Part shown: positions 1 to 64,000 of the stretch, piece after piece
Position numbering within the stretch: the stretch's first letter is position 1
Layout of the letters: each line of letters starts with the position of its first letter
Origin: Rhodanobacter soli
GTDB lineage: Bacteria > Pseudomonadota > Gammaproteobacteria > Xanthomonadales > Rhodanobacteraceae
Reading direction: 5' to 3'
Assembly: GCF_040548735.1 (NCBI RefSeq)
Contig: NZ_JBEPSD010000001.1
Location: 1,674,001 to 1,738,000, forward strand
DNA length: 64,000 nt
Translations under genes and position numbers: made by a program
Notes under the pieces: model-generated
Database searches by the model: none
Told to the model about the DNA's origin: nothing
What the model saw: only the letters and a program-made list of their open reading frames with translations

Positions 1-1002
1 ACCACTCTCGACCTGCCGGCACAGACGCTGCTGTTCCTGGGCATCGCGGCCGTCTTCACCCTGCCGCTGAAGCCGCGCGTGATCGCGATCGGCTTCAGCC
101 TGACCACCTTGCTGCTCGGTGCGGCCAGCTTGTACCAGCGCTACGTGCTGGGCGCCGACCGCCCGTACGGCTTGAACGGGGGCGACTGGGCCGCGGTCGA
201 GTTTGCAATGTACCTGCTGGTGCTGGCGCTGCTGTCCATGCTGCAGGCGCTGCGTCCGGGCACCCGGCGCGGCGATCGTTGGCTGCATGTCGCGGCAGTG
301 GTGGTCGGCCTGTATGGCGCGGTGCTGACCCAGAGCCGTGGCCCGCTGCTGTCGTTCGCCCCGATCTACCTCGGCCTGATGCTGTGGTACGCCATGCGTT
401 CGCGGCGCTGGCGTCGCATGCTGGCCTTGTTCGCCGTGACCGTGCTCGGCATGCTGGCGATCACCGCCACCCTTCACCACGAAATGGTCGAGCGGCTGAC
501 CGATGTCCCGGCCGAGATCGCCAGCTTCAATACCGGGAACAGCAGCGACGCCGCCGGCGCCGTCGGCGAACGCCTGGAAATGTGGCGCGCCGCGTGGCAG
601 GCCTTCCTCGAACACCCGCTGGCCGGCATCGGCCTGGACCAGTTCGGCGTCTACGTGCGCGAGCAGGTTGCCGTCGGCAACGCCAGCCCACTGATCGCCA
701 AGTACGTGCACCCGCACAGCGAATACCTCGAATCGCTGGTGGCCGGCGGACTGCCCGCGCTGCTGGTGCTGCTGCTGTTTCTCGCCGTACCGCTGGTCTT
801 TTTTGCCCGCCACCTCAACCATGCGCAGGAGCCGGTGGCCACGGCCGCCGCGGCCGGACTGATGGTGATCGGCATGTATGGTCTATGTGCGTTCAGCGAT
901 AATGTGTTTTATCGGGCGATGCCGCAATCGCTCTACCTGTTCCTCGTGTTGGGCCTGGCCTTCAGCATCGGCCGTCTGCTGCACAACGCTCCGCCCCGCT
1001 GA
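1..1002 (+). CDS. O-antigen ligase/polymerase-like membrane protein (5' end outside window)
   Basis: The frame is open from base 1 to the TGA at 1000-1002, so the N-terminus lies to the left of the window; about 333 residues are visible. The visible part is a polytopic membrane protein with several hydrophobic segments and a soluble loop holding the Wzy_C-type signature HPHSEYLESLVAGGL at about residue 237 of the visible part, followed by two more membrane segments. This fits the O-antigen ligase (WaaL) / Wzy / exosortase-like superfamily, which moves undecaprenyl-linked glycans in the inner membrane. The next gene, a glycosyltransferase, starts 12 bases downstream, so the two are probably co-transcribed. 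Ligase is preferred over polymerase because the neighbours are LPS core-type transferases, but the family does not separate the two roles by sequence alone. Confidence 0.8.
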   Translation, partial: TTLDLPAQTLLFLGIAAVFTLPLKPRVIAIGFSLTTLLLGAASLYQRYVLGADRPYGLNGGDWAAVEFAMYLLVLALLSMLQALRPGTRRGDRWLHVAAVVVGLYGAVLTQSRGPLLSFAPIYLGLMLWYAMRSRRWRRMLALFAVTVLGMLAITATLHHEMVERLTDVPAEIASFNTGNSSDAAGAVGERLEMWRAAWQAFLEHPLAGIGLDQFGVYVREQVAVGNASPLIAKYVHPHSEYLESLVAGGLPALLVLLLFLAVPLVFFARHLNHAQEPVATAAAAGLMVIGMYGLCAFSDNVFYRAMPQSLYLFLVLGLAFSIGRLLHNAPPR

Positions 1003-1014
1003 CGTCGATTCGCC

Positions 1015-2016
1015 ATGGCCCGTATCAATCTGCTTGCGTGGGACAACCAGCGCGGTCTCAGCCACGATATCCGGCTGCTGTCCTCGACGCTCGTCGCGCT
1101 CGGCCACCAGGTCCACGTGACCACGCTCGGTCCGCACCGGCATGACGGCCGCAGCAAGGCCTTGCTGCTGCATGCGCGCATGTGGTGGCAACGCCTGCGC
1201 CGCGCCGACCCGCGCGCCACGCCGTACGACATCAACATCGCGCTGGAGCACGTGCGCCCGGACTGGTTCGGGCTGGCCCGGCTGAACTTGCTGGTGCCGA
1301 ATCCGGAGTGGTTGTCGCCGCGCAGCCAGCGCTACCTGGCCCGCTACGACGCGATCCTGTGCAAGACCCGTTACGCCATGGAGCTGTTCACCGCACGCGG
1401 CTGCCGCGCCCTGCACATCGGCTTCCGCAGCACCGACTGTCTTCTGCCGGAAGTCCCGCGGCAACCGACCTTCCTGCATCTGGCCGGCGCCAGCCGGATG
1501 AAGGGCACGCAGCGGCTGCTGGCGCTGTGGCAACGGCATCCGGAATGGCCGAAACTGCTGGTGCTGCAGTCGCCGCGCTCCGCGACCCGCCTGAGCGGAC
1601 CCGCTCCCGCCAACATCGAGCACCGGGTGGGCTATTCCACCGACGTGCACGAGATCCGCCAGCTGCAGAACGCGCACCTGTTCCACCTGTGCCTGTCGGA
1701 AACCGAAGGCTGGGGCCACTATCTCGTCGAGGCGATGAGCTGCAAGGCGGTGGTGATCACCTGCGACGCGCCGCCGATGAACGAACTGGTCACCCCGGCA
1801 CGCGGCGTCCTGGTCAAGGCCGATGATATCGGGCCGTTCAACCTGACCACCTTGCACCGCTTCGACGAGGCGGCGCTGGAAGCCGCCATAGCGCGGCTGC
1901 TGGCGATGCCCGGGCACGAATGCGCAGGCCTGGGCGAACGAGCGCGGGCATGGTTCGAGTCGAACGAGGCGGCCTTCGCCGCACGGCTGGACGCCGCCCT
2001 GCGTCAGCTTTCCTGA
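1015..2016 (+). CDS. Glycosyltransferase, GT4-like (GT-B fold)
   Basis: This 333-residue protein lacks a signal peptide and has the pattern of retaining GT-B glycosyltransferases. The C-terminal half has the E-x7-E signature in ETEGWGHYLVEAMS followed by a hydrophobic strand and a P-x-x-E segment, which in GT4 enzymes binds the donor nucleotide-sugar. It would act at the cytoplasmic face on a lipid-linked or core oligosaccharide. It starts 12 bases after the ligase-like gene. Its last 13 bases overlap the end of the convergent gene 2004-2843. The sugar donor and acceptor cannot be read from the sequence. Confidence 0.8.
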   Translation: MARINLLAWDNQRGLSHDIRLLSSTLVALGHQVHVTTLGPHRHDGRSKALLLHARMWWQRLRRADPRATPYDINIALEHVRPDWFGLARLNLLVPNPEWLSPRSQRYLARYDAILCKTRYAMELFTARGCRALHIGFRSTDCLLPEVPRQPTFLHLAGASRMKGTQRLLALWQRHPEWPKLLVLQSPRSATRLSGPAPANIEHRVGYSTDVHEIRQLQNAHLFHLCLSETEGWGHYLVEAMSCKAVVITCDAPPMNELVTPARGVLVKADDIGPFNLTTLHRFDEAALEAAIARLLAMPGHECAGLGERARAWFESNEAAFAARLDAALRQLS

Positions 2017-2843
2017 GCGGGAAGCGCGCGCAAGTCGGCAGGCGGATGCACGAACTCGGCCAGGTGCTGGTCGACGCCACGCTCGCAACGAACCAGGCCG
2101 CGCGCCCGCGTGTCGTCCACGATACGGTCGTTCGGGTTGTCCACGACATGCTTGCGGGTGGGATGGTAAAGATGCGTCGCCAGCGCGCTGAAACGCAGTT
2201 CGCGTCGGAGCAGGCCGGCATGGAAGGCGCGCACGGCCAGTTCGGTGTCCTCGCGGCCCCAGCCGGTCATCGCCTCGTTGAAGCCATTCAGGCGCAGCAG
2301 GTCGTCACGCCAGAACGCCATGTTGCAGCTCTTGATGCCACGCTGCTTGGTGCCGGGCCGGGCGTACCAGCGCGCCAGCAGCGGCAGGCGCAAGGTATGC
2401 CGGCGCCGCTCGATGCCGCGGCTGAAGAAATCCGGCGCCGCCATGCCTTCGTGCAGCATGCGCAAGGTCAGCGTGGCGTCGGTCAGCACGCGCGAACCCT
2501 GCACGAAGCAGCCGCTGCGCGCGAACGCGCGATGGTCGGCGATGAAATGCCGCTCGGCCAGCATGTCGCCATCGAGCAGGATCACGTAATCACCCTGCGC
2601 GGCGGCGATCGCGCGGTTGCGCGCGCGGCTCATGCGCGCGCCCTCGTCCGGCTGCCACAGGTGCACCAGGCGCACCGGATAGTCCACCGCCACGCGCTCC
2701 AGCAGTTCACGCGTGGCCGGCCCCGAACCGTCGTCGGTGACGATCACCTCATACGGAAGTTCGGTCTGCGCCGCCAAAGCGCGCAGCACCCGTTCCAGCG
2801 CCTCGGGCCAGTTGTAGGTGATCACGGCAACGCTGATCCGCAT
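2004..2843 (-). CDS. Glycosyltransferase family 2 with galactosyltransferase-like C-terminal domain
   Basis: I chose the ATG at 2843, giving 279 residues starting MRISVAVITYNWP, because the GT2 core strand begins immediately there; the frame stays open further upstream but that stretch runs into the neighbouring gene and is not GT2-like. The GT-A motifs are visible: TYNWPEALERVL at the start, a DDGS strand, and LLDGDM as the metal-binding DXD-type motif. The segment GWGREDTELAVR resembles the Glyco_transf_7C domain of galactosyl and chondroitin-type transferases. It lies 14 bases downstream of another GT2 gene and probably forms an operon with it and the UDP-glucuronate decarboxylase gene. 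Confidence 0.82.
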   Translation of the reverse strand: MRISVAVITYNWPEALERVLRALAAQTELPYEVIVTDDGSGPATRELLERVAVDYPVRLVHLWQPDEGARMSRARNRAIAAAQGDYVILLDGDMLAERHFIADHRAFARSGCFVQGSRVLTDATLTLRMLHEGMAAPDFFSRGIERRRHTLRLPLLARWYARPGTKQRGIKSCNMAFWRDDLLRLNGFNEAMTGWGREDTELAVRAFHAGLLRRELRFSALATHLYHPTRKHVVDNPNDRIVDDTRARGLVRCERGVDQHLAEFVHPPADLRALPAQES

Positions 2844-2857
2844 CACGGCGCTCTCGC

Positions 2858-3796
2858 TCAGTCTGTATTTCGTTGCGTTTTCGGCGCGCGTCGACGTTGC
2901 CGGATGGCCGACCACAGGATCGAAGCGGCACGCTGCTGGTTGCGCAACCACGAACCACGGCGCAACCGCGCCAGCTTCGCGTAGTGTCGAGCTTCGCGCC
3001 AGGAGGGATCCGGCTTGGTGCGGAACTCATGCTTGACGCTCTCCAGACAGCGCTCGTCAAGGCCAATGTTCCTGGCGTAGATCTCGATCAGGCAGCGCGA
3101 GCGGAACCGGTTGAGGTACTGAGTGGCTGGCGTCTGCCTGCCCCACCAGCCGTTGTTGCCGTGGATACGGTAATGCACCGCACCGGTACGCAGGTAGTAC
3201 TTGCGCGCACCCAGCACGCTGGCACCGAACACCAGACAGTTGTCGGCGGACAGCCGCCATGTATGACCCAGCTCCGCCGGCAGCTCCAGCGTGCGGCGCG
3301 CCCACAGCGCGCGCATCGACAACGCCGAGGTCGGCGCGCCGTACCAACGCATCGACATGTAAGTACTGATCGCGGTGAAGCCGAGGTCACATGACTGCTC
3401 GGCATAGCCCATCCAGCGCCGCTCGTCGCCGAACAGTTGGATGTCGGAGAACACGAAGTCGACATCGCGGCGGCTGTCATAGAGCTCGCCGAGGCGTGCC
3501 AGGTAACCCGGCTCCCAACGGTCGTCGGCATCGAGGAAACAGATGACGTCGGCGCGGGCCTGCGCCACGCCACGCTGGAACGCCACCAGCTGGCCGCCGT
3601 TCTCGCCGCATACCAGGGTGACCCGCGGATCGTCGCCATAACGCTCGCGCAGGTAAGCCTGCGAGCCGTCGTTGGAGCCGTCGTCCACCACGATGACCTG
3701 CGCGGCCGCGCGGGCCTGCCCCAGCGCACTGTCGACCGCCGCGCCGACGAAGTCGCGGTAGTTGTAGTTGGTGACGACGACCGCGAAGCTGGTCAT
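2858..3796 (-). CDS. Glycosyltransferase family 2
   Basis: A 312-residue cytoplasmic GT2 enzyme. The N-terminal 110 residues hold the whole GT-A signature: [22 protein letters not shown] and the DXD motif [13 protein letters not shown]. The C-terminal part is basic and has no clear membrane anchor. Its start codon overlaps the stop codon of the decarboxylase gene by 4 bases (ATGA type), showing translational coupling. Inferred role: adding a sugar, perhaps xylose given the upstream enzyme, to a surface glycan. The donor is not identifiable from sequence. Confidence 0.82.
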
Positions 3797-4743
3797 GCCG
3801 CCGCACCGTCCTGCAGGAGGCGACGGAAGTAGCCGATGGTTTCCTTCAGGCCGTCCTCCAGCGCCACCGTCGGCTGCCAGCCGAGTTGGTCACGGGCCAC
3901 GCCGATGTCCGGCTGGCGCTGGCGCGGGTCGTCCGACGGCAGCGGCCGGTACACCAGCTTCGAGCGGCCACCGACCAGGGCCAGCACCTTCTCGGCCAAT
4001 TCCAGCATGGTGTGCTCGACCGGATTGCCGATGTTCACCGGCCCGGTGAAGCCGCGCTCGGACTCCATCATCCGCACCATCGCCTCGATCAGGTCGTCGA
4101 CATAGCAGAAGCTGCGGGTCTGGCTGCCGTCACCGTAGATGGTGATGTCCTCGCCATGCAGCGCCTGCATGATGAAATTGCTCACCACCCGGCCGTCGTT
4201 CGGGTGCATGCGCGGGCCATAGGTATTGAAGATGCGCACCACCTTGATGTCCAGCGCGTGCTGGCGGTAATAGTCGAAGAACAGCGTCTCAGCGCAGCGC
4301 TTGCCCTCGTCGTAGCAGCTGCGGATGCCGATCGGATTGACCCTGCCCCAGTAGCCTTCGGTCTGCGGATGGATTTCCGGATCGCCGTAGACCTCGCTGG
4401 TCGAGGCCTGCAGGATGCGTGCCTTCACCCGCTTGGCCAGCCCCAGCATGTTGATCGCGCCATGCACCGAGGTCTTGGTGGTCTGCACCGGATCATGCTG
4501 GTAGTGCACCGGCGAGGCCGGGCAGGCGAGATTGAAGATGCGCTCCACCTCCACGTACAACGGGAAGGTCACGTCGTGCCGCATCAGCTCGAAATACGGA
4601 TGTGCCAGCAGATGCGCCACGTTGCGCTTGCTGCCGGTAAAGAAATTGTCCACGCACAGCAGGTCGTGGCCGTCGTGGAGCAGGCGATCGCACAGGTGCG
4701 ATCCGATGAAGCCGGCACCGCCGGTGACGAGGATGCGTTTCAT
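3793..4743 (-). CDS. UDP-glucuronate decarboxylase (UDP-xylose synthase), extended SDR
   Basis: A 316-residue extended short-chain dehydrogenase/reductase. It has the Rossmann motif GGAGFIGS at residues 8-15, the strand ending in D followed by NFFTGSKRN typical of UDP-xylose synthases, STSEVYG, and the catalytic Y144-x3-K148 pair in SCYDEGKR. The family converts UDP-glucuronate into UDP-xylose with bound NAD+. It is first in a leftward operon with two GT2 genes, so a xylose-containing surface glycan is likely. dTDP-glucose dehydratases share the fold, but the SCYDEGKR and [10 protein letters not shown] segments match the decarboxylase group. Confidence 0.88.
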
Positions 4744-4888
4744 GAGCTGCCGTTCGGTGCCATTGCAGGAAGGTGCGATGCACGCTTGACCGAGATCAAC
4801 CGGCGCAGGTGGATTTTGTCATGGATTGCAGGGCAAAGCTGCGACCCATCCGGCTGAATGGACACGCGGGCGGGTCGCGGGCTTCGGC

Positions 4889-4894
4889 TAGAAT
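4889..4894 (+). promoter_or_regulatory. Probable -10 element (TAGAAT) six bases before a start codon
   Basis: GGCTAGAATCC ends 6 bases before the ATG at 4901. The same GGCTAGAATCC string precedes the ArnT-like gene at 6920-6930. No good -35 is visible. If this is the -10, the transcript would begin at or very near the start codon, so the mRNA would be leaderless. Confidence 0.45.
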
Positions 4895-4900
4895 CCGCCC

Positions 4901-5716
4901 ATGCCCACGTTCCCGCTGACCCTCGCCGTGATCACCCACAATGAGGCCGAGAGCATCGCGCGCTGCCTGGACAGCGTGCCGTTCGCGGCCGAGAAGCTGG
5001 TGGTCGATTCCGGCAGCGACGACGACACGGTGGCGATCGCGCAGGCGCACGGCGCGCGCGTGCTGCATCAGGACTGGCTCGGCTTCGGCGCGCAGCGCAA
5101 TTTCGCCAGCAGCCAGTGCAGCCACGACTGGATCCTGGTGCTCGACGCCGACGAATACCTCAGCCCGGAACTCGCCGCGGAACTGCAGCAGCGCCTGCCG
5201 GCGCTGATGGCCGGCGCCGCGCCGGCGGCGTACCTGCGCCGCAGCACGATCTACATGGGCCGGCCGATGCGCTGGTACCGCCCGGCCGTGGGCGAAAAGC
5301 TGGCGCGGCTGTACCACCGCGGACGGGCGCGCTGGAGCGACGCACGGGTGCACGAGTCGCTGCGCTTCGACGGCGCGGCGCCGACCCTGCGCGCACCGTT
5401 CAACCACGTCAACAACCCGGCCCTGCCGCACAAGCAGCTGAAGGTGCTGCGCTACGCCGAACTGAAATGCCGTGACTGGCTGGACCGGCGCAAGCCGGTG
5501 CGGATGTGGCAGGCGCCGTTCGTGTACGCGCTGGCCTTTCTCAAGGACTATGTGTTCCGGCTGGCTTTCCTGGACGGCTGGCGCGGCTTCCTGATCGCGC
5601 AGACCGCCGCCAGCTACGCGCTGTACAAACGCATGCGCTATTACGAGATGGTCAACAATCCCGAATCGGTCGCGTCCGCAACCGATTTATTGAACAAACA
5701 TCACATAGATCGCTGA
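4901..5716 (+). CDS. LPS core glycosyltransferase, WaaE/KdtX-like GT2
   Basis: A 271-residue GT2 enzyme that begins TLAVITHNEAESIARCLDS and continues with VVDSGSDDDTV, WLGFGAQRNFA and the DXD motif LVLDADEYLSPEL. This order is typical of the WaaE/KdtX family, which adds a beta-1,4-linked glucose to heptose in the LPS inner core on the cytoplasmic face. The C-terminal 100 residues contain hydrophobic and basic stretches that may peripherally bind the membrane. The gene is divergent from the decarboxylase operon (157-base gap). No Shine-Dalgarno sequence precedes the ATG, in line with the close -10 element. Confidence 0.83.
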   Translation: MPTFPLTLAVITHNEAESIARCLDSVPFAAEKLVVDSGSDDDTVAIAQAHGARVLHQDWLGFGAQRNFASSQCSHDWILVLDADEYLSPELAAELQQRLPALMAGAAPAAYLRRSTIYMGRPMRWYRPAVGEKLARLYHRGRARWSDARVHESLRFDGAAPTLRAPFNHVNNPALPHKQLKVLRYAELKCRDWLDRRKPVRMWQAPFVYALAFLKDYVFRLAFLDGWRGFLIAQTAASYALYKRMRYYEMVNNPESVASATDLLNKHHIDR

Positions 5717-5767
5717 ACACAGGATCACCACGCGGCATGATCAGGCGAACCCGCACGGCACCTTTGC

Positions 5768-5808
5768 CTCCTCTCCCTCCGGGAGAGGATTGAAGTGAGG
5801 GTGTGGGA
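5768..5808. repeat. Palindromic intergenic repeat, CTCTCCC family
   Basis: The stem CCTCTCCC (5770-5777) pairs with GGGAGAGG (5781-5788) and is followed by GTGAGGGTGTGGG. The same type, CCTCACCCCCAACCCCTCTCCC plus palindrome, recurs at 48271-48410 inside the helicase gene. It sits between the core glycosyltransferase and the CDP-glycerol transferase-like gene, and may serve as a processing or termination structure. Confidence 0.6.
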
Positions 5809-5851
5809 CTCGCCAGAACCTTTTTTGCAAACCGACAATTCCCGACCAAGC

Positions 5852-6883
5852 ATGCCCACGAAAAAGCATTACCTCCTCTACGGCTCCGAGCGTTACGCGC
5901 TGGCGATCCTGCGCCCGCTGCAGGAGGCCATCCGTGCCCGCGGCGACGAGGCGGCCTGGTTCTTCGACGGCCCCGGCGCGGAGGATCTGGTCGCCGGCGA
6001 GCGCCTGCTCACGGTGACCGAGGTGCGCGCGTGGCAGCCGATCGCGGTGATCACCTCGTCCAATGCGGTACCGCATTTCTTCCCCGGCGTGAAGGTCGAG
6101 ACCTTCCACGGCTTCGATGCGGGCAAGCCGCGGCACATCTACGTGCGCGGCTTCTTCGACCTGTACTGCACCACCGGCCCGCGCGACACCGCGCAGTTCC
6201 AGGCGATCGCCGACAAGCTCGGCCACTTCAGCGTGACCGAAACCGGCTTCCCCAAGCTCGACCCCTTCATGCAGCAGATCACCGGCCCGCTGCCGCCGGT
6301 GCGCCAGCCGCCGGTGATCCTGTATCACTCCACCTTCTCGCCGTCGTGGAGCGCGGCCGAAACGCTGTACGAGGAAGTGAAGCGGCTGTCGCGCGACGGC
6401 CGCTGGCGCTGGATCGTCACCTTCCATCCGAAGATGAATCCGGACACCACCGCGAAGTTCAAGGCGCTGCAGAACGAGTACCTCACCTTCGCCGAGAACG
6501 ACAACATCCTGGAGCTGTTCCCGCAGGTCGACCTGATGTGCTCGGACACCTCCTCGGCGCTCAACGAGTTCCTGCTCACCGGCAAGCCGGTGGTGACGTT
6601 CAAAAACCGCCGGCCCGGCCCGCAGCTGATCGACATCGACGACCCGGCGCAGTTCGAGAGCGCGATCGCGCGCGCGCTGGCGCGGCCGCCGGAACTGCTG
6701 CAGGCGATCCGCGACTATGCCGACGCGATCCATCCGTACCGCGACGGCCGCTCCAGCGAACGCGTGCTGGATGCGATCGACGCCTTCATCGCCCGCGGCG
6801 CGAAGAATCGCCGGCGCAAGCCATTGAACCTGTGGCGCAAGTTGAAGATCCGCCGCCGCATCGGCTACTGGGGACGAGCCTAA
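5852..6883 (+). CDS. CDP-glycerol glycerophosphotransferase family protein
   Basis: I start this 343-residue protein at the ATG at 5852 (MPTKKHYLLYGSERYA); the upstream in-frame extension runs through the palindromic repeat and has no protein character. The C-terminal half resembles the Glyphos_transf (TagB/TagF) family: LYHSTFSPSW, the strand WRWIVTFHPKMN, and DLMCSDTSSALNEFL followed by GKPVVTF, where the conserved His and Asp/Ser residues act on CDP-linked donors. In Gram-negative bacteria such proteins transfer glycerol- or ribitol-phosphate to surface glycans. It has no membrane segment. The exact donor is not known; the surroundings suggest an LPS or capsule modification. Confidence 0.72.
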   Translation: MPTKKHYLLYGSERYALAILRPLQEAIRARGDEAAWFFDGPGAEDLVAGERLLTVTEVRAWQPIAVITSSNAVPHFFPGVKVETFHGFDAGKPRHIYVRGFFDLYCTTGPRDTAQFQAIADKLGHFSVTETGFPKLDPFMQQITGPLPPVRQPPVILYHSTFSPSWSAAETLYEEVKRLSRDGRWRWIVTFHPKMNPDTTAKFKALQNEYLTFAENDNILELFPQVDLMCSDTSSALNEFLLTGKPVVTFKNRRPGPQLIDIDDPAQFESAIARALARPPELLQAIRDYADAIHPYRDGRSSERVLDAIDAFIARGAKNRRRKPLNLWRKLKIRRRIGYWGRA

Positions 6884-6954
6884 GAGTGCGGCAGGTCGCC
6901 TTGCGCGCACATCGCGCAGGCTAGAATCCCCTCTGGCCTCCCAAGAGTCTGCCC

Positions 6955-8697
6955 GTGCCATCCAGCTCCTACCGCCGTTCCGAACACCTGCGCGCCACGT
7001 GGCCCTGGCTGCCGCTGTGGGCCGCCGTGGCCTTGCTGGCGATCTTCTCGCACGGGCCGATGCCGCTGTATTCCACCCGTACCCTGGCGGTCGCCTGGGA
7101 AATGTGGAACCAGGGCCACTGGCTGGTGCCGCACATCAACGGCCAGCCTTACAGCGAGAAGGCGCCACTGTTGTTCTGGCTGATCCAGGGCGGCTGGTTC
7201 GCGTTCGGCGTCAACGACGTCTGGCCGCGCGTGCTCGAGGTGCTGTTCGGCGGCGTGCAACTGGTACTGGTCTCGCTGCTGGCACGACGGCTGTTCCCGG
7301 ACCGGCCGTGGATGGCCAAGGCCGCACCGTGGATGCTGCTGGCGTTCGGCTACGCGTTCCTGTTCGGCCTGCAGATCATGTACGACGTGCTGCTGGCGGT
7401 GTGGACGCTGGCGGCCCTGTTGTGCCTGACCCCGAAATCGCACCGCAGCGAGCCGCGCTGGCTGCTGTTCGGTTTGTGCGTGGGCTTCGGGCTGCTGACC
7501 AAGGGCCCGGTGATGCTGCTGCACATCATCTTCCCCTGGCTGCTCGGCCCGTTGTGGAACGACTGGGCCGGCCAGCACCGCGCGCGCTGGTACGGCCGCG
7601 GCGTGCTGGCGTTGCTGCTCGGCGGCGCGATGCTGCTGGCCTGGGCGCTGCCGGCTGGGTTCTCCGGCGGCGAGGCATACCGGCAACGGCTGTTTTTCAC
7701 CCAGACCGCGGGCCGCGTGGTCGACAAGCTGGCCGAAGGCAAGGACCTGCAGAACCACGCCGAGCCGATCTGGTTCTACCTGCTGTGGCTACCGGTGATG
7801 CTGTTCCCGTTCAGCGGCTGGCCGCGCATGTGGCTGGCCGTGGCCGGCCTGCGCCGGCCGCTGGAATCGGGCCTGCGTTTCGCGCTGTGCTGGCTGCTGC
7901 CCACCTTCATCGCGCTCTCGCTGATCAGCGGCAAGCAGCTGTACTACCCGCTGCCGGAACTCGGCGGCATCGCCTTGCTGATGGCCGGTGCGATCGCCGT
8001 GCTGCGCGAGCGCCGGCCGAACCTGGCCTACAACGGCTGGCTCGGCACCTGGCCGCTGGGCGTGGGCGGCATCGTGTTCGCCGCGGCGCTGTTCATGCTG
8101 CCGCTGCTGGTGGCCGGCAACCACCTGCATGGTGAATGGGCCGATGCCGCAGCGCCCTACAGCCGCTATTTCAGCGTGGTATTCCTGCTGCTGGGCGGCC
8201 TGTTGCTGCTGCGCGGCCGCGGCGAGCTGCGTCGCCTGGCCGTGGCCGGACTGATCGGCGTGCTCGCACTCAATACCCTGTTCACGCTGACCCTGTGGCC
8301 ACGCTACGACCTGCGTCCCACCGCCCACCTGCTCGGTGCCGCCGAACAGGCAAACCGGGCGATCGCCTTCCTCGGCAACTACGAGGGCCAGTTCCATTTC
8401 GAGGGCCGGCTGACCCGGCCGATCGAAGAACTTCTCGGCAACCAGGTGGTGCAGGATCAGGCCCTGCAGGACTTTGCCCACGCCCATCCCGATGGCCTGG
8501 TCGTGGTGCGCGTGGACCAGCCGGATGCGAACGCCATGCGCTACGCCCTGCTGGTGCAGCCGTTCCGCTCGTCGTGGCTGGTGGTCTGGCCGGCCGTCTC
8601 GCTGGCCGACCTGCGCGCCGGACACACCCCGCCGGAACCGGCCCAGCCGACCCGGGTCTACCCGGCCGACGACTGGCGCTACCGCACCCAGCTATGA
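6955..8697 (+). CDS. ArnT/PMT-like membrane glycosyltransferase (GT83/GT39 type)
   Basis: This 580-residue protein has about a dozen hydrophobic segments and a C-terminal periplasmic domain, the layout of the ArnT and protein-mannosyltransferase superfamily that uses undecaprenyl-phosphate sugars in the periplasm. The first periplasmic loop holds the typical SEKAPLLFWL segment (Y-x-E-K-P-P-L in ArnT). It starts with GTG at 6955, 27 bases after a GGCTAGAATCC -10-like element. Its last codon overlaps the start of the next gene by 4 bases. ArnT would add L-Ara4N to lipid A; no arnBCAD genes are visible, so the sugar may differ. Confidence 0.78.
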   Translation: MPSSSYRRSEHLRATWPWLPLWAAVALLAIFSHGPMPLYSTRTLAVAWEMWNQGHWLVPHINGQPYSEKAPLLFWLIQGGWFAFGVNDVWPRVLEVLFGGVQLVLVSLLARRLFPDRPWMAKAAPWMLLAFGYAFLFGLQIMYDVLLAVWTLAALLCLTPKSHRSEPRWLLFGLCVGFGLLTKGPVMLLHIIFPWLLGPLWNDWAGQHRARWYGRGVLALLLGGAMLLAWALPAGFSGGEAYRQRLFFTQTAGRVVDKLAEGKDLQNHAEPIWFYLLWLPVMLFPFSGWPRMWLAVAGLRRPLESGLRFALCWLLPTFIALSLISGKQLYYPLPELGGIALLMAGAIAVLRERRPNLAYNGWLGTWPLGVGGIVFAAALFMLPLLVAGNHLHGEWADAAAPYSRYFSVVFLLLGGLLLLRGRGELRRLAVAGLIGVLALNTLFTLTLWPRYDLRPTAHLLGAAEQANRAIAFLGNYEGQFHFEGRLTRPIEELLGNQVVQDQALQDFAHAHPDGLVVVRVDQPDANAMRYALLVQPFRSSWLVVWPAVSLADLRAGHTPPEPAQPTRVYPADDWRYRTQL

Positions 8698-9020
8698 ACG
8701 CCGACCTGATCGCCAGCCTGCGCAAGCAGTGCGGCGGCCCGCGCGATGGCGCGCTGCTGCGCTTCTCGCTGGGCAGTGCCTTGCTGGCCGACGGCGACAA
8801 CGGCGCGGCGATCGACGAGCTGCGGCGCGCGCTAGATTTCGATCCGACCTATTCGGCGGCGTGGAAACTGCTCGGCAAGGCCTGCCTGGCCAGCGGCAAC
8901 GAGGCCGCTGCGGTCGATGCCTGGCGCAGCGGCATCGCCGCCGCCGCGCAACGCGGCGACAAGCAGGCCGAAAAGGAAATGGGCGTATTCCTGCGCCGGT
9001 TGGAAAAGCCTCAATCCTAG
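8694..9020 (+). CDS. Small tetratricopeptide-repeat protein
   Basis: A 108-residue soluble protein whose ATG overlaps the stop codon of the ArnT-like gene (ATGA), so translation is coupled. Residues of about 24-90 form two TPR-like helical hairpins: LGSALLADGDNGAAIDELRR, ALDFDPTYSAAWKLLGKACL and the helix after it. The family mediates protein-protein contact and gives no enzymatic clue. It may help the membrane transferase or be a general assembly factor. The frame upstream of the ATG is open but is a shadow of the transferase gene. Confidence 0.75.
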   Translation: MNADLIASLRKQCGGPRDGALLRFSLGSALLADGDNGAAIDELRRALDFDPTYSAAWKLLGKACLASGNEAAAVDAWRSGIAAAAQRGDKQAEKEMGVFLRRLEKPQS

Positions 9021-9029
9021 AAGCGCGGC

Positions 9030-9923
9030 CTACCCCTGCTCGCGATCGTATGGGCTGATCAGGCCGTCCGCCGAGTAGCGCTTGTACTGCCACTGATACT
9101 GCGCGAAGGCCAACTCGACGCAATCCTGCACGCCCTGGTTGAGTGCCGTGCAAGCGACGGCGAGGTCGGCAGCGGCCAGCCCTTGCGGCGCCGGCAGCAG
9201 GTGGATGCAATAACCGGCACCTTGCGGCAGGCGTTCGGCGAACGCGTACAGCACGGTAGCGCCGGTGCGCGCGGCCAGTCGCGGCAGCAGCACCATGGTC
9301 AGCGCCTCGCGGCCGAAGAACGGTGCGATCTGGCCTTCGCCCGCGCGCGGCTTCTGGTCCGGCAGGATGCCGACCGTGCCGCCCGCGGCAAGCCGCTTGT
9401 ACAGCGTGCGCACGCCAGCGCCGTCCGCGCGCACCTGCTCCGGCGCCAGCGCGCCGCGCACCTTGCGCAGCAGGCCCTCGATCGCGGCGATCCGCGGCGG
9501 CCGGTACAGGATCGCCATCGGCGTCTTGCGGCACAGCCAGTAATTCAGCAGCTCCCAGCAACCCAAGTGCGGTGCAGCGATGATCACGCCCTTGCCCGCT
9601 GCCAGCGCAGCGTCCAGCAGCGCCTCACCACGCACCTCGCGCACCAGCCCCAGCGCGCGCTCGGCGCCGGCGCCCCAGACCTTGACGATCTCGCTGGCCG
9701 ACTTGCCGCCCTCGGCCATCACCTCGCGCAGCAGCGTCGCCTGCGCCGCCTCGTCCAACTGCGGCCGCACGATGCGCAGGTTCACCGCGGTGTTGTGCAC
9801 CGTGCGGCCGCCGCGCCACAGCAGCAGGCGGCCCAGCCCGCCGCCGATGCCGTGCAGCGCGCGCAACGGCAGCAGCGCCAGCAGGCGCAACAGGAGGTAG
9901 ACGAGGTACATGTCGATACGCAT
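9030..9923 (-). CDS. Lipid A biosynthesis acyltransferase (LpxL/HtrB family)
   Basis: A 297-residue protein with an N-terminal hydrophobic helix (MYLVYLLLRLLALLPL) and the acyltransferase H-x4-E motif at H119-E124 in APHLGCWELLNYW. A second conserved block, GILPDQKPRAGEG, and PFFG follow as in LpxL/LpxM/LpxP enzymes. The family adds a secondary acyl chain to Kdo-lipid A (or a lipid A precursor) at the inner membrane. It lies at the edge of the surface-glycan region and faces away from dtd across a 113-base gap. Which hydroxyacyl chain it acts on cannot be read. Confidence 0.85.
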   Translation of the reverse strand: MRIDMYLVYLLLRLLALLPLRALHGIGGGLGRLLLWRGGRTVHNTAVNLRIVRPQLDEAAQATLLREVMAEGGKSASEIVKVWGAGAERALGLVREVRGEALLDAALAAGKGVIIAAPHLGCWELLNYWLCRKTPMAILYRPPRIAAIEGLLRKVRGALAPEQVRADGAGVRTLYKRLAAGGTVGILPDQKPRAGEGQIAPFFGREALTMVLLPRLAARTGATVLYAFAERLPQGAGYCIHLLPAPQGLAAADLAVACTALNQGVQDCVELAFAQYQWQYKRYSADGLISPYDREQG

Positions 9924-10036
9924 CCGTGCAGTTTACGGGAGGCGGCCTCGCGGCACCGAGCCGTGTCGGCGGCCGGCCGTCTTTCACCGGCCGCGATGGC
10001 GCCGTAAGCTAGGCGCCTCGCCACCATCGTGCGCCC

Positions 10037-10480
10037 ATGATTGCCCTGATCCAGCGTGTATTGTCCGCCAGCGTCAGTGTCGGCGACGAAACGGTCGGCG
10101 CGATCGGCCCCGGCCTGCTGGCCTTGGTGGCGGTGCAGCCGGACGACGGCGAAGCGCAGACGAAGCGCATGCTGGAACGCCTGCTCGGCTATCGCGTGTT
10201 CGCCGATGCCAACGGCAAGATGAACCGCTCGCTCGCCGACACCGGCGGCGGCCTGCTGCTGGTCAGCCAGTTCACCCTCGCCGCCGACACCCGTTCCGGC
10301 ATGCGCCCCAGCTTCACCAGCGCGGCACCGCCCGAGCACGGCCGGCGCTGGTTCGAACGGCTGCTGGAACTGGCGCGCGCCGCACACCCGCCGGGGGTGG
10401 AAACCGGACGCTTCGGCGCCCATATGGTGATCCAGCTGGTGAACGACGGCCCGGTGACTTTCTGGCTCGACACCGGATGA
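10037..10480 (+). CDS. dtd: D-aminoacyl-tRNA deacylase
   Basis: The 147-residue protein matches the standard bacterial Dtd from end to end: it starts MIALIQRV, has the SQFTLAADT motif that forms the active site with its threonine/serine, and the Gly-cisPro motif [11 protein letters not shown] near the C-terminus. Dtd hydrolyses D-aminoacyl-tRNA and glycyl-tRNA(Ala) as a homodimer in the cytoplasm. It stands alone upstream of rpoD. Confidence 0.95.
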
Positions 10481-10587
10481 ACGGACACATGGCGTGCGAG
10501 ACGCGGCCGGCGCCAGCAAGGCACGGCAACACCGCGATCTGGCGCGATTTTTGCGTGTCAGGTCGAAACCTTTTCTCACTTGAAAAC

Positions 10588-10616
10588 TGGTCAAAAAAGC
10601 AGCACATCGCTATAAT
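10588..10616 (+). promoter_or_regulatory. rpoD promoter
   Basis: A perfect TATAAT at 10611-10616 is preceded by TGGTCA at 10588-10593 with exactly 17 bases between them. The likely transcription start is near 10623, about 25 bases before the rpoD ATG at 10649. A TTGAAA at 10580-10585 is too far upstream of this -10 to pair with it. Confidence 0.7.
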
Positions 10617-10648
10617 GTCCGGTTCTTGAACCCTGCGGCGGTCGGTTA

Positions 10649-12526
<1,878 letters not shown>

Positions 12527-12544
12527 CCTGCGACGCCGGCATGA

Positions 12545-12580
12545 CGAAGAAGCCCCGCCGACGCGGGGCTTCTTCGTTTT
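12545..12580 (+). terminator. Rho-independent terminator of rpoD
   Basis: A 13-bp perfect stem (12545-12557 with 12564-12576, CGAAGAAGCCCCG against CGGGGCTTCTTCG) with a 6-base loop is followed by TTTT. It lies 18 bases after the rpoD stop codon. Confidence 0.9.
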
Positions 12581-12592
12581 ACGGAGACGGGC

Positions 12593-12970
12593 TCAGCCAA
12601 CGTCGTAGAAGAACTGCTCGCGCACGATCTTGCCGCCGTGCACGCGGTATACGCCGATCTCGCTCATGTTCATCCGGCCGCGGCCCTTCATCGTCACGTC
12701 CATCGCCAGCGCGATGCTGAACCAGTTCTCCGCGATCACCGGCTCGCTCACGCTGCCGCCATGCACGTCCTCGATCATCGCGCTGAACTGGCGCCCCTTC
12801 TCGTAGATCGCCGCCAACCCCTTGACGCTCCCCAGCGCGCCCGGCGGCAGACCCTCCGGCTCGATGCTCTCCGCATCCTCGGCATACAGCTCGCGCTGCG
12901 CCTCCTCGTACTTGCCTTCACGGCACAACTCGACCAACCGTTTCGCGATCGCTTCGGTGTTCATGTGCAT
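12593..12970 (-). CDS. SnoaL/NTF2-like fold protein
   Basis: A 125-residue protein of the NTF2-like superfamily: a helical N-terminus ([24 protein letters not shown]), then SIEPEG, and a curved sheet that ends with [22 protein letters not shown]. The family includes ketosteroid-isomerase-like and SnoaL-like enzymes as well as non-enzymatic ligand binders, so no reaction is assigned. Two ATG codons lie at the start (12970 and 12964) and either could be used. It is convergent with rpoD and shares the terminator region. Confidence 0.75.
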
Positions 12971-13089
12971 GCTCCGGTTTTGGGGGGTGACCAGCCTACG
13001 CCCCGGGCCATCGCTTCACCACACGACTTGTGGCACGCCGCCGCCGGTGACGCGCAGCAATCGCGGGGACGCCCCGGGCTGTTCTCGCG

Positions 13090-13119
13090 CTGGCACGCCT
13101 CCGGCAACTCCTCTACCAT
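13090..13119 (+). promoter_or_regulatory. Possible promoter of tRNA-Ile2
   Basis: CTGGCA (13090-13095) and TACCAT (13114-13119) are spaced 18 bases apart and the tRNA starts 11 bases after the -10. Both hexamers match the sigma-70 consensus only partly. Confidence 0.4.
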
Positions 13120-13130
13120 TCATCGCTTGT

Positions 13131-13449
13131 GGGCCTATAGCTCAACGGTTAGAGCAGGGGACTCATCGAAAGGTGCCGCCATGCAGGAATGCGTGGACGG
13201 GAACGGGATGAATTCAGGGAAACCTCAGCGGCGCGCAACGCGGCCGGTGGCAACCCTGAGCCAAGCCGGCGGTACACCGCCGGAAGGTGCAGAGACTACC
13301 TGAGGGCTTCAGCGCCCTTGATCACAGGCTCGAGCGTCCCGCACCCCATCCGCCACGGGCGAAGGGTGAAGAGATAGTCCGCGCCGGAGGGAAACCTCCG
13401 GAATACGCGAATCCCTTGGTTCCAGGTTCGAATCCTGGTGGGCCCACCA
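13131..13449 (+). tRNA. tRNA-Ile2 (CAU) with group I intron in the anticodon loop
   Basis: Exon 1 is 13131-13166 and exon 2 is 13410-13449. Joined they make a 76-nt cloverleaf with encoded CCA: acceptor GGGCCTA/TGGGCCC (one T-G pair), D arm GCTC/GAGC, anticodon stem GGGGA/TCCCT around loop CTCATAA, and T arm CCAGG-TTCGAAT-CCTGG. The anticodon is CAT. The anticodon arm and variable loop (GACTCATAATC.CTTGGT) match the minor isoleucine tRNA, whose CAU is modified to lysidine by TilS so that it reads AUA, rather than elongator or initiator tRNA-Met. The gene is split after the third anticodon base, the same site as in the Azoarcus tRNA-Ile intron. Confidence 0.9.
13167..13409 (+). ncRNA. Group I self-splicing intron in tRNA-Ile2 (IC3-like)
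   Basis: The 243-nt insert has the four conserved core elements of a group I intron in order: P (AATTCAGGGAAACCT, 13211-13225), Q (CAACCCTGAGCCAAGCC, 13251-13267), R (GGTGCAGAGACTA, 13286-13298) and S (AAGAGATAGTCC, 13369-13380). P4 pairs TCAGGG with CCCTGA; P7 pairs GACTA with TAGTC; P3 can pair GGATG (13206-13210) with CATCC (13347-13351). The internal guide GUG at 13173-13175 pairs with the exon CAU with the required U-G at the splice site, P2 is a hairpin at 13177-13200, and P9 is a 7-bp stem closed by GAAA (13384-13401). The last base is G. There is no room for a homing endonuclease. Confidence 0.9.
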
Positions 13450-13471
13450 CATTTGATCGTCAAGGTGTTTG

Positions 13472-13520
13472 TTCTGGAAACCATAGTTTGGCCTGAATGG
13501 CCAACTTATGATTTCCAGAA
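13472..13520. repeat. Left-end inverted pair of a 22-bp repeat
   Basis: Two 22-base copies face each other around a 5-base spacer (13472-13493 and 13499-13520). They begin TTCTGGAAA.CATA and end GGCC; 19 of 22 positions agree when one is reverse-complemented. Related copies in direct orientation occur at 17331-17352 and 17355-17376, on the other side of the NAD/SPFH genes, and a shorter match (TCGCTTTCCGGA on the minus strand) lies near 13893-13912. Confidence 0.6.
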
Positions 13521-13943
13521 AGCATAGTCGGACCGGGGCCTCGCTAGACAGCCACTTATGGCTCGAGCGCTCTCAGCGCCGGAAGCCACCATTGCTGAAT
13601 GGCGTCTCATAGCACATTTTTGGGGATGCCGGTTTCGCGCATCAAATCCGCCAAGAGCCCTTTCCGTGACAGCAGCTTGATGTGCCTTTGACGCCAAGCC
13701 TGGATTCCATTGAACGTGGCCTCCCGAGCTTGGATCCCGAAGAGCGCCCAGGCTTCGGTGACCCTCTCTACTGCGGCGACCAAACTAAGATGTAGTGGTC
13801 GCACGAATTGCGACTGGCTTCTGAGATCGAAAGAATGAGCACCGAGCGGTACGGTTGCGGCCTAATCCGCATTGGCACATCGCCTTCAGTATCTCCGGAA
13901 AGCGATAATAGATTGTGGATACCCACGTCTCATGCGAGGCCCA
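13521..13943. other. Gene-free left flank of the island
   Basis: No convincing gene is present between the left repeat and the NAD kinase-like gene. A 65-codon minus-strand frame at 13607-13804 has plausible composition but no recognisable motif and no good ribosome-binding site; it may be a decayed gene fragment. The stretch is visibly richer in A+T than the surrounding housekeeping genes. Confidence 0.4.
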
Positions 13944-14882
13944 TCAGTTCACCAGTTGCCCGTACCTTTCCGCTACGCTGATGGTCGCAGTCATCCCGGC
14001 ATTGAATTCTAGGAAATCGGCTTCGATCCCATCACTGAAGATCACGCCGTAGCCTGCCATCTGCGAGACGAGTTGCAATGGCTCCTTATGAGTCACTTGC
14101 CCGAAAACCAACTCGACTTGTGTCGTGCGACTGGGGAACGGTTCGCGTACCGTAAACTGCAAATGAGCAGCATCCCATGCAAATCCATGTTCTCGCATGG
14201 CCTGTGCCGGCTCTGCGAGTGCGTGCCCGGCAACGCCGGCCGCACCGGCCAACAGGCTCTGAAACCACCCCGTTGAGCCCAACCCAGTCGACACAATGAT
14301 TCCACTGGAAGAATGCGTTTCGGATCGACCCCCTTGCTGTATCTGATAGCGCGCGGATACATGCGATCGCGGACCGATGAAAAGGTCATTGACCGCATAA
14401 AGCTCCTGCCCATCGCTCAAGCTCGCGCGCGCCATCGTGACGCGATTCAGCGACCGCTTCCCGGCAATAACCTCCTTCGCTATAGCCGACAGATCTTCAA
14501 CCTCGAAGGGAAGGAGAACCCCGTCCCATCGAGCGGGGTCCGGATTGACCCCAATGACCGGCTGCGCACTCTTGAGATACTTGAGCGTGTTCGCGACCAA
14601 GCCATCCTGTCCCAGCACCACGACCAAGGCATCGGGCGCAAAGAGGTAGTTGGATAAGAAGCCACGATCCAGTCGCTGAACACGGCCGAAGCGACCCAAG
14701 GTCGCCTCGGCCGTCTGCACCGCGCCTAGATAGACGCGATGCTCCGCCTCATAGTCCGAAAAGTCCGCACTCAGATGCTCGACGTAGAAGCGCGCCTGTT
14801 CGATCGTGTTGAAGCGCACGATCAACTCCTCCAGCCGCGTCTTGCGAGTCACCAGCACGATCCGCTGGTTCAGCGCATCCAT
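13944..14882 (-). CDS. NAD kinase-like protein (ATP-NAD kinase fold)
   Basis: A 312-residue protein. The ATP-NAD/PpnK fold is recognisable from VVVLGQDGLVANTLKYL (residues 87-103), where the family motif GGDG is replaced by GQDG (91-94), from AVNDLFIG (the N-D/E motif, 163-170) and from STGLGSTGWFQSLLAGA (198-214), the family's TG-S-T loop. NAD kinases phosphorylate NAD+ to NADP+. The GQDG variant and long N-terminus suggest a divergent member, perhaps with altered substrate use. The gene is last in the leftward island operon, 4 bases after the SPFH gene, and belongs with an NMN adenylyltransferase, so a role in pyridine nucleotide metabolism is inferred. Confidence 0.75.
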   Translation of the reverse strand: MDALNQRIVLVTRKTRLEELIVRFNTIEQARFYVEHLSADFSDYEAEHRVYLGAVQTAEATLGRFGRVQRLDRGFLSNYLFAPDALVVVLGQDGLVANTLKYLKSAQPVIGVNPDPARWDGVLLPFEVEDLSAIAKEVIAGKRSLNRVTMARASLSDGQELYAVNDLFIGPRSHVSARYQIQQGGRSETHSSSGIIVSTGLGSTGWFQSLLAGAAGVAGHALAEPAQAMREHGFAWDAAHLQFTVREPFPSRTTQVELVFGQVTHKEPLQLVSQMAGYGVIFSDGIEADFLEFNAGMTATISVAERYGQLVN

Positions 14883-14886
14883 GGCG

Positions 14887-15918
14887 TCAGGCCTTGGCCG
14901 GTAACTTGGCTCGCGGCTGCGTCAGCTGCTGCAACAGATCCGGCGAGATGTTGAGTTCGCCAATCCGACCGGCACCTTCAGCCAAACCTTGGAAGGCCTG
15001 CGCAATCAGCACGCTGGGGTCGGCCTGTCCGACCATCAGAGCCTGCAGCACCTTCGGATCGATGCCCTGTACTGCCTTCATGGTGGCCGCCACCGCATAG
15101 GCCTTGGCATCGGCTTCAGTCTGCGCATTCGCAGCACGCAAGGAGGTCAGGCTCTTGTTCTTGTCTTCCAGGGCAATCCTACCGGCCATATCCTGATCCT
15201 GGATTGCCTGGCGTTTGGCCAACACGGCTTGCTCGGCTTCCAACTGTGTTTCGCGGATCTGGCGCTTCTTGGTCTCGACCGCGATCTCGGTATTGAGCTC
15301 GTTTTCCTTGACCGCACGTTCCTGCTCGATCGCGGCATTGCGGCGCACGTAGGTTGCATCGTCCGCCTGCTTGAGGATCTGCTCGCGGACCTGGGCTTCG
15401 AGCGCTCGGGCCGTCTCCGGATTGGGCTTCACCGCAAGGACCGACAGATTGACCAGTTCGAGTCCAAGGCTGGAAAGGCCATCGGCGCGCTGTAGGCCTT
15501 GGCGCACGACCTGGACCAGATGATCTGAACCGCGCAGCAGTTCCTGCAGTGTTTGACCCTGCAGCACCGAACGCAACTGCACCTGCACGGCATTGACCAC
15601 TCGTTGCGGCAACTTGGTCCGGTCTTCCGAGGCATAGGTACCATCGGGTTTGAGCGTGAAGTTCATGAGACTGGCCAGCGTGGTCGGAGCGGACACGCGG
15701 TAGGTGACCTGCCCCTGCACGGTGACGACCTGAAAGTCGCTGCTGACTTCCTGGAACATGAAGGGGGTATCCACGCTTTCCAGCGGGATCGAGACCAGCG
15801 TGGCGCTGGGCGCGAAGTACCAGAACGTGAGGCCGGTGCCTTCGCGCACGGCTTTGCCGTTCTTGTACTGGATGACATAAGTGCTGGGACTGGCTTTGAC
15901 GTAGCGATAACCGAACAT
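14887..15918 (-). CDS. SPFH/Band-7 domain protein
   Basis: A 343-residue protein. Residues of about 1-190 match the SPFH/Band-7 (stomatin, prohibitin, flotillin, HflK/C) domain: TGLTFWYFAPSATLVSIPLE, FQVVTVQGQVTYRVSAP and a conserved strand-helix up to LGLELVNLSVLAVKPNPE. Residues of about 195-290 are a charged, Ala/Glu/Lys-rich coiled coil that would drive oligomer formation. Unusually there is no N-terminal membrane helix, so it is probably cytoplasmic or only peripherally bound. A ribosome-binding site (AGGGG) precedes the ATG. It lies between a 53-residue ORF (15 bases upstream) and the NAD kinase-like gene (4 bases downstream), which points to a shared complex or scaffold role. The function is inferred from context only. 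Confidence 0.8.
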   Translation of the reverse strand: MFGYRYVKASPSTYVIQYKNGKAVREGTGLTFWYFAPSATLVSIPLESVDTPFMFQEVSSDFQVVTVQGQVTYRVSAPTTLASLMNFTLKPDGTYASEDRTKLPQRVVNAVQVQLRSVLQGQTLQELLRGSDHLVQVVRQGLQRADGLSSLGLELVNLSVLAVKPNPETARALEAQVREQILKQADDATYVRRNAAIEQERAVKENELNTEIAVETKKRQIRETQLEAEQAVLAKRQAIQDQDMAGRIALEDKNKSLTSLRAANAQTEADAKAYAVAATMKAVQGIDPKVLQALMVGQADPSVLIAQAFQGLAEGAGRIGELNISPDLLQQLTQPRAKLPAKA

Positions 15919-15933
15919 GATCGTATCCCCTGG

Positions 15934-16095
15934 TTAGATGAGTTGGTTGCGCACGCAGACCTTGGCGAAGGCCCGAGCGTGAATGCGTGTTCCGTGCTCC
16001 CACACCGCGTCCATGGCGTGCTCCCTAACCGTGGGTCGCTTCATGTCCTCGATGGATTGGCTATTTGTAGATACCGCTAACGTGAGTGATTGCAT
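15934..16095 (-). CDS. Small uncharacterised protein (53 residues)
   Basis: A 54-codon frame, MQSLTLAVSTNSQSI to VCVRNQLI, lies inside the operon between the adenylyltransferase and SPFH genes. The ribosome-binding site AAGGAG is 8 bases before the ATG, which is stronger than those of its neighbours, and the SPFH start lies 15 bases past its TAA. It has no membrane segment and matches no family I know; the C-terminal half is basic (HARAFAKVCVRNQ). Its position and SD argue that it is translated. What it does is unknown. Confidence 0.6.
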   Translation of the reverse strand: MQSLTLAVSTNSQSIEDMKRPTVREHAMDAVWEHGTRIHARAFAKVCVRNQLI

Positions 16096-16158
16096 GACGG
16101 AAGCTCCTTCGCGTCGTGGGAAACCAGCGGTCTATCCGCTGGCGGGATGGGCGAGATA

Positions 16159-17208
16159 TCAACCTCGACCCAGGAAAAACTCCAGAATGGCCAGATGGTC
16201 CTCGAACAGCTGTGGCCCCATCTCCAATGCTTCGCTCACGGGAAACCAGTGGGCCTTGTCGGCATCGTCGCCACCTTTCACGGCCGGCAACTCACCGGCG
16301 GGGAAGTCGAAGTGATACGCGTGGGTGATGGTGCGCCCGCGCTGTGATCGCTCCGGGTGATCGAATACGTGCTGGCCCTTGATCGACCCTTTGAGCACCG
16401 GCAGCGGAAGCTTGAGGCGAGTTTCTTCGCGCAGCTCACGCAAACAGGAGGCTAGGATGGATTCGTCCTGGCCCACGAAGCCACCGGGCAATGCCCAAAG
16501 CCCCTTACCCGGCTCGGCGCGACGACGCACCAGGAGTACGTGACCCGAATGCACGACGACGGCATCGGTGGTGACGAACGTCGGGGGATACGGCGAGGCA
16601 GACCAGGCAGCGCGGTAGTTCTGGATGAAGCGGTGCTCTGCCACCAGTTGCCCATACACAGCAGCATTCTTGCGGAAGGCTTCAAGCATCTCGAAGACCG
16701 GTGCTGGTACGTTGGCTTGCAGCATGCGCAACGCACCGCGACCCGCTTCGTCGGCGGCCTCGAACAAGTAGCGACGAAGCTCTGTCGCGGGGAGCGTTTC
16801 GGAATGGGGGAGATGCACCAGAGGCCACTGCGGGAATTCCTGCAGGTAGTAGCTGCTGGCATCTTTCTCTCGGCCAATCATCCCTATGCGTGCATCCGGT
16901 GCCCCGCCATCACCTTTGACGGCTTCCGCGACGGCCCGTTGTACGGCGGCGATCCAATGAGCTTCGTTGTAGAGGTGATCGCGCAACGGCAGGACGATCA
17001 GCCGTTCTGACACGTCTTCCAGCGCAGCGCAAACCATCACCGCGCGCTCGGCGACGGTCCATGGATTGCGCAGCGAACGAGGGGTGTCGGCGGAACCGAC
17101 CAGGAAAATGAGCTTCTTCGCGTGGCCCAGCGCATGACGGGCGACGGCCGCGTGGCCGACGTGGAAGGGCTCGAAACGGCCAATGAAGACCAGGTACTCA
17201 AAATCCAT
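16159..17208 (-). CDS. Bifunctional NMN adenylyltransferase / Nudix hydrolase
   Basis: A 349-residue two-domain protein. Residues 1-180 are a nucleotidyltransferase: the GRFEPFHVGH motif with H16 and H19 binds ATP, and PATELRRYL (about 140-148) is the second nucleotide-binding block. Residues 210-349 are a Nudix hydrolase with box GGFVGQDESILASCLRELRE (242-261) plus EET. Such NadM-Nudix fusions make NAD+ from NMN and hydrolyse ADP-ribose or related compounds. It is the first gene of the leftward operon, and a gap of about 495 bases precedes it. Substrate preference of the Nudix half is not predictable. Confidence 0.88.
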   Translation of the reverse strand: MDFEYLVFIGRFEPFHVGHAAVARHALGHAKKLIFLVGSADTPRSLRNPWTVAERAVMVCAALEDVSERLIVLPLRDHLYNEAHWIAAVQRAVAEAVKGDGGAPDARIGMIGREKDASSYYLQEFPQWPLVHLPHSETLPATELRRYLFEAADEAGRGALRMLQANVPAPVFEMLEAFRKNAAVYGQLVAEHRFIQNYRAAWSASPYPPTFVTTDAVVVHSGHVLLVRRRAEPGKGLWALPGGFVGQDESILASCLRELREETRLKLPLPVLKGSIKGQHVFDHPERSQRGRTITHAYHFDFPAGELPAVKGGDDADKAHWFPVSEALEMGPQLFEDHLAILEFFLGRG

Positions 17209-17330
17209 GAGGCTCCCTCACGGCGAATGGATTCTCGGGTCTGTCCCAAGATGTGAAGCATATGCTACGCCAGTCGATATTGGAGTCAACGGCCAGCTAC
17301 TTATCGGGTTGTGGATTCACGCGATGCAGC

Positions 17331-17376
17331 GGCCAAATTATGCTTTACGCGCGTGGCCAAATATAGCTTTCCGGAA
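17331..17376. repeat. Right-end direct pair of the 22-bp repeat
   Basis: Two direct copies start GGCCAAATTATGCTTTACGC (17331) and GGCCAAATATAGCTTTCCGG (17355), spaced 24 bases start to start. The second is a close match to the inverted copies at 13472-13520. A weaker GGCCA.CTACTTATCGG-like string at 17291 may be a third, degenerate copy. Confidence 0.6.
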
Positions 17377-17615
17377 AAAAATCACCGGGTCATCAAAGCG
17401 GCACCCGCATGGGGTGCACGCTCCTCTCACATCGCGCCCGGACCGCTGGCATGCCGCGGCAGCCGTGAGCCATTGCAGCCATGACTCTCGAAGCGTGATG
17501 GACATCACGATTCATGTGGTCGTGAAATGAAAAAATGTGAACCGCTTCACTCTGTACAGTTAACCTAATCGCCGTGAGGCGACCGTCCCAGCCAACCCCC
17601 GGCACAGATGGATCC

Positions 17616-17638
17616 AAGCCCGCTTCGGCGGGCTTTTT
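17616..17638 (+). terminator. Rho-independent terminator
   Basis: AAGCCCGC-TTCG-GCGGGCTT is a perfect 8-bp stem with a stable UUCG loop, followed by TTT (17636-17638). No protein gene ends just before it on the plus strand, so it may belong to the tRNA transcript before the island came between them, or to an unrecognised small RNA. Confidence 0.8.
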
Positions 17639-17703
17639 CATGATTGAAACTTCGGCACGCCGACCTCACCCAAGGTTCCACGACGCCCATTGAGGACGCC
17701 AGC

Positions 17704-17898
17704 ATGGTCAAGGAAAGCGGGATGCAGTATCCGCTGCAGGCCTGGATCGAGGGCCATTACGCACGCGATTGCGGTGAGCCGCGGGAGAAGTGTCCTTACG
17801 AGCACGGCTCCACGATGGCTCTTGCCTGGCACAGGGGCTGGTGCAATCGCGAGCAGCTGGATGCCGCGAAAGGCCAGCAAGCGGAAGCCGGCGATTAG
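17704..17898 (+). CDS. Rmf/CrpP family small protein
   Basis: A 64-residue protein. The segment CGEPREKCPYEHGSTMALAW followed by HRGW fits the ribosome modulation factor pattern (G-x-x-CPY-x(5,7)-S/R-x-x-W-x-x-GW); length equals that of Rmf/CrpP proteins (55-65 residues). Rmf binds 70S ribosomes and drives 100S dimers in stationary phase; CrpP-named members have been linked to fluoroquinolone tolerance. I chose the ATG at 17704 because GAGGA sits seven or eight bases upstream; an ATG 60 bases further up has no such site. The gene stands alone after the island terminator. Confidence 0.68.
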   Translation: MVKESGMQYPLQAWIEGHYARDCGEPREKCPYEHGSTMALAWHRGWCNREQLDAAKGQQAEAGD

Positions 17899-18018
17899 CC
17901 CCGGCCGCATGCCGGGCCATGCGGGAAAGCACCGCTCATGCTTTTCAGCACGGGAAGCAGGCGAGGCCGATGGATCCGTGATCGACCGGCGACAGATGGC
18001 CTGCCGCACATTGCCGGT

Positions 18019-18150
18019 ATGGCAAGGATGCCACTGGTGGACGATTCGATGCGTAGCAAGCTGTTCGTCACGGCGTTGGCTGGTGATGCCGACGCGCTGC
18101 CCCCGGACATTGGGGATGCCGCGCTCACTCGTGCGGCGATGCCTGCGGCA
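18019..18150 (+). pseudogene. Remnant resembling the N-terminus of a HpcH/HpaI aldolase / citrate lyase beta protein
   Basis: A short plus-strand stretch reads MPLVDDSMRSKLFVTALAG then DADALPPDIGDA. CitE-like proteins typically begin with MRSKLFVPxSRPELFAKALA followed by xADALSxDLEDA. The match is close on both sides but about a dozen residues in the middle are missing and the sequence runs on into the mnhG 3' end. This looks like the stub of a decayed gene. The similarity rests on recall of the family, not on a search. Confidence 0.4.
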
Positions 18151-18478
18151 CGTCGGCCGAGCCTTCCTCGCGGTCGCGGTACAGCGCGGCGCGCACCAGC
18201 AGCATCAGGGTGATCGGGGTGGTCAGGGTGAGGAACACGCCGATCAAAATCTCGTAGAAGATCGGCCGGCCGTGCAGCACCGAGAAGCAGGTGATCGAGG
18301 CGGCCAGCATGAAGAACGTGCCCAGCGTGGTGCCCAGCGTGGGCGCGTGCACGCGCTTGTAGAAATTCTTCAGGCGCAGCAGGCCGAGCGAGCCGACGAA
18401 GGCGAGCAGCGCGCCCAGCAGCACGAGGACCGCCACCAGGATCGCCGCCCACGGCGGCAGGGCGTCGAGATGGCTCAT
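18125..18478 (-). CDS. mrpG: Na+/H+ antiporter subunit G
   Basis: A 117-residue protein with three hydrophobic helices and the MnhG/PhaG signature GSLGLLRLKNFYKRVHAPT. It is the last subunit of the seven-gene Mrp complex, a multi-subunit secondary antiporter in the inner membrane that exports Na+ or K+ in exchange for protons. Its ATG overlaps the stop codon of mrpF by four bases. The C-terminal tail is charged and varies in the family. Confidence 0.9.
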   Translation of the reverse strand: MSHLDALPPWAAILVAVLVLLGALLAFVGSLGLLRLKNFYKRVHAPTLGTTLGTFFMLAASITCFSVLHGRPIFYEILIGVFLTLTTPITLMLLVRAALYRDREEGSADVPQASPHE

Positions 18479-18756
18479 TCGATCACCTGCCCGCGCATCA
18501 GGAATTTCGACAGCGCCACCGTGCCGGCGAAGCCGAGCAGCGCGATGATCAGGCCCGCCTCGACGTAGAGCATGCTGCCGCTGCGGATGCCGATGGTCAG
18601 CAGCAGGATCATCGCGTTGACGTACAGCGCGTCCAGCGCCAGCACGCGGTCCTGCGCGCGCGGCCCGCGCACCATGCGGATGATCGAGAAGCTCATCGCC
18701 AGCAGCAGCAGGATCTGCGCGAGGATGATGGCGGCGCCGAGCAGGCTGTGGCTCAT
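18475..18756 (-). CDS. mrpF: Na+/H+ antiporter subunit F
   Basis: A 93-residue protein with three membrane helices and the MnhF motif IRMVRGPRAQDRVLALDALYVNA. I use the ATG at 18756 (MSHSLLGAA), which overlaps the stop codon of mrpE; the frame extends further upstream only as a shadow of mrpE. In the Mrp complex F sits between E and G and is essential for activity in characterised systems. Confidence 0.9.
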   Translation of the reverse strand: MSHSLLGAAIILAQILLLLAMSFSIIRMVRGPRAQDRVLALDALYVNAMILLLTIGIRSGSMLYVEAGLIIALLGFAGTVALSKFLMRGQVIE

Positions 18757-19241
18757 TGGAAGATCTCCAGCAGGGGGCGCTCGTAGCGCTGCTTGATCGA
18801 GTCGATCCAGCTTGCCTCGTCGACCAGGTCCAGCACGTGGATCAGCAGGATGTTCACGCTGGAATCGTAGCTGACCCAGATCGTGCCCGGCGTGGAGGTG
18901 ATGATGCACGCCAGCACGGCGAGGCCATAGTGGTCGGTGAGGGTCAGCGGGATCGCCACGAAGCCGGACTGCATGCGGCTGTCGCGGCGCAGGATGATCC
19001 GGGCCACGGCGATGTTCGAGCGCACGATGTCGTAGACGACGCGCACGAACAGCAGGCCGAGCAGCGGATAGTTGCGCACGCGCGCCTTCGGCGGGCGCAG
19101 CAGGCCCAACACCTTCGCCAGCGCGATGCCCAGCAGCGCACCGAGCAGGATCGTGCCGGGCGCGACGCTCTGGTTCAGCAGCAGCCAGATCAGCAGCAGC
19201 AGCGCGGACAGGATCGGATACGGCAACCAGCGCCGGGTCAT
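18753..19241 (-). CDS. mrpE: Na+/H+ antiporter subunit E
   Basis: A 162-residue protein starting MTRRWLPYPILSALLLLIWL, with two N-terminal membrane helices and a cytoplasmic domain that contains VRNYPLLGLLFVRVVYDIVRSNIAVARIIL and TPGTIWVSYDSS, typical of MnhE/PhaE. The ATG at 19241 overlaps the mrpD stop by four bases; the longer frame upstream is not MnhE-like. Confidence 0.9.
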   Translation of the reverse strand: MTRRWLPYPILSALLLLIWLLLNQSVAPGTILLGALLGIALAKVLGLLRPPKARVRNYPLLGLLFVRVVYDIVRSNIAVARIILRRDSRMQSGFVAIPLTLTDHYGLAVLACIITSTPGTIWVSYDSSVNILLIHVLDLVDEASWIDSIKQRYERPLLEIFQ

Positions 19242-20836
19242 GGCGGCGCCTCCGCGGCCGGCAACACCTGGTGGATGTACGCGGCCGACGTATGGATCTG
19301 CCGCGCGGTGTCGCGCAGGTAGCGCAACGGCGCCTCGGCCAGCACGGTCAGCAGCAGGCACAGGCCGAGCAGGGCCAGGATGGATGCGGTCTCGCTGAGG
19401 CGCACCTTCGGGAACAGCCGCTCGGGTTCGACCCAGAAGATCTGGATGCCGGCGCGGCACATCGCGATCACCGTGCAGAAGCCGGCCACGATGACCAGGG
19501 TGAACAATACGATCGCGCCCACGCGCGGGCCGGCCTCGAGCATCGGCGCCAGCATGGCGAACTTGGCCAGGAAACCGGACAGCGGCGGCAACCCCGCCAG
19601 CAGCAGCGCGCAGGCGAAGAAGCTGCCGCCCAGCAGCACGATCGGCGCGGAGATCACCACCCGGCTCTCGTCCTCCTTCGCGTACAGCCCTTCGCCCGCC
19701 GACACTTCGCCCAGCTGCTCGTACGGTTCCAGGCTCAAGCTGTCGTCGGTGTCGTCGTCACCGTCGGAGGCGAGCAGGCCGGCGACCAGGAAGAACGCGG
19801 CGATGGCCAGGGTGGAGATCACCAGATAGGCCAGCGCGCCGGCCGTGACCGCCGGCAGCTGCAGGCCGATCGCGCCGAGCAGGGTGCCGGAGGAGATCAG
19901 CACGTTGTAGCCGGCCAGCTTGCCGAGGTCGCGCGCGCCCAGCATGCCGACGGTGCCGGCGACCACGGTGGCCACGCCGCCCCACAGCATCCAGCCGCTG
20001 CCGAAGTGGCTCGACGCCGGCCCGGCGCCGTCGCCGAACAGCAGCAGGCTCAGTCGCAGCAATACATAGATGCCGACCTTGGTCATCAGCGCGAACATCG
20101 CGGCCACCGCCGGCGACGCGGCCGCATACGTGCGCGGCAGCCAGAAGCCCAGCGGCCACATCGCGGTCTTGATCAGGAACGCCACGCCGAGGATCGCCGC
20201 ACCGGCATGCAGCAGTGCGCGGGTGCGCTCGGGCACGTGCGGGATCAGCTCGGCCAGCGCCGCCATGTTCAGCGTGCCGGTGACGCCGAAGATCAGGCTG
20301 ACCCCGAGCAGGAACAGCATCGAGGCGGTCAGGTTGACCGCGATGTAGTGCAGCCCCGCGCTGACCCGGCGCGCGCCCGAGCCGTGCAAGGCGAGGCCGT
20401 AGGACGCCGCCAGCAGCACCTCGAAGAACACGAACAGGTTGAACAGGTCGCCGGTGAGGAACGCGCCGTTCAGGCCCATCAGCAGGAACTGCAGCAGCGG
20501 CTGGAAGTGGCCGCCGCGATGCTGCCAACGGCCCAGCGCGTACGGCAACAGCGTCAGCGCGAGCACGCTGGCGAGCAGCACCATCAGCGCCGACAGCCGG
20601 TCGGCCACCAGCACGATGCCGAAGCGCGCCGGCCAGTCGCCGATGCGGTAGACCGCCGCCAGCGCTCCGTCGTCGGCCACGGCCAGCATCAGCGCCGCGG
20701 CCAGCAGCACCAGCACGACGCACGAGGCAACGCTCAACGCCAGCACCGTGCGCCGGCGCCTCTCGCCCACCAGCAGCTGCAGCGCGGCGACCAGCAGCGG
20801 CAGCACGATCGGCGCGATGATCAGGTGGTCGCTCAC
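19238..20836 (-). CDS. mrpD: Na+/H+ antiporter subunit D
   Basis: A 532-residue membrane protein of the NuoN/MrpD proton-translocating family with about 14 helices. Conserved blocks include LLMGLNGAFLTGDLFNLFVFFEVLL, FLIKTAMWPLGFWLP (the key lysine of the antiporter fold) and AGYNVLISSGTLLGAIGL. Translation most likely starts at the GTG at 20836 (VSDHLIIAPIVLPLL), which overlaps the mrpC stop codon. A charged insertion at about residues 365-395 (DGDDDTDDSLSLEPYEQLGE) lies in a cytoplasmic loop and is longer than usual. Confidence 0.92.
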   Translation of the reverse strand: MSDHLIIAPIVLPLLVAALQLLVGERRRRTVLALSVASCVVLVLLAAALMLAVADDGALAAVYRIGDWPARFGIVLVADRLSALMVLLASVLALTLLPYALGRWQHRGGHFQPLLQFLLMGLNGAFLTGDLFNLFVFFEVLLAASYGLALHGSGARRVSAGLHYIAVNLTASMLFLLGVSLIFGVTGTLNMAALAELIPHVPERTRALLHAGAAILGVAFLIKTAMWPLGFWLPRTYAAASPAVAAMFALMTKVGIYVLLRLSLLLFGDGAGPASSHFGSGWMLWGGVATVVAGTVGMLGARDLGKLAGYNVLISSGTLLGAIGLQLPAVTAGALAYLVISTLAIAAFFLVAGLLASDGDDDTDDSLSLEPYEQLGEVSAGEGLYAKEDESRVVISAPIVLLGGSFFACALLLAGLPPLSGFLAKFAMLAPMLEAGPRVGAIVLFTLVIVAGFCTVIAMCRAGIQIFWVEPERLFPKVRLSETASILALLGLCLLLTVLAEAPLRYLRDTARQIHTSAAYIHQVLPAAEAPP

Positions 20837-21174
20837 GGCGTGCCGTCCTCGCCGTCGACGTGGTCGTTGCCGGTGAGCCCGCGCGAGGTCAGCAGCACCA
20901 CCAGGAACAGCGCGGTGGTGGCGAAGCCGATCACGATCGCGGTGAGCACCAGGGCCTGCGGCAGCGGATCGGCGTACTGCGCGATGTCGCCGGCCGCGTC
21001 GCGCAGCACCGGGTCGGCGCCGGTGCGCAGGCCGCCGATCGAGAAGATGAAGAGATTCACCGCGTAGGAGATCAGGGTCAGCCCGATGATCACCTGGAAC
21101 GTGCGCGGGCGCAGCAGCAGCCACACGCCGGAGGCGGCGAGAATGCCGATTGCGGCGGCCAGGACCAGTTCCAT
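20833..21174 (-). CDS. mrpC: Na+/H+ antiporter subunit C
   Basis: A 113-residue NuoK-like protein with three helices. It has the signature FQVIIGLTLISYAVNLFIFSIG and DPLPQALVLTAIVIGFATTA, the same as MnhC/PhaC. Its ATG (21174) overlaps the TGA of the mrpA gene by one base. It lies between A and D as in other operons of this type. Confidence 0.92.
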   Translation of the reverse strand: MELVLAAAIGILAASGVWLLLRPRTFQVIIGLTLISYAVNLFIFSIGGLRTGADPVLRDAAGDIAQYADPLPQALVLTAIVIGFATTALFLVVLLTSRGLTGNDHVDGEDGTP

Positions 21175-24083
21175 CAGCCCTGCCCTCCCGTCTCGGTCGC
21201 GGGCGCCTGGCGCGGGCGGCGCAGCGACTGGTGTGCCAGCGCGATCAGCAGCAGCGTGGTGGCGCCCACCACCACGCTGAACACGCCCAGGTCGAACAGT
21301 ACCGCCGAGGCCAGCGGCAGCTTGCCCAGCACGGGCAGCTCCGCGTAGCGGAAATACGAGGTGAGGAACGGACGGCCAAACGCCAGCGAGCCCAGCCCGA
21401 TGCCCACCGCCAGCAACAGGCCGGCGCCGATCCAGCGCACCGGCAGCACGCGCAGGTGCGCCTCCACCCAGCGTGCACCGCGCGCCATGTACAAGAGGAT
21501 CAGCGCCACAGCCACGGTGATGCCCGCGACGAAACCGCCGCCCGGCAGGTCGTGTCCGCGCAGGAACAGGTGCAAGCCGAACAGCAGGATCACCGGGAAC
21601 ATCAGCTGGATGATCAGGCCCGGGATCATCAGGTAGTCGGTCAGCGAATGGTCGACCGTGCCACCGGCTTCGCCCGCATCCGGCATGACCTGCCGGCGCT
21701 GCTGCAGCGGCACGTTGATGCTTTCGGCGGCCGGACGGAAACGGCGCAGCAGGCCGAACACGGTCAGCGCCACGATCGCCAGCACGCTGATCTCGCCCAG
21801 CGTGTCGAAGCCGCGGAAGTCGACCAGGATCACGTTGACCACGTTGCGGCCGCCGCCCTCGGTGTACGCGCGCTCGAGGAAGAAGCGCGAGATCGAGTCG
21901 GCCACCGGATGCATCATCGCCGCATAGGCCAGGCTGGCCACGCCGAGGCCGACCACGATCGCGATCAGCACGTCGCGGCGACGCCGGAAACGATGCATGC
22001 GGCTCTCCGGCGCCAGTCCCTCGATGCGCTTGGGCAACCAGCGCATGCCGAGCAGGATCAGGATCGTGGTGACCACCTCGACCAGCAGCTGGGTCGCCGC
22101 CAGGTCCGGCGCCGACAGCCACACGAAGCTCACGCACGACACCAGCCCCGCGCCGCCGGTGAGCACCAGCGCGGCGAGGCGATGGAACTTGGCCTGGCTC
22201 GCCGCGCCGATCGCGCAGGCCGCGCCGAGTAGCCACAGCAGCGCGAACGCCGGGTCGACGCTGGACCAGCGCGGATGGAAGCCGAACGGCGCGCTGGTCG
22301 CGGCCAGCGTGCCGGCGACGAGCGCCAGCAACACGATCCACAGCAGCTGCGATTGCAGCCGGCGGCTCGGATAGCGGCGCTCGATCCACTGCGGGATATC
22401 CGCAGCGAGCACGGCCAGCACACGCTCGAAGATGCGCTTGCCGCTGAGCCGCCCGGTCAGCGGCGCCACCTCGCACCCGGCAAAATAGCCGCGCAGGCGC
22501 ACGTACAGCAGGCAGCCCGCCACGAACGCGAAGATGCTCATCAGCAACGGCGTGGTCACGCCATGCCATACCGCCAGGCTGTAGTCCGGCAGGTGGCCGG
22601 CGCCCAGCACCGAGCTTGCCGCCGCGCGCAGCGACGGGCCGATCACCCGCGCCGGCAGCATGCCCACCAGCAGGCAGGCCAGCGCCAGGAAGCCGATCGG
22701 GAAACGCATCCACAGCGGCGGCTCGTGCGGTTCGCGCGGCAAGCTGGCGGGCACGCGGCCGAAGAACACGCCACGCACGAAGCGGATCGAGTAGGTCACG
22801 CCGAACGCGCTGGCGGCCACCGCGATCACCACCGAGACCACGTCGAGCAACGGGCCCTGGCGGGCGGCCAGCGTCTCGGCGAAGAACATCTCCTTCGACA
22901 GGAAACCGTTCAGCAGCGGCACGCCGGCCATCGCCGCACCGGCGATCAGCGCCAGCGTGGCGGTGACCGGCATGAGGCGGCGCAGCCCGCCGAGCTTGCG
23001 CAGGTCGCGCGTGCCGGCCTCGTGGTCGACCGCGCCGGCGGCCATGAACAGCGAGGCCTTGAAGGTGGCGTGGTTGACGATGTGGAAGATCGCGGCGACC
23101 ACGCCGAGCGCGCTGCCCAGGCCGACCAGCATGGTGATCAGGCCCAGATGGCTGATCGTCGAGTAGGCCAGCACGCCTTTCAGGTCCTGCTCGAACATCG
23201 CCGAGTACGCGCCCAGGATCAGCGTCACCAGGCCCACCCCGCCGACGATCCAGAACCATTGATCGGTGCCGCCCAGCACCGGCCAGAAACGCACCAGCAG
23301 GAACACGCCAGCCTTCACCATCGTGGCCGAATGCAGGTAGGCCGATACCGGCGTCGGCGCCGACATCGCCTGCGGCAGCCAGAAATGGAACGGGAACTGC
23401 GCGCTCTTGGTGAACGCGCCAAGCAGGATCAGCAGCAGCGTCGGCGTATACAGCGCATGCGCGCGCACCGTATCGCCCGCGGCGAGGATCACGTCGAGGT
23501 CGTAGCTGCCCACGACATGCCCCAGCAGCAGCACGCCGGCGAACAGGCACAGGCCGCCGCCGGAGGTGACGATCAACGCCATCCGCGCGCCGTCGCGCGC
23601 CGAAGTTCCGCGGTACCAGTAGCCGATCAGCAGGAACGAGAACAGGCTGGTCATCTCCCAGAAGAACACCAGCTGGATCACGTTGCCCGACATCACGATG
23701 CCCAGCATCGAACCCATGAACGCCAGCAGCAGCGCGAAGAAGCGCGCCAGCGGATCGTCCGGCGACATGTAGTAGCGGGCGTACAGGCCCACCAGCGTAC
23801 CGATGCCGCAGATCAGCAGCATGAACAGCCAGCTGAAGCCGTCCACCCGGAACACCAGATCCAGCCCCAGCCCCGGCACCCACGGGATCACCTGGCGCAG
23901 CACGTCGCCGGCGGCAATCGCCGGGTACAGCCAGAGGGAAAGCAGCAGACCGAGCAGCGCCGTGGCGGTCATCAGCCACGCCGCCAGGTTGTGGCTGCGG
24001 CCACGGCCACGCAGCAGGAATACCACGACGCTGGCCACGAACGGAAGGCAGATGATGGCGCTTGGCAGGGCGTTGTCAGGCAT
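21174..24083 (-). CDS. mrpA: Na+/H+ antiporter subunit A with fused B domain
   Basis: A 969-residue protein that joins MrpA and MrpB. Residues 1-500 form the NuoL-like antiporter module with FLLIGYWYRGTSARDGA, HSATMVKAGVFLLVRFWPVL and STISHLGLITMLVGLG. The middle holds further helices and the MbeD-like region. From about residue 800 to the end the MnhB domain is recognisable (GLIIQLMFPVILLFGLHLFL, GGGFVAGITVAVALILLYMA). A separate mrpB is absent, as in the Group 2 operons of Rhizobium and Pseudomonas (phaAB). This gene starts the operon, and the TCS regulator is divergent to it. Confidence 0.93.
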   Translation of the reverse strand: MPDNALPSAIICLPFVASVVVFLLRGRGRSHNLAAWLMTATALLGLLLSLWLYPAIAAGDVLRQVIPWVPGLGLDLVFRVDGFSWLFMLLICGIGTLVGLYARYYMSPDDPLARFFALLLAFMGSMLGIVMSGNVIQLVFFWEMTSLFSFLLIGYWYRGTSARDGARMALIVTSGGGLCLFAGVLLLGHVVGSYDLDVILAAGDTVRAHALYTPTLLLILLGAFTKSAQFPFHFWLPQAMSAPTPVSAYLHSATMVKAGVFLLVRFWPVLGGTDQWFWIVGGVGLVTLILGAYSAMFEQDLKGVLAYSTISHLGLITMLVGLGSALGVVAAIFHIVNHATFKASLFMAAGAVDHEAGTRDLRKLGGLRRLMPVTATLALIAGAAMAGVPLLNGFLSKEMFFAETLAARQGPLLDVVSVVIAVAASAFGVTYSIRFVRGVFFGRVPASLPREPHEPPLWMRFPIGFLALACLLVGMLPARVIGPSLRAAASSVLGAGHLPDYSLAVWHGVTTPLLMSIFAFVAGCLLYVRLRGYFAGCEVAPLTGRLSGKRIFERVLAVLAADIPQWIERRYPSRRLQSQLLWIVLLALVAGTLAATSAPFGFHPRWSSVDPAFALLWLLGAACAIGAASQAKFHRLAALVLTGGAGLVSCVSFVWLSAPDLAATQLLVEVVTTILILLGMRWLPKRIEGLAPESRMHRFRRRRDVLIAIVVGLGVASLAYAAMMHPVADSISRFFLERAYTEGGGRNVVNVILVDFRGFDTLGEISVLAIVALTVFGLLRRFRPAAESINVPLQQRRQVMPDAGEAGGTVDHSLTDYLMIPGLIIQLMFPVILLFGLHLFLRGHDLPGGGFVAGITVAVALILLYMARGARWVEAHLRVLPVRWIGAGLLLAVGIGLGSLAFGRPFLTSYFRYAELPVLGKLPLASAVLFDLGVFSVVVGATTLLLIALAHQSLRRPRQAPATETGGQG

Positions 24084-24397
24084 CAGTCACTGCGCTCAGT
24101 CGAAAGGTTGTCGGTGTCTCCGGCAACCGGGGCAGACACCCCGGCACTTCATGAGCGTTTGCACGCCTCGGCGGATGAAACGCCTGTGCGTACCCTGGCG
24201 CGGGCAATCATTGCGATCGCCCGAATGACCTCACACCGCTTCGTTCGATTCTATAGGCCGGCCCGACCGATCGGCAAATGCGCCAGTGTCCGCAACCTCT
24301 CTTCCCGGCGAGCTTAAGCACTTCGTAAGCGGATGACCGGATAATCTCTCCACGAGTCGCATCGCCGTGTAGTCCCCGCGATCGAAGGAGCCTGTCC
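24084..24397. other. Divergent promoter region between mrpA and the response regulator
   Basis: A 314-base stretch with no gene. The right third holds the TAAG box and -10 of the response regulator operon. The left part should hold the mrp promoter, but I see no clear -35/-10 pair. Confidence 0.6.
24313..24329 (+). promoter_or_regulatory. QseB/PmrA-like box in front of the regulator gene (predicted autoregulation)
   Basis: CTTAAG-N5-CGTAAG is a direct repeat with 11-base period, the form of PmrA/QseB boxes. Ten bases after it lies GATAAT (24340-24345), a good -10, so the box replaces the -35 in the way expected of an activator. Matching boxes with the same spacing occur in front of yncE and of the efflux operon. 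Confidence 0.6.
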
Positions 24398-25063
24398 GTG
24401 CACATCATCCTGGTCGAGGACGATCCCCAGCTCGGCGCGGCGATCCAGCGCGCGCTGGAACGCCTCGCCTATACCGTCAGCTGGCTGCGCGATGGGCGCG
24501 AGGCGCTGATCGCGCTGCGCGACCAGACCGCCGACCTGGTCCTGCTCGATCTCGGCCTGCCCGGCAAGGACGGGCTCGACGTGCTGGTCGAGGCGCGCCG
24601 CCTGCACGTCAAGACCCCGGTACTGGTGATGACCGCGCGCGATGCGCTGGACGACCGCGTGCGCGGCCTCGACGCCGGTGCCGACGACTACCTGGTCAAA
24701 CCCTTCCACCTGGAGGAGCTGGGCGCGCGCATCCGCTCGCTGACCCGGCGCGCGCAGGGCCTGGCCGCCAACCGCATCGACGCGGGTGCGTTGAGCCTCG
24801 ACCTGGGCACGTCCGAGGTGAGCTTCCGCGGCGAGCGGGTCGAGCTGACCAAGCGCGAGTTCGCCCTGCTGCAGATCCTGATGGAACGCGCCGGCCGGCT
24901 GGTGCGCCGCGAGAACCTGGAGAACTCGCTGTACGGCCTCGACAACATGGTCGGCAGCAGCGCGCTGGAAGTGCTGGTGCACACGCTGCGCCGCAAGCTG
25001 AGCTTCGACACCATCCAGACCGTGCGCGGCTTCGGCTACATGATTCCGCGGGAGCCCCAATGA
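24398..25063 (+). CDS. OmpR/PhoB-family response regulator, QseB/PmrA-like
   Basis: A 221-residue DNA-binding response regulator. The receiver domain covers residues 1-115: acidic pair D8-D9, phospho-acceptor D51 in VLLDLGLPG, T/S83-region TARDALDDRV and YLVKPF with the conserved lysine. Residues 125-218 are the winged helix-turn-helix (LTKREFALLQILMERAGRLV, TVRGFGYMI). It starts with GTG at 24398; GAAGGAG lies 8 bases upstream. The stop overlaps the sensor kinase start (ATGA). The upstream TAAG box suggests autoregulation. Confidence 0.92.
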   Translation: MHIILVEDDPQLGAAIQRALERLAYTVSWLRDGREALIALRDQTADLVLLDLGLPGKDGLDVLVEARRLHVKTPVLVMTARDALDDRVRGLDAGADDYLVKPFHLEELGARIRSLTRRAQGLAANRIDAGALSLDLGTSEVSFRGERVELTKREFALLQILMERAGRLVRRENLENSLYGLDNMVGSSALEVLVHTLRRKLSFDTIQTVRGFGYMIPREPQ

Positions 25064-26472
25064 GGTTGGCGATCCCGCTGAGGCCGGCCAGCCTGCATGG
25101 CAGGTTGCGCCTGCTGATCATCGTCGTGCTGCTGGCAGTGCTGCTGCCGCTGGGCGTGCTCAGCTTCCGTCGCACCATCACCGAGGTGGACGAGCTGTCC
25201 GACGGGCGGCTGGCGCAGTCGGCGCATACCCTGCAGGTGCTGATCAAGCATGCCGACATGCAGGCCCTGCAGGGACGCGACGACACGGACACGCTGGTGC
25301 CGATCGAAGCCAGCCACACCAGCCCGCCGAAGCGGCACCGGAACACCTACGAGTCCGAAGTCGGCTTCCAGGTATTCGACCGTGTCGGCCGCACGCTGCT
25401 GGCTACCGCGAATCTCGCCGCCCTGCCGCCACCGGTGGCCGGCGATGCGGATTTCCGGGACGTGCAGCAGGGGCGCTACCGCTGGCGCGTCTTCACCCTG
25501 CGCGACATGGCCGACGGCGTGGTGATCCGCACCGGCGAGCGTTACGACAGTCGCCACGACATCATGCACGCGGTATGGCTGGAGCACAGCCTGCCGCTGC
25601 TGATCGGCCTGCCCTTGCTGGCACTGCTGGTGGGCTGGGCGGTACGGCGCGGCTTGCGCCCGCTCGAAGCGCTGACCCGCGCCCTCTCGGCGCGCAAGCC
25701 GGGCAGCCATGAACCGGTGCAGCTGCCCGATGCGCCGCTGGAATTGCAGCCGGTGCTGGCCGCGCTGAACGGCCAGCTGGCGCGACTGGAGGATGCGCTG
25801 GAACGCGAGCGCCGCTTCAGCGCCGACGTGGCGCACGAACTGCGCACGCCGCTGGCCAGCGCCATGATCAACCTCGAAAGCGCGATGACCACCACCGATC
25901 CGGCCGAGCTGAAGACCGGCCTGGGCAACGCCCAGCACGGCATCGCCGGGCTGGCGCGCCGGATCGAACAACTGCTGGCGCTGGCCCGGCTGGAAGCAGG
26001 CGCGGCGTCGAGCCAGCGCTGCCGCGTCGACCTGGTGGCCGTGGCGATGGGCGTGATCGAGGAGCTGTCGCCGGTGATTGCCGACAGCGGCGTGGAGCTG
26101 AGCTTTGCGCGCCTGACACCGCAGGTGTCCGTGCAGGGTTACGAGGCCGCACTCGCGGCCCTGCTGCGCAACCTGCTCGAAAACGCACTGCGTCACGTAC
26201 CAGCCGGCGGCCAGGTGCAATTGTCGATCGAGCAGGGCGAGCGCGTGGCGCTGATCGACGTCATCGATGATGGCCCGGGCATTCCGGCCGAACGCCGCGC
26301 CAGCGTGTTCGCCCGCTTCCACCGCGAAGCCGGCAGCCGCGGCGACGGCTACGGATTGGGCCTGTCGATCGTGCAGCGCGCGGCGCAGCTGCACGATGCC
26401 ACGATCGAACTGCTCGACTCGCCGTACGGCAGCGGCCTGCGCGTTCGCGTGGCGATTTCGCTGCAGTCCTGA
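25060..26472 (+). CDS. Sensor histidine kinase, QseC/PmrB-like
   Basis: A 470-residue inner-membrane kinase. A membrane helix (residues of about 15-38) and a second one near 170-190 enclose a periplasmic sensor domain of about 130 residues. A HAMP-like linker (RRGLRPLEALTRAL) leads to the dimerisation domain with H259 in SADVAHELRTPLAS. The ATPase core has N-box NLLENALRHVPAGG, DDGPGIPAERR and GDGYGLGLSIV. It partners the regulator gene, with which it overlaps by 4 bases. The signal is unknown. Confidence 0.92.
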   Translation: MRLAIPLRPASLHGRLRLLIIVVLLAVLLPLGVLSFRRTITEVDELSDGRLAQSAHTLQVLIKHADMQALQGRDDTDTLVPIEASHTSPPKRHRNTYESEVGFQVFDRVGRTLLATANLAALPPPVAGDADFRDVQQGRYRWRVFTLRDMADGVVIRTGERYDSRHDIMHAVWLEHSLPLLIGLPLLALLVGWAVRRGLRPLEALTRALSARKPGSHEPVQLPDAPLELQPVLAALNGQLARLEDALERERRFSADVAHELRTPLASAMINLESAMTTTDPAELKTGLGNAQHGIAGLARRIEQLLALARLEAGAASSQRCRVDLVAVAMGVIEELSPVIADSGVELSFARLTPQVSVQGYEAALAALLRNLLENALRHVPAGGQVQLSIEQGERVALIDVIDDGPGIPAERRASVFARFHREAGSRGDGYGLGLSIVQRAAQLHDATIELLDSPYGSGLRVRVAISLQS

Positions 26473-26482
26473 GAAGCGTGCT

Positions 26483-27517
26483 CTAAGGCCGCCCGACGGT
26501 GAGCACGGCGAAGCTGTCCGGCTCGATCGTGCGGCGGCCATTGGCCTGCCGGGTGGCGCCCAGCCGCGCCGCGGAGAGATACAGCCGGTGCAGCTTCGGG
26601 TCGAGCGCGAGCGTGCGCGCGCTGGCCTGGGTGGGAATGGTCGCGGTCACGCGGTAGTGGTCGGGGTCGTCCTCGTGCACGGCGGTGACTGTGCCGCTCT
26701 CGCCATTGGCGCTGTAGATCATCGCCTCGGCCGGGTCGAACACCACGCCATCCGGGCCGTCGCCGATCGGCACGTCGGCCACGTGGTGGCCGTCGACGGC
26801 ATCGAGCACGGCCATCGTGCGGTTGTCGCATACCGAGAACAGGCGATGGTGCGCGTTGTCGAGGGCCAGCCCAGTCGGCGATGCGCACGGCGCCAGCGAC
26901 CACACCTGCAGCACCTTGTCGTGGATCGAATCGAGCTGGACCAACTCGGCCTTGTCCTCGATGTTCACGTAGACGTGGCCGGCGCCATCGGCCACCGCGA
27001 ACTCCGGCTTGCCGGGCAGCGCGATGCTGCCGATCACCGCCTGCTTCGCCGGGTCGATCACGCTGGCGCTGGCACTGCGGCCGTTGAAGGTCAGCACGTG
27101 GTGCGAAGCGCTGTCGTACAGGATCGCGTCGGGATTCTGGCCGGTGCCGGTGATCGTCGCCACGGTCTTCAGCGAAGCCAGGTCGAACACGGTCACCGAG
27201 GCGCTCCTGCCGTCGCTGACGAAACCGCGGTGCAGATCATTGGCGAAGGCGATGCCGTGCACACCCGCCGTGTTGGCGATCGTGCCAATCTGCTTGCCGG
27301 CATCGACGTCGATCACCAGCACGCGGTCGCCGCGGCTGACGAACAGGTGACGGCTGGGCGCATCGAAAGCCAGATAGTCCCAACCGCCCGGGCCGCCCAG
27401 CGCCAGCCGCGACAGCAGCCGGGCGGGCGGTGGTGAAGACGCCGCCGCGCATGCCAGCGGGACCGTGGCCAGCGCCAGCAGCGCAGCGGGCAGCAGCTTG
27501 CGAATCAGTCGTGGCAT
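26483..27517 (-). CDS. YncE-like periplasmic beta-propeller protein
   Basis: I start this 344-residue protein at the ATG at 27517 (MPRLIRKLLPAALLALA), which gives a clear signal peptide ending at CAAA; AAGGTG precedes it. The rest consists of repeated blades such as HLFVSRGDRVLVIDVDAGKQIGTI, HRLFSVCDNRTMAVLDAVDG and IYSANGESGTVTAV, the pattern of YncE/YVTN seven-bladed propellers. Those proteins bind DNA or ligands in the periplasm in some cases, but their function is not settled. A TAAG box sits about 50 bases upstream. It is convergent to the kinase gene. Confidence 0.82.
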   Translation of the reverse strand: MPRLIRKLLPAALLALATVPLACAAASSPPPARLLSRLALGGPGGWDYLAFDAPSRHLFVSRGDRVLVIDVDAGKQIGTIANTAGVHGIAFANDLHRGFVSDGRSASVTVFDLASLKTVATITGTGQNPDAILYDSASHHVLTFNGRSASASVIDPAKQAVIGSIALPGKPEFAVADGAGHVYVNIEDKAELVQLDSIHDKVLQVWSLAPCASPTGLALDNAHHRLFSVCDNRTMAVLDAVDGHHVADVPIGDGPDGVVFDPAEAMIYSANGESGTVTAVHEDDPDHYRVTATIPTQASARTLALDPKLHRLYLSAARLGATRQANGRRTIEPDSFAVLTVGRP

Positions 27518-27566
27518 GGTCGGCACCTTGGATGAAGAGGGACGGCGGCCAGCATGTGCGCGATCG

Positions 27567-27583
27567 CTTATGCGGGCCTTAGC
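27567..27583 (-). promoter_or_regulatory. QseB/PmrA-like box in front of the yncE-like gene
   Basis: On the minus strand it reads GCTAAG-N5-CATAAG, 11-base period, and ten bases after it lies CATGCT (27556-27551), a weak -10. The spacing matches the box at 24313, but the site overlaps the stop codon of the RND gene. Confidence 0.45.
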
Positions 27584-30500
27584 CGGCCGCCTTTTGCCCA
27601 TCGCGGCGGCGCAGCAGCGCGTACAGCACCGGCATCAGCAGCAGCACCAGCGGCACCTGCACCAGCAGGCCGGAGATGATCGCCACCGCCAGCGGCTGCT
27701 GCATCTGCGAGCCCTCGCCGAGCGCCAGCGCCAGCGGCAGCAGGGTGAGCATCGCGGCCAACGTGGACATCAGGATCGGCCGCGTGCGATGCCGGCCCGC
27801 CTCGTGCAACGCCTCGTGCAGCGGCATGCCGGCGGCGGCCTGTTCGAGTTCGGAGAAGTAGAAGATCGCCACTTCGGTGACGATGCCGACGATCATCGTC
27901 ATGCCCATCATCGCCGAGATGTTGAGCTCGATGCCGGTCAGCCACAGCCCGGCGAACACCGCCGGAATCGCCAGCAACGGCATCGCCAGGATCACCAGCG
28001 CCACCCGGAAACTCTCGTACAGGAAGAGCAGCAGGGCGAACACCAGCGCGATCGCCGCCAGCAGCACGATGCTGAGTCCGCGGAACGCCTGCTGCTGTTG
28101 CTGGTACAGGCCGCCGAGCTGGTAATACATGCCCTTGGGCAGCAATCCCGGCCGGGCCAGCACGCGCTTGACGTCGGCGATGGTGGCACCGAGGCTGCGC
28201 CCGCTGATGCGCCCGGTCACGGCGACCATCCGTTTCAGGTTGTCGCGGGTGATCTGCGGCTGGCCCTGCACCTGTTGCAGCGTGGCCACCCGCGACAGCG
28301 GCAGCAGATGGCCGTCGCCGGCGCGGATCGGCAGCGCGGCGACCTGCTCCAGCCGCTGATGTGCCGAAGTCGGCAGGCGCACGCGCACACCCACCACCTT
28401 GCCGTCGGTGGGAAGTTGCGCCGCCACGGTGCCGTTGATCGCCGCGGCGACCTGGTCGGTGACGCTGGCCGGATCGAGCCCTTCCAGCGCGGCCCTGGCC
28501 GGATCGACCCGCACGGTCAGCGCATCGCCGGCCGGATTGATGCCATTGCGCACACCGACCACGCCGCCGATCCTGCCGACCGCCGCGGCGACCTTGCCGG
28601 CGGTGGCGGAAAGCTGCGCCGGGTCGTCGCCGTACAGCTGGATCTCGATCGGCTGCGGCACCGCCACCAGGTCGCCGATCAGGTCCTCCATCAGCTGCGA
28701 CAGCTCGATGTCCAGACCCGGCACGTGCTGCTCGACCTCGCCGCGTACCTGCTCCATCACCGCCTCGGTATCGGGGCGCGAGCCGCTTTTCAGACGCACG
28801 AAGAAGTCGCCCTGGTTCGCCTCGGTGAGGCCGCCGCCGAGCTGCAGTCCGGTGCGCCGCGAATAGGTGTCCACGTAGGGATTCGCGCGGATGATGGCCT
28901 CGACCTGACGCAACAGGCGATCGGTTTCCTGCAGCGAGGTGCCAGGCGGCGACAGGTAGTCGAGGATGAAACCACCTTCGTCCATCTGCGGCATGAAGCC
29001 GGTGCCGACGCGAGTAAAGGCCAGGCCACCGACGAGCAGCAGCGGCAGCACCAGCAGCAGCACCCGCAACGGCCGCCGCAACCAGCGCTGCAGAATGTTC
29101 TGGTAGCCCTGCATCATGCGCCGGGTGAAACGGCCCGGCGGGCGTTCGGTCCGATGACCCTCGTCGAGGAAGCGCTCGGCGAGCAGCGGCACTGCGATCC
29201 AGGTCAGCAGGTACGAAATGACCAGCGCGCTGGCCATGGTCAGCGACAGCGCCTTGAAGAACGCGCCGGTAACGCCGGACAGAAATGCCAGCGGCAGGAA
29301 AATCACCACGGTGGCGGCGCTGGAACCGGTCAGCGGGCGGGTGAACTCCCACGCCGCGGCGGCGATCCGCTCGTGCAATTCGCCTTCGCCTTCGTCCGGG
29401 TGCAGCCGGCGCATGATGTGTTCGAGCATCACGATCACATCGTCGATGATCAAGCCGACCGCCGCGGCCATGCCGCCCAGCGTCATCATGTTGAAACTCA
29501 TGCCGAGCACCGACAGCAGCAGCACGGTGATCGCCAGCACCGCCGGCACCACGATCAGCGCGACCAAGATCACCCGCGTATTGCGCAGGAACACGAACAG
29601 CACCAGCCCGGCCAGCACGATGCCGATCAGGATCGCATCGCGCACACTGGCCGCCGCGCCGGTCACCAGCTGGGTCTGGTCGTACCAGTTGGCGATGCGC
29701 ACGCCGGCCGGCATCTGCGGCGCATAGTCGGCCAGCCGCTGCTTCACTTCCTGTGCGATCTGCACGCTGTTGCCGTCGGGCTGCTGGTAGACCTGCAACA
29801 GCACGGCGTCCTGGCCGTCGGCGTTGACGCGGATCCACTGCGGCACGTGGTCGAGGCTGACCGCGGCCACGTCGCCCAGCCGTACCGCGCCGCCGGGCCC
29901 GGCGCGCAGCACGATGCCGCGCAGCGCGGCGAGCGTCTTCGGCTGGTTGTCGGCCAGCAGCAGGTACAACTTGTAGTGATCGGCGACGCGGCCCATCGCC
30001 TGGATCGTCGCCGCATGGCTGACCGCTGTGGCCACGTCGGCCAGGCTCAGTTGCTGCGCGCGCAGCTTGCCCGGATCGACATCGGCGTGGAACTCGGCCA
30101 CCTCGCCGCCCTGCACCTCGACCCGGGCCACGCCGCCGATGCCGCTCAGCAGCGGACGTAGCTGGTACTCGGCCAGGTCATGCAGCGCACTCGGCGACTG
30201 CATGTGCGAGCGCAGGCTGTAGGCCAGTACCGGGAATGTGCTGGGATCCATCCGCCGGGTGCTGAGCTGGGTGCCGGCCGGCAGCTGCGGCAGGATCTGC
30301 CCGGCCGCCGCATTCACTTCCTGCAGCGCCGCGGCCATGTCCGCGCCCCAGTCGAAGGTCACCGCCACCTCGGCGCTGCCGCGGCTGGTGGTGGAGCGCA
30401 CGTCGCGCACGCCGCGCACGCGGCGGATCGCCTCCTCCACCGGCGTGGTCACCTCGATCGCCATCTGGTCGGCCGGGCGGTCACCCGCATCCAGCGACAC

Positions 30501-30638
30501 CTGCACGCGGGGGAAGGCCACGTTCGGGAATAGCGCCACCGGCATCAGCAGCGCGCTGGCGATGCCGCCGATCGCCAGCATCAGGGCGAGGAACAGCAGC
30601 GAACGCCGATGCCGCTGCATCCATGCGGTGATGCTCAC
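27579..30638 (-). CDS. RND efflux transporter permease subunit
   Basis: A 1019-residue RND pump. It begins MSITAWMQRHRRSLLFLAL and has about 12 membrane helices with the two large periplasmic loops, porter domains and the helix-4 motif GLIIDDVIVMLEHI with the proton-relay D-D pair. RND features such as FPNVAFPRVQVSLDAGD near the start and PGTSLQET in the second half are present. Family membership is certain, but whether it is HAE- or HME-like (drug or metal) cannot be decided; it lacks obvious Met clusters. It is third in a lipoprotein-HlyD-RND operon and its start overlaps the HlyD stop by four bases. Confidence 0.9.
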   Translation of the reverse strand: MSITAWMQRHRRSLLFLALMLAIGGIASALLMPVALFPNVAFPRVQVSLDAGDRPADQMAIEVTTPVEEAIRRVRGVRDVRSTTSRGSAEVAVTFDWGADMAAALQEVNAAAGQILPQLPAGTQLSTRRMDPSTFPVLAYSLRSHMQSPSALHDLAEYQLRPLLSGIGGVARVEVQGGEVAEFHADVDPGKLRAQQLSLADVATAVSHAATIQAMGRVADHYKLYLLLADNQPKTLAALRGIVLRAGPGGAVRLGDVAAVSLDHVPQWIRVNADGQDAVLLQVYQQPDGNSVQIAQEVKQRLADYAPQMPAGVRIANWYDQTQLVTGAAASVRDAILIGIVLAGLVLFVFLRNTRVILVALIVVPAVLAITVLLLSVLGMSFNMMTLGGMAAAVGLIIDDVIVMLEHIMRRLHPDEGEGELHERIAAAAWEFTRPLTGSSAATVVIFLPLAFLSGVTGAFFKALSLTMASALVISYLLTWIAVPLLAERFLDEGHRTERPPGRFTRRMMQGYQNILQRWLRRPLRVLLLVLPLLLVGGLAFTRVGTGFMPQMDEGGFILDYLSPPGTSLQETDRLLRQVEAIIRANPYVDTYSRRTGLQLGGGLTEANQGDFFVRLKSGSRPDTEAVMEQVRGEVEQHVPGLDIELSQLMEDLIGDLVAVPQPIEIQLYGDDPAQLSATAGKVAAAVGRIGGVVGVRNGINPAGDALTVRVDPARAALEGLDPASVTDQVAAAINGTVAAQLPTDGKVVGVRVRLPTSAHQRLEQVAALPIRAGDGHLLPLSRVATLQQVQGQPQITRDNLKRMVAVTGRISGRSLGATIADVKRVLARPGLLPKGMYYQLGGLYQQQQQAFRGLSIVLLAAIALVFALLLFLYESFRVALVILAMPLLAIPAVFAGLWLTGIELNISAMMGMTMIVGIVTEVAIFYFSELEQAAAGMPLHEALHEAGRHRTRPILMSTLAAMLTLLPLALALGEGSQMQQPLAVAIISGLLVQVPLVLLLMPVLYALLRRRDGQKAAG

Positions 30639-31687
30639 CGGGCGGACTCCCGCACCGCATCGCCGTCCGCCAGTTCGTAGGCGCCGAGCACGATCACCTT
30701 CGCCTGCGCATCGAGCGGACCCTGCACGCCGACGGGATCGCCCTCCGGGCTGCGCAGTGTCACCGCGACGCGTTTGGCATGACCTTGCACCACCTGGAAC
30801 AGGTAGTCGCCGCGTTCATCGTGCAGCACCGCCGCACGCGGCACCGCCCACGCGCTGAAATCGGCCGTGCGGATCTGCGCGTCCAGCGCCGCGCCGGCCA
30901 CCAGCGCGGCGCCGGCTTCGGCCGGCAGTTCGACCTGGGCGCCGAGCAGATGGGTCTGCGGGTCGATCGACTGGCCGATCATGCGCAGGCCGCCGACGAA
31001 GCTCGCCTTGTCGCCATACACGCTGCGCAACTGCACCGGCATGCCGGCATGCAGCTTTGCACCGTCTTCCGGCTGCACGCCGAGTTGCGCAACCAGCGCA
31101 TGGGCCGGGGTGAAACTCAGCAGCGGTACGTTCGCGGCGAAGCGCTCGCCCAGCCCCACGCTGAGGGCATTGACCACGCCATCGGCCGGTGCGCCGACGG
31201 TTTCCTGCGCGCTGCCGCCACCGAGCGCGCGCTGTGCCGCCAGCGCGGCCTGCGCGTCGGCCAAGGCCTTGCGCGCGGTCGCCAGTTGCGACTGCGTGGC
31301 CAGCCGTTGCACCGCCAACTGTTCGGTGCGCTGGAGTTCGCCGCTGGCCAGGCTAAGCGCACTCTGCGCCTGCTGGTATGCGCTGCGCGCGGCAGGATCG
31401 GGGGCGATCGTCAGCAACGGCTGTCCGCGCCGCACGCTCTGCCCGGCCGCCACATGCAGCGTCACGACCTGGCCGCCGTGCGCGAGGCTGATCGCGCGCG
31501 CACGCTGCGGATCGCCTGCCGCGCTGCCCCACGCCTCGACGCTGTCGTGGAAGATCTGCTGCACCGGCGTGGCGGTGGTCACCGCCACCTGGCCCTTGGC
31601 CGGCGCCGCTTCTTCGTCATCGGCGGCGCCGTGGCTGCACGCGGCCAGCAGCAGGCACAACAGCGGCAGGAGCAACGATCGGTTCAT
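30635..31687 (-). CDS. HlyD-family membrane fusion protein (lipoprotein)
   Basis: A 350-residue periplasmic adaptor. The start MNRSLLLPLLCLLLAACSHG is a lipoprotein signal peptide with the lipobox LAAC, so it would be anchored in the inner membrane. The lipoyl half motif HVAAGQSVRRGQPLL and a helical hairpin (QAQSALSLASGELQRTEQ) follow, then GVQPEDGAKLHAGM and a C-terminal beta-barrel. It bridges the RND pump and the outer-membrane channel. It overlaps by four bases both the upstream TolC-like gene and the downstream RND gene. Confidence 0.9.
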   Translation of the reverse strand: MNRSLLLPLLCLLLAACSHGAADDEEAAPAKGQVAVTTATPVQQIFHDSVEAWGSAAGDPQRARAISLAHGGQVVTLHVAAGQSVRRGQPLLTIAPDPAARSAYQQAQSALSLASGELQRTEQLAVQRLATQSQLATARKALADAQAALAAQRALGGGSAQETVGAPADGVVNALSVGLGERFAANVPLLSFTPAHALVAQLGVQPEDGAKLHAGMPVQLRSVYGDKASFVGGLRMIGQSIDPQTHLLGAQVELPAEAGAALVAGAALDAQIRTADFSAWAVPRAAVLHDERGDYLFQVVQGHAKRVAVTLRSPEGDPVGVQGPLDAQAKVIVLGAYELADGDAVRESAR

Positions 31688-33114
31688 GGCGTGGACGCCT
31701 GTGCGGAAACAGGATGGGTGGCGATGTCGAAATCGGTGTTGCCGAGCAACGCTTCCAGCGCGATCGACTGCGTGGCCTGCTGCTGTTGCACGGCGAGCAG
31801 GTCGAGATCGGCGGCGAGCGACCGGCTGCGGATCGCCAGCCAGGTCGGCCAGTCCAGCAGGCCGTGCCGCCACGACTGCTCGGCGGCACGGCGGGCATCG
31901 GCCAGTTGTTCTGCGTGGACGGTCAGGGCGCGGTGCTGCCGATCCAGCGTGGCGAGATCGGCGGCGAGCCGCTGCATGTCGCTGCGCGTGGTCAGCACGC
32001 GTGACGCGTAGTCGTCCTTCAACTGCTGTCGGGTCGCCCGCTCGATCGCGATGTTGCCGCGGTTGCGATCGAACAGCGGCAGCGTGATGCCGAGGCTGAA
32101 ACCATGGGTGTAGATGGCGCTGGTGTCGCGCGCGCTGTTGACGCCGAGGGTCAACGCGGGAAACTGCGCCAGCACCGCGCCGCGCAGCTTGGCTTCCTGC
32201 GCTTGATAGCCGGCCTGCAGCGCCAGCAGATCGGGGCGCCGGTGCAGCAGGTCGGCCAGCGCCTGCTGCAACTGCGCCGGCGTGGGCGTGACCCGGTACG
32301 GCGCGCCAACCAGCTCCAGCGGTGCCGTCGACGCAAGCCCGAGCAGCACATGCAGGTCGCTGTCGGCCTGGTGCAGGGCGACCGTGTTGTCGGCCTGCTG
32401 CTTGCGCACGTCCGCGGCGGCATTGAGGCCGACACTGGCGCTGTCGTAGGTGAGGTTGCCGGCGGCCAGCGCCGCATGGATGTGGCCGCCGACCTGGTCC
32501 AGCGCCGCCTGTTCGCTGGCCAGCCGCGCCTGCTGCGCGCGCAGGTTCAGCACCTGGTCGAACAGCAATCGCGCCTGCGCCACGGTCTGCCACTCCGCCC
32601 ACAGCAGGTCGAGGTTCACCTGCCCGGCCTGACTGCGCGCCGCCGCCTGGCGCGACGAGCGCGTCAGCAGGGCGCCGATGTCTTCGCCGAGTCCGAGGTT
32701 GAACGCCGTGCTCAGGCCGCCGCCGGAATGGGTCGGAAAATCTTCGCCCAGGCTCAGCTGCGGATCGGGCAGCAGCCCGGCCGCGAAGGCCTGCGCGCGG
32801 GCCACGCCCAGTTCGTCGCGCTTGAGCTTCAACGCCGGGCTGTTCGCCACCGCCAGCATCGCCGTCTCGGTCACGTCCAGCCCGTCGGCGGGATCGAAGC
32901 GATGCGTCGCCAGCGATGGCAGCGGCATGTCGGCGGCAGGCGCGACGAGTTGCGCCACGCCGGCCGCACCTTCGCCCCGGTCCAGCGGCAACGGCGCGTA
33001 GCTGGCGCAAGCCGACACGACCAGTGCGACCACGACAGCGCCCGTCATCCGGAAAGCAGAGACGCGGCACGACCTCGTCGCGGGGATGCGTTGCGGATGG
33101 ACGGCACGGTGCAT
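31684..33114 (-). CDS. TolC/OprM-family outer-membrane efflux lipoprotein
   Basis: A protein of up to 476 residues with the OEP fold: repeated helical pairs such as QAGQVNLDLLWAEWQTVAQ and QVLNLRAQQARLASEQ and strands of the outer-membrane barrel. A lipobox V-V-S-A-C sits just after MTGAVVVA. Two starts are possible: 33114 has an AGGA ribosome-binding site, while 33048 (MTGAVVVALVVSACAS) gives a normal lipoprotein signal but no clear SD. Since the TAAG box at 33137 places its -10 at 33126-33121, the transcript would begin about at 33114, which favours the inner start. It opens the efflux operon. Confidence 0.8.
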   Translation of the reverse strand: MHRAVHPQRIPATRSCRVSAFRMTGAVVVALVVSACASYAPLPLDRGEGAAGVAQLVAPAADMPLPSLATHRFDPADGLDVTETAMLAVANSPALKLKRDELGVARAQAFAAGLLPDPQLSLGEDFPTHSGGGLSTAFNLGLGEDIGALLTRSSRQAAARSQAGQVNLDLLWAEWQTVAQARLLFDQVLNLRAQQARLASEQAALDQVGGHIHAALAAGNLTYDSASVGLNAAADVRKQQADNTVALHQADSDLHVLLGLASTAPLELVGAPYRVTPTPAQLQQALADLLHRRPDLLALQAGYQAQEAKLRGAVLAQFPALTLGVNSARDTSAIYTHGFSLGITLPLFDRNRGNIAIERATRQQLKDDYASRVLTTRSDMQRLAADLATLDRQHRALTVHAEQLADARRAAEQSWRHGLLDWPTWLAIRSRSLAADLDLLAVQQQQATQSIALEALLGNTDFDIATHPVSAQASTP

Positions 33115-33136
33115 GCCGCCATCCTGGCAGCGGCCG

Positions 33137-33153
33137 CTTAGTTCTTTCTTAAG
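33137..33153 (-). promoter_or_regulatory. QseB/PmrA-like box in front of the efflux operon
   Basis: On the minus strand it reads CTTAAG-N5-ACTAAG. Ten bases further lies CAGGAT (33126-33121) in the -10 position, the same geometry as at the response regulator gene. This links the two-component system to the efflux operon. Confidence 0.55.
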
Positions 33154-33184
33154 CGAACCCTGCCCCGACGCAGGCTCGGCGAGG

Positions 33185-35572
33185 TCATGACGACGGCCCC
33201 ACCACGCGCAGCGCGAGGGTGGCGAAGGCGCCGTCACGAGCGAGCGCGGTGATGCGGTAGTCGCCGGCCCGCGGCAGGCTGATCGCGATCGCGGCATCGG
33301 CTTCGCTGCTGCCTTGCAGGCGGCCGTTGAGCAACCATTGTACGGTGGTCTGCGTGCCCAGCGCGTGCAGCGTGACGCGCAGCGGCTGCTCGCTGTTCGG
33401 TGCGCGGCGCAGAGTGACGCCGTTGCCCAGGCCGGCGATGCGAATCGGATTGGCGCGGTCCAGCGAGTCGGCGGCGCAGCCGGGCGCAAGCGGCGGCAGT
33501 GCGGAGTTGGCGCGGTCGTCCGCGCTCAACCATGGCGTGGCCAGCGCGGGCCAGCGCGCCAGCTGGATCGTGCGCTCGTGGCTGGCGTGACAGGCGCCGC
33601 TCAAGCGCTGGCCTCTGGCATTCACGCGCAAGGTGAGCAGGCCGGACGACCACGCGCCGAGGTCGCGTTCGGCAAACGTGGGCGGCAACGCATCGTCGAG
33701 CACCCACGCGCTGCGGTGCTGGCGGCACAGCGCGGGATCGGTGGCGGCGACCGCGCCGCCGAGCGGCCAGCAGATCCCGACCGACTTCACGCTGGCCGGT
33801 TGCGCCCGCGCGCGGCCGCCGCGCGAGGGCAGCATGTCGACGATCTGGAACAGCAGCGGCAAGGCGGTCACCGCGCCGTACTGGCCGGGCGACGGCGTGC
33901 CGTCCGGACGGCCGATCCACACGCCGACCGTCCAGCGGTCGGTGACGCCGATCGACCAGGCGTCGCGGTAGCCGTAGCTGGTGCCGGTCTTCCAGGCCAC
34001 CGTGGCGTGCCGATCGATCGCGCCGGCGAGCGGACCGCCTTCGACGTCGGCCGGGTTGCTGGCGAGGATGTCGCGGATGATCCACGCCGCGCCGGGCGAC
34101 AGCAGCCGGCGCGGGCGCGCGGGTTGTTCCAGCGTGTAGCGCGGCGTGCCGGCGATGCCGCCGTTGGCGAACGCGGTGTACGCGCCGACCAGGTTTTCCA
34201 GCCGCGTGGACGCGCCGCCGAGGATGATCGACAGGTTCGGCTGCGCACCGGCCGGCAGGCCGAGATCGACCCCGCCGTTGGCCAGCCGCGCAACGAAGCG
34301 GTTCGGCCCGACCCGATCCAGCACATCCACCGCCGGCACGTTGAGCGAGCGCTGCAGCGCCTCGGCGGCGCTGACGGGGCCGCTGAACGCTTCATCGAAA
34401 TTGCCCGGCTTGTAGCCGCCGAAGTCCTGCGGCGCGTCGACCAGCAGGCTCTGCGAGTGGATCAGGCCGTCGTCCAGTGCCAGGCCGTACAGGAACGGCT
34501 TCAAGGTCGAGCCGGGCGAGCGCGGCGCGTTCACCATGTCGATGTAGCCGTGCCGCTGCAGATCGGCGAAGTCGCTGGTGCCGACGTAGATGCGCGCTTC
34601 CAGCGTCGCGTTGTCGACCACCAGCAGCGCCGCCGACGTGTGTGCCGGCAGGCGCGACAGGTACGCGCTGACCCGATCCTCGGCCGCGCGCTGCAGGTTC
34701 GCGTCGATCGTGCTGGCGATGCGCCGTGCCTGCGGTTGCTGACGGTGCAGGCGCTCGGCCAGCAGGGCCGCGGACAACGGCGCGCGCAACGAACGCGCCA
34801 CCACCGGTTCGATCGCCGCGTCGCGCACCTCGGCCGCACTCCACCCGCCGAGGTCGCGCATGCGCTTGAGCACCTTGTCGCGCGCGGCGCGTGCCGCCTC
34901 GGGATGGCGGTCCGGCCGCAGCCGGCTGGGCGATTGCGGCAGTACCGCGAGCAGCGCCGCCTCGGCGTGCGACAGCCGGCTGGCCGGCTTGCCCAGGTAC
35001 GCCCACGAAGCAGCCTCGACGCCTTCGATCGGACCGCCGAACGGCGCGTGGTTGAGGTACAGGTCGAGGATCTGCGCCTTGCTCAGATGCGCTTCCAGCT
35101 GCAGCGCGCGGAAGATCTGCACCAGCTTGCCGCGGAAGCTGTGCGGGATCGGCTGGATGATCCGCGCCACCTGCATGGTCAAGGTGGAACCGCCCGAGAC
35201 GATGCGGCCATGGCGCAGGCCACCGGCGAGACCGCGCAGCAGCGCATAAGGATTCACGCCGGGATGGCGGTAGAACCAGCGGTCCTCGTAGGTCAGCAGT
35301 GCTTTGAGATACAGCGGCGAGACCTGCTTCGCCGTGGTCGGGTAGCGCCATACGCCGTCGCTGTCGGCAAACGCGCGCAACGGCGTGCCGTCGCGCGCCA
35401 GCACTACGGTACTGCCGGTGTCGGGGGCGGGCAGATGGAGGGGAAACAGGCGGTCGAGGATGACGGCGACGAGCAGCGGTACGCCGACGACGACGAGTGC
35501 CGCGCGCAGCCAGCGCCACACGCGAAAGCGACGCGTGGCGTTGAGCGGCGTGGCGGAAGTGGTCGCTGTCAT
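33185..35572 (-). CDS. pbpC: Penicillin-binding protein 1C
   Basis: A 795-residue class A PBP. One membrane helix (residues 21-42), then the transglycosylase domain with catalytic E96 in LLTYEDRWFYRHPGVN and GGSTLTMQVAR, then the transpeptidase domain with SPGSTLKPF (S-x-x-K), SLN in LQRSLNVPAV and WKTGTSYGYRDAW (KTG). The C-terminal 110 residues form the BiPBP_C domain with LRVTLHALGTQTTVQWLLNGR. It polymerises and cross-links peptidoglycan in the periplasm. The upstream neighbour encodes an alpha-2-macroglobulin protein, the pairing known as pbpC-yfhM in E. coli. Confidence 0.95.
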   Translation of the reverse strand: MTATTSATPLNATRRFRVWRWLRAALVVVGVPLLVAVILDRLFPLHLPAPDTGSTVVLARDGTPLRAFADSDGVWRYPTTAKQVSPLYLKALLTYEDRWFYRHPGVNPYALLRGLAGGLRHGRIVSGGSTLTMQVARIIQPIPHSFRGKLVQIFRALQLEAHLSKAQILDLYLNHAPFGGPIEGVEAASWAYLGKPASRLSHAEAALLAVLPQSPSRLRPDRHPEAARAARDKVLKRMRDLGGWSAAEVRDAAIEPVVARSLRAPLSAALLAERLHRQQPQARRIASTIDANLQRAAEDRVSAYLSRLPAHTSAALLVVDNATLEARIYVGTSDFADLQRHGYIDMVNAPRSPGSTLKPFLYGLALDDGLIHSQSLLVDAPQDFGGYKPGNFDEAFSGPVSAAEALQRSLNVPAVDVLDRVGPNRFVARLANGGVDLGLPAGAQPNLSIILGGASTRLENLVGAYTAFANGGIAGTPRYTLEQPARPRRLLSPGAAWIIRDILASNPADVEGGPLAGAIDRHATVAWKTGTSYGYRDAWSIGVTDRWTVGVWIGRPDGTPSPGQYGAVTALPLLFQIVDMLPSRGGRARAQPASVKSVGICWPLGGAVAATDPALCRQHRSAWVLDDALPPTFAERDLGAWSSGLLTLRVNARGQRLSGACHASHERTIQLARWPALATPWLSADDRANSALPPLAPGCAADSLDRANPIRIAGLGNGVTLRRAPNSEQPLRVTLHALGTQTTVQWLLNGRLQGSSEADAAIAISLPRAGDYRITALARDGAFATLALRVVGPSS

Positions 35573-35590
35573 GATGCGGGCCGGCTGCCT

Positions 35591-35710
35591 TGCTCCCTCC
35601 CCTGCAACGCAGGGGAGGGCTGGGGTGGGTGCTCTTCGTCATGCCGAAGCGAAGGTCAAAAGCTTTACCCCCTCCCTGCCTCCCCCTGCAAGCAGGGGGA
35701 GGAGCAAGAG
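35591..35710. repeat. Palindromic repeat doublet between the macroglobulin and pbpC genes
   Basis: Two units in inverted order: CTCCCTCCCCTGC..GCAGGGGAGGG followed by TGGGGTGGGT (left), and CTTTACCCCCTCCC plus CTCCCCCTGC..GCAGGGGGAG (right). The same two units recur at 47063-47178, 50416-50552 and 52163-52270. It sits between two genes of one operon and could act as an mRNA-stabilising or attenuating structure. Confidence 0.8.
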
Positions 35711-35715
35711 CGACG

Positions 35716-38700
35716 TTACGGCTCGACCACGGTGATCTTGGCCGGCTCGACTTTGCCGATGCCGCGCACCGCGGGACGATACATATCCTCCACCAGCGGC
35801 GGCGGCACGGTGTACGTGCCCGGCGTCACCGCGCGCACCAGGTAGAACGCGCGGGCCTGGTCGCCGCGGCTCAGGTTCAGCGCGGCGGCGTAGCGGTCGT
35901 CGCGGTATTCCTCGTGCACGATCTGCGCGGCGGCGGCGTGCTGGTCCAGCTCGATGCCGTCGATCACCACGCCGGACCACGACTGCGCGCCGCCGAGGTT
36001 GAGGTTCTCCACCTCCAGGCCGCCGGGCAGCAGATCAGTGACCAGCGCGTCGGGGACGTTCATGCGCGCCTCGATGCTCAGTTCGACGATCAGCGTGTCG
36101 CCCTCCTTCAGCTGGCTGCCCGTCCACGGTTTGCCGTCGGTGGTGAAGTAGCTGCGCCGCACGTCGATCTGGCTGTCGTCGGCCGCAGGTGCCTGCCGCG
36201 GGATGCCGGCCACGTCGAGCGTGGCGAAGATCGCCGCGTCGCTGGTCGGCTGCACGCTGACCCCGGCGTCGAGCTCGGCCACGCTGAGCGCGCGGCTCCA
36301 CACGCGCTGGTCCGGCGCCGCCTCGGTCTTGCCGTTCACGGTAATCGTGGCGGCCAGCGGCGCATTGCTCTTCGCATCGAACGCGCGTGCCACGCGGGCG
36401 ATCGCGGCCTGCTCCTGCGTGCTCAGGTACGACCACGACCAGCGGTAATCCTTGTCCTGCTGCTGGCGCTGGCGCACGTTCGCGCTGGCGTTGCGCGCCC
36501 AGTCGACCAGCTTGGCGTCGTAGGCGGGCTTGCTCATGCCGTAGGTATGGGTGAGCGCGACCATCAAGGCCAGGTCGCGCAGGTCCGAACCGTAGTCGCC
36601 GACGTACCAGGGACGTTCCTTGCTCCACGCGAACGCCTCGTCGATAGCCTGCTGCGCGCGCTCGTTGTCGCCCATCAGCTTCAGCGCGATGCCCAGATGC
36701 ACCAGCGGCAGCGGCGCGACCAGCTTCTGCCGTTCATTGTCGAAAATCGCACGCAGCGTGCCCAGCGGCGCGCGGTTGACGCGGGCCAGCACGAAGCCGG
36801 AGTACGCCTCGTCGGCGATGCGCAGGTGGTCGTGCTGCTCGTACTCGTAGTACGGATGGCCGCCGGCAAGCAGGTCGTCGTTGAGCCGCTGCAGCGATTT
36901 CTGCAGCACGTCCTGCGGCACCGCGAAGCCGGCGTCGCGCGCGTCCAGCATGAAGTCGACCACGTACGGCGTGGTGAAGGTGACGATCGGACTGCTGCCG
37001 CCCCAGAAGCTGAAGTGGCCGTTGCTGGCCTGGAACGAGGCGATCCGCGACAGCGCGCCGTCCACCGCGGCCTTGCGCACGTCGTCGCTCATCACTTGCG
37101 CACCCAGCGCCTTGGCCGTCTGGCCGTCCAGAATCAGTGCGGCGTAGCCCTTGCTGGTGGTCTGCTCGATGCAGCCGTACGGGTAGCGCAGCATGTCGCG
37201 CAGCGCGGCCGCATACGGCAGCGGCGGCAAGGTGCTCAGGGTGATCCGCGCGTTCACCGTGGCCGGCAGCAGGCCGGCAATCGCGGCGGCGCCGAAGCGC
37301 TCGGGCTTGCCCGCCTCCAGCGCCATGGGCGTGGTGCTCACCGTTTCCGGCCAGGCCGGGCGCACCGCGAATTCGAAGTGGCGGTCCACGCTGTAATCGT
37401 TGAGCTCGGCGTGGATGTCCACCGTCGCCACCGCCGCGCCCGCGCCGGCGGTGACCGGCATATGCAAGGTGGTGCCGGCGCCGTCCTTCAGCGGCACGCT
37501 CTGCGCGGCCTTGTCCACCGTGATCGGGCCGCCGCCCTTGACGCTGACCTTGGCCGTGCCGTCCTTGCCGGAAAGGTTCTTCAGGTCGAGGCTGATCACC
37601 GCCTTGTCGCCGGCCGCCATCACCCGCGGCGTGCTCGGCTCGACCACCAGCGGCGCGCGCACGGTGACCGTGCCGTCGGCGTTGCCGTAGCGGCTGTCGG
37701 TCCAGGCCAGGGCGGCCAGGCGCAGGCTGCCGTTGAAGTCGGGTACGTCGACGTGCAGCGTGGCCCTGCCCTGTGTGTCGAACGCCACCGGGCCGCTGAA
37801 CAGGTCGACGATCTGCACCTTCGGGTTGAGCCGCGTGGCCTTGGGCAGCGCCGCGCCGCTCATGTCGCCGCCGTAGCGCAGCTTGGCCTCGGCGCCGTCC
37901 ATCGCCTCGATGATGCGGCTGTACAGGTCGTACGCATCCACGCTCAAGGCACGTTTGGCGAACAGCCACGCCCACGCATCGGGCACCGGGTAATTGGTGA
38001 TGTTGAGCACGCCCTGGTCTACCGCGGACAGCGTGACGAAGGCTTTCTGCCCGGCCAGACCGGTGGCCTGCACGCTGACCTCGAGCGGGTTGCCCGGACG
38101 CATCAATGTGGGCGCGTCGAGCTTGAGCGGGATGCGCCGGTCGTTGCGGTCCATCGCCACGTATTCCACGCCCATCGCGCGCGCTGGCGTGGTGTGCTCG
38201 GCCGCCTCGCCGCCGCGGAACACCAGCGCCGTCACGTAGACGTCGTGGCGTTCCCACTCCTTGGTGACCGGAATCTCGAAGTCGGCACCCGCTTTCGCGT
38301 CGATGTTCTTGGTGTAGAGCAGATGATCCGATTCCACCAGCAACACGCCGGGGCCGGGCTGCGGCGGCGTCACCGTGACCTTCATGGTATCGCCGGCGCG
38401 GTAGCGCGCCTTGTCCAGCTGCAGTTTGACCTTGTCCGGGCGCGCCTCCTTGCCCAGGTTCTCGTCGTCCCAGCTGTAGCCGGCGAAGAACGGGAACACC
38501 GTGGTGAGTTTGGTGGCCGGGTCGTACACCTCGACCCGGTAGCTGCCCCACTGCACCGGGAATTCCACCTGGGCCGACTTGCCGGCGGCGACGTCGATGT
38601 CCTTTTCCTCGATCAGTTGCAGGCGCTGGTTCGCGTTCGACTGCCAGCCGCCATCGCGCTCGTACAGCCAGTAGAAATCGCGCAATTCGCGCTGCAGGCG

Positions 38701-40713
38701 CACCTTCAGATGCGCGCCGGCGACCAGTTCGCCGTTCGCATTCGCACGCACGATCTCGAAACCTACCGGGCTTTCGCTCTCGGCGCCCTGCTTCGGATCG
38801 AACAGCGGGCGCACGCCGACCAGCGCGTCGGCCGGCCAGTAGGTGCGCTTGAGCAGCCGGGTCACCGCGCGGCCGCCGCTCTCGTACACGCTGCCGGACA
38901 GGGTCACCGCCAGCGGCGCGACCGGTTTGACGTCATCGGGCAACGCCACGTCCTGCTCCAGCGCGCCTTGCGCATCGAGCTTGGCGTCGACCACGTCGTC
39001 GGCGCTCTTCGGCAGCTCGACCAGCGGGTTGCCGAAGAAAGTATCGGCCATCTTCGGCAGCGGATGCACTTCCGGCGCCACCAGCAGTTTCGCGGTGAAA
39101 CGGTTGCCGTCGGCCGGCGCGCCGTACAGGTAGCTGGAGGCGACCTTCAGCTTCAGCGGCTCGCCCGGCGCCAGCCGCGTTTGCGGGCTGGACAGCTCGA
39201 CCTTGAGCCGCTCGGGCAGGAACTCCTCGACGTGGAACGGGAACGCCTGCACGGTCTCCTTGGCTGAAGGATCGAGGCGGAATTCCAGCTGCCACAGGCC
39301 GGTCGGCGCATCGGCGGGAATCGCCTGGCTCAGCTCGAAGTAGTTGAGCTGCTGCGGCTCCAGCCGCTTTTCCACCAGGGTACGGCCGTCCGGCTGCTTC
39401 ACCCGCACGAACAGCGACTGCGCCTTCATCGGCTTGCCGTCGTCGTCGCGCAGCAGCGCCGAGGCGCGCAGCGTCTCGCCGGGCCGGTACAGGTCGCGGC
39501 CGGACCAGGCGTACACCTCGAACGGCGCCTGTTTGCGGCCGCTGATGTCGAAGTTGGACACGTCCAGCGCGGGCCGGTTGAACGGCAGCACCGAGACGTC
39601 CTTGCCGTGGCGCGCCACCAGCACGTCGGAGGCCTTGACCTTGTACGCGAGCAGCGCGTTGCCGTCGGCGCCGGTCGTGGCCTTGAGCTTGCTGCGCCCG
39701 GCCGCGTCGCGGATCTCGATATCCACCGCGTTCACCGGCGTGCCGTCGCGCAGCGAGGCGACGTGCAGCAGCACGTTGTCGCGATACACGCGCAGGTGCA
39801 GGCCGAGGTCGCTGACGAAGAAGGTGGCGGTGTCGTAGCCGTCCTTGAACGTGCCGCCGGCCTTGACCACGGCCATGTAGACGCCCGGCTGGGCCAGCTC
39901 CTTGATGTTCTGCACCGGCAGGTAGGTGACGGTGCGTTCGTTCGGCTCGCCGCCCAGCGTGTAGTGGTTGGCGTAGACCGAATCGGCGATCTCGGTGATC
40001 GGCATGCGGCTGCGCCGCTCGTCGCCCTCGCCGCAGCTGTTGTAGTAGGCGACGTCGTGGTCGAGTTCGTAGCTGTCGCGGTGGCCGTTGCGCGGGTACG
40101 CGCAGAACAGGTCGGACAGCGCGTCGTCGCGCACGCGGAAGAATTCCACGTCGGCGTCGTGCACGTTCATCGACACCAGCGGCAGGCCGCGGGTGCCGCG
40201 CGCCGGCAGCACGCTGCCGTGCGAGGCGAAGCCGACCGCCGCCGGCAGGTTGCCGGAATACACATCGTGCTTCACCGCGTGGCCGAGGGTGCGGCCGTCG
40301 GCGGCGAGCAGGCCGGCTTTCAGCTGCACCGCATAGCGCGTGTTCGCCTGCACGAACGGGAAGCGCAGCGTCTTGCCGTCGTTGTCGAGGCTCCAGCTGC
40401 CGCTGACCACTTCGCCGTTCGGACCGGTCACCGCGATCAGCGTGTCGAACGCCTGCGCCGAAGCCAGCGTGGCGTTGAAGCGCAGGGTCAGCGCGGTGCG
40501 CGAGTCGCTGGTCTGCGAACTGGCCGAGACCAGTGCGAACTCCGCTTTCGCCTGCGCCGGCGCGGAAGCGCTGCCGGCCGGCGCGCCCTGCAGGGCCGGC
40601 TTGCCGTTGTCGGGACCGCGGTGGCAGGCCGCCAGCAGCAGGCCCAGCAGCAGGGTGATCAGGACACGCGACAAGACTCGGCGCGAAAGGCACTCGTACG
40701 ATCGACGCGACAT
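35716..40713 (-). CDS. Alpha-2-macroglobulin-like lipoprotein (YfhM/MagA type)
   Basis: A 1665-residue periplasmic protein. It begins with a lipoprotein signal (VLITLLLGLLLAACHRG, lipobox LAAC). A long series of macroglobulin-type domains follows; the bait region lies near the middle. The thioester motif GCIEQ (C1181-Q1184, in PYGCIEQTTSKG) is intact, so covalent trapping of proteases is possible. In characterised enterobacterial members the protein traps attacking proteases and works next to PbpC, which repairs the wall. AGGGAGAAGG precedes the ATG. The pbpC gene follows after a repeat doublet. Confidence 0.93.
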   Translation of the reverse strand: MSRRSYECLSRRVLSRVLITLLLGLLLAACHRGPDNGKPALQGAPAGSASAPAQAKAEFALVSASSQTSDSRTALTLRFNATLASAQAFDTLIAVTGPNGEVVSGSWSLDNDGKTLRFPFVQANTRYAVQLKAGLLAADGRTLGHAVKHDVYSGNLPAAVGFASHGSVLPARGTRGLPLVSMNVHDADVEFFRVRDDALSDLFCAYPRNGHRDSYELDHDVAYYNSCGEGDERRSRMPITEIADSVYANHYTLGGEPNERTVTYLPVQNIKELAQPGVYMAVVKAGGTFKDGYDTATFFVSDLGLHLRVYRDNVLLHVASLRDGTPVNAVDIEIRDAAGRSKLKATTGADGNALLAYKVKASDVLVARHGKDVSVLPFNRPALDVSNFDISGRKQAPFEVYAWSGRDLYRPGETLRASALLRDDDGKPMKAQSLFVRVKQPDGRTLVEKRLEPQQLNYFELSQAIPADAPTGLWQLEFRLDPSAKETVQAFPFHVEEFLPERLKVELSSPQTRLAPGEPLKLKVASSYLYGAPADGNRFTAKLLVAPEVHPLPKMADTFFGNPLVELPKSADDVVDAKLDAQGALEQDVALPDDVKPVAPLAVTLSGSVYESGGRAVTRLLKRTYWPADALVGVRPLFDPKQGAESESPVGFEIVRANANGELVAGAHLKVRLQRELRDFYWLYERDGGWQSNANQRLQLIEEKDIDVAAGKSAQVEFPVQWGSYRVEVYDPATKLTTVFPFFAGYSWDDENLGKEARPDKVKLQLDKARYRAGDTMKVTVTPPQPGPGVLLVESDHLLYTKNIDAKAGADFEIPVTKEWERHDVYVTALVFRGGEAAEHTTPARAMGVEYVAMDRNDRRIPLKLDAPTLMRPGNPLEVSVQATGLAGQKAFVTLSAVDQGVLNITNYPVPDAWAWLFAKRALSVDAYDLYSRIIEAMDGAEAKLRYGGDMSGAALPKATRLNPKVQIVDLFSGPVAFDTQGRATLHVDVPDFNGSLRLAALAWTDSRYGNADGTVTVRAPLVVEPSTPRVMAAGDKAVISLDLKNLSGKDGTAKVSVKGGGPITVDKAAQSVPLKDGAGTTLHMPVTAGAGAAVATVDIHAELNDYSVDRHFEFAVRPAWPETVSTTPMALEAGKPERFGAAAIAGLLPATVNARITLSTLPPLPYAAALRDMLRYPYGCIEQTTSKGYAALILDGQTAKALGAQVMSDDVRKAAVDGALSRIASFQASNGHFSFWGGSSPIVTFTTPYVVDFMLDARDAGFAVPQDVLQKSLQRLNDDLLAGGHPYYEYEQHDHLRIADEAYSGFVLARVNRAPLGTLRAIFDNERQKLVAPLPLVHLGIALKLMGDNERAQQAIDEAFAWSKERPWYVGDYGSDLRDLALMVALTHTYGMSKPAYDAKLVDWARNASANVRQRQQQDKDYRWSWSYLSTQEQAAIARVARAFDAKSNAPLAATITVNGKTEAAPDQRVWSRALSVAELDAGVSVQPTSDAAIFATLDVAGIPRQAPAADDSQIDVRRSYFTTDGKPWTGSQLKEGDTLIVELSIEARMNVPDALVTDLLPGGLEVENLNLGGAQSWSGVVIDGIELDQHAAAAQIVHEEYRDDRYAAALNLSRGDQARAFYLVRAVTPGTYTVPPPLVEDMYRPAVRGIGKVEPAKITVVEP

Positions 40714-40815
40714 GAAACCTTCTCCCTGTAGGTCTGCGTGGGAGTATCGCCGGAATTCATGGCGGCTTGGTGGCGCGGATCGGGCGCGCGGGCGGACGCT
40801 GCGGCTTGCTCGCCG

Positions 40816-41694
40816 TCAATGCCGCTCGGACAGCGTCTGCCGACCCAGCCAGTCGGCCAGTTGCATCAGCACCTGGCCGCGCCCCGGCTCGGCTTCGTTG
40901 AACAGCTCGTGGTATAGCGTCGAGAAGAAGCGCGTGGTGAGCTGCCCGCTCGACGCTGCCTTGCGGGCAAACGCGCGGCTGCCGGCGGGGTCGACCAGGC
41001 CGTCGCTGTCGGCCACCAGCAGCAGGGTCGGCAGCGGCAGCGTGGCGGCATCGGCGATGCATCTCGCACCGTCGCGGAAGATGAAGTCGGCCAGCCGCGG
41101 CGTGATCCAGCCGTGCCGCAGCGGGTCGCTGCGATAGTCGGCGACCACCTGGCGGTCGTGCGAGAGCTGGTCGAAATCCAGCCCGTTGCGCAGCGGCAGG
41201 TTCGGCGCGATGCGGCTGAGCACCCGCGCCAGGCGGATCATCCCCGGCGATTCCCAACTGCGCAGCGCTGGCGAGGACAGCACCAGCGCCGGTGGCGTGA
41301 TGCGGCCGTCCAGCACCGCACGCAGGGCAACCAGCCCACCCATGCTGTGGCCGAGCAGCAGCGGCGGATGCGGCAGGCCGTTGGCGTAATCGTTGAAGAC
41401 GGTAGCGAGGTCTTCCAGCAGGTCGTCGCCGTGGCGCAGGCCGCCGCGCCGTCCCGGGGTCTTGCCATGGCCGCGCTGGTCGTAGCCGCGCACGGCGTAG
41501 CCGCGCTGGTTGAACCATTGCGCCAGGCGCCGGTAGCGGCCGCCGTGCTCGCCCAGCCCGTGCACGATCAGCACCGCGCCGCGCGCCTGCGGCAGCGGCC
41601 AGTCGCGCAGGAACAGCCGCTGGCCGTCGGCCAGGTCGAGCCAGGACGTGTGTTCGGTGCCGTCCGCAGGACGGTTCTGCAGTGCCGCGTGCAT
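40816..41694 (-). CDS. Alpha/beta hydrolase, monoacylglycerol lipase/lysophospholipase-like
   Basis: A 292-residue cytoplasmic-type hydrolase. The nucleophile elbow GHSMGG, oxyanion HGLGEHGGRY and Asp-His pair (ADSDGLVDPAGSR, TLYHELFNE) match the PldB/monoacylglycerol lipase group (Hydrolase_4). I start at the ATG at 41694 (MHAALQNRPADGTEH). It would hydrolyse acylglycerols or lysophospholipids, but substrate is inferred. It lies upstream of the macroglobulin gene with a 102-base gap and may be transcribed separately. Confidence 0.85.
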   Translation of the reverse strand: MHAALQNRPADGTEHTSWLDLADGQRLFLRDWPLPQARGAVLIVHGLGEHGGRYRRLAQWFNQRGYAVRGYDQRGHGKTPGRRGGLRHGDDLLEDLATVFNDYANGLPHPPLLLGHSMGGLVALRAVLDGRITPPALVLSSPALRSWESPGMIRLARVLSRIAPNLPLRNGLDFDQLSHDRQVVADYRSDPLRHGWITPRLADFIFRDGARCIADAATLPLPTLLLVADSDGLVDPAGSRAFARKAASSGQLTTRFFSTLYHELFNEAEPGRGQVLMQLADWLGRQTLSERH

Positions 41695-41792
41695 GGGTGG
41701 TTTTGCGTCCGTTTCTCTGGTCCGGCGCCGCCGCGCCTGCCGTATGGGCCGGCGCGGATTCCGGTTGGCCGGGATCCGCGCCTGTGCATCCA

Positions 41793-43802
41793 TCAATGTT
41801 CCGTGACCCGCATGTCCTTCGTCAGCAGGTCGAGCTTGCCTTTCATATCGGCCTGGGGCTGGGTGCCCGCGGTGCCGTAGAAGGCGGTGTACAGCACCGT
41901 GGACGGCTGGCCGGCCGCGCCGGCCGGGGCGACCACGGCATTGATCATCATCAGGTCGTTCTCGTAGCGCGCCACGGCATTGTAGGGATATTGCCGTTCC
42001 GCCAGCTTGCGCCAACGGCTGCTCAGGTCCTCGTCCAGCCCGGGCGGCGGGGCGGCGTAGCGCTGGACGTTGACATTGTTGTGGTCGTCGGAGGCCGAGT
42101 CCTTCCAGATGTCCACGTCGCCCACGTCCCACACCGGCTTGCCGTCGTCCAGGAAGAAGCGGAAGCCGAGCCACAGCAGGTTGTCCGGCTTGACCGGCTG
42201 CAGGGTGGACGGATAGGAGAACGCCACCCGCGGCGAGGCGTAGCTGAAGCGGCGGTCGTAGTCGAAGTCGATGCGGATGTCCTTCAACGTGGCCGGCTGC
42301 AGTGCCGGGTTGCCGAGGAAATCCTTCCACTGCGTGAGGGTGCCCTGGTAGGTGACGTAGACGAAGCTGCTGATCTCGTCCAGGTCCAGCATCGTGTCGT
42401 GTTCGTGGGCGGGCGGCGCAAAGCGCACCAGCATCACGCTGCCGTCCGGCACCAGGAGCGAGTACGTCACCACGAAGGCGTTCGCATAAGGCAGCGGCCA
42501 CACACCGATGCGCCAGGATCGCTGCCAGCGGTCGATGTGGGTCGATTCGCGGACGGGCTTGCCCAGCGAGGTGATCTTCACCTTCTCGCCGGCGACCGCG
42601 CGCTGGAACATGCCGGTTCGCGCCAGCAGGTCCATGCGCGACTTCGCGTCGCCGTAGAACGTCGCCGCGGCCATCCCGTCGGGCCGGCGCAGGCGGACCA
42701 GTCCGTTGCGCGCGACCCCGCCGGTGGCCACGTAGCCATTGCCGTCCAGCGCGAAAGACCGCGTCTGCTCGCCGACACGCTGCCATTCGCCGTCGCTGCC
42801 GCGCACGATCAGCGTGGGAAAGCCGTTCAGTTGCGTCTGCTGGTGCAGCAGGCGTGCCGAGCCCGCGCCGTTCGGGAACAGGTTGGCGGACTCCTTGGCG
42901 AGCAGCGCCTTCAGCTGCGCATCGCTGTTGGTGTCCATGCGCGACTGGAATTCGTGGTAGAAATCGCCCAGGCCGGCGGGCAGCGCGAACTGCGCCTTGA
43001 GCTGGCCGTTCTGGATCGTGTCGAACAGGTCGAGCTGGTAGGAGAGGCGCGACTCCATGACGGCCCGGCCGGCCGGTGCGTCCAGCACCTCGCGGATCGG
43101 CAGCGCGTAGTTGAGGTTCTCGTTGGCCGACTTCATCAGCACCACGCCGATCAGCTTGCCGTCCTTGTCCAGCAGCGGGCCGCCGCTGTTGCCGGGCGAG
43201 GCGGCGGCGGAGAAGCGCATCCACTTCCAGGCGCCGTCCTGCTGCTCCGGCGTGTCGGAGGTGTACAGGCCGTCGCGGATCACCACGCCGGTGCCCAGCG
43301 CGTTGCCGACCGCGTAGACCACCTGGTTGAGCGCCGGAGTGGCGTCGATCTCCAGCGCCGCGTCGCCCGCCGGCGGCTGCGCCAGCGTGAACACCACGAA
43401 ATCCTTGCCCAGCGAAAATTTCTCGATCTTGCCGATGGGGTACACGCGGCCGGTGGCGTCGCGCAGCTCGGGCGGCCCCCACAGGCTGTCCGCCCCGGCC
43501 AGCAGCACGTGGGCAGCGGTGACATAGCGGTTGTGGCCGATCGCGAACGCCGTGCCGATGGAATAGTACTTGTCGGTACGCTCCTGGTAAGGCAGCAGAT
43601 CCAGCGGCAGCGGCCTCTCGTAGGTCAGCGGATCGCTGGTCGGCTTGGCCTGCACCACCTCGAAGGTGGCGGCCTGGATCTTTGGCAGCATCGCGGGATC
43701 AAGGCTGGCCGCCCGTGCCGCCGACACGCCCGCCAAGCCCAGGCCGGACAGCAGCACCAGCATGCCGAGCCGGCGGATCGCTCCCTCGCACCGTGTACGC
43801 AT
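41793..43802 (-). CDS. Secreted trypsin-like serine protease with uncharacterised C-terminal domain
   Basis: A 669-residue protein. The signal peptide is residues 1-32 (MLVLLSGLGLAGVSAARA). Residues of about 75-240 are a chymotrypsin-fold protease with H98 (VTAAHVLL), D134 (GKDFVVF) and S206 (SPGNSGGPLL). The remaining 430 residues match no family I recognise; they are rich in aromatic and acidic blocks (FDYDRRFSYASPRVAFSYPS, VWDVGDVDIWKD). I start at the ATG at 43802, where AAAGGA lies just upstream; the longer frame upstream has no signal peptide. The layout resembles peptidase S46 (DPP7/DPP11) in order but not in recognisable sequence. Confidence 0.75.
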   Translation of the reverse strand: MRTRCEGAIRRLGMLVLLSGLGLAGVSAARAASLDPAMLPKIQAATFEVVQAKPTSDPLTYERPLPLDLLPYQERTDKYYSIGTAFAIGHNRYVTAAHVLLAGADSLWGPPELRDATGRVYPIGKIEKFSLGKDFVVFTLAQPPAGDAALEIDATPALNQVVYAVGNALGTGVVIRDGLYTSDTPEQQDGAWKWMRFSAAASPGNSGGPLLDKDGKLIGVVLMKSANENLNYALPIREVLDAPAGRAVMESRLSYQLDLFDTIQNGQLKAQFALPAGLGDFYHEFQSRMDTNSDAQLKALLAKESANLFPNGAGSARLLHQQTQLNGFPTLIVRGSDGEWQRVGEQTRSFALDGNGYVATGGVARNGLVRLRRPDGMAAATFYGDAKSRMDLLARTGMFQRAVAGEKVKITSLGKPVRESTHIDRWQRSWRIGVWPLPYANAFVVTYSLLVPDGSVMLVRFAPPAHEHDTMLDLDEISSFVYVTYQGTLTQWKDFLGNPALQPATLKDIRIDFDYDRRFSYASPRVAFSYPSTLQPVKPDNLLWLGFRFFLDDGKPVWDVGDVDIWKDSASDDHNNVNVQRYAAPPPGLDEDLSSRWRKLAERQYPYNAVARYENDLMMINAVVAPAGAAGQPSTVLYTAFYGTAGTQPQADMKGKLDLLTKDMRVTEH

Positions 43803-43983
43803 AGGTTTCCTTTGCCCCAAGCCGAGGCGGCCACCCGCGGACTCCCCTCGGCATCCTCGCGAGCAGCGGCCGGCATGCATCTTGGCATGACCGCGCGCCG
43901 CTTGCATGGCATGCGCAGGGCGCGGCGCGGGCGGGATGCCCATGCCCCGCCGCGCGGGGCACGGGCAGGTCCTGAACGGGCCC

Positions 43984-46236
<2,253 letters not shown>

Positions 46237-46390
46237 CAGGTTTTCCCCAGTTGGAAAGGCAACGGTACGTAGCCGTATTGTCATACAAGGGTGGCGGCGG
46301 CGAAAGCGCCGGGTCCCGATCCATTGCCAGCAACCCGATCCGTCCCCATCTAAGATGCGTCCCTTGCCCTGTCCTTGCGGGCCCGAATAC

Positions 46391-49300
46391 ATGCCACTGC
46401 AAGATTTCCACCCCGCCGTCGCGAACTGGTTCCGCGCCGCCTTTCCCGCGCCCACCGCGGCGCAGGCCGCCGCGTGGCCGTCGATCCGCGCCGGCCAGCA
46501 CACCCTGGTCGCCGCGCCGACCGGCTCGGGCAAGACGCTCACCGCCTTCCTCGCCGCGATCGACACGCTGGTGCGCGAGGGCGTCGCGCATGGCGGCGTG
46601 CTGGCCGATGCCACCACGGTGGTCTACGTGTCGCCGCTGAAGGCCTTGTCGAACGACATCCACATCAACCTCGAAGCGCCGCTGGAAGGCATCCGCGCCG
46701 AGCTCGAAAAGCTCGGCCTGCCCGACGTGGCGATCCGCACCGCCGTGCGCACCGGCGACACCCCGCAGGTCGAACGCAACCTGCTGCGCAAGCAGCCGCC
46801 GCACATCCTGGTGACCACGCCGGAGTCGCTGTACGTGCTGCTGGACTCGGCCTCGGGCCGTTCCATGTTGTCCGGCGTGCGCTCGGTGATCGTCGACGAG
46901 ATCCACGCCATCGCCGGCAGCAAGCGCGGTTCGCATCTGGCGTTGTCGCTGGAGCGGCTGGAGTCGCTGTGCCAGCGGCGCCTGCTGCGGATCGGCTTGT
47001 CGGCGACGCAGAAGCCCATCGAGATGGTCGCCGACTTTTTGGTCGGTGCCGGCGAGAACGCCGCTCTTGCTCCTCCCCCTGCTAGCAGTGGGATGTTGGG
47101 AGGGGGTAAAGCTCTTGATCTTGATGAAGCAAAGAGCACCCCACCCCAACCCTCCCCTGCGAGCAGGGGAGGGAGCACAGCAACGATCATCGACGTGGGC
47201 CACGCCCGCCCGCGCGACCTCGCCATCGAAGTGCCGCCGGTGCCGCTGGAAGCGGTGATGTCGAACGACAGCTGGGAGCTGGTCTACGATCGCCTCGCCC
47301 AGCTGGTGCAGGCGCACCGCACCACCCTGGTCTTCGTCAACACGCGGCGCATGGCCGAGCGCGCGGCGCGACATTTGTCCGAGCGGCTGGGCAAGGAAGT
47401 CGTGGCAGCGCATCACGGCAGCCTGGCGAAGGAGCTGCGGCTGGATGCGGAGCAGCGGCTCAAGCGCGGCGAGCTGGCGGTGCTGGTGGCGACCGCGTCG
47501 CTGGAGCTGGGCATCGACATCGGCGAGGTCGACCTGGTCTGCCAGCTCGGTTCGCCGCGCTCGATCGCCGCCTTCCTGCAGCGCGCGGGCCGCTCCGGCC
47601 ACAGCATCGACGGCACGCCGAAGGCGCGGCTGTTCCCGGCCACCCGCGACGACCTGATCGAATGCACCGCCCTGCTCGACTGCGTGCGCCGCGGCGAGCT
47701 GGACGCGCTGGTGATGCCGCCGCAGCCGCTCGACGTGCTGGCGCAGCAGATCGTCGCCGAAGTCGCCTGCGCCGAGTGGGACGAGGACGCGCTGTACGCG
47801 CTGGTGTGCCGCGCGTATCCGTACCGCGATCTCGCGCGCGCCGATTTCGACGCGGTGGTGCGCATGCTGGCCGAAGGCTTCACCACCCGCCAAGGGCCGC
47901 GCGCGGCCTACATCCATCGCGACGCGGTGAACCGGCAGCTGCGCCCACGACGCAGCGCACGTCTCACCGCGCTGACCTCCGGCGGCACCATTCCCGACAC
48001 CGCCGACTACAAGGTGGTGCTGGAACCGCAGGCCATCATCGTGGGCACGGTGAACGAGGACTTCGCGGTCGAGAGCATGGCCGGCGACATCTTCCAGCTC
48101 GGCAACACCAGCTACCGTATCCAGCGCGTCGAGCGCGACCGGTTGCGTGTGGAGGACGCGCACGGCGCGCCACCGAGCATTCCGTTCTGGCTGGGCGAGG
48201 CGCCGGGGCGCAGCGACGAGTTGTCGTTCGGCGTGTCGCGCCTGCGCGAGGAAATTTCCGCCTTGCTTGAGCCCCTCTCCCCCCGGCGACCGTCAGGGAG
48301 TCCCCTTGCGGGTGAGAGGGGTGGGGGTGAGGGTTCGGGCGAAGCCATGAACTCCCACGCTCCGAGCGTACCCTCACCCCCAACCCCTCTCCCGAAGGGA
48401 GAGGGGAGCAAAGAGGCCGCGCTCGAATGGCTTCGGAACACCCTCGGCCTCCCCGACCCCGCCGCCCAGCAACTCGTCGAATACCTCGCCCGTGCCAAGG
48501 CTGCGCTCGGCGTGCTGCCGAGCCAGCGCACGCTGGTGCTGGAGCGCTTCTTCGACGAGTCCGGCGGCACCCAGCTGGTGATCCATACGCCGTGGGGCAG
48601 CCGCATCAACCGCGCGTGGGGACTGGCGCTGCGCAAGCGCTTCTGCCGCCAGTTCAACTTCGAACTGCAGGCGGCGGCGACCGAGGATGCGATCGTGTTG
48701 TCGCTGTCGACCAGCCACAGCTTTCCGCTGGAGGAAGTGGCGCACTACCTGCACTCGAACACCGCCGAGCACGTGCTGGTGCAGGCGCTGCTCGATGCGC
48801 CGCTGTTCCCCGCGCGCTGGCGCTGGAATGCGGTGACCGCGCTCGCGCTGCCACGCTTCACCGGCGGCAAGAAGACGCCGCCGCCGCTGCAGCGCATGAA
48901 GAGCGAGGACCTTCTCGCCGCGGTCTTTCCCGACCAGGTCGCCTGCCTGGAAAACATCGTGGGCGAACGCGAGGTGCCGGATCACCCGCTGGTCAACCAG
49001 ACCATGCATGATTGCCTGCGCGAGGCGATGGACATGGATGGGTTGCTGGCGATCCTGCGCAAGCTCGAAGCCGGCGAGATCGCCATCGTGGCGCGCGACC
49101 TCACCGCACCCAGCCCGCTCGCCGCCGAAGTATTGAACGCTGCCCCGTACGCCTTCCTCGACGACGCGCCGCTGGAGGAGCGCCGCACCCAGGCCGTGCA
49201 GACCCGTCGCTGGAACGACGCCGACAGCGCCGACGATCTGGGCCGGCTCGACCCCGACGCGATCGCCGCGGTACGCGAAGAAGCCTGGCCACAGGTACGC

Positions 49301-51040
49301 GACGCCGACGAGATGCACGAGGCGCTGACCTTGCTGGGTTTCGTCACCGCCGATGAAGCCGCCGCCAACCCCGGCTGGAACGAGCGGCTGCAGGCGCTGG
49401 CGAAGGCGAAGCGCGCCACCCGGCTCGGCGACGTGTGGACGTCTGCCGAGCAGCTGCCGCTGTGGCAGGTACTGCATCCCGCCGCCCCGATGCAGCCGCC
49501 GATCGCCGCACCCGCCGAATACGCCGCGCAGTCCTGGACGCGCGAGGACGCGCTGCGGGAACTGGTGCGCCATCGCCTCGGCGGGCTCGGCCCGGTCACC
49601 GCGAACGGGTTGACGCAATCCATCCACGCCGACGCCGGCGAAGTCGAGCAGGCGCTGCTGCGGCTGCAGTCCGAAGGCTACGTGATGCAGGGCCGCTTCA
49701 CCGCCGACGCCAGCGACACCGAGTGGTGCGAGCGGCACCTGCTGGCGCGCATCCACCGCTACACCATCGGCCGGCTGCGCCGCGAGATCGAGCCGGTCAG
49801 CCGGCGCGCGCTGATGCGCTTCCTGTTCGACTGGCAGCACGTGTCGGCGACGACCCGGCTGAGCGGGCCGGACGCGCTGGTGGCCACGCTGGCGCAGCTG
49901 GAAGGCTACGAGGCCGCGGCCGGCGCGTGGGAATCGGAGATTCTGCCAGCGCGCGTCGAGGACTACTCGATCCACTGGCTGGACGAGCTGTGCCGCGCCG
50001 GTCGGATCGGCTGGGCGCGCCTGCGCACCGGCAGCGGTGGTGGCGGCGGCCCGGTGCGCAGCACGCCGATCGTGCTGCTGCCACGCCGTGGAATGGCCGT
50101 CTGGACGTCTGTTGTAGCGTGCGACCCGCAAGAGATCCTGCTGTCCTCGCGCGCGCAGGCCGTCGCTGACGCGCTGCGCGAACACGGCGCATTGTTCTTC
50201 GACGAACTGCTGGATATCGCCCACCTTCTGCGCACTGAACTGGAGGATGCGCTGGGCGAGCTGGTCGCTGCCGGCCGGGTCAGCGCGGACAGCTTCGCCG
50301 GCCTGCGCGCGTTGCTGCTGCCCGCAGCGAAGCGCGACGGCGCGCGGCACCGGCGGTTGCGCCGGCACCAGTTCGGCGGCATCGAGGATGCGGGGCGTTG
50401 GTCGCTCGCACGTACCAAGAGCCCCCCTCCCCAACCCTCCCCTGCGACCGAAGGAAGTCCTTTGCGGGCAAGCAGGGGAGGGAGTACAGGCGCCGCTCTT
50501 GCCCCTCCCCCTGCGCGCAGGGGGAGGCCGGGAGGGGGTGAAGCTCTTGATCCCGACGCGATCGAGCACATCGCCCGCACCCTGCTGCGCCGCTACGGCG
50601 TGGTGTTCTGGAAACTGCTGGAGCGCGAAGCGCCGTGGCTGCCGTCGTGGCGCGAACTGCTGCGCGTGTACCACCGGCTGGAGGCGCGCGGCGAAATCCG
50701 CGGCGGGCGCTTCGTCGAAGGCCTGGTCGGCGAGCAGTTCGCCCTGCCCGAGGCGATCGCACCGTTGCGCGCGATACGTCAGCGCGCCGACGACGGCGAA
50801 CTGGTCTGCCTCAGCGGCAGCGACCCGCTGAACCTGGTCGGCACCGTGCTGATCGGCGACAAGGTGCCGGCGCTGGCCGGTTCGCGCGTACTGTACCGCG
50901 ACGGCGTGCCGATCGCGGCGCTGGTCGGCGGCAAGCCCGCCGCGCTGGTCGAGTTGTCGGCTGCCGACACCCAGCTGGCAAAGCATGCCCTGCTGCGTTA
51001 TCCGCCCTCGCTGCCGGAAATGCCGGCCGCCGCACGCTGA
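46391..51040 (+). CDS. lhr: Lhr-type superfamily 2 DNA helicase with three in-frame repeat insertions
   Basis: A 1549-residue helicase: Walker A APTGSGKT (residues 42-49), DEIH (169-172), SAT-type motif ([11 protein letters not shown]), helicase C-terminal motifs HHGSL and QRAGRSGHS, then the Lhr winged-helix and C-terminal core (about 700-1549). It acts on DNA repair intermediates; long Lhr in bacteria can include a DNA glycosylase-like or uracil-related tail in some groups. Three inserts of 38-48 residues rich in Pro, Gly and Ser match palindromic repeats (residues 225-263, 627-674, 1342-1388) and keep the frame open. Start at 46391 ([14 protein letters not shown]) is chosen for fit with Lhr N-termini; no SD is visible and a TAAGAT lies at 46351. 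Confidence 0.9.
47063..47178. repeat. Palindromic repeat doublet inside lhr (copy 1)
   Basis: Units CTCCCCCTGC..GGGAGGGGGTAAAGCTCTTGA and CACCCCAACCCTCCCCTGC..GCAGGGGAGGG are the same pair as at 35591-35710 and 52163-52270. It codes for a Pro/Gly-rich linker in the reading frame between the first two helicase lobes. Confidence 0.85.
48271..48410. repeat. Palindromic repeat doublet inside lhr (copy 2, CTCTCCC family)
   Basis: Two inverted units: CCCCTCTCCCCCCGGCGACC with an extended loop to GGTGAGAGGGGTGGGGGTGA, and CCCTCACCCCCAACCCCTCT with palindrome CTCTCCCGAAGGGAGAG. Family differs from the other two inserts in lhr and matches the repeat at 5768. The reading frame stays open. Confidence 0.85.
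50416..50552. repeat. Palindromic repeat doublet inside lhr (copy 3)
   Basis: The unit order is reversed relative to copy 1: CCTCCCCAACCCTCCCCTGC first, with an extended loop (GACCGAAGGAAGTCCTTTGC) before its partner GCAGGGGAGGG, then CTCCCCCTGCGCGCAGGGGG. It ends in GGGTGAAGCTCTTGATCC like copy 1. The ORF stays open. Confidence 0.85.
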
Positions 51041-51072
51041 CGGCATGGGCTGCTTGCGGGGCGCCGGCGTCG

Positions 51073-52134
51073 CTAGAGCTTGAAATGGACGCCGCGCCGA
51101 TCCATCGCCCACACGATCAACCACCACAGCATCACGAAGGCTGCGGCGAACGCCAGCGACGGCGCGTATGGCCCGAACCACGGCGTCATCCAGCCGGCGA
51201 ACAGGTGCTGGTAGATCGGCTCCTGCCAGCCCAGCGCGGGCAGCAGGATCTGCATCAGCTCGGAGCCGGCGTAGGCGGCGATCGCGTTGACGCCGAAGCG
51301 TCGGCCCAGCGCGGGCCAGCCGCGCCGATCGATCAGCCAGTGGAAAGCCAGCAGCGCCAGCGTGGCCCAGCCGGCCGTCCACAGCACGAACGACGGCGTC
51401 CACAGGTTCTTGTTCAACGGCAGCCACAGCGACCACAACGCGCCAAGCAGCAGGCAGGCGATGCCGGCCAGCAGCAGCGCCCGGAATTTTTCGCGGCGCA
51501 GCCAGCAACCGGCGCGCAGACCCAGCAAGGTGCTGGCCAATGACGGCAACGTGCCGAGCAGACCTTCCGGATCGTGACCGCGACCGGTCGCCGGATCGAT
51601 CAGGTAGACGAAGCGGCCGAATACCGCGCTGTCGACACGGCTGGCGATGTTCGCCCACGGCTCCAGCGAACCGCCGAGCAGGAGCAATCCCCAGTAACCG
51701 AGCAGCAACGCCGCGATCGCCAGCCACTGCGTGCGCGATTTCGTGTAGACCGCGAACAGCGCCACCCCGGCGAAGCACAGCGCGATCCGCTGCAGCACGC
51801 CAGGGAAACGCAGGTGCGCGTGCGGCAGCAGCCACGCCGCCACAACATTGATCGCCACGCCCAGCGCGAGGATGCGCAAGGCACGCCACATCGCGGCGCG
51901 GGTCAACGCGGCCGGCGAAGCGCCCTGCTCCAGCCGCGGCAGGATCGCCAGCGCCACCGACACGCCGACCACGAACAGGAAGAACGGAAAGACCAGGTCG
52001 GTCGGCGTGCAGCCGTTCCAGGCCGAGTGTTCCAAGGGTGCGTAGACATGGCTCCAGTCGCCCGGATCGTTGACCAGCAGCATCGCCGCCACGGTGCAGC
52101 CGCGCAGGGCGTCGAGGGAGGCGAGGCGCTTCAT
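51073..52134 (-). CDS. NagX-type membrane acyltransferase (DUF5009/heparan-glucosaminide N-acetyltransferase-like)
   Basis: A 353-residue inner-membrane protein with about ten helices. The N-terminus MKRLASLDALRGCTVAAMLLVNDPG and WNGCTPTDLVFPFFLFVVG are the signatures of the family related to human HGSNAT. The NagX members sit in GlcNAc/chitin gene clusters of Xanthomonas, Shewanella and others. It may acylate a sugar or act in GlcNAc transport; the biochemical role is not established. It is the last gene of a leftward cluster with GH20, TonB receptor and glucokinase. Confidence 0.85.
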   Translation of the reverse strand: MKRLASLDALRGCTVAAMLLVNDPGDWSHVYAPLEHSAWNGCTPTDLVFPFFLFVVGVSVALAILPRLEQGASPAALTRAAMWRALRILALGVAINVVAAWLLPHAHLRFPGVLQRIALCFAGVALFAVYTKSRTQWLAIAALLLGYWGLLLLGGSLEPWANIASRVDSAVFGRFVYLIDPATGRGHDPEGLLGTLPSLASTLLGLRAGCWLRREKFRALLLAGIACLLLGALWSLWLPLNKNLWTPSFVLWTAGWATLALLAFHWLIDRRGWPALGRRFGVNAIAAYAGSELMQILLPALGWQEPIYQHLFAGWMTPWFGPYAPSLAFAAAFVMLWWLIVWAMDRRGVHFKL

Positions 52135-52162
52135 GCTGTAAGAAAGCGCAAAAGCGCCGTGA

Positions 52163-52270
52163 TCCCTCCCCCTGCAAGGGGGAGGTAGGGAGGGGGTAGC
52201 TCAGGGTCGCCGGAAAGATCAAAAGCGAACCCCACCCCAACCCTCCCCTGCTGCGCAGGGGAGGGAGCAG
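52163..52270. repeat. Palindromic repeat doublet between nagX-like and GH20 genes
   Basis: CTCCCCCTGCAAGGGGGAGG with GGGAGGGGGTAG on one side, CCCCACCCCAACCCTCCCCT with GCAGGGGAGGG on the other. These are the units found in lhr and near pbpC. Confidence 0.85.
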
Positions 52271-52294
52271 TGTGACTCGCTCGCCATTCGGAAC

Positions 52295-54595
52295 TCATGG
52301 CTCCAACGCCACGCTGCCGATCGCATACAGCGGCCCGTCGATCGGCGCGGTGTAGATCAGGCACAGCGCATGTTCTCCCTGTTGCGCCGGCAACGCTGCG
52401 GTCAGTGTGAAGTTGCGCGCGCTGCGCGCGGGATCGGGCAAGGGCATGCTGGCCAGCACGGGCCCGTCGCATTGGTCGGCATGCACCACCAGTTCGCCGA
52501 ACGGCGTGGCGTGCTGTCGCGATACCACCAGCTTCTGCTCGTGCGCCAGCGCGAAGTTGCGCGGCAGGCGCACCGCATCGACATGGATCGCCGTGACACC
52601 ATCCATCCAGATGGCCGGAAGTAGCTGGCAGGCGTCGAACACGTTCACCGCGTACGCCGGCTGGGTACCCTTCGCGTCGGGCATGGGCTGCAGGCGCAGG
52701 CGGAAATCGCTGCCGGGGCAGTTCGGCAAGGTGCTGCCGGGCAAGCTGAGCAGGGCGGCGCGATCCAGCACGCGTTCGCGCGGCGCGGCGAGCCGGCTGC
52801 CGTCGGCGGCGAAGCTGGCGGCGCGCACGCGGATCGGCAGGGTCACGTTGAACGGCGCGGTGTAGCGCGGCGAGGCAGGCGTGGGTGCGCTGCCGTCCAG
52901 CGTGTAATGGAGGGTGCCGAAGTCCGTCTGATTCGACAGCGTCACCGTGGCCTTGCCGGTGGCCAGCGCCAGGTTGCGGTCGGTGGCGATGTCCACCGCG
53001 AAGGCGCTGTCGGCGACGTTGACGTGCTGGGCACGGTAACGCCCGAGCTGGGCCGGCAGGCGGGCCAGGAAGCCCGGCCAGTGGTTCGCGCCGGGCGGCG
53101 ACCAGGCCACTTCGCTGAGCGCGTCCAGCCGCGGGAAGGCAGCGTGCTCGACGTGGCCGAACGTGGGCATGTGCTCGGTCCACAGGTTGGCCTGCACGCC
53201 CAGCACATGCTTCGCCTGCGTGGCGCTCAGCACGCCGGGCACGGCCTGGAAGGCGTATACATCCTTCAGCGATTCCACGCCGAGGCGGCCGGCGTACTCG
53301 TCGGCAAGGCCGCCTTGCACGTGGTCGAAGTACAGGCCCGGCGCGGGCGACAGCACCACGTCGTGGCCGAGCAGCGCGGCCTTGATCGCACCGTCGGTGC
53401 CGCGCCAGGACATCACGGTGGCGTCGGCGGGCAGGTTGTCGCCTTCGAGGATCTCGTCCCAGCCGATCAGCTTGCGACCGTGCTTGTCGAGGTACTGGCC
53501 GACACGGTCGATGAACCAGCCCTGCAACGCGTCCTCGCTGGTGATGCCCAGCGCGCGCATCTTCGCCTGCACCGCGGGCGAGGCCTGCCACTGATCCTTG
53601 ATCGCCTCGTCGCCGCCGACGTGGATGTAGGTCGACGGGAACAACGCCATCACTTCGTCGAGCACGTTGTCGATGAAGGTGAAGGTGTCGTCGTCGACGT
53701 TGTAGAGCCAGGGGTTCACGCCCCAGTCGGTGGAAACCCCGGGTTGCCTGCCGGTGACACCGAGCCGCGGATACGCGGCCACCGCGGCCTGCGCGTGGCC
53801 GGGCATGTCGATCTCCGGCACGATGGTGATGTGGCGTGCGGCGGCATAGGCCACCACGCGGCGGATGTCGTCCTGGGTGTAGAAGCCGCCGTAGCGCTGC
53901 GGCTCGCCGTCGTGCCCGGCATCCGGCGGCGTGCGCCACGCGCCGACGCGGGTGAGCTCGGGGTAGCGCTTGATCTCGATGCGCCAGCCCTGGTCGTCGG
54001 TAAGATGCCAGTGGAAGGTGTTGAGCTTGTGCTGGGCCATCTGCTCGAGCAGGCGCTCGATCTCGTCGACCGTCTGGAAATGCCGCACGGAATCCAGCAT
54101 CAGCCCGCGCCAGGCGAAGCGCGGCTGGTCGCGGATGGACAGCGCAGGCACCTGCACCGCGCCATGCTGCGCATCCGGCGTGAGCAATTGCCATGCGGTC
54201 ACCGCGCCGTAGAACAGGCCGGCGGCATCGCGCGCGCTGATGCGCATGCCTTCCGGCGTGACGTCCAGCGCGTAGCCTTCGCGGTTCGCCACCGGCGCCG
54301 CCGGGTCGATCCGCAGCACGATCGCATGCGCCGTGGCCGCGCCGTGTTTCAGCGGCAGGCGCAGGCCGCGCGTGCGCGCGACCAGGTCGACCAGCCAGGC
54401 GCCCGTGCGCCGGGTCGAGGCCGCGTCGTCGGCGAGCACGACCGGCGTGTGCGCGTCGACCGTGAAATGGCCGGCGTCGACGCGCAGTTGCGCCGGCAAC
54501 GGCAGCAACGGCACCGGCGGTGCGGCGGCATGGGCGGACCCGGCCAGTCCCATCGCCATGGCTGCCCAGCCCAGCAGGATCAAGCGGCGTGTCAT
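52295..54595 (-). CDS. Beta-N-acetylhexosaminidase (GH20)
   Basis: A 766-residue secreted glycosidase. A signal peptide covers residues 1-23 (GLAGSAHA). The GH20b domain leads to the catalytic TIM barrel with FHWHLTDDQGWRIEIKRYPEL, PEIDMPGHAQAA and the D329-E330 pair in IHVGGDEA, where substrate-assisted catalysis occurs. The C-terminal 240 residues include a beta-sandwich (YTLDGSAPTPASPRY). It cleaves terminal GlcNAc or GalNAc from chitooligosaccharides in the periplasm. The ATG at 54595 is preceded by GGAG. A terminator in front of it suggests that it is only partly co-transcribed with the receptor. Confidence 0.92.
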   Translation of the reverse strand: MTRRLILLGWAAMAMGLAGSAHAAAPPVPLLPLPAQLRVDAGHFTVDAHTPVVLADDAASTRRTGAWLVDLVARTRGLRLPLKHGAATAHAIVLRIDPAAPVANREGYALDVTPEGMRISARDAAGLFYGAVTAWQLLTPDAQHGAVQVPALSIRDQPRFAWRGLMLDSVRHFQTVDEIERLLEQMAQHKLNTFHWHLTDDQGWRIEIKRYPELTRVGAWRTPPDAGHDGEPQRYGGFYTQDDIRRVVAYAAARHITIVPEIDMPGHAQAAVAAYPRLGVTGRQPGVSTDWGVNPWLYNVDDDTFTFIDNVLDEVMALFPSTYIHVGGDEAIKDQWQASPAVQAKMRALGITSEDALQGWFIDRVGQYLDKHGRKLIGWDEILEGDNLPADATVMSWRGTDGAIKAALLGHDVVLSPAPGLYFDHVQGGLADEYAGRLGVESLKDVYAFQAVPGVLSATQAKHVLGVQANLWTEHMPTFGHVEHAAFPRLDALSEVAWSPPGANHWPGFLARLPAQLGRYRAQHVNVADSAFAVDIATDRNLALATGKATVTLSNQTDFGTLHYTLDGSAPTPASPRYTAPFNVTLPIRVRAASFAADGSRLAAPRERVLDRAALLSLPGSTLPNCPGSDFRLRLQPMPDAKGTQPAYAVNVFDACQLLPAIWMDGVTAIHVDAVRLPRNFALAHEQKLVVSRQHATPFGELVVHADQCDGPVLASMPLPDPARSARNFTLTAALPAQQGEHALCLIYTAPIDGPLYAIGSVALEP

Positions 54596-54631
54596 CGGCA
54601 ATCTCCGTGGCGGTGCGTGCACCACGCTAGC

Positions 54632-54666
54632 AAAAAAACGGGCCCGACAACTTTTGCCCGGGCCCG
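54632..54666 (-). terminator. Rho-independent terminator between TonB receptor and GH20 genes
   Basis: On the minus strand CGGGCCCG (54666-54659) pairs with CGGGCCCG (54646-54639) across a 12-base loop and is followed by seven T's (54638-54632). It lies about 50 bases after the receptor stop codon. Confidence 0.8.
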
Positions 54667-54717
54667 CGTTGGGGAGAAGTGCGAAGCCGTCCATGGCTCG
54701 CGTCATGGTGAAACGGT

Positions 54718-57438
54718 TCAGAGCTTGAAGCGCAGGCTCAGGTAGTACTGGCGGCCGTTGTCGTAGAACGCATACGGCTGTTTCCCGTAGGCCGCGTTCT
54801 GGGTGTAGTACTTCAGCTTGGGCTTGTTGAGGTTCATCCCATCCAGCGACAGCGACATCCAGTCGGTGAGCTGCACGCCGAACGACGCGGCGAGGTTGCC
54901 GATGCCCTGCTGGAAGTAGGTGTCGGTGCGGCTCACGCCGGCATAGAACTGCGAGCGGTAGGTGTAGCTGATGCGGGCGTTGAACCGCTTGTTCTCGAAG
55001 TAGCCGGAGAGGTTGTAGGTGTTCTTCGAGGTGCCCTGCAGCGGCTTGTCGCCCGTGGCATGGCCGTCGGCGTAGGTGTAGTTGGCCTGCACGCCGAAGT
55101 TGTCGCCGATCGGCTGGATGTAGTTCAGCTCCACGCCGCGGACCTGGCCGTTGACGTTGCGCGGCACGCTGATCAGGTAGTTGTTGAACACGTCGGTGCC
55201 CGCGGCGGCGGATGCCTGCATGTCCTTGAAGGTGCGCACCTCGTTGCCGAAGTTGACGTAGTCCTTCAGGTTCATCGCGTACACGCCGGCCGACAGCAGG
55301 CCGCGCGGCGCGAAGTACCACTCCACGGCGGCATCGAAGTTGCTCGAGATCAGCGGCTTGAGCTGCGGATTGCCGCCGCTGCCGGTGTGGGTAAGGTCAT
55401 CGGCCGACACGTAGCCCGCCAGCGCCGAGTAGTCCGGACGGGTCATGGTCTGCGACGCGGCGAAGCGCAGCAGCAGGTCGTCGGTGACGGCGAGCTTGAG
55501 GTTGGCGCTGGGCAGGAACTTGCCGTAGTCGTGCTTGTACGTGTTCCAGTAATAGTCGCCGAAGGCCGAGCCGGTGATCGGGCCGGTGACCGTGGTCGCT
55601 TCCGCATCGGGCGCCGTGCTGGTGTAGCCGATGTTCTCCTTGGTCTGCACGTAGCGCACGCCGACGTTGCCGCTGGCGATGCCGGAATCGAAGTTCAGCT
55701 GCACATAGGCGGCCGAATCCTTCTCCTCGACCTTGTAGACGTCGTTGAAGTAGAAGCGCGAGACCGGATCGCGGTTGGCGAACTGCGCGTCGATCTGCGC
55801 CAGCTGGGCCGGCGTCCAGTACCAGATCGGACCGGGGAAGCTGCCGCCGAGCGAGCCGTTGAAACCGCCCGGATAGCTGCTGTAGGTGCCGGTCGGGTAG
55901 GCGGCCGGATTCTGCCAGTCGGAGGCCCAGTTCGGGCCCTGCGCGACCTCGAACGGGTTCTCGCGCGTGTGCTTGGCGTAGCGGGCGCCAAACTGCAGCG
56001 AGGTGATCGCGCCGTCGTCGAAGTTGAGCTCGCCGTCGAACTGCGCCCAGTCCTCCTTGTCCTTCACCTTGATGCCCTGGCCGCCGAAGATCCAGCCGGC
56101 TGCCGGCAGGATGCCCGATGGCGAGGTGTTGTCGCCACCCAGCGTCCAGTTGATCGGCTTGCCGAGGCCGCGCATGTCCCAGCTGGCGCCGGCGCCGCCG
56201 GCAGTGCCCAGCTCGATCACGTCCTGGGTCGGGCTGCTGCCGGTACCGCGGGTGGTGCCGATCTGGCCGGTGAAGGTGAGATGGTCGGTGGCGCGCCAGT
56301 TCGCGCTAAGCGTGAGGTACTTCGACTCGGAAGCCGCACCGGGGCGCGAGATCTGGTCGTACACGCCGTAGGCGCCGGTGCCGCCGGCGATCGAGCCGCT
56401 GGTGACCACGTTGTTCTGGATCGAGTTGGCGGTGAGCACGCCGCCGTTCGCCAGCGCGCTGCTGGCCCACATCATGTAGTTGCGGTTGTAGTTGTCGGCC
56501 TTGAGCTTGGAGTAGAAGCCGTTGAGGTCGAGCGTGAGGTTGTCGGTCGGCTTGATCTGGAAGTCGATCACGCCGCCCTTGCGCTCGCGCTGCTGGGTGA
56601 ACAGCACCGCGCCGATTTCGTTCGGGTAATAGACAGTGTTGCCGCCGACCGTCGTGGGCAGGTAACCGCCCACCACCTCCTGGCCGTTGCGCTGCAGGCT
56701 GCGCTTCTCGTAGAAGCCCTGCACCAGCACGCCGACGGTGTTGGCGTCGTTCTTCCAGTTGAACAGGCCGCTGAACTGCGGTTTGGTGTCGCCGGGAAGA
56801 TCCGAATACACACCACCGATCGAGGCTTCGGCCGTGACCGGCTTGGCGAACTCCAGCGGCTTGCGGGTGATGATGTCCACCGAACCGGCGCTGCCGCCTT
56901 CGACGATGCTGGCCTCGGAGGTCTTGTGCACCACCACCTGGCTGACGATCTCCGACGGCAGCAAGGTGTAGCTGACGCTGCGGCCCACGGTCTGTACCTG
57001 GCTCAGCACGAACCAGTCGCCGGTGCCCACGCCGTGGCCGTTGACCAGGGTCTGGGTGAGGCTCGGCGCGGTGCCGCGCAGGCTGACGCGATCGCTCTCG
57101 TCGAAGCCGCCCTCGCTCGCGCTGGACGAACTGATGTTGACGCCGGGCAGGCGCTGCAGCGTGTCGGCCACGTTCTTGGCCGGCAGTTTGCCGATGTCCT
57201 CGGCGGTGACGACCTCGACGTGCGAGGCCGCATCCTTCTTCAGCGCCAACGACTCGGCCTCGCTGTTGCGGATGCCGGTGACGATCACCGTGCTCAGGGT
57301 CCTGGCCTGCTTCTCCTTCGCCTGGTCCTGGCTGGATTGGTTGTCGGTATTCGCCTGGTTGTCCTGCGCATAGATCGCACCGGATACGCACAGACCGGTG
57401 ATGATGCTCGCGGCTAGCAATGTCTTGTGGTAATTCAT
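54718..57438 (-). CDS. TonB-dependent receptor, Caulobacter type (GlcNAc/chitooligosaccharide uptake)
   Basis: A 906-residue outer-membrane receptor with signal peptide to AIYAQ, a Q/N/K-rich spacer, the TonB box LSTVIVTG and a plug with EDIGKLPAKNVADTLQRLPG and GTAPSLTQTLVNG, which places it in the TIGR01782 group. A barrel follows, ending LSLRFKL with C-terminal aromatic positions. Its location between glucokinase and GH20 genes points to GlcNAc oligomers as substrate. The ribosome-binding site GGGGAGGAG is strong. It probably belongs to the operon that begins with glucokinase and is controlled by the upstream operator. Confidence 0.9.
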   Translation of the reverse strand: MNYHKTLLAASIITGLCVSGAIYAQDNQANTDNQSSQDQAKEKQARTLSTVIVTGIRNSEAESLALKKDAASHVEVVTAEDIGKLPAKNVADTLQRLPGVNISSSSASEGGFDESDRVSLRGTAPSLTQTLVNGHGVGTGDWFVLSQVQTVGRSVSYTLLPSEIVSQVVVHKTSEASIVEGGSAGSVDIITRKPLEFAKPVTAEASIGGVYSDLPGDTKPQFSGLFNWKNDANTVGVLVQGFYEKRSLQRNGQEVVGGYLPTTVGGNTVYYPNEIGAVLFTQQRERKGGVIDFQIKPTDNLTLDLNGFYSKLKADNYNRNYMMWASSALANGGVLTANSIQNNVVTSGSIAGGTGAYGVYDQISRPGAASESKYLTLSANWRATDHLTFTGQIGTTRGTGSSPTQDVIELGTAGGAGASWDMRGLGKPINWTLGGDNTSPSGILPAAGWIFGGQGIKVKDKEDWAQFDGELNFDDGAITSLQFGARYAKHTRENPFEVAQGPNWASDWQNPAAYPTGTYSSYPGGFNGSLGGSFPGPIWYWTPAQLAQIDAQFANRDPVSRFYFNDVYKVEEKDSAAYVQLNFDSGIASGNVGVRYVQTKENIGYTSTAPDAEATTVTGPITGSAFGDYYWNTYKHDYGKFLPSANLKLAVTDDLLLRFAASQTMTRPDYSALAGYVSADDLTHTGSGGNPQLKPLISSNFDAAVEWYFAPRGLLSAGVYAMNLKDYVNFGNEVRTFKDMQASAAAGTDVFNNYLISVPRNVNGQVRGVELNYIQPIGDNFGVQANYTYADGHATGDKPLQGTSKNTYNLSGYFENKRFNARISYTYRSQFYAGVSRTDTYFQQGIGNLAASFGVQLTDWMSLSLDGMNLNKPKLKYYTQNAAYGKQPYAFYDNGRQYYLSLRFKL

Positions 57439-57544
57439 GATCTCCTCCCCTCAGAGGCTGGCTCGAATCAAGACCGGCATGACGACGGTCGCGGACGTTG
57501 TGTAGTGGTTTGGCTTGGCGCCATGTCGCCGGATGGCATTCATC

Positions 57545-58648
57545 TCACTCTCCTGGACGCTCATCCAGAAACCAGCCTGCGGCGCCAATGACACCAAGCT
57601 GGCCGTGCTCGATCAGTCGTACTGGAACCTGCTGCAGATAGGCGCGCATCACGCCCTTGTTGAAATAGCGTTCGGCGAAGCTGCTGGACAGCAGGAACGG
57701 CTGGATCTGCGGCAGGATCCCGCCGGCCAGGTAGACTCCGCCGCGGGCGCCGTACAGCAGCACCAGGTCGCCCACGAAACTGCCGAGCAGACCGCAGAAC
57801 ACTTCCAGCGCCTCCACCGCGGCGCCATCGCTGCCGTCCAGAGCGGCGGCGGTGATTTCGGCCGGGGTCAGCAGGCGCGAAGGGCTGCCTTGCAGTTCGC
57901 ACAGCGCGCCGTAGAGTTTCAGCAGGCCAGGGCCGGACAGCGCATCCTCGAACGACACGTGCGCACGCTCGCGGCGGAACAGGCGCAGGATCTCGATCTC
58001 GCGCTCGTTGCCCGGCGCCAGCGACACCTGGCCCGCCTCGGTGGCCAGCACCTGCGCGCGCGGATGGCCCGGCAGCAACACCGCCGAACCCAGACCGGTG
58101 CCCGGCCCCATCACCAACGCCGGCCCGCTGGCCGCCGGTTGCGCGGTCTCGATGATCGGCCGGGTCTCGTCGGCCGCGATGAACTGGGTGGCGTAGGCAA
58201 CCGCCTCGAAATCGTTGATCACCGCCAGCCGCTGGATGCCGAGGCCGTCGCGAATGTCGCGGATCGACACCGGCCACGGCAGGTTGCCGTTGACGATCGC
58301 GTCGTCCAGCACGTAGCCGGCGCAGGCCACCGCGCAATGACGCAGCTCGCCGCGCAGCGCCGCATGCGGCGTGCTCGCCAGCTGCGCGACGAAATCCTGC
58401 AGCATCGCGGTGAGGCTGGACCAGTCGGCGCAGCCGTAGCGGTGGTAGTGCAGCACGCTGACCGGGCGGCGGCCGTTCGCGTTGCCGACGACCAGGCCGA
58501 TGCGCGCATGCGTGCCGCCGACGTCGGCGGCCAGGAACGGCTGCTGCGGACCCGGTCCTGACGCACCGGCCCCGTTCGTTGCCGATGCCTCGGCAACGGC
58601 CGTCGCCGACGCTGCCGCCGCATGACGCTGGTTTGCAACTTCCCCCAC
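57545..58648 (-). CDS. glk: Glucokinase-like sugar kinase (GlcNAc/glucose kinase)
   Basis: A 367-residue kinase. The ATP-binding motif FLAADVGGTHARIG sits at about residue 31, and GPGTGLGSAVLLPG, NDFEAVAYAT and LLYGARGGVYLAGG follow as in bacterial glucokinase. The enzyme phosphorylates glucose or, in this setting, GlcNAc at the 6-hydroxyl in the cytoplasm. I start at the GTG at 58648, with GGGAG six bases upstream; this leaves a 30-residue Ala/Ser-rich tail before the motif that most glucokinases lack. It is the first gene of the leftward GlcNAc operon. Confidence 0.85.
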   Translation of the reverse strand: MGEVANQRHAAAASATAVAEASATNGAGASGPGPQQPFLAADVGGTHARIGLVVGNANGRRPVSVLHYHRYGCADWSSLTAMLQDFVAQLASTPHAALRGELRHCAVACAGYVLDDAIVNGNLPWPVSIRDIRDGLGIQRLAVINDFEAVAYATQFIAADETRPIIETAQPAASGPALVMGPGTGLGSAVLLPGHPRAQVLATEAGQVSLAPGNEREIEILRLFRRERAHVSFEDALSGPGLLKLYGALCELQGSPSRLLTPAEITAAALDGSDGAAVEALEVFCGLLGSFVGDLVLLYGARGGVYLAGGILPQIQPFLLSSSFAERYFNKGVMRAYLQQVPVRLIEHGQLGVIGAAGWFLDERPGE

Positions 58649-58737
58649 TGCGTTCTCCCGTGGCCGGTGACTCCCCGAACCGACCGTGCTGGCACGAGCC
58701 GGGTACGGCCTGATTCGGGCGGAGTCTGCTGTCGAAA

Positions 58738-58751
58738 TGACAACGTTGTCA
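58738..58751. promoter_or_regulatory. Predicted LacI-type (NagR) operator and -35 for glk operon
   Basis: TGACAACGTTGTCA is a perfect 14-bp palindrome with the CG centre that LacI-family proteins favour. On the minus strand it overlaps TTGACA (58752-58747), and a weak -10 CAGACT follows 18 bases later, 76 bases upstream of the glk start. The sequence agrees with the nag operator reported in Xanthomonas (recalled, not searched). Confidence 0.75.
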
Positions 58752-58980
58752 ACCGGGTCCGCCACAATTTCCCGGACATTCGATGTGGCGACGCAGCATA
58801 ACTGCCATGACACTCCTGAGCCGTTCCTCACGAAGCCGCGTAGATGGCTTTGTACGGCGCATGCATGGGCCATCGTGCAGCCATGGCGCGGTCTGCTGCG
58901 GCGCCACAATGATGGCTCGCAATGGCGGTGCGAAAGCCGCGGCCACGACCGCGCATCGAGGACCGACCCAGCCGATGGAT

Positions 58981-58994
58981 TGACAACGTTGCAC
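58981..58994. promoter_or_regulatory. Predicted LacI-type (NagR) operator and -35 for nagP
   Basis: TGACAACGTTGCAC matches the perfect palindrome at 12 of 14 positions. The T before it makes TTGACA (58980-58985) on the plus strand; 17 bases on lies AATTAA, a plausible -10 for nagP. Repression by occluding the -35 is expected. Confidence 0.65.
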
Positions 58995-59074
58995 TTTTCG
59001 GCAATTAAAGAGACATTCCTGCCTGTCCCGGTCACCCGACCGGTGCGGCACGGCGACTCCGGGGAGAACCATCC

Positions 59075-60361
59075 ATGGCAACCACGCTGGCGGCAGCGCC
59101 GTCCGATCGCACCCACCTCGGCCCGATGCTGATCATCGGCCTGCTGTTCTTCATCTTCGGCTTCGTCACCTGGCTCAACGGGCCGCTGATCACCTTCGTC
59201 AAGCTGGCGTTCCAGGTCGAGGACGTCTACGCCTTCCTGGTGCCGTCGGCGTTCTACGTGTCGTACCTGGTGTTCTCGCTGCCCGCCTCGCTGATCCTGC
59301 GCCGCACCGGCATGAAGAAGGGCATGGCGCTGGGCCTGTTCGTGATGGCGATCGGCGCGGTGCTGTTCGGCCAGTTCGTCAGCTGGCGCGAGTTCGCCGG
59401 CGCGCTGACCGGGTTGTTCGTGATCGGCGCCGGGTTGTCGCTGCTGCAGACCGCGTCGAACCCGTACATCAGCATCCTCGGGCCGATCGACAGTGCGGCG
59501 CAGCGCATCGCGTTCATGGGCATCTGCAACAAGGCCGCCGGCGTGATCGCCCCGTTCGCGTTCGGCGCACTGGTGCTCAGCGGCATCAGCACGTTCGGCG
59601 AGCAGGTCGAAGCGGCGCCGACGCCGGCAGCGCGCGAAGCCCTGCTCAACGCGTTCGCCGGCAAGGTGCACCTGCCGTACATGGTCATGGCCGGCCTGCT
59701 GGTGCTGCTGGCGATCTGGATCGCGCGTTCGTCGCTGCCGGAAATCCGGCCCGACGGCGCGAACAGCGAACGGGCGATCGGGCACAAGCACGGCAGCATC
59801 TTCAGCTTCCCGCACCTGTGGCTGGGCGTGCTGTGCCTGTTCCTCTACGTCGGCGTGGAGGTGATGGCCGGCGATGCGATCGGCACCTACGGCGCCGGCT
59901 TCCACCTGCCGTTGGAGCGCACCAAGATCTTCACCGCATTCACCCTCAGCGGCATGCTGATCGGCTACGTCGCCGGCCTGCTGCTGATCCCGCGCTTCGT
60001 CTCGCAGCAGCGCTACCTGGCGATCTCGGCGGTGCTCGGCGTGCTGTTCTCGGTCGGCGCCTACCTCAGCCAGGGCTACGTCTCGGTCGGCTTCGTCGCC
60101 GCGCTCGGCTTCGCCAACGCGATGATGTGGCCGGCGATCTTCCCGCTGGCGATCAAGGGCCTGGGCAGCCTCACCGAACGCGGCTCGGCGCTGTTGATCA
60201 TGGCGATCGCCGGCGGCGCGGTGGTGCCGCAGCTGTTCGTGCACCTGAAGCAGCACGTCGATTTCCAGCTCGCGTTCGCGCTGCTGATGGTGCCGTGCTA
60301 CCTGTACATCCTGTACTACGGACTGGCCGGCCACCGGGTCGGCCAGCACCAGGCGCAGTGA
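59075..60361 (+). CDS. nagP: Sugar MFS transporter, NagP/FHS family
   Basis: A 428-residue 12-helix permease. The N-terminus carries the FHS signature (FIFGFVTWLNGPLITFVKLAFQ), with YVSYLVFSLPASLILRRTGMKKGM, TASNPYISILGP and IGTYGAGFHLP as in NagP and GlcP/GalP proton symporters. Such transporters move GlcNAc or glucose across the inner membrane together with protons. GGGGAGAACC precedes the ATG. Gene order and the shared operator imply GlcNAc uptake after import of oligomers by the TonB receptor and cleavage by GH20. Confidence 0.88.
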   Translation: MATTLAAAPSDRTHLGPMLIIGLLFFIFGFVTWLNGPLITFVKLAFQVEDVYAFLVPSAFYVSYLVFSLPASLILRRTGMKKGMALGLFVMAIGAVLFGQFVSWREFAGALTGLFVIGAGLSLLQTASNPYISILGPIDSAAQRIAFMGICNKAAGVIAPFAFGALVLSGISTFGEQVEAAPTPAAREALLNAFAGKVHLPYMVMAGLLVLLAIWIARSSLPEIRPDGANSERAIGHKHGSIFSFPHLWLGVLCLFLYVGVEVMAGDAIGTYGAGFHLPLERTKIFTAFTLSGMLIGYVAGLLLIPRFVSQQRYLAISAVLGVLFSVGAYLSQGYVSVGFVAALGFANAMMWPAIFPLAIKGLGSLTERGSALLIMAIAGGAVVPQLFVHLKQHVDFQLAFALLMVPCYLYILYYGLAGHRVGQHQAQ

Positions 60362-60461
60362 ACTGAGCTAGGATGCACACGCCGCCGCACCGACGCGTGC
60401 GGCGCCGCCGGCACGATGGCGCGACCGGCGATCAACCCTTTCGATACACGAGGTTCAGCGG

Positions 60462-61541
60462 GTGCGCAGCGCCACCATCAAGGATGTCGCAGAACGGGCC
60501 GGCGTCTCGCTGAAGACCGTCTCGCGCGTGATCAACAACGAGCCTTCGGTGCACGCGCGCACGCGCGAGAAGGTGCAGCGCGAGATCGACGCGCTCGGCT
60601 ACCAGCCCGACCCGTCCGCGCGCAGCCTGCGCAGCACGCGTGCCTACGCGATCGGCCTGGTCTACGACAACCCGAACGCCCACTACATCATCAACCTGCA
60701 GCGCGGCGTGCTGTCGGCGTGCCGCAGCAACGGCTTCGGCCTGCAGATCCATCCGTGCGACTCGTCCTCGCCGAAGCTGGCCGAGGAACTGCGCGAGCTG
60801 GTGCACCGCTCGCGGCTGGCCGGGCTGGTGCTGGCGCCGCCGATGTCCGAGCAGCCGGCGCTGATCCACGCGCTGAGTGCGGCGAAGGTCCCGTTCATCC
60901 GGATCATCTCCGCGCGCAAGGACCCGCAGGACGGCTCGCCCTGCGTCTACGTCGACGACCGCGATGCCGCCTACGCGATCACCGAGCACCTGATCCAGCT
61001 CGGCCACCAGCGCATCGGCTTCCTGTGGGGCGGCAGCGGGCACCGCTCCAGCGTCGAGCGCTACCAGGGCTACGAGGACGCGCTGAAGGACTACGGCATC
61101 GCGCTCGACCGCAAGCTGATCGTGACCGGCGACTACACCTTCGACGACGGCTTCCGCGGCGCGCGCAAACTGCTGGCGCTGAAGGACCGCCCCAGCGCGA
61201 TCTTCGGTTCCAACGACGAGATCGCCGCCGGCGTACTCGCTGCGGCGCATTCGGACGGCATCAACGTGCCGTACGAACTCTCCATCGCCGGCTTCGAGGA
61301 CAGCCCGTTCTCCAAGCAGTCGTGGCCCGCGCTGACCACCGCACGCCAGGCCACCGAGGACATCGCGCGGCACGCCGCGCAGCGGCTGATCGGCGACCTG
61401 CAGCGCGAAGCCAACGGCGAGCCGATCGACAGCCGCAACGAGGGTTTCAGCCCGGAGCTGGTGGTACGCGGCTCCACCGCGCCACGGCACGCCGCACCGT
61501 CCGGACGCGGCGCCGGCGGAAGGCGCAAGCCGGCTACTTGA
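60462..61541 (+). CDS. LacI-family transcriptional regulator of the GlcNAc cluster
   Basis: A 359-residue regulator starting with GTG at 60462. The helix-turn-helix TIKDVAERAGVSLKTVSRVI spans residues 5-24 and the hinge helix RSLRSTRAYAIGLVY is followed by the periplasmic-binding-type effector domain. Its position beside nagP fits NagR, which represses GlcNAc genes and releases DNA on binding GlcNAc or its 6-phosphate. It starts 100 bases after nagP and is probably in the same operon. The stop overlaps the end of the convergent S10 peptidase gene by 8 bases. Confidence 0.85.
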   Translation: MRSATIKDVAERAGVSLKTVSRVINNEPSVHARTREKVQREIDALGYQPDPSARSLRSTRAYAIGLVYDNPNAHYIINLQRGVLSACRSNGFGLQIHPCDSSSPKLAEELRELVHRSRLAGLVLAPPMSEQPALIHALSAAKVPFIRIISARKDPQDGSPCVYVDDRDAAYAITEHLIQLGHQRIGFLWGGSGHRSSVERYQGYEDALKDYGIALDRKLIVTGDYTFDDGFRGARKLLALKDRPSAIFGSNDEIAAGVLAAAHSDGINVPYELSIAGFEDSPFSKQSWPALTTARQATEDIARHAAQRLIGDLQREANGEPIDSRNEGFSPELVVRGSTAPRHAAPSGRGAGGRRKPAT

Positions 61542-63138
61542 CGTTGTCGGTCTCTCCGATGAAGCGGGCCACGTTGTCGTGCAGCTGCTTCAACGACGCC
61601 TCGTGCGCATACACCATGTGCCCGGACGGGTACCACGCATAGCTGATGTTGCGTTCCAGGCTGGCCGGGATCGGCAGGTGGTGCATCTCGTAGTCGGCGG
61701 CGAAGTACGGCGTGGCCAGGTCGTAGTAGCCGCCGTGGAGATAGACCTTCAGGTTGGGATTGGTCTTCATCGCCATGGCCAGGTCCGGCATCACGTTGGT
61801 CGACGATTGCAACGCCTCGCCGTGCACGCCGGGCGCCTTGTGCGAGAAATCCCAGTGCTTGATGTCGGCGAACAGCCGGTACTGCCGGCCCTGGCCGAAC
61901 TTCAGGTCGCGCCGCACGTAGTCGTTGAAGGCGGCCACGTAGGCCGAACTGATCGCCGAGGATTGCGGATCGTATTCGGAGTCCTTGCTCAGCGGATCGA
62001 TCGCCGGGCCGGAGAAGCGGCTGTCCAGCCGGCCGGTGGTGATGTCGCCGTCCGTCTGCAACTCGTGTTCGAACATGCCGCCGGTCACGCGCAGGTCCGC
62101 TTTCAGCAGGTAGGCCACCGGCAGGCCGGTGTACTCGTGCAGCTTCTGCGCCACCGCCTGCTTGCGCGCATCGTCCAGGCGCGAGCCGGCCATCAATGCC
62201 TGCGCGTAGTCGCCCATCGCGTATTGCTCCACCTCGCGCAGGAACGGCTCCAGTGCGGCCGGCTGCTGCGGCAGCTTGTGGTGGTAGAACGCGGTGGCGG
62301 CGAAGGTCGGCAGCGCCAGTTCGTACGGCAGGTCGATGCCGGGATTGAACTCCGGCCCGTCGATGCTGGTGTCGAAGCTGAGGATCTGCGAGAGCAGGAT
62401 CACCCCGTTGAGATCGACGCTGTCCTCGTTCTCCAGGATGTTCGCCAGCACCGCCGAGCGGGTGGTGCCGTAGCTTTCGCCGAACAGGTACTTCGGCGAA
62501 TTCCAGCGGTCGTACTTCGACAAAAACCGGGTGATGAACTGCGCGAAGGCATGGCCGTCGCCGTCGACGCCGTAGATCGCCTTCTTGCGTTCCTTCATTT
62601 GCTCGTCGCGCTTGTCCTTGTCCCCGTCATCCGCGATCAGCCGGCTGAAGCCGGCGCCGGGCGCGTCGATGAACACCAGGTCGGAAGCATCGAGCAGGCT
62701 GTAATCGTTTTTGACCAGCCCGTACGGCGCCGCCGGCGTGTGGCCGTCGTCGCTGGTGACCACGCGCCTGGGCCCGAACGCGCCCATGTGCAGCCACACC
62801 GTGGCCGAGCCGGGGCCGCCGTTGTAGATGAAGGTGACCGGCCGCTTCGTCGCCGCCACGCCTTTCTTGAAGTACGCCACGTAGAACATGCTGACCTGCG
62901 GCTCGTCCTCCTTGTCGCCGCTGCCATGCAGCACCAGCGTGCCGGCCACCGCCTTGTAGTCGACGCGATGCCCCTCGACCGATACCGAACCCTCGCTGTT
63001 CGACGCTTGCGGCTCGACCAGCGCTGCGTCGGACTTCGGCTCCGGCTTGCTCTTGTCATCCTTCTTGTCCGGCCCGGCAATCGCGGCGGAGCTGAGCAGC
63101 AGCGCGGCAAGCGCCGCGGTGAGGAGAAGCTTGCGCAT
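61534..63138 (-). CDS. Secreted serine carboxypeptidase-like protein (peptidase S10)
   Basis: A 534-residue protein with signal peptide (AALAALLLSSAAIAG) and the S10 motifs WLHMGAFGP, LVFIDAPGAGFSRL and YLFGESYGTTRSAV, where S222 is the nucleophile. The Asp and His of the triad lie near residues 400-500 (YLHGGYYDLATPYFA and SGHMVYAHEAS). It would hydrolyse C-terminal residues from peptides in the periplasm. It is convergent to the LacI-type gene by 8 bases and is not obviously linked to GlcNAc use. Confidence 0.88.
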   Translation of the reverse strand: MRKLLLTAALAALLLSSAAIAGPDKKDDKSKPEPKSDAALVEPQASNSEGSVSVEGHRVDYKAVAGTLVLHGSGDKEDEPQVSMFYVAYFKKGVAATKRPVTFIYNGGPGSATVWLHMGAFGPRRVVTSDDGHTPAAPYGLVKNDYSLLDASDLVFIDAPGAGFSRLIADDGDKDKRDEQMKERKKAIYGVDGDGHAFAQFITRFLSKYDRWNSPKYLFGESYGTTRSAVLANILENEDSVDLNGVILLSQILSFDTSIDGPEFNPGIDLPYELALPTFAATAFYHHKLPQQPAALEPFLREVEQYAMGDYAQALMAGSRLDDARKQAVAQKLHEYTGLPVAYLLKADLRVTGGMFEHELQTDGDITTGRLDSRFSGPAIDPLSKDSEYDPQSSAISSAYVAAFNDYVRRDLKFGQGRQYRLFADIKHWDFSHKAPGVHGEALQSSTNVMPDLAMAMKTNPNLKVYLHGGYYDLATPYFAADYEMHHLPIPASLERNISYAWYPSGHMVYAHEASLKQLHDNVARFIGETDNVK

Positions 63139-63239
63139 GGGCGATCCTCGATGACTGAGGCAGCTTCGCCCCGGGAAACCGCAGCATAGGCGCCACGACG
63201 ACGGGATTTCATAGCCCGGAAGTCACTGCCGCCGGACGA

Positions 63240-64000
63240 TCAGCCGCGCGCGATCACCCCGATCGCCAGCAGCGCCAGCGCCACGCCGGCGAGGTTGAGC
63301 CGGCTCAGCCGCTCATGGAACAGCAGCAGGCCGACCAGCGCGCCCAGCGCCACCACGCCGAGGTTCATGCTGGCGAACACCAGCGCGGGATGCTGCGGCA
63401 GGGCGCGATGGCCGCGCAGGTAGAACAGGATATTGCCGAAGTTGGCCAGCCCGAGCAGCAAGCCGGCCAGCGCGCTGCGCGCGGTGAAGCGGGCTTGACC
63501 CTGCATGCGCCGCCACAGCTGCAGCGCGAACGCGACCAGCAGGGCCAGTGCGAACATCGCCTGCAGCGATGCGCCCAGCGGCACGCCGGCCTGCGCCACA
63601 CGCTTGAACAGGATGTCGATCACGCCGAAACCGGCGAACACCAGCAGCGGATACAGCCAGCCGGCGGTGCCGCGCTCCGCCGTGCCATGCCCGCTGCGCC
63701 AGACCATGCACAGCAGGGCGAGCAGGCCCAGCGCGATGCCGATGCCCTTGGGCGCCGTGAGCTGTTCGCCGAACAGCGCGAACGCGGCCAGCAGCGATAG
63801 CAGCAGCGACAATCGCTGTGCCGCATCGCTGCGCACGATGCCGGCATGCCGCACCGACGCTGCCAGCGCCAGGAAGATCGTCGGCAGCAGGATGCCCAGC
63901 GCCGCGAGCGCCAGCCACGGCACACCGGGTTCGCGCAGGCTCGCCGGCGTAGGCTGCAGCAGCAACGCGGTGAGCACGCTGGTCACCACGTAGTTCCAGG
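63240..64000 (-). CDS. EamA/DMT-family transporter (5' end outside window)
   Basis: The frame reaches the right edge, so the start lies beyond base 64000; a GTG at 63989 is in frame but the upstream codons (W-N-Y-V) read on without a stop, and the family begins about 20 residues earlier. Visible features are about eight hydrophobic helices and the EamA pattern with AFALFGEQLTAPKGIGIALGL and a C-terminal repeat (GVVALGALVGLLLFHERL). The proteins export metabolites such as amino acids or drugs across the inner membrane. Substrate unknown. Confidence 0.8.
   Translation of the reverse strand, partial: WNYVVTSVLTALLLQPTPASLREPGVPWLALAALGILLPTIFLALAASVRHAGIVRSDAAQRLSLLLSLLAAFALFGEQLTAPKGIGIALGLLALLCMVWRSGHGTAERGTAGWLYPLLVFAGFGVIDILFKRVAQAGVPLGASLQAMFALALLVAFALQLWRRMQGQARFTARSALAGLLLGLANFGNILFYLRGHRALPQHPALVFASMNLGVVALGALVGLLLFHERLSRLNLAGVALALLAIGVIARG

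Follow-up and report, generated by a model that had tools for sequence, protein, structure and literature searches.

The window, the 64-kb stretch of Rhodanobacter soli DNA analysed here, holds at 13131-13449 a tRNA-Ile2(CAU) gene that is interrupted by a group I intron and is located near rpoD, after rpoD and a gene for a SnoaL-like protein. The joined exons form a full 76-nt cloverleaf with a CAU anticodon and an encoded CCA, confirming the tRNA that the original prediction had read from the sequence, and the 243-nt insert follows the third anticodon base, U36, directly, as had also been proposed. Intronless relatives join query bases 37 and 281 of 13130-13449, which gives the boundary 13166|13410; since these relatives join the same two bases, the boundaries have support beyond folding. 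The parts of the gene and the proposed fold of its intron are as follows, with pair counts from 22 aligned type-B introns (the types are defined below).

13114-13119, plus strand: possible -10 promoter element TACCAT in the intron-bearing allele, from the count of TA[CT]CAT in intron-bearing genes
13131-13166, plus strand: 5' exon of tRNA-Ile2, tRNA positions 1-36, ending in CAU (joined-exon cloverleaf; empty-site relatives)
13164-13175, plus strand: P1, exon CAU and intron C13167 against G13172 and guide GUG 13173-13175, with U.G at the splice site and loop GAAA (sequence; GTG counts)
13167-13409, plus strand: group I intron, 243 nt, type B, with terminal G (RF00028; empty-site boundaries)
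13176-13200, plus strand: P2 hairpin with GNRA loop GGAA (9 of 10 pairs changed on both sides; the two outermost pairs weak)
13204-13210, plus strand: P3 5' strand CGGGAUG (99.4% of cells pair with 13335-13341)
13214-13288, plus strand: P4-P5-P6 domain (P4 and P6 paired in 100% of cells; P5 register 64.6-72.7%)
13294-13298, plus strand: P7 5' strand GACUA (invariant with 13375-13379 in 22 of 22; conserved, without covariation)
13299-13328, plus strand: P7.1-like extra hairpin between P7 and P3, 30 nt, CCUG/CAGG and AGGGC/GCCCU with internal loop UGAUCA (fit of type-B inserts)
13335-13341, plus strand: P3 3' strand CGUCCCG (pair counts in 22 introns)
13342-13368, plus strand: P8 (outer pairs 98.2% of cells; inner pairs 78.7% and 45.0%)
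13375-13379, plus strand: P7 3' strand UAGUC (invariant with 13294-13298 in 22 of 22)
13384-13401, plus strand: P9 hairpin with GAAA cap (6 of 7 pairs changed on both sides)
13410-13449, plus strand: 3' exon of tRNA-Ile2, tRNA positions 37-76, with encoded CCA (empty-site relatives; joined-exon cloverleaf)

A covariance search had been set beforehand as a possible refutation of the group I assignment, and it found the core: Rfam RF00028 matches 13118-13401 with 58.2 bits against a gathering score of 50 (E 3.6e-12) and is the sole Rfam family above its gathering score in the window. ARAGORN in default mode found no tRNA in the window; with introns allowed it reports a tRNA-Arg(CCG) at the interrupted gene, because it puts the intron inside the anticodon. 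The claim that the intron lacks an endonuclease ORF also held, the longest stop-ended frame, counted from a stop or the intron edge, having 69 codons; at only 243 nt the intron is too small for a typical homing endonuclease. Downstream of the tRNA lie genes for a Band 7 protein (14887-15918) and for a cytidylyltransferase-like and NUDIX protein (16159-17208), and in the related genome G025 a protein that looks similar by eye is also located by the tRNA. An island integrated at the 3' end of the tRNA was considered and rejected, as 12900-15900 contains no direct repeat of the tRNA end of at least 15 nt and the upstream neighbours are common to relatives.

The R. soli genome (3.89 Mb in 10 contigs, rated 99.99% complete) contains a single RF00028 occurrence, and the whole interrupted gene, used as a DNA query, matches it at a single place. 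Across the whole genome RF00005 detects 48 tRNAs above the Rfam cut-off, besides one weak match. With all 48 typed by ARAGORN, no second tRNA-Ile2 gene was found among them, nor is an intact, intronless Ile2 junction present in the genome, in keeping with the original view of a sole Ile2 gene. ARAGORN labels all three CAU tRNAs Met, and we read the two besides Ile2, by sequence, as elongator (L008) and initiator (L031). The CAU tRNA of the window is distinct from both, and we take it to be Ile2 from its sequence kinship with known Ile2 genes. The genome also encodes tilS (TIGR02432, 188.5 bits, cut-off 93.6), by a model that matches all 14 control genomes, 10 of them above the cut-off. In 27 ORFs of the window, picked by codon composition, AUA makes up 5 of 15301 codons and occurs in 4 of the ORFs. 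Since this is the only Ile2 gene found and AUA is rare yet used, AUA decoding should depend on splicing of the intron, an assembly gap being a small loophole.

Genome contigs were scanned with a pattern that fixes core motifs and spacings, yielding at least 119 loci; at least 111 resolve to a tRNA(CAU) gene split after CAU, and eight of the 119 listed did not resolve as tRNA and were dropped (L077, L092, L098, L128, L165, L175, L177 and L178). A looser pattern applied to viral contigs (IMG/VR) gave 39 loci, 19 of which have a tRNA(CAU)-like gene split at the same site. Two types of intron occupy this site. Type A, which is Azoarcus-like, has at most 4 bases between P7 and P3, and type B, to which the window intron belongs, has at least 20. 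Among the matches listed, 22 of 111 are type A (201-224 nt) and 89 are type B (228-334 nt), counts that are bound to the pattern and are not frequencies. The type-A introns among these matches come from 20 Betaproteobacteria and 2 genomes placed to phylum only, and the type-B introns from 61 Gammaproteobacteria, 10 Betaproteobacteria, 2 Bacteroidota, 1 Actinomycetes bin, 14 genomes placed to phylum only and 1 unplaced. The two Bacteroidota records (L126 and L133) have their type-B introns in tRNA(CAU) genes.

The fold of the window intron beats all 200 of its dinucleotide shuffles (z -3.36). Pair counts were made on 22 introns: that of the window plus 21 that were left, after removal of near-copies, from 61 genome type-B introns no longer than 262 nt. 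In this set the helices, including the P3/P7 pseudoknot, pair in 89.9% of 1518 cells, as compared with 77.0% in shuffles and 34.1-46.1% in slid versions, over which a structure derived from the window intron has an advantage. Changes on both sides are seen in 41 of 73 pairs, and 0 of 500 shuffles come as high; 218 cells are changed on both sides where 69.8 are expected. Domain folds and the 22 aligned introns agree on P2, P3, P4, P6, P8, P9 and the P7-P3 hairpin; P4, P6 and P7 hardly vary, so that their support is conservation. Support is weaker for the P5 register, for the inner part of P8, for the two pairs outermost in P2 and for the outer stem of the extra hairpin. RNAalifold departs from the chosen register in P5, where it pairs CC with GG at the base (invariant in 22 of 22), and in the extra hairpin it predicts the inner pairs and not the outer ones, which never vary in the rows aligned there.

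GTG is found in the first 26 nt of 111 of 111 genome introns among the matches listed, 19 of 19 viral introns and 30 of 30 introns from the family, whereas other stretches of 26 nt in these introns contain it in 1870 of 4351 cases; its columns are unchanged in all 22 aligned type-B introns. The last intron base is G in the same three sets (111/111 among the matches listed, 19/19 and 30/30), although the 30 family introns in this total of 160 may share species with the 111. The group I core with P3, P4 and P7, the guide GUG against CAU and the GNRA-capped P9 of the original prediction were all recovered. The P3-P8 and P4-P6 core domains, the P3/P7 pseudoknot, the U.G splice-site pair and the terminal G are present, and guanosine-dependent self-splicing of the intron is predicted.

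The extra hairpin sets the window intron apart from Azoarcus-type introns. Inserts of at least 20 nt between P7 and P3 occur in 89 of 111 genome introns (among the matches listed), 11 of 19 viral introns and 30 of 30 family introns. Of these 130 type-B inserts, 114 match the same two-part hairpin, compared with 692 of 26000 shuffled ones; the other 16 do not fit the hairpin as written. The inner pairs vary as AGGGC/GCCCU, AGGAC/GUCCU, AGAGC/GCUCU, AGAAC/GUUCU and AGCGC/GCGCU. Typical P3 strands also differ, being CGGGAUG/CGUCCCG in type B and GGUGUC/GGCACC in type A. With the insert removed, a single branch divides type A from type B in a tree of the cores (30 versus 106 rows, SH-aLRT 99); the tree is a quick one with some long branches, from which Azoarcus itself is absent and in which P3, which differs, was kept. 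No source for the type-B hairpin emerged from other tRNA introns in a draw of 398 genomes from the phylum, 25 of which have the core pattern: 22 of the 25 have GA after AGAGACTA and, by eye, no hairpin there, one (L356) is a likely chance match in coding sequence, and the insert was seen by eye in only the window intron and L357. The latter is an intron in another tRNA, from a genome of the same class, whose P7-P3 insert is also long (by eye). In addition, six family genomes (L309-L314) have group I introns, 153-196 nt matched, in tRNA-Leu-like genes (by eye). Group I introns of tRNA-Leu likewise sit in a tRNA anticodon loop, and they differ in tRNA, in locus and in having no P7-P3 hairpin by eye.

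The Azoarcus intron is about 205 nt long and has GNRA-capped P2 and P9. Group IA2 introns have two helices between P7 and P3 and a different P7 sequence; in the window intron this region is one hairpin of two stacked stems, with two clear helices not apparent, and P7 reads AGAGACUA/UAGUCC. According to the available text of PMC6274277, the guide triplet of the Azoarcus sp. BH72 tRNA-Ile intron pairs with the anticodon CAU, so that the window intron resembles this IC3 intron in its tRNA-Ile host and its guide. The accessible part of PMC4498298 describes the phage T4 td ribozyme of group IA2 as resembling the Synechococcus and Azoarcus IC3 ribozymes apart from a P7.1/7.2 extension that lies between P7 and P3. 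The Azoarcus ribozyme lacks this extension in that account (PMC4498298, in part), whereas the 243-nt window intron has an extension at this place, as the td intron does (PMC4498298, same part); unlike td, it has a tRNA as host gene. Since Azoarcus-type IC3 introns have no helix between P7 and P3 and one is present here, the window intron is not of Azoarcus type in this feature. Thus, of the predicted Azoarcus IC3 likeness, the site, guide and core stand, and the architecture does not: a hairpin occupies 13299-13328 and the core groups away from type A, whose introns serve as stand-in for the Azoarcus sequence in our comparisons.

Presence and absence of the intron were compared across the family, as the original prediction had proposed. 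A full-length copy is found in 50 of 233 family genomes, in 10 of 26 genera, and an intact junction (at most 2 mismatches) in 155, with no overlap between the two groups. The remaining 28 genomes have neither, and 14 of them are at least 90% complete, which points to divergent genes or introns that were missed. Within Rhodanobacter the gene stands beside rpoD with or without the intron; in the two relatives checked (L271 and L272) an intact gene likewise follows rpoD and the SnoaL-like gene at this place, and in some other relatives the tRNA is further away from rpoD. On an rpoD tree of 34 genomes of the genus (15 with the intron, 19 empty), drawn from 45 with those omitted that had no rpoD locus or no established state, the intron state changes at least 8 times, and on a wider tree 7 times, by parsimony counts that are blind to gain versus loss. 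Some genomes hold further copies or remnants: G025 has two tandem intronless Ile2-like genes and a partial third copy (L239:1370-1746), in G158 two intronless Ile2 genes lie about 21 kb from each other and differ in their anticodon stems (L270:9583-9658 and L320), and the Dyella-like G069 carries, outside its listed ORFs, a 97-nt intron fragment (L238:1625-1721; 92% identical) about 69 kb from its full intron-bearing gene.

The intron was compared with rpoD in 30 of the 50 intron genomes. Over all pairs of these 30, identities of intron and rpoD are weakly correlated (0.35), and the window intron is 95.3% identical to that of G144, which belongs to another genus and whose rpoD DNA is 79.5% identical. 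In an AU test on 29 genomes (one duplicate out) the rpoD topology is rejected for the introns and the intron topology for rpoD, the test being one of two fixed trees with an intron alignment of 264 columns and many weak branches. As judged from these sequences, the histories of intron and rpoD are in disagreement.

Bases outside the intron change with it. The tRNA pair 28:42 is G-C in 15 of 15 same-genus intron genes (the G-C state of G179 was first assumed in the genus tree, then confirmed), and in the 19 empty genes of the tree it is A-U in 17 and G-C in 2; intronless genes among those omitted from the tree read G-C (G159), C-G (G167) and A-U (G182). In a set of 15 intron-bearing same-genus genes (including G179) and 23 intronless genes of 22 genomes, the TA[CT]CAT element is present in 15 of 15 of the former and, of the latter, in 1 of 23 by script rule or 2 of 23 by eye; outside the genus, 10 of 16 intron-bearing genes have it. 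Because the bases that go with the intron flank its insertion site on either side, allele replacement fits better than insertion of the intron alone, and the association suggests that the whole tRNA allele was replaced at the DNA level together with the intron in the genus. The genomes, being related, do not count as independent; among independent pairs the direction is the same in 5.3 of 6 on average and never opposite (median p of the sign test, 0.06). The link between intron and 28:42 would also arise if a stronger anticodon stem were selected for, the promoter type of G144 differs though its intron is among the closest to that of the window, and the allele-transfer reading depends on few bases.

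The 19 split tRNA(CAU)-like genes on viral contigs, which are metagenomic, carry 8 type-A and 11 type-B introns. They are L184, L185, L186, L188, L189, L190, L193, L196, L197, L199, L201, L202, L207, L208, L210, L211, L215, L218 and L219, with near-copies in L184/L190, L211/L219 and L193/L201/L202. Sixteen of the 39 viral loci did not resolve as tRNA and were dropped, as were L203, L205, L214 and L216, which passed the script score with 550-1573 nt between non-tRNA-like exons. Rfam, run on 8 of the 19, places the intron above the cut-off in 8 of 8 (51.6 to 108.2 bits). A PHROGs scan of 20 ORFs from 16 viral loci gave no match for 6; the other matches include families of unknown function as well as a terminase (L215, weak in L184), a helicase (L186), an RNA ligase (L196), a sigma factor (L197) and a tail fibre (L218). 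A single clade for all 19 viral introns is rejected (p 0.0005), and the best tree needs at least 9 changes between virus and bacteria. Among INPHARED phage records 10 have short matches to exon or core, all below 80% coverage of the query, and plasmids gave no match. Many of the viral loci are close to other tRNA genes. On one phage contig a second group I intron (L207:5435-5629, 62.1 bits) lies about 0.5 kb from the tRNA(CAU) intron, and ORFs by two phage tRNA introns (L193:1724-2356 and L186:7314-8192) have weak NUMOD3 matches just under the Pfam cut-off, making them possible free-standing homing endonucleases.

The explanation that we favour, with a probability of roughly 0.88, is that a type-B group I ribozyme self-splices from the cell's only known Ile2 gene and spreads by replacement of tRNA alleles. 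Its observed basis is the gene, its boundaries, the search that found no second gene, the covarying structure, the patchy distribution and the tree conflict; splicing, the role of the extra hairpin and the route of spread are inferred. In the precursor, exon CAU would pair with guide GUG, which would make the pair at the 5' splice site U.G. A guanosine held at P7 would attack after U36, and the freed 5' exon would then attack after the terminal G of the intron. The joined tRNA would be finished, with TilS placing lysidine at C34 so that it reads AUA. The P7.1-like hairpin on an Azoarcus-IC3-like core may brace the P7-P3-P8 domain, as the IA2 extension does at the same place. Lacking an endonuclease of its own, the intron probably spreads by tRNA-allele replacement at the DNA level, with phages as possible carriers.

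Other readings can be set against this one. We consider it unlikely that the intron is a plain Azoarcus-type IC3 intron with a trivial peripheral insertion, even though site, guide GUG and the GNRA loops at P2 and P9 are the same, AGAGACUA...UAGUCC is invariant (the scan patterns themselves fixed AGAGACTA), and peripheral extensions are the place where group I introns mostly vary; the insert is shared by most introns found (among the matches listed, in the genome set) and by all 30 family introns compared, it is mostly one covarying hairpin, and both typical P3 strands and the core tree, quick as it is and with P3 still in, separate the types when the insert is cut out. There is also a real, if lesser, chance of an ancient intron with many losses in the family, in which case an intronless allele (A-U at 28:42, TAAACT-like promoter) would have swept the genus and replaced intron genes. 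The spread of intron genes over 10 of the 26 genera would agree with this, as would the 23 intronless same-genus genes, 18 of which have the A-U pair and 19 TA[ACG]ACT. It is opposed by the tree conflict in both directions and by the near-identity of the G144 intron in another genus.

That the gene is dead, the intron remaining unspliced and AUA being avoided or read by another tRNA, would suit the great rarity of AUA in the window ORFs, but it is very improbable: no other Ile2 gene was found, exons, core and helices are intact, tilS is kept, AUA is still used in several ORFs, and 50 family genomes retain the interrupted gene.

The interrupted Ile2 gene is real and is ordinary in kind, as group I introns of tRNA-Ile are already known from Azoarcus, Acidovorax and Burkholderia (PMC8450103, in the part available). 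The same part of that source, on tRNAscan-SE 2.0, notes the Acidovorax and Burkholderia tRNA-Ile2 introns and that the tRNA finder misses the gene; these introns share the tRNA-Ile2 host and are from betaproteobacteria, not from the family of the window (PMC8450103). What is new here is a branch with a structure of its own, which is inherited patchily and is also found in phage tRNA genes. A literature search, reaching few subscription papers, returned no report of a Rhodanobacter Ile2 intron, of a tRNA-Ile2 intron with a P7.1 helix or of a phage tRNA group I intron. According to the available text of a 2014 review, every phage group I intron observed up to that time was in a protein-coding gene (PMC3984707), and the phage copies described here bear on that statement.

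These results correct the class of one branch of tRNA introns and offer pairs of related natural ribozymes that share a site and differ in whether a P7-P3 brace is present; they also show that essential Ile2 genes can escape or be mistyped by tRNA finders. A broader proposal, to which we give somewhat less than even odds, is that the tRNA(CAU) introns are one mobile ribozyme lineage with two architectures which, with no endonuclease in the intron, moves between the chromosomes of bacteria and the tRNA clusters of phages by riding on replacement of whole tRNA alleles. Phages would bring spare intron-bearing tRNA(CAU) genes, and on the IC3-like core the type-B hairpin would have been added independently as an IA2-like brace. 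If this is true, AUA decoding would repeatedly have been made dependent on an acquired ribozyme.
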